This document shows, one piece after another, positions 1-64,000 of a stretch of 64,000 bases of DNA. Within the stretch, counting starts at the first letter, position 1, and each line of letters begins with the position of its first letter. A program made the translations under genes and the position numbers. The notes below the pieces were generated by a model. It worked only from the letters and a program-made list of their open reading frames with translations, searched no databases and was not told the origin of the DNA. Source of the DNA: Chrysomallon squamiferum (lineage: Eukaryota; Mollusca; Gastropoda; Neomphalida; Peltospiridae); the NCBI GenBank assembly GCA_012295275.1, contig CM022675.1, forward strand, positions 6,820,832 to 6,884,831, read 5' to 3'.

Positions 1-591
1 GGACAAAACTTTTGTTATTAATTTTGTGTAAACTGCCATGTAGAGATGTTTGTTCCTCATAGATATCATTTTATTATTTATTTATTTCATTTATGTGTTG
101 TTATTAATATTATTTTTTTTTTCATCTGTTTAAAGAAGCACCTTTAGCAGTGCTTTTCTGGCTAGAAGTTTTGGTCAAATTTCATGTTTGTTTGTTTGTT
201 TGTTTGTTTGTTTATTTAAGTGCACATATATACTAAACAATTTGAAACAAAATGTTTTTAAATTAAAATGTATGAACTGTTGTTTTGTTCTGTTTTTGTC
301 TTTTTTAAAATTATTTGTTTAACTTACTTATTTATTTATTATTTATTTATGTTTGTTTTTTTGTTTATTTATTTGTTTATTTGTTTATTTGTTTGTTTAA
401 TTATTTGTTTGTTTATTTGTTTATTTATGTGTTTGTTTGTTTGTTTGTTTGTTTGTTTATATATTCTAAGGTGGTTGTAACAAAAGCCTAAATTCACTTT
501 GTATGCATCCAAGGAACTGCTCTGTTGCCAAATTTAAACAAAACATTTTTGATAATAAAGTAAAATAATAATATAATAATGATGATGATGA

Positions 592-643
<52 letters not shown>

Positions 644-736
644 TTTTTTTTTTTTATTTTATAATTTTGGTTTTATTATTATTATTTTTTTTTTTTTTTG
701 GCATTTCTTCATGGCAGATACTTGCTTTTGAAGCAC

Positions 737-767
<31 letters not shown>

Positions 768-1108
768 AATTTTCTTGACAGCCAAATAACTAAGTTGTCT
801 TGGTCCAACCAAATACCAAGGGTCAAACAATCACATTGTAATACCTATTGATTTTTTATCGATCTCATTATTTCACCTGTATTGGGTGATAATTTCATAC
901 CTGTGTTCAGGTGAATCTGACATTTTTGTGAAAATCAATGGCTGATGCTTTCAGACTGTCTAAGACACAAAGACTTTGTTTATTTATAACTTGATAAAAG
1001 TTAATATCTTCTTTGAGTAATATGGAATGTGTGGAGTTTTTTTTTTTTTTGAATTTCTTCATATATAAAAAAAATAACGTAAAAAACAAAATATTTCATT
1101 TATTTAAA

Positions 1109-1151
<43 letters not shown>

Positions 1152-1629
1152 TATAATCTGATTAATTTTTCAAATATCTATAAATAAAATTTAATAAATT
1201 TATCTACTTAAATACTATTCATAAGAATGTCAGTCATTATTTGTTTTGAAATTAATTTGAATATAAATTGAAATAAAATCCTCATCAACTAAAATCTACT
1301 GACAGGTGAAATGAAGCTTTTGCTTTTAGTATTTTGTATTAAGATTTAAAAAAAATAAATAAAATAATAAAATAATAAAAAAAAGTGTTTTTCCTGGTGA
1401 TAGACTTATTTCTATAAATCAGTTATACTGTTTTTATCATACTTTGGCTTCTGTAAAACTTTTAGGGTTTATCATTGGTGATAATGTAGTTTATTTGTTG
1501 TTATTACTGTTATTATTGTTGATGTTATTTGTTTTAGTTATTATTATTGATGTTGTTGTTGTTGTTATTTTATTAATTTGTTTTAATTATTATTTATATT
1601 ATTATTATTAGCCCTTGTTTCTTTATTTA

Positions 1630-1660
<31 letters not shown>

Positions 1661-1945
1661 TTTATTTTCATTCTTGTTATAATTATTCTTATTATTAAAA
1701 AAATTCAAATTAATACCACGATAAGCAATAATGTTTTGTATTATCCATGTTTTTTCTATTTCAAATATTTCACTGTTTATCATAAAATAACCTTTTAATT
1801 TTTGATTTTACATTTTATTTTATTTTTTTATTATTATTTATTCATTCATCGATTCTTTAATTTTATTTTTTTATTATTTTTTTTTGTCTGTTTGTAAGGC
1901 TATTGATTTCAACATTTATTTATTTGTTTATTATATTTACTTACT

Positions 1946-1980
<35 letters not shown>

Positions 1981-2101
1981 TTAAAGTTTATCTCACTTAA
2001 CAACACACTAATATTGCTTATAAACTGGATACTTATCATCATTTACATACATTAAAAAAAAAAAAAAAAAATTTAATTTTTTTATTTTATTGTCTTTTCA
2101 G
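1..2101. other. Low-complexity DNA upstream of the first DCLK exon
   Basis: This stretch has no supportable coding exon. It holds tetranucleotide tracts of the TTTG/TTTA type (about 183-216 and 350-460), a (TTA)n tract near 592-642, a poly-A run near 738-763, an (AAT)n tract near 1110-1148 and a TTTA tract near 1940-1982. The last bases form a T-rich tract ending in TTTTCAG at 2095-2101, a good 3' splice site. The region is therefore probably an intron inside the 5' untranslated part of the DCLK gene, with the true promoter outside the window. Confidence 0.6.
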
Positions 2102-2156
2102 ATGAAAGACGACTCACTCGGTAATTAAAATGGTGAATTACTTTGACCTGGGTTAA
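2102..2156 (+). promoter_or_regulatory. Two consecutive 8-codon upstream ORFs in the DCLK leader
   Basis: ATG at 2102 opens eight codons (MKDDSLGN) before TAA at 2126. ATG at 2130 opens another eight (MVNYFDLG) before TAA at 2154, 18 nt upstream of the main ATG at 2175. The second is in the main frame. Both would be met by scanning ribosomes in a transcript using the 2101/2102 acceptor, so they may lower or condition translation of the kinase. This is inferred from sequence only. Confidence 0.5.
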
Positions 2157-2174
2157 GTCTTCGCCACTCAAACA

Positions 2175-28636
<26,462 letters not shown>

Positions 28637-29216
28637 TGATAAAATGAAGAAGATTTTGAAATGAAGAATGTGAAAGATATTTTTATTTTAATTATTTTTT
28701 TAATTTATTATTATTATTATTATTTTTTTTTTTTTATTTCATTTATTTATTAGTTATTTAAAAAACTAAACTTTTCTGAACAAAAAAATTTAAAATTAAA
28801 AATTAACTTGAAAAAAGAAACAAAAACAAAATACAAGAATATAGCTCACAACTACAAATGATATTTGGATCTGTGTCTCTGTACAGTGTTTTTAAAAATT
28901 TGTTTTTATTTACTTATTTGTTTATTTTTAAAACAAATGAGATTTTAATTTAATATTTTCTCAGAAATTGACCAGTGATGTTATTTACAGCTCTGAAAAT
29001 GTAAATCATGAATGGTTTAACTGTATCTTCATTGCATTTTGTAAAAATTAAAAAATCATGATTTGACCACAAACATCAGATTATTAATTCTCATTAAAAA
29101 CTATGAATTTGTAATGTTTCTTTTTTTAAAATTTTTAGTTTTATGTTGGGTTTTTTTGTTTGTTTTTGATTTTAATTTTATTTTTAAAATTTTTAAATGA
29201 TTTAAATTTATTGTTA

Positions 29217-29269
<53 letters not shown>

Positions 29270-29319
29270 TTTGTTTTGATTATTATTAATTTTATTATTA
29301 TAAATTTGTATTATTATTA

Positions 29320-29381
<62 letters not shown>

Positions 29382-29705
29382 ATTATACAATATCTGTGAT
29401 ATTATCATAATATAGTCAATCATTGCTTTTAATATTAAACCCAAAGCTTTGAAAAAACATTTTGGATCATGTTGAAAAAAAAACAAATTCATTTTAATTT
29501 GTCGTATTTTTTTAATAGTATTTGTGTTTCTAATAATTTCTGCACCTTTTTACTTACATAAATACTTAATTACTGTAATACCATTTAATAATTTCAAGTA
29601 TTTATTCCTAATGTTATTCTTGAAAGTTACGACATTTTTTTTTATTGTAAATAAAATTTTAATTATCTGTTTTTATTTCTTGTAAATCTGTACAATAAAT
29701 AAAAA
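28637..29705 (+). other. Probable DCLK 3' untranslated region
   Basis: The region after the stop is AT-rich, with (TTA)n tracts at 29218-29268 and 29321-29380. AATAAA occurs at 29650-29655 and 29694-29699. Either could be the poly(A) signal, but such hexamers are frequent in this composition, so the end is uncertain. Confidence 0.4.
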
Positions 29706-30453
29706 CAAATATATGTTTTTGACTCTGTTAATGCTGCCTAAACCTACACTGAATTGTAAACCTGTATGCAGAAAAGATAATATATTTATAAAAAAATATA
29801 TATAATAAAAAAATGGAAGGTACATTTTTTGGAATGTTTTTGGTAGTAACTGAAATAATGTGATACCAAATAATAAAATTTTCATGTGACCCAAAGCAAT
29901 TTTTTAAACATTTGAAAACTAAGTATTTCCAAAATACATTACCATTGACAAATTTTAAAATCTTATGTATTATACTGTATTGAAAGAACATATCAGAATT
30001 TCCTAACTTTATTCATATTTGAAACCTAAGTGGTTTAAAAATACATACCATTGAATAATTTTCAAATCTTACATATTATGCTATATTGAAAAAACATATA
30101 AAATGAAGCAGTTTTGAAATATTTGAAGCCTCAGAACTTGCAAAATGCTTTACCACTGAAAATTAATTCAAATCTTAAATATTATATTATATTAAAAGAA
30201 AACATCAGCTGAAGTAATTGCAAACCTCAGCATTTCCAAAATGTCATAAAGTGACTTGTCTCTTGCATGCAGGTTTTTAATTAATATTCATAATTAATAT
30301 TCCGAATTTAGGCACATTCGTTTTGGCTTTACATTCAGCAATGTATGTATGAATGAAATGAACTATCATGTATTGTGATTTTGAATTAACAAATGACATT
30401 TTATTTGCTAGATTTATTTATAATTGATAAAATTGGTTAATATACGTCTTATC

Positions 30454-30458
<5 letters not shown>

Positions 30459-30517
<59 letters not shown>
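30459..30517. repeat. (GA)n microsatellite
   Basis: This is an uninterrupted GA dinucleotide run of about 29 units in intergenic DNA. Confidence 0.95.
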
Positions 30518-30520
<3 letters not shown>

Positions 30521-30636
30521 GCATGTATCAAAAATATATGCATTTGTTAGAGTATGTGATAAGATAACAAAATGTTTCTTTATAAAGTTTTAGAAAAATG
30601 GTATTTTACAGATACATTGATTTTTTATTTTAATAT

Positions 30637-30671
<35 letters not shown>

Positions 30672-32872
30672 CTTACTTACTCTCTTATTTAAACTGTCTC
30701 AAAATATCATTCCATCCATTCCTATCAATTTCCTTTGTTATTAAATCTTCGATATTCAAGAGTTAATTGTTTTTTTAAAAATACTGTAAATTGTTTTAAC
30801 TAATTCTTTTAAGTACCCTTGCTGAGGATTGTAAGAACAATTGATACCTAGTTGCTATATTAAAAGAGTAACTTAGATGGAACATTCCTGTATAATTACT
30901 AATGGTAGACATATCTTCTTTTTTTTTTTTTTTTTTTCAAATAATATTTCTTTTATCACCTTAAAAGATAATTTGCTGCCAAGAGAAAAGAGTAACATAT
31001 GTGATAGTCTCTATAAGAAAAAAAATGAGATCTTGCTGCTAATTAAAAAAAACAAAAAACAGCCACATAATTGGTTTGTAGTTTGTTGCTGTTAAAAAGA
31101 TATAATATTTAATATTTCAGTGCTGTATTAATGTATATTCTATATTTAGAAAATCAAAATGTTATATTTTTATTTTAACACTGATTTTAGATTTTGTCCT
31201 ATATTTTAAAACTGTTAATGTTTTCCTCTGAATACTCATGAAAGAACACAACACTCTTTTTAGATAATCAAAAATACACACACACATACATATGTACATA
31301 CATATATATTTTATTCATACATACATACATATATACATATATATTTTTGTTTTCATATAAACATATACATAAACAAACACACACTTACATACATATACAA
31401 ATAGACAAATCACATAATATCTTAACAAGTTAAATATACTTTCAATATATTAAATGCATACAAACATATAAACCATTTATAGATTGTATAATGTTTTTTT
31501 TTTTTTTTTTTTTTACAAATCTTTAAACTGACATCCTTTCCATAACAAAAACCATTAATTGATTCATTCCTAATTTGGATTTAATTTATTTTAGATCAGA
31601 CTCAGTTTCAGAAAGTTTTTGTATGAGGTGAAGAATAAGCATGATAATTAGAAGAAAAAAATTATATTAGCTATATATATATTATTGTGTGTGTGTGTGT
31701 ATCAGTATGTGTGTCTGTTAGTACATCAGTGTGTCTGTATATCTCCAAAATGTAACCAAGTGTACTGCTGAAATTTATGAGCATTTATGTTGTATATATT
31801 TGTTATTTTTGTTATATAACATTGTATTAGTGTTATACTTGTTAATATTAGTCTGGCTGTTATGTAATATTGGTGATATGTATTAATTAACACAGTATTA
31901 ATTAATTTTTATATTTCTCATTCCGTCCAGAAGGTTTAAAATTTTTCTTGCTTCTTTTTGTTTCTTTTTTATTTTGTTTTTATTTTTTTTACTTTTTTTT
32001 TTTTTTTTCATTTTAATTTTTTTTTTTTTTTTTTTTTTTTTGTATGTAATTTGACTTTTTTTTAATTATTATTTCTTTACAAAATTTTTTTTTATTTTCT
32101 GTTTTTTCTTCACAAATAAATATATTTAATACTTACTGAAATTATTATTATTATTATTATTTTATTATTATTATTATTACTGTTACATTTTACTATTATC
32201 ATAATCATCATTATTATGATTATTATTATATTTTATCATTATTTTATTATTATAACTATGATAATATAATTATTATAATTATTGTTATTTTTCTTTTTAC
32301 AACAAAAATTCATTTAAACTTATTAGATCTACAAAAACCCTTTTATAATTCAGTTTGTTTTGTTATACATAATTCTATTTTATGATATTCATGGATGTAT
32401 TTTAAAACATGTATATATGTAACATATAAATATATATATATATATATATTAACATTGATAGTATTTGTACATTAAATAAAAACAAACATTATTATGTCAC
32501 TTGTATGGATAATTATTACTATTTTTATTATTACAATACAGCATAAAATTTCAAGCTATTAGAATTTTTAAATTTTAATGTAGATAAAAGAAAAATGTAT
32601 AAATTTTCTTATGGATTACAACAATATTTTGATTAAAAAAAAGTGGACATGAATTTCTTTTTTCTTTCTTTTATTTATTTATTTTTTGTTTTGTTTTGTT
32701 GTTGTTTTGTTTATTTGTCTTGATATCATGTCTGGGTCACCTTAAAGAAAATAAATGTGTAACAGAACACCATATATAAATCAGTATAACTTTGGATAAC
32801 AGCATTGTAAAAAGTTTAAAAAGTTTGATTATTTATTTCAAAAATTAAATCAATTATGGATAAAACAAAACA

Positions 32873-32905
<33 letters not shown>

Positions 32906-34329
32906 CTAGTTGTACTTAATAAGAGTCATAAAAAAAAAAGTTTGATGTAAATTAAATAAAATGAATTTCTGAAAGATGTGTGTGGTTTTGGCTCTATTTA
33001 TATCTCAATAACATGCGAATAATAATGCAACAAAATCCCTTAAAACAATGACCAGGGTATTTTGGGACTTTATATATATTTTATTTTACAATTTTTTTTT
33101 ATCTTAATAATCAAAACTAAATCAAAGTAATGATATTGTTTTTATTCAGAAAATTGTATGTGTGAGAGAGAGAAATTTAGTTAAATAAAATGTAGCTCAT
33201 AAATTATTACTTTGTTTTATGTGTTTTACATATAAAACATATATATATATATATATATATGACTATGTTATGTAGATTTTGCTGTCATTAATAATTTATT
33301 TAAACAAATATGTGAAAACAAATGTTTTTCAAATGTTAAAGACTAAACAGTTTTCACTATTTATACATTTAATCTTAACATGAGTTAGTTTCCATGACTT
33401 GCTAATAATACTAAATAAGACTAAACAAAATATTTAAATATTTTCCCATGATAAATTTGTGTGTGTGTGTGTGTGCGTGCATGTGTGTTTGTGAGGAGGT
33501 GATTGCCAACCCGTTTTATTATCTATTTTTCTTTTCGGTTATTTCACTCGATTTTATAAATGGATTTCTTTTATTAATTAAATTATTTTTTCTTTGATAC
33601 AAAATTCATGAAAAGTTAATATTAAATCAGAAATGACATTTAACTTAATTATTTGAGTAATTTTTAATTTATTATTATTATTTTGTTTTAATTATATTTA
33701 TTTAAATATGTTTACTATTTAAAATTATTATTATTAATATTATGATAATTATTATTATTTTTTCCATTTTTTTATTTCAGTATATAAAATAAGCACATGT
33801 AGATATACATCCTATTTTTAAATTCTTGTGCATTTGTCAATATTAAATATATATATATACCTATTTTTTATTTGTTTTAATTTTCATACATTAATGTTAA
33901 CATGTCAGAGTAGATCATGACACACTCACACACATACACACAAACACACAACTGCACACACACTGACACACACACACATATGTACATATGTACAGACACA
34001 GGCATAAAAGGAGCACATTTACATTGAAAAATCAAACACTAAACAGAGATCCATTTTCATCTACCCCCAAATCAGCACCACCCACAAAACCTCCTCCCTA
34101 GCCCAGTGACTAAATTTACTAACATTTTGTAGCTAATTTATTTAGTTCATTCATTTATGGCGATTTATTTCTATTATTATTCAAAATTTTATTTATTACT
34201 CTGTAATATATTTATCTTCTAGTTTGACTTGAATATATTTTGATTTGTATTTATTATTATTCTACTTGTTGGAATGGATGTTCATGGTAATATGGTTGTT
34301 CAGAATAAAGCAGATGTAATTAAATTCTT

Positions 34330-34770
34330 CATTCTTGTTGTTTTTTTCTTGAAAATAATCTTTCACAACCAACACCATAAAAGTTTTGAATTTTGAAAAT
34401 AGAATCTTTTCTACCCAACAGCATAGAAGTTTATTTTTGAAAACAGAATTTTTATACCCAACCCAAAACAAGTTTGTCTTTGAAAACAGAATCTTTCTAC
34501 CCAACACCACAGAAGTTTGTTTTTGAAAATGGAATCTTTATATCGAACACCAAAGAATTTTGTCTTTGAAAACAGAATCTTTCTACCCAACATCATAGAA
34601 GTTTGTTTTTGAAAATGTAATCTTTAAACCAAACATCTGATCATAGAAAGTTTGTTTTTGAAAACAGAATCTTTATACCCAAACCAAAGAAGTTTGTTTT
34701 TGAAATCTGAGAGAATCTTAGAGATGGTTGTATTTTGGAAGTAGAATCCTTTCTACCCAACACCATAGAA
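34330..34770. repeat. Minisatellite with about 46-bp units
   Basis: Units of the form GAAAACAGAATCTTT followed by TACCCAACACCA and TAGAAGTTTGTTTTT recur about nine times. Two overlapping - strand frames of 60-80 codons cross it and merely translate the repeat. Confidence 0.88.
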
Positions 34771-35279
34771 AAAAAAAGAAGAAACATAAATTGAACAATA
34801 TCTTAAAATGACAGGCAATAATAAAAAAATAAACAATAATAAAATAAATAAATAATAACAATAATAATAATAATAATAAGAATAAGATTCTCTGCATGCA
34901 TCTGTTTATATTTATAAAACCTTTGTGTACTTGCCATTATATTGATAATAAATAACTAAATACAGGATATGGTTGGACAAATGGTTTTCTCAAAAAAAAA
35001 GAGAATTCCCTTTAATTATTTCTGTACTTGTCCACCTTTTACAATAAAGATTTGTTTTAATAGTTATTATTATTTTATACTGATTAAACTTCCAGTTTTT
35101 TAACATTTGTCCTTGTTTAATATTTCAGTCTGCAAATAATATGGCAAAATCAGCTTGGTTTAAAAAAAAAAAAAATCTTCTTATGGTGTATAATATTTAG
35201 ATTTATATTGAAAAAATAAAACAGTGTACTTAATGTTACTTATTATTATTATTTTTATTTTTATTACTTTTTTTTTTTA

Positions 35280-35685
35280 CACGTAAGCGCTATGTTAAAA
35301 GAACAGTAGTTTGCATAAGTTGATTAAACTAGGTCAGATAGTGTATGTACCTCAGTGCGTTAGTGCATGTGTGCGTGTGTCTGTTTGTCGTTAAACATTT
35401 GATAAATCAGTCGTACAAAAGTGAACTGAACTACGATTAGCCACATGCGCGCTAAGTAGGATTATGCTTTAGCGACAATAATCCGATGGAAAATTAAATC
35501 ATTTTTAAGAGTAAATAGTTATATCTAATCTGCTCGCATAATGGTTGTGGTTGAAACCTTAGCAGATATTAACACGAAGGAATTCATGTAAATAATATTT
35601 AGAGACTGATGCTCTGTACAGAAGGGCGAAATTATAAGTTCAGTAACAAAACCAGGAAATAAGGGTAACTTCCGTCAAAATAAAC
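35280..35685 (+). promoter_or_regulatory. Probable SNX4 promoter and 5' leader
   Basis: This is a rare stretch without microsatellites and with many CpG dinucleotides (for example CACATGCGCGCTAAG near 35443, close to an NRF1-type site). It ends at the SNX4 ATG. No TATA box at a plausible distance is evident, as is common for housekeeping trafficking genes. The transcription start was not located. Confidence 0.4.
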
Positions 35686-35800
35686 ATGGAGGGTGATACA
35701 GAATCTAGTCCACCCTCAGCCGATGTAGAAAATAACCAGAACGAAATTATAAACGACACAAACAAGAAACAAAAACCAACGACAAACACACACGTAATTA
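35686..35800 (+). CDS. SNX4: SNX4 exon 1 (acidic N-terminus)
   Basis: ATG at 35686 (context AAACATGG) starts a short acidic, Asn/Thr-rich peptide beginning MEGDTESSPPSADVENN. Two donors are possible: GTAATT at 35794 (phase 0) and GTAATA at 35801 (phase 1). Only the second matches the phase of the plausible acceptors of the next exon, so 35800 is preferred. The N-terminus is expected to be disordered and poorly conserved. Confidence 0.6.
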
Positions 35801-36195
35801 GTAATAGTTTACATTTTTCGTAATATTTAAGTTCTGTATCATTGACGCCAAAATCGATCTAGCGAAATTTGCATAATTTTATGTTTTGACGTTTATGACT
35901 TTTAAATCACGGATTACTAATTTACTGATAACAAGCTAGCTTCATATTTATATTAAATTAAAATTTTAAGGAAACGGTGCTTTCAGAAATGTACTGATAA
36001 TAAATACACAGTTTGCGTCATCTGAATTAAAAACGGCAGTAATTAAATTGATATATTGATCAGGAAATGTTGCTACTTAATATTAATTTAAGTAAAATAG
36101 TAATGTATATAAATACAAAAAAATAGAGTTACAATTCCCAGCCTTGCCTTTATGTTATTAAAATTCTTACAACTAAATTATCCCAGTCTTTAGCA

Positions 36196-36252
<57 letters not shown>

Positions 36253-39200
36253 TTTTGACAACTCTTCTACAATGGATGGACATTACAGTTTCAGAACCAG
36301 AGAAAAGGACAAACACATCCATGAAGATGCAGGACACATTTATTGTATATCTTGTAGAAACCAGGTATTATATGATTTATTTATTTATTTTTGGGAAGAA
36401 ATACATTTTCATTCTTTTTATTATTATTATTTTTTTTTTTTTTTAATAAAGATATATTCTGATTTTCAAAACACATACATAAAACAATTAAAATAAATGT
36501 AAGAAGTATAAATTCGAAGGTTTTCTCTCTTTTTTTTTGAATTTTTCCCACCAAGAGTGACAGATGAAAACATGAAGGGATATGGAGAAAGAACAACATC
36601 GCTATGGCGACGGTATAGCGAGTTTGAACTTCTGAGAAACTATTTGGATATCATGTATCCAGCCATTGTTATTCCTCCACTACCTGAGAAGAAGGTGACT
36701 TTTTAACTACACTTTATTTATTCATTTCTTTTTCTTTTTCTTTTTTTTCTCATTATTAATGAAAAAGAATAAATAAATAAAGTATGTTTGAATTATTATT
36801 TATAAATATCTGTTTTTGATTATTTTATATTTATTAGTCTATTATTGTGTTTTTAAATTTACTCAAGAATATAAACAAAATGTTTTAATTAATTTTTGAA
36901 TTTTTGTATTTTTATTTATTTATTAATTTTTTTATAATTATTTTTAAATTATTATTTTTGTTATTGTTATTTTCATCATTATCATTGTTATCATCATCTA
37001 CATTATTATTATTATTATCATTATTCTTATTTTCATTATTATTGTTATCATCATCATCATCATTACTATTATCATTATTATTCTTATTATTGTCATCATC
37101 ACTGTCATCATTATTGTTATAAATGTTGTTTATATTTTTTTCGTAGGCAAGTTACACATGGCTGAACTCTCCAACTGATAAGTTAGACCCAGAGTTTGTG
37201 GAAAGAAGAAGAAATGCTTTGGAGGTTTTTGAATCATTTATTTATCAGTACTTAGAAATAGCTTAATGCATTTAGTAAACTTCTTACACGATTACAGATA
37301 ATTCATTTATTTGTATTTACAAAAATAGCTTAATACAGTTAGTAAACAACTTACATCATTACAGATAATTTATTTATTTGTATTTACAAAAATAGCTTAA
37401 TACAGTTAGTAAACAACTTACATCATTACAGATAATTTATTTATTTGTATTTACCAAATAGCTTAATACAGTTAGTAAACAACTTACTTGATTACAGATA
37501 ATTTATTTATTTGTATTTACCAAATAGCTTAATACATTTAGTAAATAACTTGAATCATTACAGATAGTTCAAGCATTCACTTAGTAGTACAAACAAACAG
37601 TCACATAAAAATATCATACTTCCATGTTACTATTTTATGTGACCCATCACATCAAAACAAGTCTTAAGTCACAAGACCAAGTATTCAGCATTAGACAACA
37701 CAAGAACATTAATGAAGAGGACACAACATTTTTTTTATTTTTTTATTTGTTAAAAATGGGTTTATATGTACCTTATCTCTTTGAATGAGTGACACAGTTA
37801 ATGGATATATTAATCCTAAGGAATCCTATATTCACTCATAACAAAGTATGGCAATAAAACAATACTGTTACAAAATATCAGATCACCACAATTTTACCTC
37901 ATTATGACTACAGTCATGATGTTGTCATTCATATTATACATGGTTGAGTGATAACAGTTGTTTATAAAAGATGGAAGAAACTTTATACCAGTGACATTAT
38001 GACATCATAACATTGAGATATTTTTAAATGTCACTCTTTTTTTTTTATTATACTTTATTAGTAGTTAAGCTTGGACAGCACAAAATAGACAAAAACATAA
38101 TGTGGAAGAATGTGAGATGTAATTTAGACTATTTCTTCTTATCTCTCTACTGTTACACTTTAAATATATATCAGTGATATCATTTACTATCACCAGGGTA
38201 TATATCAGTTTGTGGACAGTCTTTATCTGCTTGTTTTTAACTGGTTCACTGCTACATTATCTATGCTATAGTGCAGGCCAAATGTACACAAAGGCATTTT
38301 CCATGATAACTCTTAATGTTTGAAGTTCAAGGAACCTGTAACCAGCCAACCCAGGAAAACAGTGTCAGATAATAAATTTCTTTTTAAATTTTTTTTCAGA
38401 TTTTTCTATTACGAGTGGCAGCACATCCTGTTATTTGTAATGATAAAATATTTATGGGATTTTTACAGCAGGTAATAAAAAATGTTTCTGTCTGTCTGTC
38501 TGTCTGTCCATCTCTCTGTATTTTTTTTTTTTTGTAACTGTGTAAATTTCAGTTTATCAGTTTATTTATTTGATGTTTATCATTCTGTTTGTCCTGCTGC
38601 TTACTGTTTTGTTGATTATTAATCTGTTAATTTATGTGTTTGATTGTCAGTGTATATATTTATTTTTATACTTCCTTCTTTGTCATTTTTTCTTTAAAAA
38701 TAAAACTATTTATTTTATTTTTTTCTATGATTTGTATAGTTTTTGTAATATTCTTGTTACTAGTGATTAATAGAAGAATATTTTTAAATGTATATTTTAT
38801 TGTGTTCTTAAAAATGAGCACTAATGTGTATTTTGATTTCTCTTTGAAGTATATTAACAGAAAAATCATAGTTTTCTTTAAAAACACATTTGATGAAATT
38901 ATATTGAACTAGATATTCACATTAATTTTGACAAAAACATCCATTTTGAAATATCTTCAGTGAATGCTGAATTGTTGTTAAATATCTTTTTCTAAAAAAA
39001 TTGATCCATTAATAAAAAATACATTTTAAAAAAGTATAAAAAATATATATAAATTATTATTTCTTTTGTTGCAGGAGAATTCATGGAAAGATTTGGTTTA
39101 TGCTACAGATTTTCAGAGTAAAGTAAGTTTTGCATTTATATTTTACATATATTTTTATTGTTTTAACAAAATCTAAAAAGGTATTTAATTTTACATAATT

Positions 39201-39590
39201 TTTTTAAGCTAAGTGATATCTAGAATAGTTTTGTTGAGATAATTTAGTTTTATTTATTTTATTATTTTAAAACACTGTTAAGAAATGTTTATGTTTGATT
39301 TTCAGGCTGACTCCAGGCTAAAAGCTCTCAATGCATCATTCAGACTGAAGAAACCAGACAGGTCAGTGTGTCCAGATTGACTGGACTGTCCACTTTCTCT
39401 CTAGAATGACCAGACTGTACACTTTCTAGACTTTCTGTTCTTTGTTTTCCATTTAAGACTAGAAGGACTTTCTCTAGAATGACCAGACTGTACACTTTCA
39501 TTTCACCATTGTTTTCCATTTAAGACTAGATCACATTCTTTTTCACATTCTTTTTCTTTAGCTGTATCATATTCCTATCACCAGCTGATA

Positions 39591-39647
<57 letters not shown>

Positions 39648-40302
39648 TGTCTCTCTATCTCTTCCCCTCTCATAAAATAAAGATAACATCAATCTTTACA
39701 TATTATTTAATGTTGTTTTACAACTTACAGTATTTTTATCAAAGAGATTAGTAAAGATTTGAATGTGGACTTATTATTCATTTATTATATATTTTTTAAT
39801 TTCTTTTCAGAAGGTTTGAAGAAATAAAGAATTACAGTAATGAACTAGAGAACAATATTTCCAACATTTTGAAAATTAGGGCTGTGAGTTATTTATATCT
39901 GTTGTTGTTGTTGTTGTTAAAACAGTATTACTGTTATTATTGTTGTTATTGTTATTACTGTTGTCTTTATTATTATCATTATTGCTACTAATAATTTTAT
40001 TGATATTATTACTATTATTGTTGTTATTACAATTATTATTAGTAGTAAGAGTAGAAGCAGTAGTAGTAAGGCTATTGTTATTACAACATGACTACTGCTG
40101 CTGCTGCTGCTACTACTACTACTACTATTATTATTACTGTTACTATTATTGTTATTGTTATTATTATTATTATTACTATTAATATTATTATTATTGTTAT
40201 TATTACTATTACTATTACTATTATTACTATTACTATTATTATTATTATTACTATCACTATTACTATTATTACTATTATTATTATTATTACTATTACTATT
40301 AC

Positions 40303-40350
<48 letters not shown>

Positions 40351-43300
40351 CATTATTATTATTATCATTATTTCAGAAAATCTGTGATAGGCAGTATGGT
40401 ATACACAAGGTACATGCAAACTATGCGAGAGTGTTTGGAGAGTGGAGTACTATAGAAAAAGACATGGCTGAAGCCCTACAAAGCACTGGACACTACATGG
40501 ATGTGTGAGTCTTTCATGTTTTGGATGCTACAGTATTACAGAAATAATTTGGCTTACGAAAAGCTTTGCAAATCCTGCCAATTTATTTATGAGAAAAATC
40601 ATGAGTTGCTTCCCTTTGAAATTATTAATATTATTATTACTGTTGTTATTGTTTGGTGTTTTTTTTATATATATATATATATCAGATAAAGTGTTATCAA
40701 TAAATGCTATATCAGAAGAAGAATTATTGTTCATATTATTTATTATTATTGTTATTGTTATTGTTATTATCTTTATTATATTATTATTATTCTTCATTAT
40801 ATGATTATTATTATAACTACTGCTACTGCTACTACCATCATTATTATTAATATTACTACTAATACTAACATTATTATTATCGTCATTATTACCATTATTA
40901 TCTTTAGCATCATCATCATCATCATCATCATCATTATTATTATCATCATCATCCTTATTATCTTCGTCATCATTACCATCACCATCATCGTCATCATCAT
41001 CATTATTATTATTACAGATATGCATCATCAATAGATGCTATACTGGAGGAGACAGAACAGTATGCTGATCAGTTGAAGGAGTATTTGGCGTTTGGCGAGT
41101 CGCTGAGGTCGGTGTGCAGGAAGTACGAGTGTCTACAGTATGACTTGGAGAAAGCAGAAGACAGCCTCTCATACAAAGCTTCACAGCGAGACATGATTGT
41201 AAGTGTCGTCCATATTTTATTTGAAGTATAATTTTTTAACGTTTTTTTATATAAAATGTGTTGTCAAAATTTTATTTGATGTATAATTTTTTAACGTTTT
41301 TTTACTTAAAATGTGTTGTCGAAATTTTATTTGAAGTATAATTTTTTAATGTATTTTATATAAAATGGAAGTTTTGTTTTAAAATATAATTGTTTTTGTT
41401 TTTACGTATTTTATATAAAATACAAATTTTGTAATGATTTCATTTCAAATATGATTTATTTATGTTTATTTTATATAAAATGTAAGTTTTCTTATCCAGT
41501 TTGTTTTAAAATATTATTTTCTTTTATGTATTTCATAAAATATAAATTTGTTAATAGTTTTATTTCAAATATAATTTTATTTACGTTTTTTAATATAAAA
41601 TATAAGTTTTCTTACCCAGTTTGTTTTAAAATATAAGTTTTGTTATTCTGATTTTATTTGAAATATAATTTTGTTCTTCATTTATGTTTATTTTAAATAA
41701 GTTTAATTAAAATACGAGCTTTGTTCCTCAAATTTTGTTTGAAATATAAATTTTGTTATTAAACTTTGATTTAAAATATAAATTTTGTTACTCAAATTTT
41801 AATAAAATAAATGTTTATTTTATTCAGTTTTTATTTATATAAAAGATTTTTAATACACATTTTATCGAAAATACTAGTTTTGTTGCTCAGTTTTTATTTA
41901 AAATTATGTTTGGAATATAAATTTTGTATACCAGACTTATTTGAAAATACAGAAAATATAATTTTATCAGTCAGATATTATTTTAAAATGTTATTCAGAT
42001 GTTACCCAATTTTTACTTAAAATACAAGTTTTTTGAATTTTATTAAAATATTTTTAAATATAAGTTTTGTTTACTCAAATTCTATTTAATATTTAAATTT
42101 TTATTTTATTATTCAAATAACTTGAGTACATATAATAATTTCTTTTTATTTTGTTCTTTTTTTTCTTTAATGTGTCTTTGCTAGCAGCAAGGAAAATCTC
42201 CTGGCAGTTTTTCTATCAGTGGAATGAAAAGTAAAATATTTGGAAACGACACACCTGAACAGCGAGAACAGAAACTGAAACAACTGGAGGAGCAGATCAA
42301 GCAAGCAGAGGTAGACCTGAAGCAAACAAACGAAGAAACCGCGTAAGTGATACACAGAAAATTTATTTGTTGATCAACAAGGAAATGGGGGTTTGTATTT
42401 GTTGTTATTTTGTTAATAAGTGAAGAAATGGGGTTTATATTTGTTAATAAGTGAAGAAATGGGGTTTATATTTGTTAATAAGTAAAGAAATGAGGTTTAT
42501 ATTTGTTAATAAGTAAAGAAATGAGGTTTATATTTGTTAATAAGTAAAGAAATGAAGTTTATATTTGTTAATAAGTGAAGAAATGGGGTTTATATTTGTT
42601 TATATTTTGTTAATAAGTAAAGAAATGAAGTTTATAGTTGTTAATAAGTAAAGAAATGAGGTTTATATTTGTTATTATTTTGTTACTAAGTGAAGAAATG
42701 AGGTTTATATTTGTTATTATTTTGTTAATAAGTGAAGAAATGAGGTTTATATTTGTTAATACATTATTAATAAGTGAAGAAATGGGGTTTATATTTGTTA
42801 ATAAGTAAAGAAATGGGGTTTGTATTTGTTATTATTTTGTTAATATGTGATGAAATGAATTTTGTATTTGTTATTATTTTGTTAATAAGTGAAGAAATGA
42901 GGTTTATATTTGTTAATATTTTGTTAATAACTGAAGAAATGAGGTTTATATTTGTTAATATTTTGTTAATAAGTGAAGAAATGAGGTTTATATTTGTTAA
43001 TATTTTGTTAATAAGTGAAGTAATGAATTTTATATTTGTTATTATTTTGTTATTATTTTGTTAATAAGTGATAAAAAGAAGTTTATATCGTTAGCTTATC
43101 AAGCATAGAATATATTTTTATTTTGTAACTTTTGGTTAATCACTGGTACAACTAAAATAATCAGAGAAATGGTTCTTATCTTTGATTAAGAAGTAAGTAA
43201 TTGGTTTAAAAACTAAAATAAAAAACAGGCTGAGGCAGTATTGAAATAAATGAACAAAGAAAGAGCATATTTTGTCACCTTTGGTTAAATAACAAAAAAA

Positions 43301-44380
43301 TTTGGTTTTAAGATAAAAATGAAGTTGTTTGGTACAGTGTAAAATTGTTTTTTGATTTTTTTTTTTTTTTTTATATTTTATTAATCTGTATTTTAATCTA
43401 TATATAATTTTTTTTTTATTTAGCAAATTTGTAGAAGCTGCTCTGAGAGACATAGAAAGATTCAAAAGGCAGAAAGCAAAAGATTTAAAAGAAATTTTTA
43501 CTAATTTTGCAATTATGCAGATAAAGGAATGCAAGAAGGTTTGTTTTATATTAGACTTTAATAATAATTTATGTCATATATAACTCATTAAGCTTTGTTC
43601 TGGGTTGTGCACTCACTCATAAAGGCTGTCAAATTTTAGCTCTGATGTAAGATGTAATTACCAGGAATTCTTATACTGATGGGTCCAGAGGATTGTATGA
43701 GTTAGATCTGAAGACAAAAAATAAACTGAAAGAGAAAATCTAAAACAAATTTCTGTTATAAGTAATAACTTTGTAGTAGAACAGATGTAATTATATTTTA
43801 ACTTGATTCCAAAAAAATTAACTAATTTACAGGGCATTGATAAAAAAATATAAAAAAAAATCTGTGTTTATAATAACTTTGTACTAGAATACATGTAGAT
43901 ATATATATATATATTAAATTGATTCTAAAAATCTTGACTCTAATATAACATGTAATTACTGGGAATTCCTATACTGAGTGGTGCAAAGGATTGTATGAGT
44001 TAGCTCTGAAAATTGAAAATATGAAGAACCTTTGTTATAGCCAATAACTTTGTACCAGAATAGATGTAGTTATATATTAACTTGTTGCTAAAAAATCCTA
44101 GTTCTAATTTACAGGTATTGCTAAGAAAATATAAAAAAAAAAGTCTGTAATAAAATATATTTTTGTAGTTGAATAGATGTAATTATATATTAAGTTGTTG
44201 CTAAAAAATCTTAACTCTAATTTACAGGGCATTGATAAGAAAATATAAAAATTTAAGTAATACTTTTGTACTAGAATAGATATATTTATATATTCACTTG
44301 TTTCTAAAAAAAAATTTAACTCTAATTTACAGGGAATTGCTATATGGACGAGTGCAAAAGATTGTATCAGCAAGATTTGA
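35686..44380 (+). CDS. SNX4: Sorting nexin 4 (PX plus BAR), 13 coding exons
   Basis: Exons 35686-35800, 36289-36364, 36556-36694, 37147-37224, 38400-38471, 39075-39122, 39306-39361, 39811-39883, 40377-40504, 41018-41198, 42185-42342, 43424-43538 and 44333-44380 join to 1287 nt (428 residues). That is close to the roughly 450 residues of vertebrate SNX4. The PX domain spans about residues 38-155 and includes the WRRYSEFELLR phosphoinositide-site motif and IPPLPEKK. The rest forms a BAR-type helical domain with family blocks such as DSRLKALNASFRLK, FGEWSTIEKDMAEAL and TPEQREQKLKQLEEQIK. It ends WTSAKDCISKI. SNX4 binds PI3P on early endosomes and, with SNX7 or SNX30, drives recycling and autophagy trafficking. 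Only the exon 1-2 junction is doubtful. Confidence 0.93.
35801..36288. other. SNX4 intron 1, ending in a (TTA)n tract
   Basis: The stretch is AT-rich, with a pure (TTA)18-type run at 36197-36251 directly before the PX exon. Acceptor-like sites are TATCCCAG (ending 36186), TTTAGCAG (ending 36196) and CATTACAG (ending 36288). The first and third share the phase needed by the donor at 35801. Confidence 0.6.
36289..36364 (+). CDS. SNX4: SNX4 exon 2, start of the PX domain
   Basis: After the acceptor CATTACAG it encodes SEPEKRTNTSMKMQDTFIVY and LVETR. The last two bases (AG, phase 2) precede the donor GTATTA at 36365. The frame stays open upstream through the (TTA)n tract, and the residues just upstream (LLQWMDITV) resemble the first PX strand of other SNX4 proteins. 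The exon may therefore really begin at 36187, adding 34 residues including about 18 tyrosines. The downstream part is firm; the 5' edge is not. Confidence 0.75.
36556..36694 (+). CDS. SNX4: SNX4 exon 3, core of the PX domain
   Basis: The exon lies between CCACCAAG and GTGACT, phase 2 to 0. It encodes RVTDENMKGYGERTTSLW, then RRYSEFELLRNYLDIMYP and AIVIPPLPEKK. The RRYSEF block and the PPLPEK loop are hallmark PX-domain elements that contact PI3P and the membrane. Confidence 0.95.
37147..37224 (+). CDS. SNX4: SNX4 exon 4, end of the PX domain
   Basis: This exon has 26 codons, phase 0 at both ends, between TTTTCGTAG and GTTTTT. It encodes ASYTWLNSPTDKLDPEFVER and RRNALE. The donor GTTTTT is weak by consensus. 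If not used, the frame runs 13 more codons to TAA at 37264. Confidence 0.9.
37231..37575. repeat. Minisatellite of about 66 bp starting 6 bp after SNX4 exon 4
   Basis: Units contain AATAGCTTAATACAGTTAGT, AACAACTTAC, CATTACAGATAATT and TATTTATTTGTATTTAC. Five copies run from 37231 to about 37575. Each copy carries a TTACAG acceptor-like site. The first copy forms the intronic read-through frame after exon 4. Confidence 0.88.
37576..38399. other. SNX4 intron 4, remainder
   Basis: No exon is visible. The sequence is AT-rich but less repetitive than elsewhere, without long microsatellites. It ends in TTTTTTTTCAG, a strong acceptor. Confidence 0.7.
38400..38471 (+). CDS. SNX4: SNX4 exon 5
   Basis: This exon has 24 codons, phase 0 at both ends, from TTTTTCAG to GTAATA. 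It encodes IFLLRVAAHPVICNDKIFMG and FLQQ, the helix at the end of the PX domain (family pattern LLRIASHP). The match to SNX4 is clear. Confidence 0.93.
38472..39074. other. SNX4 intron 5
   Basis: The intron has a short TCTG tract near 38490-38510 and AT-rich DNA without a coding signal. Open frames of 66-92 codons at 38570-38912 are Phe/Ile/Leu-rich AT artefacts. The acceptor is TTTGTTGCAG. Confidence 0.75.
39075..39122 (+). CDS. SNX4: SNX4 exon 6
   Basis: This is a short symmetric exon of 16 codons (phase 0-0) between TTGTTGCAG and GTAAGT. It encodes ENSWKDLVYATDFQSK, matching the SNX4 linker from PX to BAR. Confidence 0.9.
39306..39361 (+). CDS. SNX4: SNX4 exon 7
   Basis: This 56-nt exon (phase 0 to 2) lies between GATTTTCAG and GTCAGT. 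It encodes ADSRLKALNASFRLKKPD plus AG of the next codon. The block is highly characteristic of SNX4. Confidence 0.93.
39362..39810. other. SNX4 intron 7 with (CT)n tract
   Basis: The intron contains a short duplicated segment with CTCTAGAATGACCAGACTGT (near 39401 and 39473) and a pure (CT)n run at 39596-39641. It ends with TTTCTTTTCAG. Confidence 0.85.
39811..39883 (+). CDS. SNX4: SNX4 exon 8
   Basis: This 73-nt exon (phase 2 to 0) lies between TTCTTTTCAG and GTGAGT. It encodes RRFEEIKNYSNELENN, then ISNILKIRA, the start of the BAR helical region. Confidence 0.92.
39884..40376. repeat. SNX4 intron 8: compound TTA/TTG/TAC microsatellite
   Basis: Nearly the whole intron is trinucleotide repeat: TTG runs, TGC/TAC around 40094-40130, then ATTACT/ATT repeats to 40371. 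It ends TTTCAG directly before exon 9. The Leu- and Ile-rich open frames on both strands are artefacts. Confidence 0.92.
40377..40504 (+). CDS. SNX4: SNX4 exon 9
   Basis: This 128-nt exon (phase 0 to 2) lies between TTATTTCAG and GTGAGT. It encodes KICDRQYGIHKVHANYARVF, then GEWSTIEKDMAEALQS and TGHYMDV. These are BAR-domain helix sequences typical of SNX4. Confidence 0.95.
40505..41017. other. SNX4 intron 9 with ATT/ATC microsatellite
   Basis: After about 230 nt of mixed sequence the intron becomes ATT/TTG/ATC repeat (40735-41013). It ends TATTACAG. Asp/Asn-rich - strand frames are repeat translation. Confidence 0.85.
41018..41198 (+). CDS. SNX4: SNX4 exon 10
   Basis: This 181-nt exon (phase 2 to 0) lies between TATTACAG and GTAAGT. 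It encodes YASSIDAILEETEQYADQLK, EYLAFGESLRSVCRKYEC and LQYDLEKAEDSLSYKASQRD, ending MI. It is GC-richer than its flanks and strongly SNX4-like. Confidence 0.95.
41199..42184. repeat. SNX4 intron 10: degenerate repeat of about 55-65 bp
   Basis: Units of the type TTTATTTGAAGTATAATTTT followed by ACGTTTTTTATATAAAAT and AAGTTTTG recur roughly a dozen times with increasing divergence. No coding signal is seen. Confidence 0.75.
42185..42342 (+). CDS. SNX4: SNX4 exon 11 with NAGNAG acceptor
   Basis: The acceptor is TTTGCTAGCAG, giving two possible starts three bases apart, 42185 and 42188. They differ by one Gln codon. The exon encodes QQGKSPGSFSISGMKSKIFG, NDTPEQREQKLKQLEEQI, then KQAEVDLKQTNEET and two bases (phase 2). 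The donor is GTAAGT. The TPEQRE block is diagnostic of SNX4. Confidence 0.94.
42343..43423. repeat. SNX4 intron 11: minisatellite of about 35-45 bp
   Basis: From about 42370 to 43090, units of AAGTGAAGAAATGAGGTTTA followed by TATTTGTTAAT, with an optional ATTTTGTTAAT, recur about seventeen times. The remaining part to 43423 is AT-rich and ends TTATTTAG. Confidence 0.88.
43424..43538 (+). CDS. SNX4: SNX4 exon 12
   Basis: This 115-nt exon (phase 2 to 0) lies between TTTATTTAG and GTTTGT. It encodes AKFVEAALRDIERFKRQKAK, then DLKEIFTNFAIMQIKECKK. It is the last BAR helix. Confidence 0.94.
43620..44345 (+). repeat. Repeat carrying serial copies of the SNX4 terminal-exon acceptor
   Basis: Five older copies precede the real terminal exon. 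Two long ones, near 43655 and 43955, contain GGAATTC(T/C)TATACTGA and AGGATTGTATGAGTTAG, close to the exon itself, but have lost the AG acceptor. Three others, at about 43821, 44103 and 44217, keep CTAATTTACAG followed by GGCATTGATAA or GTATTGCTAAG. Between them lie matching blocks such as AATAACTTTGTA(C/G)TAGAA and TAGATGTA(A/G)TTATATATTAA. Confidence 0.88.
44333..44380 (+). CDS. SNX4: SNX4 terminal coding exon
   Basis: After the acceptor AATTTACAG it encodes GIAIWTSAKDCISKI and stops at TGA 44378-44380. This matches the conserved SNX4 C-terminus in length and spacing. The exon is the most 3' copy of a tandem repeat and the only one that keeps the conserved frame. Confidence 0.93.
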   Translation, partial: GIAIWTSAKDCISKI

Positions 44381-44885
44381 AGATAGAAAATAAACTGAAA
44401 TTTATTTACAGAATATGAAGAATTCACGAAGAAAACAAAAATATTAAATATTTAGAGAACAAAAGATTTAGCTTCTCTCAAGTCATTCCTGTCACAGTGG
44501 CTTGGATTGTGTTCATTCAGGCATGAAATTCCTCAATTCCTTTGTTTCGTTTACTTCTCTGTAGACTTTAAAGTATACCTATTGTGATGCAGATTTAGTC
44601 TCGATAATTTTTTGTTTTTTAAATCTTACGAATGACTATTTTTATTTTTTATTGAAAAAGTGTAGTTGTGGAGCTGAAAACTTACTGCATAAATACATTT
44701 TTATGTTTGCAAGTGATATTTTTAATTTTTATTTTTTATTTTTATTTTTACTTTTTTTACTTTTTTTTTTTGAAATTCACGTTGTGAAGTGAAGATGTAT
44801 TCTATACACATTAGTAATGGCAATATTGTTTATTTACAATTTAGATCAGTTTTTGCTGACAATAAACTGTGGTAATGTTATGACA
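44381..44885 (+). other. Probable SNX4 3' untranslated region with poly(A) signal
   Basis: About 480 nt of non-repetitive AT-rich DNA follow the stop. AATAAA at 44861-44866 is followed by a GT-rich element (CTGTGGTAATGTTATG), a reasonable cleavage and polyadenylation site. Confidence 0.5.
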
Positions 44886-47239
44886 AGAGATTCATTATGG
44901 ACTAGCAGTATTATGAATTACAGAGATATGGTAAAAAAAAAAAAAGTAATAATAATAACCAGAAAATAATACTAATAATGAAGAAAACAGAATATAATAA
45001 ATATAGTTAACAGCTTAACCTCTGATAAAGGGTTATGAATTTCCTATAAGAGTCATTTATGTATTTCTTCATTTCTTTTTTTCGTTTTCCTTTATTTCTT
45101 TCTTTCTTTATTTATTACTTTCTCTGTACAGTGACAGAAAGTACACAGAACAATAACATAAAATATAAAACTTCACAAAATATAAGACATCAGAAGTATA
45201 AAACCAGTGTATTGTATTTTTCTGCCACACTTAATTCTTAGCAAAGATTGGGTTGAGGAATAATAACAGTTAACTTGGAATTTAATAGAACGTATTTACA
45301 GAGATACGATTGCACCCTATCAGGCATATTTTTAACAAAAAAAACCTTTAAAAATGACCCCAATCAGTTTTCTCAGTATATTTTGTAAAATGATTAGTTG
45401 CTGAATTCCATAGGATCACTGTAATAAAAAAAAAAACCTTGACAGATTAGGTGGAATATACAAAATATATTCAAGATGCTAATGCCCAGATGTATTCTCT
45501 ATGCTAATGCCATATATACTTTGTCTCGTATACCTCATTTATTGATTTAAAAAAATGATTTGTAAATTGAAAAAAAATGTTTATAGCATGTAAAAAGAAT
45601 ATAAAAATATTAGCATGTTTATACCACTTGTTGTTTTCAAGCACAGGCAATATCTTTGCAAGCCAAAGGGATTTTGCCATTAGTGTTGCCATAGAGTGAG
45701 ATTAGTGATTTTCATTGGTTGCTGAGATTGTTGTATTAACCAATCACATTGTTTGTTTCTGAATTCGTTTTGTTAGAGGTACTGGCATTGGTTTAATTTA
45801 TTGACCATCATTTATGTGATAAATACTATTTATATTTTGAAATGTACTGGATTATTTTATAAGAAATCATTTTATGAAGGTTAATGTTAAACATAAATTT
45901 TGAATTTTACACAATACACATTAACAAGAAAAATACTACTAGATAAGATAAAAATATTACCTAAATGGTTTTTAATAAATTAAGAATCAATTGTGAATAA
46001 AAGATAAAATTTTCTATAAGAAATGAAATATATATATATGTTATTATCATATTTTACTATTAGAATAGTCTCATAAATTAATTTATTAAAGTTGTAAGTT
46101 TGAAGTATAAATTATTTTTACACTGTACTTCTATTCATATACCACAAAATCATTTCAGTGTTAACACAGTTATTATCATTATTATTATTTATTTGTTTTT
46201 TTATTTCTTTAAAAAACCATCTGCCTCTGATTTTTGTTACAATTTTGTGATTTTTATTGTCTTCTTACTATTATTTTTACATTTTGTAAAAAAATAATAA
46301 TAAAATAAATAAATAAATAAATAATAATTATTATTATTATTATAATGCCAACCAAATACATTTATTTTTTGAATATATTATTTATTTATTTATTTTACAT
46401 TTTAACTAAATAAACCATTGTTATGATTCTAGTCCATTCTAGCTGCATTCTAAGAAGTCTGGAGGAAATCTGGATTCTTGGTTGCAAAGTTGCAATAGGG
46501 AAAGACAAATTAATAGTAATAAAATAAGAGAAAATATTGTATATGCATATGAATAGTTTATCTAAATTACAGTGTAATGTATTTCTTTTTCTTTTTTTTT
46601 TATTATTATTATTACTATTTTTTTTTATTATTATTATTATTATTTATAACAAAAACAAATTTTTAAATTTGGCTGAATCAGTTTAATAAATAAAGTTGAA
46701 AATTTTCTTGAATAATTTGCATCAGTACATTAGTGTAATTTATAGATATCAGAGAATAATTTTCATCACATTAATTATGATATAAACGGTGTGAATTTGT
46801 GTGTGAGTGAGTGGGTGTGTGTATAAAAACATATTAATTTATTGCTATGGAATATAGGGATAAGACAAATAATTTTGTTTGGAAATTCAGAAATTGTAAT
46901 TTAATGACTATAATACATTACATAAACAAAGTGCAATATTTTCTATATGTTAATGTTTAAAATGAATACTTTATGTATTATTATTATTAGCTTGGCAGTT
47001 TATTATACATGTATTTTTTTTTTCTGTGTAGAATGAGAGGGTGGGCAATCATAATTACTTGACAAACAGACTGTGGGTCTAAGTAATTAAGACTTTTATT
47101 TAGCTCTGAAATTCACTGACAAATGATGCACTGCAAACTAATAAACTGCTTTATAAGCTGAGTCAGACTAAATTTTCAAAGTTACTGTTTTTGTTAATAT
47201 CATTTAATTAACTAATATTTTTTTGATTGATTGATTACC

Positions 47240-47275
<36 letters not shown>

Positions 47276-47380
47276 TTATTAATATTAGTGTTATTGTCAT
47301 TGAAAACAACCTCATCTGTTAAAAAAGTAATGAAAACAAAAGCAGTTATAAGATTGTTTATTATATATTTTGTATTTATT

Positions 47381-47433
<53 letters not shown>

Positions 47434-48441
47434 TAAATGAAAGAAAACAGAAATATTTAAGTCTTTTAGAATCAATTTGTAATAGATGATCAATCACTGA
47501 TACGAAAAAATAAATAATTCACTGTTAGGGTAGTTTCATAAAATCTTCATCAATCTGCAATCATGAGGTAAAAAATTCATTATTATCGTGGGACCAGTAT
47601 ACTGTGTTGAATGTTGTGAAAAAATAATAAATATTTAATATGTGTCAATAAATATTATGTACCATATGAATTTTGTTTTTGTTGTTATTAACCATTTTGT
47701 GAAACTGAAAAGTGCAATGAGACCTAAAACAAAATGGAAGCAGACTTAATCGTTATGTCCCTCACAAAATGTGTTTTACAAATTAATAAATGCTGTAAAA
47801 TTCCAAATATATAATAAGAAGTGATCTTTGGTTACTGTCGAATTTGAATCCATCATTATTTTAAATAACTTTTTAATTTATTTAATTTATTGGCAATTTT
47901 GATATTCTATGTTGAATGTTTGAAAAAAAAAAAAACGCGGTTTATTTCTTTTTCACAAGAACTGTTTCTGTTGAAAACCTAACCTAAATTTTGTTCATTT
48001 ACCGCGTTTATACAGTTAATACACCACACTTTTGTTATCTTTTGTGGGAACGTAATTTCAACGGCAATGCCCCCGACCAAAAAAAAAAAAACAAACAACA
48101 ACAACATGGGAACGTAATATTGCCATTTTTAAGTTTTTTAAATTAACAGAGTTACTTCCCTTCATCTAACTAGCCATCAGCTGTTAGAATTAAGTTCAGT
48201 CAGGTCATTTGTTTCGTTATTCATTATTAGATTTTATTGTTAACAGAACGAAATAATCATCATGAAAGTAATCATAACAAAACTGTCCCATAAAGCCTTC
48301 CAGTTAATTAGTAGCTATAAAGTTGTATACAAACGTAATAATATAAAAAGCCAATCAGAACACTATTTTAATACATAACATAAAACAAAGAGTAGAGCTT
48401 TTTTGTTTTATCCATTATCATTAGTATATTGTTATTATTGC

Positions 48442-48488
<47 letters not shown>

Positions 48489-48910
48489 TGTCATCACCAT
48501 CATCACCATCATCATCATCATTATTACTACTGTTACTACTATTACTGCTACAACTACCATTATTATTGTTATTGTTCTTGTTGTTTGAAAAAGTAATGTT
48601 TATTCACATCATTTGTTTTTCACAGTAAAAGAATCAATCTTAAGTCTGTTACAAGAATGTCTGCAGTCACTTATCCACTTTACCTACAAATTTTAACAGC
48701 TTAGGTCTGATGGAAATTTACCGTGAACATCAAAACGGTTTCCGAGAATAAATTAACGTCTACAAGTGGTAAAAGTGAATTGTTTTTGAACGGTTACATG
48801 TATCTTTTTAGAAAGATTCTTTAAGTTTTCTGCTCGAAGTTTAGAGGTAGCCCCACGCCCGGTTTATCAAAGAACTCTGAATTTGTGAAAACTGACCACA
48901 TTCTCTCTCA

Positions 48911-48963
<53 letters not shown>

Positions 48964-49799
48964 CTAATTTCATTTGAAGCTTAGAAACTCTTTAAGATAT
49001 ACATAAACGTCTAGATGAAAGTTTTCATGACTTATTCAAGATAATTCAGAATCGTATTTTAACTACAAAATTTCAGTCCAGTTGTTATGCGTTTCGATGT
49101 TATCTATTTTTATGTGCGTTTGTAACACTGCATATGTGTATGCTGTGTGTGTGTGTGTGTGCGTGCGTGCGTTTGTGTTCGAGTACGTTTCTAAGACTGC
49201 GACGCCCTAGATCAACTGTTATTGAAATAAAATTTCTGCCCTGTAAATATATATATTTAAATATCCGTTACCTACTAAATTCTTTCTTTTTTTCTTTATA
49301 TTTATTTATTTATTTTTGTCAGAAATATTATAAAAGCTAATTTCATGATAAAAAATATAACTATTTACGAAGACTAGTAGCGACATGTGTTCAAACTTAG
49401 GGCATGTCAATACGCTCTTGAAAACATTTTTTTTTTCTTTTTCTTTTTTCCGTTTTTTCCTCTTTTTTTTTAAGCGCACTTGACAATTCCTTCCAGTCGA
49501 TAGTCTTGTTTAGAAATATGTAGAATTCCTTTACAATGCTGGGTCACTGCATAATTACGGTTAGATTTCTTTTCGGCAATTTCCTTACACATGCAACTTT
49601 GGTCTCCTCCCCCTTAACCCAAATATTTATAGTTTTAAAAATCTTGAGAATCTTGCGTAGTTCACCACGTCTTTGCAGCGAAATTAAAAATTATGGTAAT
49701 GGAATATCGTTTTGCACAAATAGCCAAAATATTTTTGGTGTTTGTTTTGGGTGCAATATTCTCATTGAAATGTTAATATGGAATATTTAGAAAAAAAAA

Positions 49800-49800
<1 letters not shown>

Positions 49801-49869
<69 letters not shown>

Positions 49870-50077
49870 TTGTTTCTTTTTCTTTTTCTTTTGTCTATTC
49901 TTTGTCGACCCTCTTGTACACTCTCTTACTATCTCTATCCTAATCATTACCGATCATGTAGAACTTAATACGGACTTGTGTATATATGTGCCATTTTAAG
50001 TAAATATTATATAATAATTTAAGCATTTATTTTGGTCTTACACTTATTCTGTTCTTCCGATCTTTCATTTAACTTTT

Positions 50078-50150
<73 letters not shown>
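49801..50150. repeat. Two long (CT)n tracts
   Basis: Pure CT runs of about 33 units each occur at 49801-49866 and 50083-50150, separated by about 215 bp of unrelated sequence. Leu/Ser and Arg/Glu frames over them are artefacts. Confidence 0.93.
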
Positions 50151-50155
<5 letters not shown>

Positions 50156-50338
50156 GAATACATATTCAAATACACTGTATACACAATCAAATGTAATTAA
50201 TTATCAAGTAGGACTCGACTGGTTGTTAGTTATATTTAATTTTCTATGAAACAAAAATAACATTGCGTAGAGTAACAAAAATAAATAAAATGTCACTGAC
50301 TGAATTCCAGCTCTTTAAATATAATCGGTGAGTACCTG

Positions 50339-50385
50339 ATAAATAAAATAAAATAAAATAAAATAAAATAAAATAAAATAAAATA
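50339..50385. repeat. (AATAA)n pentanucleotide microsatellite
   Basis: Nine to ten exact copies of AAAAT appear in a row (ATAAAATAAAATAAAAT and so on). Confidence 0.92.
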
Positions 50386-51250
50386 CTATATTATAAAATA
50401 ATATGAAATAAAATGTATTTATTTATTTATTTATTTATTATTTTACCAAAAGGCAATTGCAGTTTTCTTTCTTTATCATTATTTCAAAAAAAAAAAATTT
50501 TTGATATCGGAATGGGTGTGTGTATGAGTGCATCGGAGGTATTCGTAAAATTATCGAATTTTACCGTCTACTGAATTGTCGTCTGCTGCAACAAAAGTGC
50601 ACGTCTGCTACCCGTAACGACCTTGGCTCCGTGACGTCTGATCTAAATTGATTTTACGTAAATCTAATTTTACGCACTTGCAGAAATAGCACGCTTCAGT
50701 AAAAGTTAAATAAAAGACTTAATTCATTTATTGTCGCTTGTAATATTATTCAACTGATAACCCTAATGTTCGATAACCCTAACAAACGTTAGCATACTGG
50801 TTCAAAAGACATTCACACTGTTTAAAAACATACTATCGCTTTTTTCGAAAAGAAAAATAAATACTTTAAATATGTCAGAAACGTTCTAAATTGTTTCAGA
50901 GTGTATTTCAAGTTTGCCCCGTCTACGGTGTTATAAATCACGGTGGATCGTTTGGGTGTCCTGCAACGATTCCAAAAAGTCTGGGAAAACTCGAGGAAAC
51001 TGATTCCTATTGGAACCAGCTGTCTTTATCTACGGAGTGCCGTTTGTGTCATACATACTAGGATAATGTAGCAATGTTATAAAGTGAATTAGTGACATGG
51101 TTATATGCTTTGTTAGTAGTCGCAGTTTGCTAGTGTGATGTTTTTAACAAATAATAATAATAATCATAAAATAAATAAGAAAGAAAGAATCAAACAAACA
51201 AACAACAACAACAATAAATACTTATTTATGACAAAGTATATAATGATAAT

Positions 51251-51298
<48 letters not shown>

Positions 51299-51402
51299 CA
51301 ATTATATGATGATAATGATGATGAATAATTTCGTACCATATACATCATTGCAGTTGTTTATACAGCAACCAATGTTGGTGTGATTCCTCGTTTTTTATTA
51401 TT

Positions 51403-51405
<3 letters not shown>

Positions 51406-51481
<76 letters not shown>
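51406..51481. repeat. (GA)n microsatellite
   Basis: This is an uninterrupted run of about 38 GA units, the longest pure GA run in the intergenic space. Confidence 0.95.
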
Positions 51482-51482
<1 letters not shown>

Positions 51483-52579
51483 ACTTATCATGTAACATAA
51501 AAGTGCACATGCACTCACGTACCATAAAGGTTGCACTTGCACATACGCGCATTCACAATGTCTAGAATATCAAAGACACGGAAATCACATAATCGTGTCT
51601 AAATGCCAAAAGACATAGTTTTAATCTAAAAACACAAGAAATGCATTCGAAATGAGTTATTTTGGAAATATATGTGACAAGTCCTAATGAAATTCATCAG
51701 CTTAAATGTGTTGCCTATTATTGCATGGTGTTTTTCGACTAAAACAAAACTAATACGTTATGCTCGATAACAACTTCGCAATGTCAGAATTGTAAAAATA
51801 AAAAGGAATTTCCGATCCAGAAAAAAAAGGTGCTGTTTTTTTCTTTCTTTTTTCTCTTCATTTTTTAAAATATATTTATTTCCTTTTTATTATATATATA
51901 TTTTTAAATTTCCTTATTAGTCAACTTTCATCTCTCCTTTTTTCTTTCTCTCGCTCAGAATCTGTTTATCCATTCCTGTGTTTCTGTTTTTCTTTCCTAT
52001 TTTCTTTCTCAATGTTTTATTTGGTTTCATTCACTCACTCATATTGTTTTTCTCTTTCATTCATTCTGTCCTTCACTCTGTCTACCTTTCATTCTACACA
52101 CACACACACATATATATATATAGATATAGATAGATTTGCCTGTCAGTCCTGTTCCTTTATCTGTCTTTTTCTTTCTTTGTCTGTCGTTCTTTTTCCTTTC
52201 CCAAAATAATAAGACAATTTGTAAACAAAAAACAGATTCTTTGTCCATTTTCAAATCTATATCAATAAATGATATTTTCTATTCATATTTAAAAAAAAAT
52301 AATATTAACATTACAGAATCATAAAGATATTGTTCTGTGTTGTAAGAAAACCAATTATTTAATTCATTGTTTGTTATTCGTAATTAGAAACTAAATTACA
52401 TTACACTGTCATAAAGATAAGGCTATTAAAAGAGACTAAAACGCGAGATATTTAATTCAGTGTTAATTATTGTTAATTATAATCTACGCTCTACAAAAAT
52501 AAAATAAAATAGTTAAAAAAAACTGCCCGCTCAGCGTATTTTTTGATGGTCATTTGCACAGCTGAGATAGCAGAAGACA

Positions 52580-52800
52580 TGTTTTTTTTTTTTTTTTTTT
52601 TTAAATCTTTTTATAGAAAATGTAAACAAAACCATGAACTCTAGCAAGAGAGTGGAACATCAGACCCGGGGAGGTTTGTTTATGACCTTTGGGGTCAGCA
52701 CGATACGCTGCTTTGATGGCTTGCAGACGTAACCTACATCTAGAATTTTCCCGATTAGCGTTGAAGTCAAAACCAAACGATAAAGTAAAATTTGCCAAAA
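52580..52800 (-). mobile_element. Possible poly(A)-tailed retroposon, minus strand
   Basis: A poly-T run at 52581-52602 (poly-A on the - strand) is followed by about 190 bp of GC-balanced, repeat-free sequence unlike its surroundings. On the - strand this looks like a short insert with a 3' poly(A) tail, such as a SINE or processed fragment. A 65-codon - strand frame ends just before the tail, but I do not recognise it. No target-site duplication was identified, so the call is tentative. Confidence 0.25.
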
Positions 52801-53517
52801 AAAAAAGAACCCCAAAATATAAACAACCACGGTTAGACAGACATTGCTTATTTTTGCATTACTATTTATACATGTGAGTAGTTTAATGGAAAATAATAAT
52901 AATAATAAATTTGCTTTGCAAAAAAAAAAAAAAAAAAAAAAGGGACACACCAAAATAAAAATAATAAAAATAATAATAAAAACACGTACTGATAGAAGTA
53001 AACTAAAACAAACGAAAATAAGTAAATAAACGCTATTGTGCTTATCATTATTATTACTTTGAATTTGCATTTATAACTGATCGATCATCTTAAAAAAAAC
53101 AAAAAACAAAAACACAACAACAACAAACAAACAAACTCAACTGACAGTAATAAAAGCAAACAGTAAACTTGACAGTAGTAGTAGTAGTTATGGCAATACT
53201 AGAAACAGTTATCGTATTCGTAATAATATTGTTTAAGCCCAGAAATAGAGAAAATTATTTATTTAAACAAACTATGTTTGTTTGTTATTTGTTTATTTAT
53301 TTTTATTATCGCGATATCTCACAATATTTATTATTTATTAGTTATCAATAAATAAATAAATAATGATGATGATGACAATGATGATGAGTATTATTATCAC
53401 TATTATTATTACAGAAACGCAGAGTAATGGACGGTTAGACAGATAAAAATAGAGATATAAGATAACTAATATAAATAGAAACATAGACAAAAAGATAATA
53501 AGAAAATAAATTAATGA

Positions 53518-53561
<44 letters not shown>

Positions 53562-53719
53562 ACATAAAGAATGAAAAAAATCGACACCTGAACAAAAACA
53601 CATGCAGTCAGTCACTTAAGAAGAAGATAACGACACAATATCGCGATATGCATGTTACTTAATTTAATTACACTGTTGGGTCTAATGAGCCGTGTAACTA
53701 CTTGTTCTTAAACGAAACA

Positions 53720-54034
53720 GAAGAAAAAAAAAATAAGAAGCTAAAAAAGAAGAAGTAGAAGAAGAAGACAATGAAGACTCAGGAGAGGAGAAGATAATGG
53801 AAATTTCAAAAAAAAAAAAAAAAAAAAAATGAATAAGAAGAAGAATAAGAAGAAGAAATAGTAAGAAGAAGAAGAAGAAGAAGAAAATAAGACATCAAAG
53901 GGACAAAAGATTAAGAAACTGAGTAAGACGTTTTAGACAGAAACAATGAAAAGTTAATAGCCAAACTGAAGATATTATATTAACAGTATTTATAGAGAAA
54001 AAACTACAAGAACATTAATGACAGTGAAGAATAT

Positions 54035-54065
<31 letters not shown>

Positions 54066-54200
54066 AAGAAAAGAAGAAGTAATAATAAAATATATTTCTG
54101 AAAGGAAATAAAGTAAGAAAGAAAGAAAACGGAGAAAGAATTAATGCAAACGGAAAATAGATAGAATAGCAGAAAGAAAGAAAGAATAAAGAAAACAAAG
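53720..54200. repeat. Polypurine (AAG)n field upstream of the collagen-like promoter
   Basis: The + strand is dominated by A and G for almost 500 nt, with AAG runs at 53830-53885 and 54036-54080 and AAAG runs near 54115-54190. It lies 400-900 bp upstream of the TATA box of the downstream gene. Confidence 0.85.
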
Positions 54201-54539
54201 AAGAAAGAATTAGTAGTGAAATTAAAAGAACAATTAATAACATATATAATATGTAATTTTAATAATAATAATAATTTTAATAATAATAATTATAATTATA
54301 ATAACAGCAATAAACATGCACTTATATGCACGAAGTTAACAAAGTCAACGACACTTCAGACAATCAACATTTCAAAAAAGATAAAACTCGCCAAGCTTTC
54401 TCATGAAGCCGAACTGAAATAACAAGAAAAAAAAAAAAAAAAAAAAAAAAAAGAATTAAAATTAAAAACACCACGATTGATCAGATTTCATCTGCATTTC
54501 ATAAACAACTTGGAAAATATCAGGCTAGAGAAGGAAAAT

Positions 54540-54907
54540 AAGCAACGGCTCCAGGACAACAGCAAAGGTCAGCAAGAAAGGCGCTGATTGGCTCGGTGTT
54601 CACGCATGCCATATAAAATGGTAAGAGTCGTCTGCTTGGTATAGGCAGCTGTGTCCACAGCTAAGCCGTATCCTAGAAGAATTATTTCTTGGGAAACCTG
54701 TGTTACGCATATTAGCGGAAGCACGGTCAATCCCAGGACGGTGAAGCCTGTATTTTTGGCTTCAAAAAATCTCTAGTAGAACTTTTTTTTTCTGAAAAAA
54801 AAAAAAACAACAACTACAAAACTTTCTTTATTTTTTTTTTTATTTTTTTTTCTTGATTTTTGGATGTTGTGATAAGACGTTTGTTTGTACATTAGGACCA
54901 AATCAAA
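54540..54907 (+). promoter_or_regulatory. TATA-box promoter and leader of the collagen-like gene
   Basis: A GC-balanced segment follows a long AT-rich stretch. TATAAAA is at 54612-54618, preceded by GATTGGCT (54588-54595, an inverted CCAAT-like box) about 24 bp upstream of the TATA. Transcription would begin near 54640-54645, giving a leader of about 265 nt before ATG 54908. The TATA-plus-CCAAT arrangement suits a highly expressed, tissue-specific gene such as a collagen. Confidence 0.65.
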
Positions 54908-54968
54908 ATGTGGAAGGAGGCGACATTTGCCTTCTTGGTGTTGTGTGTGGTTGCAGTGCGTTCTCAGG
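54908..54968 (+). CDS. Signal-peptide exon of the collagen-like gene
   Basis: ATG 54908 starts MWKEATFAFLVLCVVAVRSQ, a typical signal peptide with a short charged n-region, a hydrophobic core and probable cleavage near VRS-Q. The last base G (phase 1) precedes GTAAGT at 54969. The short exon and phase match the first exon of fibrillar collagen genes. Confidence 0.88.
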
Positions 54969-56321
54969 GTAAGTCGACATTTTCTGTTATATTTTGCTTT
55001 GCTTTTATATTTTTACGATCATCGTGAAAAAAAAAAAAGCATGCACTTGACTAAACTAAATGACACTGCTTCGTAACGTAATGCTGAACGCTTGTCTTTT
55101 TCAAACGAAGAAAAGTAATATATCTCTTCACTGGTTTTCATTGACAGTATATGCATTTATTTAACAGCAGAAATTAGAAAACTAAAATTAAAGTGTTAAA
55201 TAATAATAATTTGCGCAAATCATACTATTTTTGCGATACTGTTGTCGTCTTCTACAGTCAGAAAGCTTGTTTTTGTCAGGAAATTATCATGGAAATGTCT
55301 GTCACTTAAGCCCCGCCTCCTAATTATGATGTATGTCAAAGGAATTTGGTATCCGCCCTCAGGTCAACACCCACCCAGGCAACGCCTATTCCTGAATATT
55401 GCCATCTTGCATTTTTTGGTAGAACAATGGGTTTTACTGTGTGCTGTACCAATAGAACCTGAAAACAATGAATTTTCTCAAAATTACCACCGGGTTAATG
55501 TTAAGATAATAGAACTGATGAAATCTGTATTTTGGAAGAATAGTATACCCAAGACAAGATAATTTTAAAAAAAATAAGCACTTTGTTTAATTGATTCGTT
55601 GAAATATATTTTATCAGTTCTTATTATGAAATTGTTGTTGTTGTTGTTGATGATGTTCTTCTTCTTGTAGTCTTTTTTGTTGCTGCATATATAAATATAC
55701 ATTTAGACACACACACACACACACATATATCTTTTTCTCCTTCTTTCCGAATCTCTCTCTCTCTCTCTTTTTTCAGTCTGTTTCTTTCTTTGTTACTCTT
55801 TGTTCACACACACACACTCACACACACACACACACACAAACACACAACCAAAAAAAATGCATTCACTAGCACACTGTACTTAATTTATAAAAATTAGCAA
55901 TTAACTCTTTGTCAAATTTTTATTTTATATATTTGTTGTTGTTGTTGTCGTTGCTGTTGCTGCTGTTATTATGTCTTTATTATTATTATTTTGATTTATT
56001 ACTATCTTTTTTGTTAATAATAACATAAAATAAAGTGAGACTGAAAGGATGTAATGGTCACTGCAAATTAACAAATACATTTTCAACTTTAGCAAGTTGA
56101 TGTCATAGATCCCTGTGAAGAAAATCGTAATAATGTTGCAATCTATTAAGCAGAATCGATAAATAGTTAAAACTATAATTTTTATTTTTTATATATATTT
56201 TTTAAACTGCAATAAAATATAACGATAGAACTTACTAGAAACTTACTTGCATTCTCATAAATAAATGAACATTTATTTTTAATTTAGTTAAATGATTATA
56301 ATTATCATCGTCATCATCATG

Positions 56322-56396
<75 letters not shown>

Positions 56397-57751
56397 TAAA
56401 GTTTGAAACATTAATTGTCAGAAGATTCTCTCAAAATATCTTTTTTACGGAAACAAGCGTACCCAGTAAATAAACTACTCGTACAGAATTTTCAGAATGA
56501 GATATCCATATCTTCTGTTTTCGATATCTTTTGGAACGTTTAGTTATCAACTGCTGCCTCTTCGAAACTGAAAATAAATCGAAGGCAGTGAATTAATTAT
56601 ATTTCAGGCACAGAATTTAAAAAGAAATTATATTTATTTAAGTATCTTGCCGATATTAGACATTTCATAGAGTTTTAAAATCACAGCACTGTTCCATTTT
56701 GCAACACTGGAAACTAACATTAATCTTATTTCTTAGACATGGAACTGTTTCTAATTCTGTCTGTACATACACAGTAATGCCCAAAATACCTTCTGGGCAT
56801 ATATAGATTAGGCATAAGGACAACCTCTAGATAAAAAAAAAAAAAAAAAAAAAAAGAAGAAGAACGTTATTTTCATCTCGTATGCGCAGTGCCATGTTTC
56901 CCTTTTGGCGCGGTGACTTCTAACATTGTTTTACATATCTCGCTGCGAATCCAAACATTTGTATCGTCTGCATCAACATAACTGATATCAGAAGAGCGCT
57001 CGTCTGCTCAACAGGTGCGCAGTGGAGAAAAATCAAACAGATATGTCCGCTGTATGAACCTTCAAGGTTAAAATAACAAGAATGCTCTTGTCAGATCATT
57101 AATTTCGTTGTAGATGTCCGAAAAAAATTAAATAATAACAAACAAAGCAAGAGTTGCGGCCCTTCCTTTCCTTTGTTTCGTACGTTATCCAAGGTTTATG
57201 AAAATAAACAAACTTTTTTTTTTACTTTATATATGTTTAGGTTTAAATATGGTGGTATGAACAAAAATATGCAACGAGTATGATATTAAGTGGTTTCGTT
57301 AATTTTACATTTTCTTAAAACTTTATGAATTCCAAATAATGAAGAATATTGTTCATAATTACGCTGGGATTACTTTTTACTTTGATATACTTTTTGACAT
57401 CTTCAAAAAACAACAACAATATCAAAAATATTTATAAAAATAATCAAATTAAAAGAAAAACAAAATACATAAGTACAGTTTATTCTAGCTAAAATAAAAT
57501 AACTGTTTAATTTTTTTTCTTTCTTTTTTTCTTTTAATTTTAAAATTAATATATATTTTTATATGCAGAAAAGAGTGGTAATAAATATTAAAATATTCGT
57601 GTCCCTTATGCCAACTTTATATATATATATATATATATATAACAATATTGGCTATTTATCAGAAATATATCTGTAAATCAAATAAAGGATTTGTATATAG
57701 TCAGTTTTTATTTCTGTCTCTCTCTATATATATCTTTTTCTCCTTTCCGAA

Positions 57752-57809
<58 letters not shown>

Positions 57810-58229
57810 ACTTTCACACACACACACACACATGCTCTTTTTCACTTTTTTCAGTTTTTCTTCGTTGCTGTTTGTTTTCTCTCACTTCTTTGTCTCTTCC
57901 TGTCTCTTTCGCTTCCTGTCTGTATTTCCCCCGAGTCTCTTTGAACTTTTGCAGTGCATATTTTATATTTCTTCTACATTATCCTGTTTTTATTACATTT
58001 ATTTACCCCTATTCATAATAAAATTCTCACTCTTCAAAATAAATACGTTTCACTGCAGCTGCAGTATCTGCCTCATTAACTCTGACTGCAAGCAGAGAAA
58101 ACAAACAAATATTTCCGACATTTATAACAATCGTCTGTTTGGCAGATGTTAACGAAAAATGCAAAAATTTAATATCAATAGAAATCGAGACTGGGGCATA
58201 GAGAAACTCGAAAAATATTGAAATAAGAG

Positions 58230-58306
<77 letters not shown>

Positions 58307-60180
58307 AAAAAAAAAAAATGTAAGTTAGCTGTACCTATTTCTCTATCACTATATAATGTTGTTTAAAAATGCTCTGGCTATTCTTAAAAATTTTCATTTA
58401 AAACTTTTCAGATGAGGAAAGTGAATGTTTTGATGCCCAGCTCAAACCAGTACCCGAGGGAAGACGATGGATACCGGATGCTAATGACCCTTGCTATATC
58501 TGTCGATGTATGAACAAAAAAGCCGTCTGTAAACAAAGGAAATGTCCCCCATTGGCCAAGTGCAAAAACGGCGCGGAAGCCATCCAACCAGAGGGCGAGT
58601 GTTGTCCAAAATGTCCAGGTACGTCATATGTTGTCTATGACGTTAGTTCATAAGACAACGTAAACTGCTAGCAACTAATACTGACGTCAGAGCATATTAT
58701 CGAAAAATTATATAAAAAAAAAAAAAAAGTATATACAAATACCGTATACATCTTTTATTATTATTAATAATTTAATTACACTTCTCCTATGTCACGTAAT
58801 AAACGTTACATACATTGTTTTAATTTATATCCTAAATGGACTAAGATTACGTAATCACATCCAAACCACGTGACTGTCTATACATTTACTGTGTAATACG
58901 ATGTGCATTACTCCTGTAAAATATTATCCAAATATATGCTTCTAGTTTTTCAAATAAAAACAATAATGACAAGAAAATTTAAAGTCAAATTAAAACACAC
59001 TCATGCATAACGTAACAAAAATAATAAAATAAAATAAAGTTTGCAAAGTCATCTTTATAAAAATAATAAAATAAAATAAAGTTTGCAAAGTTAATTATCG
59101 ACACAGGAACGTTCAAAATGTGTAAAACATATTTTTGACATGTCTGGAGTTAACGCCCTTCCTCATACGTCCAGCATTCCAAGATATGTACAATAATACT
59201 TCAGTGAATGGGGACAAATGTTTTTCACATTAGGGTCACCGTTAGAAATTTTACGTCTTAAAGGATTTTCACTCTTTTAGCACATACAGATGTGGCCTAT
59301 ATTAGAAATACTTCATGGCTCTCTGTCATTTCAGCATTCTACGTATAACGTGGTGTATATCTAACATTTTACAGAAAATAATATGAAAGCCGAAAGGTTA
59401 CATTAACCCAGATCTTGTACATTTCTCATAAATATGTATTCCATATCTGAACCACAATGAAAGAAAGAGATGTTTTGGGGTCGTGTTTTTTTTTTTTTTT
59501 GGGGGGGGAGGTTTGCGACGCATTCAAAACATTTTCAATCTTTTGTTAATTTATTATGGACTAAGCTAAAAAGGATAAATTAAATAGAACCTGGTTTATC
59601 AAAACGAATTAACTTTTTTCCGAAATTGTTAATTAACCGATTATTTGCTAAAGCATTTAAATAAGTCATAAGCCAAAGCAACTCTTTTTAATTAACTTAT
59701 TAAAGACAACTTATCCTTTTAATGAACAAAAACACATCCATAAGATAGACAGATAATGAAGTGATGATAATTTGATGAAATCAGCGCAGCCAGTGAAATG
59801 CATTAAAATAAAAATGTGAAATGTATATATGTATTTATTTATTTATTTATTTTTAACTGCACGTCAATACATAAAGGATGTTCTAAAAATGTATTCTTGT
59901 TCTTGGTCTAATATAGTTTTATTAAAATGAAAAATAGGAAGAGAATAAATTAAAATATCAACCATTGTATTTCTGTAATTATTATTATTATTATTATTAT
60001 TATTATAACAATGATTATGTTTTTATTTTTCAGATGAACGTGACGTAAGTAAAATAAACCTGCATGTGATAGAATTATAAAGTAGCGTAATTCACGGTAT
60101 AATCTAGAATAATCCACCTTGCAACATGACGTAAGCATTATAACCGTGTAGATTTTGCTGTTTTGATGCTCTGTATATTT

Positions 60181-60241
<61 letters not shown>

Positions 60242-62024
60242 AAAAAATTCAAAACATTTATTTTTTTTTTATTTTATACAACATAGCTGAGCAGCTTTGA
60301 TATCCAGTCCAATTCGCAAAACTTTTATTATTCAGTATACCGATTTCGGCAGCAACCGTTCATTTCCGGGAGCTTTTATTATTGTTCTTCCTCTTTATTA
60401 GCAAAAACTTGTCTCTGCCTATATATTTATTTTGGCAGTTTGTGTATACTATCACAGAGATGGATGGCTAACAAATACTAACTCAGACTGGTTTATAAAT
60501 ACTTACATTTAATGCTTTGTGATTAATTCCACTTGATGATGATGATGTTTTGGTTATGACGCCAATATTGGGTATAAAGATGATGATAGAGACTATATAT
60601 ACATGTATATTTATTTAATGATAGTTATACGATAATCGTTATCATAATGATGATAATGATGACAGCTGATGATTATTCTGTTCACTGTTTAACCAGTGAT
60701 ATTTAAGTACCTGTTTCAAAATGAAGAATAATTTTAACATAGTTGGTGTGCTTCCAAGAAAAAAGCTAAGCACGCCAGTCCAAAAGGTTACATTCTCATC
60801 AAAACGCCTAACCATTAATAAAACAAACTCAGAAGAGCCCAGTATATAATAATATAAATAAATTTAATAATAATAATAATAATAATAATTCGGTGCCATA
60901 ATTAGTAAAACGTTATTGTTTTGCTTTATAGAAAAAAGCCCGAAGAAAGGTAAGAATTTCGTTTCTTATGCAAATTAGTTTTTTAACCTTAGACTTCGCT
61001 TTTGAACCAAACAAGTTCAGAAGAAAACATTAATTCATAAATTTGATTTATAATAATAACAACAGTAATCAATATCATTTTGAAACTGAAACCTGAAAGG
61101 CTTAAAATCTAAAATTTAATGAAGTGCAAACAAGAAGAAAAAAAATCTGATATAAAAAAGAATTATAGGATTTTATATTTAAAAAAAAAAAAGGGAATAA
61201 AATTTTAATTAAAATATATATATACACACACACATAATTAATACTTTGTAGAATCCAAATATTTTAGATTGTTTATGATAATTATTTTATTTCATGAATC
61301 TGCTATGATTAATTTAAAAAGTAAAGATACATAAGCATTTCATATTTATAAAAGAAAAAATTAAAATTCTTTCTCTGTCTTTTAGGTTGTCAGAAAGGTA
61401 AGCCCTGAAATTTTAAAACTGAAATTAAACAAATATCAATATTATGAATCTTGTTTTCTAAAAACAATAATAATAATAATAAATAAGTTCAGAGTTTATC
61501 TTGTAATCTTCTGGAAAACAAATAAAAAATAAAATATTTTGTAACAATTAAAAAAAAAAGAAGTTATATTAAAAGCAATTCTTAAATTGATCCAGTCACA
61601 GTAGACTTTTTCGTTTACTGATAAATATTTAATTTTTATCTCTGTTTTAGCCTCCTGTCAGAAAGGTAAGAAGTGTAATTTACAAGATTAAAAGCAAAAA
61701 ACATAAAATCTGCTGAAAAAAAAAGAAAAAAAAGAAGTAAATAAATAAATAAATATATATATATAAATCATTCAATCAATCAATGAAATAAATAAATGAT
61801 TTACATTTTTAAATTAGGAAATTAAAAATAAAAAAGCAAATAAAAGTTAAGTTTGCTAATTAAAAAAAAAAAATATATATATATATATATAATTAAAAGC
61901 AATTCTTAAATTGATTTAGTTTACTGATAAATATTTTATTTTTATCTGTGTTTTAGACTCCTGTCAGAAAGGTGAGCAGTGATATTTTACATTAAAAGCA
62001 AAAAAATATAAAATTTGCTGAAAA

Positions 62025-62071
<47 letters not shown>

Positions 62072-63324
62072 AAATATTAATCAATAAATAAATAATATTT
62101 GAAAATAAATAAAGAAGATAAGGCATGATGAAAAAAAAAAAAAAACTGTATATATAAATATAAAATTTAAAAAAAAAAAAACTTAATACAAAATGAAATA
62201 TATCATTTGAAATCTCTCTTTATTTTATAAAAATACTATTCAATCACAATAAACTTTTTACTGATGAATATTTTATTTTTATCTCCGTTTTAGCCTCCTG
62301 TTAGAAAGGTGAGCTGTAATATTTTACAACATTAAGAGCAAAATTATAAAATTTGCTAAATAAAAAAATAAATATTTCAAAATAAATAAATAAAATAATG
62401 CAGAATGAAATATAAATTTGTATATATATATCAATATAAAAAAAATAATAATAATAATAAATTAATACAAAATATATTATAAATTGTTGCATTCGTCTTT
62501 TATTTTAAAAAAAAAATGCTAATCAAAATTTAAAAAACAAAGATCTTTTTATAATTTCTTTTCTTAATTCCTCTTTCTTTTAGTTTTCTGGAAAAATGGT
62601 AAGTTTCTAAGTTTTATAAAGAAAATAAAGAGCATTTTTGTTTTTCAAAAACTGTTAAAAGGTAGTAAATAAAAAGGCATAATAAAATTTACAAAAATGA
62701 ATGATAATAATAATAATAATAATAACAATAATAACAGAGTGGCTGAAATTCATTAGCTAAATGTTCTTGTTAAAATTATTAATTACTTAGTTAATTATCT
62801 AATTAATTACTGTTGAACTGAGTATTTATCAACTAAACATTTTATTCAGAATATATTATTTTTATTTTTATTTTTTATGCTTTAGACTTCTGGCAAAATG
62901 GTAAGCATTTATATTTTTAAAACTGTAGGAATAATTTGATGTAAATTTCTTTAAAAGAAAACGTTAAACATTTAAAGCAATAAATTCTTTAGAAATATAA
63001 TTAGAATTTAAAAATTAAAATAAATAAATAAATAAATAAATTTTCAAATATTAAACAATAAATTCCTTAGAAAGCATCAACTTACTATATAAAAAGAAGT
63101 TTATTAGTTGTTTTTTTTCTTTCTCCCATAAATTTGTTTATAAACAAAATTTTTATAAATATTGTTATCTTTGTTTTAGCCTTTTGGTGGACTGGTAAGC
63201 TGGAAAATTTCTTTTTCTAAAAATTTAATAACAAAATTATTGGTTAAATTATGATTTTTTTTTTTCTTCTGAAATTTAACAAAAATAAAAATAAATTATT
63301 TCATAAATATTAATAATAATAAAA

Positions 63325-63367
<43 letters not shown>

Positions 63368-63956
63368 TTAATAATAATAAATTTTGAATAATAACAAACA
63401 ATATATAACTAAAAAATTTAAATTATATATATAATTTTTCCTTTTAGAAGTTTGAAACTAAGGTAAGCTTAATTTTTTTTTACTGATTTAAAAGAAAATA
63501 AATTTAATAATTAAAATGCTTAAAAAAACATAATTAAGATATGATGTACTATCAAGAAATTGCTTTATTAAAAATACAAAGTAAAGTTAATTGAAAGATT
63601 TGTGTTTCAATATACTTTTTATTCATTTATTTTATTTTTATTTTTATTATTTTTTTTCCTTTATGTAAAATCTTCTAAAATTAAATACATAGTAAAATTA
63701 GTTTTTATGTTTATTTATTTATTTATTTTTTTTTTTGACACACTGAATTAAGCTTCCACCATTACTGAAAATAATAATACTAAAATATAATAAGATAAAT
63801 ATCAATTAAAATAATAACAAAACTAAAACAAAATAACAAGTTTAAAAAGCAAAATAGTCTTATAATGTGTTAGTAATAGTTAAAGGAAATATTCTTTAAA
63901 AAGTTGCATATTAACTTTTTACTTCTACTTTTCTCCTTTTTTAGACTGGAGGAGGG
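54908..63956 (+). CDS. Secreted VWC-domain protein with a micro-exon array; probable fibrillar collagen N-propeptide (3' end outside window)
   Basis: Exons 54908-54968, 58412-58618, 60034-60044, 60932-60949, 61386-61397, 61651-61665, 61957-61971, 62294-62308, 62584-62598, 62886-62900, 63180-63194, 63448-63462 and 63945-63956 join to 142 residues, and the gene continues past the window. There is a signal peptide (1 to about 20), a ten-cysteine VWC domain (about residues 26-88), and then a basic linker built from four- to six-residue micro-exons. Signal peptide plus VWC plus small exons is the layout of fibrillar procollagens. The 207-nt VWC exon and the tiny phase 1-to-0 exon after it recall vertebrate COL2A1 exons 2 and 3, as I remember them. 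No Gly-X-Y helix is visible inside the window, so another secreted VWC protein remains possible. Confidence 0.75.
56322..56396. repeat. (TTA)n microsatellite
   Basis: This is a pure trinucleotide run of about 25 units in intron 1 of the collagen-like gene. Confidence 0.95.
57758..57832. repeat. Compound (TC)n(AC)n microsatellite
   Basis: A CT run passes directly into a CA run with one TTTCAC interruption. Confidence 0.93.
58233..58303. repeat. (GA)n microsatellite before the VWC exon
   Basis: About 34 GA units are followed by a poly-A run, some 110 bp upstream of the VWC exon. Confidence 0.95.
58412..58618 (+). CDS. VWC (chordin-like, ten-cysteine) domain exon, 207 nt
   Basis: The exon runs from ACTTTTCAG to GTACGT, phase 1 at both ends. 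It encodes DEESECFDAQLKPVPEGRRW, then IPDANDPCYICRCMNKKAVC, KQRKCPPLAKCKNGAEAI and QPEGECCPKCP. The ten cysteines follow the VWC pattern, including CxxCxC in the first half and CCxxC at the end. In fibrillar procollagens this domain binds BMP/TGF-beta family ligands. Because both edges are phase 1, skipping the exon keeps the frame, as in the known COL2A1 IIA/IIB switch. Confidence 0.93.
58619..60033. other. Intron 2 of the collagen-like gene
   Basis: No further exon is evident. A short direct repeat of AAAATAATAAAATAAAATAA with AGTTTGCAAAGT occurs near 59019 and 59059. The rest is AT-rich single-copy-looking DNA, ending with a TTA tract (59979-60005) and TTATTTTTCAG. Confidence 0.75.
60034..60044 (+). 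CDS. Micro-exon 1 (11 nt, phase 1 to 0): DERD
   Basis: ATGAACGTGAC lies between TTATTTTTCAG and GTAAGT. With the G from the VWC exon it completes Asp, then Glu-Arg-Asp. It converts phase 1 to phase 0, so all later micro-exons are in phase 0. It could also join directly to exon 1 if the VWC exon is skipped. Confidence 0.8.
60045..60931. other. Intron with (CT)n tract
   Basis: The intron contains a pure CT run at 60186-60239. The remainder is AT-rich, with GAT/GATGAT repeats around 60536-60665 and AAT at 60868-60890. No convincing additional micro-exon was found. Confidence 0.7.
60932..60949 (+). CDS. Micro-exon 2 (18 nt): KKARRK
   Basis: AAAAAAGCCCGAAGAAAG lies between TGCTTTATAG and GTAAGA, phase 0-0. 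The strongly basic peptide contains a dibasic RRK, a conceivable proprotein-convertase target. Confidence 0.78.
61386..61397 (+). CDS. Micro-exon 3 (12 nt): VVRK
   Basis: GTTGTCAGAAAG lies between GTCTTTTAG and GTAAGC, phase 0-0. Its last nine bases are identical to those of micro-exons 4 and 5, so it belongs to the xPVRK family with one codon fewer. Confidence 0.8.
61651..61665 (+). CDS. Micro-exon 4 (15 nt): PPVRK
   Basis: CCTCCTGTCAGAAAG lies between TCTGTTTTAG and GTAAGA, phase 0-0. The surrounding intron (TGATAAATATTTAATTTTTA upstream; ATTAAAAGCAAAA downstream) matches that of micro-exons 5 and 6, showing duplication of exon with flanks. Confidence 0.85.
61957..61971 (+). CDS. Micro-exon 5 (15 nt): TPVRK
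   Basis: ACTCCTGTCAGAAAG lies between TGTGTTTTAG and GTGAGC, phase 0-0. It differs from micro-exon 4 at one base (C to A), which changes Pro to Thr. Confidence 0.85.
61980..62180. repeat. AAAT/AATA-rich tract inside the micro-exon introns
   Basis: A (TAAA)n run at 62023-62073 is flanked by poly-A stretches. It is part of the duplicated intron unit but expanded in this copy. Confidence 0.8.
62294..62308 (+). CDS. Micro-exon 6 (15 nt): PPVRK
   Basis: CCTCCTGTTAGAAAG lies between TCCGTTTTAG and GTGAGC, phase 0-0. It differs from micro-exon 4 by one synonymous base (GTC to GTT), a hint that the peptide has been maintained by selection. Confidence 0.85.
62584..62598 (+). CDS. Micro-exon 7 (15 nt): FSGKM
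   Basis: TTTTCTGGAAAAATG lies between TTTCTTTTAG and GTAAGT, phase 0-0. It starts a second family with micro-exon 8. Confidence 0.82.
62886..62900 (+). CDS. Micro-exon 8 (15 nt): TSGKM
   Basis: ACTTCTGGCAAAATG lies between TATGCTTTAG and GTAAGC, phase 0-0. It shares SGKM with micro-exon 7. The Gly codon differs synonymously (GGA versus GGC). Confidence 0.82.
63180..63194 (+). CDS. Micro-exon 9 (15 nt): PFGGL
   Basis: CCTTTTGGTGGACTG lies between CTTTGTTTTAG and GTAAGC, phase 0-0. It has the same length, phase and splice-site style as its neighbours but a new peptide. Confidence 0.8.
63310..63385. repeat. (AAT)n microsatellite
   Basis: This is an AAT run of about 22 units with small interruptions, between micro-exons 9 and 10. 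Confidence 0.92.
63448..63462 (+). CDS. Micro-exon 10 (15 nt): KFETK
   Basis: AAGTTTGAAACTAAG lies between TTCCTTTTAG and GTAAGC, phase 0-0. Confidence 0.8.
63945..63956 (+). CDS. Micro-exon 11 (12 nt): TGGG
   Basis: ACTGGAGGAGGG lies between CCTTTTTTAG and GTAAGC, phase 0-0. It is the last exon visible before the window ends. The glycine run may lead towards a glycine-rich or collagenous part further downstream. Confidence 0.75.
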
Positions 63957-64000
63957 GTAAGCTTTATAAACTTTCACTCAAGCTATTATATAATGTCTAA

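Follow-up and report, generated by a model that had tools for sequence, protein, structure and literature searches.

A run of 43 candidate micro-exons between the VWC domain and the triple helix of a fibrillar procollagen gene in Chrysomallon squamiferum

Long runs of micro-exons are known chiefly in two groups, the parasitic schistosomes and the sap-sucking aphids; there they occur in secreted proteins and are linked to effector diversity. Schistosome MEG genes, as described in an excerpt of PMC10526429, have 10–20 short exons, most of them 15 bp and multiples of three, and encode a secreted product. An excerpt of PMC9168663 describes the aphid megacycle gene as having over 100 micro-exons, with 118 exons counted in one species, and internal repeats. 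Several human collagen genes contain multiple micro-exons, defined as 51 nt or less, according to part of PMC4317164. A limited literature search, judged by titles and the starts of abstracts, returned no precedent for a micro-exon array in a collagen.

The DNA analysed here was a 64,000-nt stretch of the C. squamiferum genome (the window). From its last 4 kb onwards, 43 consecutive candidate exons of 11–30 nt were found at coordinates 60034-75426 of the same genome assembly. The array resembled the Schistosoma mansoni MEG genes in its short exons in multiples of three (20 of the 43 were 15 nt) and in introns long relative to the exons; however, the MEG genes in the excerpted source are composed of 3–81 bp exons, whereas the 43 exons here are part of a procollagen (PMC10526429). 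The schistosome likeness drawn in the first-pass annotation held in exon size and phase. Membership in the MEG family was not supported, since the gene also has a complete collagen body, a 207-nt VWC exon and helix exons as long as 216 nt. The aphid bicycle and megacycle genes likewise have very many small internal exons sharing one phase, but in the part of PMC9168663 available they are phase 2 exons with CYC motifs, encoding putative salivary effectors, in contrast to phase 0 exons without Cys or Tyr in a collagen. The sea urchin SURF procollagen shares an expansion between VWC and helix that is possibly spliced out; as excerpted from PMC2852846, its expansion consists of four-cysteine domains with the minor triple helix retained, whereas cysteine-free micro-exon repeats and no detected minor helix were found here.

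The host gene is a fibrillar procollagen, in which the VWC exon is followed by the array, a telopeptide-like exon, a Gly-X-Y helix and a COLFI C-propeptide (Table 1). A signal peptide, a VWC protein and, probably, a fibrillar collagen N-propeptide had been proposed from the window; the hydrophobic leader and the VWC domain were both present there, and the Gly-X-Y exons and the COLFI domain were located downstream. A genome-wide VWC search recovered the VWC exon too, and COLFI matches were returned at C11:6918279-6919916. The helix comprised 996 residues in 37 exons of 36–216 nt with one non-Gly triplet, and 30 of these exons measured 54, 99 or 108 nt. The VWC domain, a helix of about 1000 residues, the COLFI domain and the helix exon sizes (45, 54, 99, 108 and 162 nt being expected) agreed with a fibrillar procollagen with a VWC N-propeptide (clade A type). 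The minor triple helix expected of this class between VWC and telopeptide was not detected, as plus-strand sequence from 60000 to 78377 contained no run of at least four Gly-X-Y triplets. Human COL2A1 exon 2, given as 69 codons in part of PMC12627340, equals the VWC exon in size. From the VWC domain alone, a collagen origin was undecidable, since a PDB sequence search placed Crossveinless-2 (E=1.4e-6) over collagen II (E=0.07); the collagen identity rests on the downstream exons. Near the 3' end, a helix exon (95356-95399) was 44 nt long where 45 nt were expected; either a base is missing from the assembly or the gene is damaged there, and the exon was excluded from the gene model. A 142 aa search for homologues of the N-terminal head gave no candidate, and none of 52 other candidates reached E 10 or better, in a protein collection that includes molluscs and with lengths of about 249–671 aa outside coverage; no close head relative of suitable length thus seems present in that collection. 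Rfam gave no match in the window.

Table 1. Features of the procollagen gene (window numbering, continued downstream).
Feature	Size, phase and peptide	Coordinates	Strand	Evidence
Signal-peptide exon	coding part 61 nt, ends in phase 1	54908..54968	+	hydrophobic start MWKEATFAFLVLCVVAVRSQ, judged by eye
VWC exon	207 nt (69 codons), phase 1-1	58412..58618	+	Pfam VWC, E=2.5e-9, above cut-off
Micro-exon 1	11 nt, phase 1 to 0, (D)ERD	60034..60044	+	AG/GT flanks, frame-blind scan
Micro-exon 2	18 nt, KKARRK	60932..60949	+	AG/GT flanks, frame-blind scan
Micro-exon 3	12 nt, VVRK	61386..61397	+	AG/GT flanks, frame-blind scan
Micro-exon 4	15 nt, PPVRK	61651..61665	+	frame-blind scan; one of three tandem copies
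Micro-exon 5	15 nt, TPVRK	61957..61971	+	frame-blind scan; tandem copy
Micro-exon 6	15 nt, PPVRK	62294..62308	+	frame-blind scan; tandem copy
Micro-exon 7	15 nt, FSGKM	62584..62598	+	paired-site scan; under GC limit of frame-blind scan
Micro-exon 8	15 nt, TSGKM	62886..62900	+	AG/GT flanks, frame-blind scan
Micro-exon 9	15 nt, PFGGL	63180..63194	+	AG/GT flanks, frame-blind scan
Micro-exon 10	15 nt, KFETK	63448..63462	+	paired-site scan; under GC limit of frame-blind scan
Micro-exon 11	12 nt, TGGG	63945..63956	+	AG/GT flanks, frame-blind scan
Telopeptide-like exon	102 nt	77989-78090	+	downstream of array
Helix exons		78378-95036	+	Gly-X-Y triplets
C-propeptide		ends near 99091	+	COLFI, E=6.6e-49, on ORF pieces joined by eye

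The first-pass annotation had described at least eleven micro-exons of 11, 18, 12, seven times 15 and 12 nt. All eleven were found, each bounded by AG and GT; the first ran from phase 1 to 0 and the other ten were 0-0, and the joined frame was open and yielded the quoted peptides. The count proved too low, as 32 further candidate exons lay in the 11.5 kb past the window end, the last at 75426. In the complete array, 42 of the 43 candidate exons were multiples of three in phase 0 (3n exons), the exception being the 11-nt first exon, and 36 of these 42 had distinct sequences. Human COL1A2 probably offers a parallel, with an 11-nt exon 2 (phase 1 to 0) and a 15-nt exon 3 (phase 0, ETVRK) that would strikingly resemble the DERD (11 nt) and TPVRK (15 nt) exons here; vertebrate fibrillar collagens have one or two such short exons at this place, against 43 in this gene. 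Some limit of the frame-blind scan excluded five of the 43 exons; one of the five (67417-67443) was detected only by a frame-requiring scan, and another (74379-74393) had an AAG acceptor. A candidate at 77241 (LIN) was left out of the count because of its 11% GC, and an exact match to one micro-exon at another genomic site (C9), which had no flanking splice sites, was dismissed as chance.

The peptide encoded by the array was a low-complexity sequence of 276 aa without Cys or Tyr, graded in composition from basic through Gly-rich to Ser/Arg-rich. Its start was strongly basic (13 K/R in 25 residues) and its later part rich in Gly, Ser, Thr and Met. Joining micro-exons 2 and 3 created ARRKVVRK, which we take to be a heparin-binding-type motif. 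Among protease sites, the first 53 spacer residues contained no RxxR and one KARR.

In a sequence as AT-rich as this one (window GC 26%), where T-tracts ending in TAG are common, the AG–GT pairs could be chance or decoy sites and no exons at all, but several results make this highly improbable. With thresholds set at the array's own minima, so that the test is partly circular, the whole window contained 16 paired splice sites on the plus strand (11 of them the array exons) and three on the minus strand. By comparison, 500 dinucleotide shuffles of 60–64 kb averaged 0.014 such sites, with at most 1 in any shuffle, and 30 whole-window shuffles averaged 1.7, with at most 4. With thresholds fixed at three pairs of values, the share of plus-strand matches lying in the window's last 4 kb was 9 of 12, 4 of 5 and 7 of 12, and that of minus-strand matches was 0 of 5, 0 of 5 and 0 of 3. 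Every donor of at least 5.5 bits in 60–64 kb (n=10) belonged to an array exon; the eleventh donor, that of micro-exon 1 at 60045, scored 3.8 bits. Over the 15.5 kb of the array, the frame-blind scan gave 42 matches, four of which were nested internal acceptors and were removed before counting. The remaining 38 were all among the 43 candidates, and 37 were 3n and open in phase 0, the other being the 11-nt first exon; the opposite strand of the same region gave 0 matches. The GC content of the ten 3n exons in the window was 44%, versus 15% in intron sequence starting at 60950, and none of 100,000 random samples of intron segments came up to the exon value. Over the whole array, the contrast was 52% to 16%. 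The location of the array inside an otherwise recognisable collagen gene also speaks against decoy sites.

Part of the array was produced by tandem duplication of exon-plus-intron units, which was seen in two stretches with units of approximately 0.25–0.5 kb. The PPVRK/TPVRK/PPVRK copies were 91% identical over the exon and the 45 nt before it, 58% further upstream and 72–79% downstream. Beyond the window, 2.8 copies of a 336-nt unit matched at 92% (L003 3715-4659). Copy number within such recent repeats is assembly-dependent. Of the 42 phase-0 exons, 41 ended in G at the splice donor, which would make the last residue of each repeat (Met, Arg, Lys or Leu) largely a mark left by splicing. Protein-level selection between related exons was not seen, with 17 of 60 changes synonymous against 18.2 expected. 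The recent duplicates, this lack of a synonymous excess and the abundance of other tandem repeats in the window (including a neighbouring DCLK-like gene in which an exon end was duplicated together with its donor) would suit repeats that are mostly neutral by-products of duplication in an AT-rich, low-complexity region, tolerated by splicing and encoding a spacer sequence without specific function. We consider such neutrality unlikely, as all 36 distinct 3n exons retain frame and splice signals, which drift should break, and the composition gradient argues against it as well.

The donor was GTAAG or GTGAG in 40 of the 43 exons, and the array introns were short (207–887 nt, median 309). Judged from the splice sites, these features would fit constitutive splicing at least as well as optional skipping. 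Neural micro-exons of the SRRM4 type carry a UGC element just upstream of the acceptor; this code was rejected here, as 2 of the 43 acceptors had a UGC within 25 nt. The symmetric phase of the 42 exons after the first nevertheless permits skipping or inclusion, and tissues or stages might include different sets of them, varying the length and charge of the tether. Micro-exons tend to be skipped (part of PMC4317164), the vertebrate COL2A1 VWC exon is alternatively spliced by stage (part of PMC12627340), and the VWC and SURF modules of a sea urchin fibrillar collagen are possibly spliced out (excerpt of PMC2852846). Against the donors, the short introns and the scarcity of UGC elements, a regulated cassette array of this kind is conceivable but not the likelier outcome.

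Three fibrillar collagen loci were returned by the genome search, and the micro-exon array was found at one only. The tail-to-tail neighbouring paralog had no array and instead two minor-helix-like exons (runs of Gly-X-Y triplets); the third gene had no array. The array apparently replaces a domain kept by the adjacent paralog, and the 276-residue spacer would occupy the expected place of the minor triple helix.

Taken together, we favour as probable an otherwise typical procollagen with a 43-exon, 276-residue spacer that grew by duplication, is mostly included and tethers the VWC domain off the fibril. The array most likely encodes a flexible spacer between the VWC domain and the fibril, as far as can be told from sequence. 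Phase-0 units would have been added by unequal exchange; such addition keeps the frame, so the spacer could have grown one exon at a time. This process may repeat on a small scale the growth by 54-nt exons modelled for the collagen helix, which likewise invokes duplication of a phase-0 exon (excerpt of PMC2852846), although the units here are 12–30 nt and the peptide is non-collagenous. Splicing would proceed across the short introns (intron definition), with exons mostly included. The predicted product is a disordered tether, first basic and then rich in Gly, Ser, Thr and Met, which would hold the VWC domain at a distance from the fibril and could have an affinity for acidic matrix. Exon number would fix the length of the tether over evolution, and partial skipping may do so as well. 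More tentatively, the 42 phase-0 units could act as a ruler: through the number of units, both cells and evolution would set the charge of the VWC tether and its length, anywhere between a few and about 270 residues, with the donor dictating the last residue of each repeat; we know of no other such ruler in a structural matrix protein, and this would be the first.

Automatic gene models may overlook most of such an N-propeptide. The adjacent array-free paralog offers a control for the recognition of such short exons, and together the two genes would make a case for exon-by-exon growth of a spacer and for splice-site rules shaping protein sequence. A run of about 43 exons in a fibrillar collagen would show that even an ordinary structural gene can acquire this architecture.

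Re-reading of the window sequence confirmed all eleven micro-exons that the first-pass annotation had placed downstream of a signal-peptide exon and a VWC exon, with identical lengths and phases: the first, of 11 nt, led from phase 1 to phase 0, and the other ten were of 12, 15 or 18 nt and all in phase 0. A detector of AG-GT pairs of 9–21 nt, with metazoan splice weights and thresholds set to the array's own minima, found 16 plus-strand pairs across the window, of which 11 were array exons, and three minus-strand pairs. With the same detector, the last 4 kb shuffled 500 times yielded a mean of 0.014 pairs (maximum 1), and the entire window shuffled 30 times a mean of 1.7 (maximum 4). Under three fixed threshold pairs, the last 4 kb held 9/12, 4/5 and 7/12 of the plus-strand matches and 0/5, 0/5 and 0/3 of the minus-strand matches. 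Between 60 and 64 kb, ten donors scored 5.5 bits or more, and every one belonged to the eleven exons. The ten 3n exons had a GC content of 44%, versus 15% in the introns from 60950 onward, a value equalled in none of 100,000 random draws.

The same contig was then numbered onward past 64000 (window coordinate = G000:C11 position minus 6820831), with L003–L014 as consecutive 10-kb stretches covering 63801–183800; genome-wide searches were run against the assembly that contains the window (22 contigs, 404.6 Mb). When a weight matrix was derived from the first eleven exons and applied with length modulo three unconstrained, it recovered 40 pairs between 60000 and 78500, one of which was nested; another, candidate LIN, was set apart as an outlier (11% GC). 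A second scan, conditioned on frame, added five exons. The earlier count of "at least eleven" thus rose to 43 in the merged scans: one exon of 11 nt, three of 12, twenty of 15, three of 18, one of 21, three of 24, nine of 27 and three of 30 nt. Together they comprised 827 coding nt within 15.4 kb, separated by introns of 207–887 nt (median 309). Donors were GTAAG or GTGAG in 40 of the 43, and acceptors ended in TAG (39), CAG (3) or AAG (1).

A frame-blind scan (GC ≥0.33, donor score ≥6 of 9, frame ignored) gave 42 matches over the 15.5-kb array, four of which were nested, at acceptors inside exons already listed. All 38 non-nested matches were among the 43; 37 were 3n and open in phase 0, and one was the 11-nt exon. 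The opposite strand of this stretch gave no matches. Densities per 15.5 kb elsewhere were 5.4 in 1–54.9 kb (9, 8 and 2 by length modulo three), 5.0 in 99.1–123.7 kb (6, 2, 0), 13.1 in the helix region at 75.5–99.1 kb (6, 5, 9) and 6.8 over the entire minus strand (18, 18, 18). Five listed exons were each missed by one limit: 62584 and 63448 (GC), both part of the window's eleven; 67417 and 74033 (donor); and 74379 (acceptor). Exons 74033 and 74379 had been recovered without a frame condition in the first extension scan, and only 67417 depended on the frame-conditioned scan, four of whose five exons the frame-blind scan recovered.

Tandem copies bearing PPVRK, TPVRK and PPVRK were spaced 306 and 337 nt apart and shared 91% identity within the exon and the preceding 45 nt, 58% further upstream and 72–79% downstream. 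At 67.5–68.5 kb the sequence repeated with a period of 336 nt (92% match), followed by units of about 250–500 nt, and the 60 nt upstream of the STGGG-type exon at 68118 were 95–98% common to five other exons of this type. Most other window exon pairs had little flank similarity. The array is therefore partly young and partly old or diverged. Among the 42 phase-0 exons, 36 sequences were distinct. A synonymous-change test across related array exons was negative (17/60 observed versus 18.2 expected). The gene structure and the duplications are direct observations; the array would have grown through unit duplication.

Downstream of the array lay a Gly-X-Y helix of 37 exons with lengths of 36–216 nt (54, 99 or 108 nt in 30 cases); its 996 residues included a single non-Gly triplet. 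A COLFI C-propeptide followed and was also matched in the genome-wide COLFI search (table below). The guess that the VWC protein was a fibrillar collagen N-propeptide was therefore right. No Gly-X-Y run of at least four triplets occurred between 60000 and 78377, and therefore a minor triple helix was not seen. A C-terminal helix exon at 95356–95399 (L006) had 44 nt where the Gly-X-Y frame needs 45, through assembly error, variation or damage. An extra 21-nt candidate micro-exon (QYDQPYA) lay between helix and C-propeptide at 96348–96368 (L006).

Coordinates of the principal features, in window numbering
Feature	Coordinates	Strand	Remarks
Doublecortin-like kinase (DCLK-like) gene	2.2–27.4 kb		Upstream of collagen gene
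Minisatellites, periods 31–89 nt	23138–23560, 34357–34705, 37236–37571, 42405–43052		Upstream of collagen gene
Micro-exon array	60034–75426	plus	
Helix of array gene	78378–95036	plus	
COLFI C-propeptide of array gene	end near 99091	plus	
Neighbour fibrillar collagen gene	109404–136660 (L007–L010)	minus	Tail to tail with array gene

The spacer coded by the array between the VWC domain and the helix had 276 residues (102 Gly, 51 Ser, 23 Thr, 18 Arg, 17 Met, 17 Ala, 13 Lys) and lacked Cys and Tyr. Its start, KKARRKVVRKPPVRKTPVRKPPVRK, was basic at 13 of 25 residues; the middle consisted of STGGGAGGM-like units and the end was Ser/Arg-rich. A final G was found in 41 of 42 exons versus 4 of 230 internal codons, a preference that is in part a product of donor detection, and 16 of the 17 Met were exon-final. 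We read the last residue of each spacer repeat as dictated by splice-donor rules.

The COLFI search gave ten exon-level matches in at least three loci, both lower bounds: the array gene, its tail-to-tail neighbour and a locus on contig C8. The neighbour's first 37 helix exons were identical in size and order to those of the array gene, including the 144- and 216-nt exons, and two minor-helix-like Gly-X-Y exons preceded its telopeptide-like exon. Its exons upstream of the helix were assigned by eye and are provisional; they include a 23-nt exon that would lead from phase 1 to phase 0 and a shorter VWC-like exon, absent from the genome-wide VWC search matches. The frame-blind scan detected no array in the neighbour (12 matches in 22.6 kb; 8, 2 and 2 modulo three), and the C8 stretch gave 53 matches in 80 kb (16, 20, 17), at most 19 per 15.5 kb. 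Thus the array is gene-specific in this genome, as far as the three fibrillar loci show. The 216-nt helix exons of the array gene (88605–88820) and the neighbour (117183–116968) each contained one non-Gly triplet, AAK and APK, at the same place (the 12th), which suggests an inherited break in the helix.

For the DCLK-like product, the best-scoring named relatives were bivalve DCLK-type proteins (identity up to 81%, across one-fifth of the query), and the top match overall, an unnamed protein, had 74% identity over 86%; a molluscan source was inferred. At 27237–27920 a kinase exon's 3' end, together with the adjoining donor (CTTAGTCCATACTGGGACAATATTTCACACA followed by GTAAGTC), recurred in about six decaying copies, counted by eye and lying between (TG)n(GA)n tracts; these are possibly decoy donors.

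Arrays of micro-exons have been described in schistosomes (PMC10526429) and in aphids, where a single gene contains over 100 (PMC9168663), and several collagen genes have multiple micro-exons, there defined as up to 51 nt (PMC4317164). A limited literature search found no report of a comparable array in a fibrillar collagen. The array is probably spliced by intron definition, and regulated skipping of its exons is possible. The spacer would be flexible and the N-propeptide retained on the fibril. The retained N-propeptide of vertebrate type V collagen has been proposed to restrict fibril diameter (PMC2852846), and the COL2A1 exon carrying VWC is stage-regulated (PMC12627340); by analogy, both could serve as models for a possible role of the tethered VWC domain.
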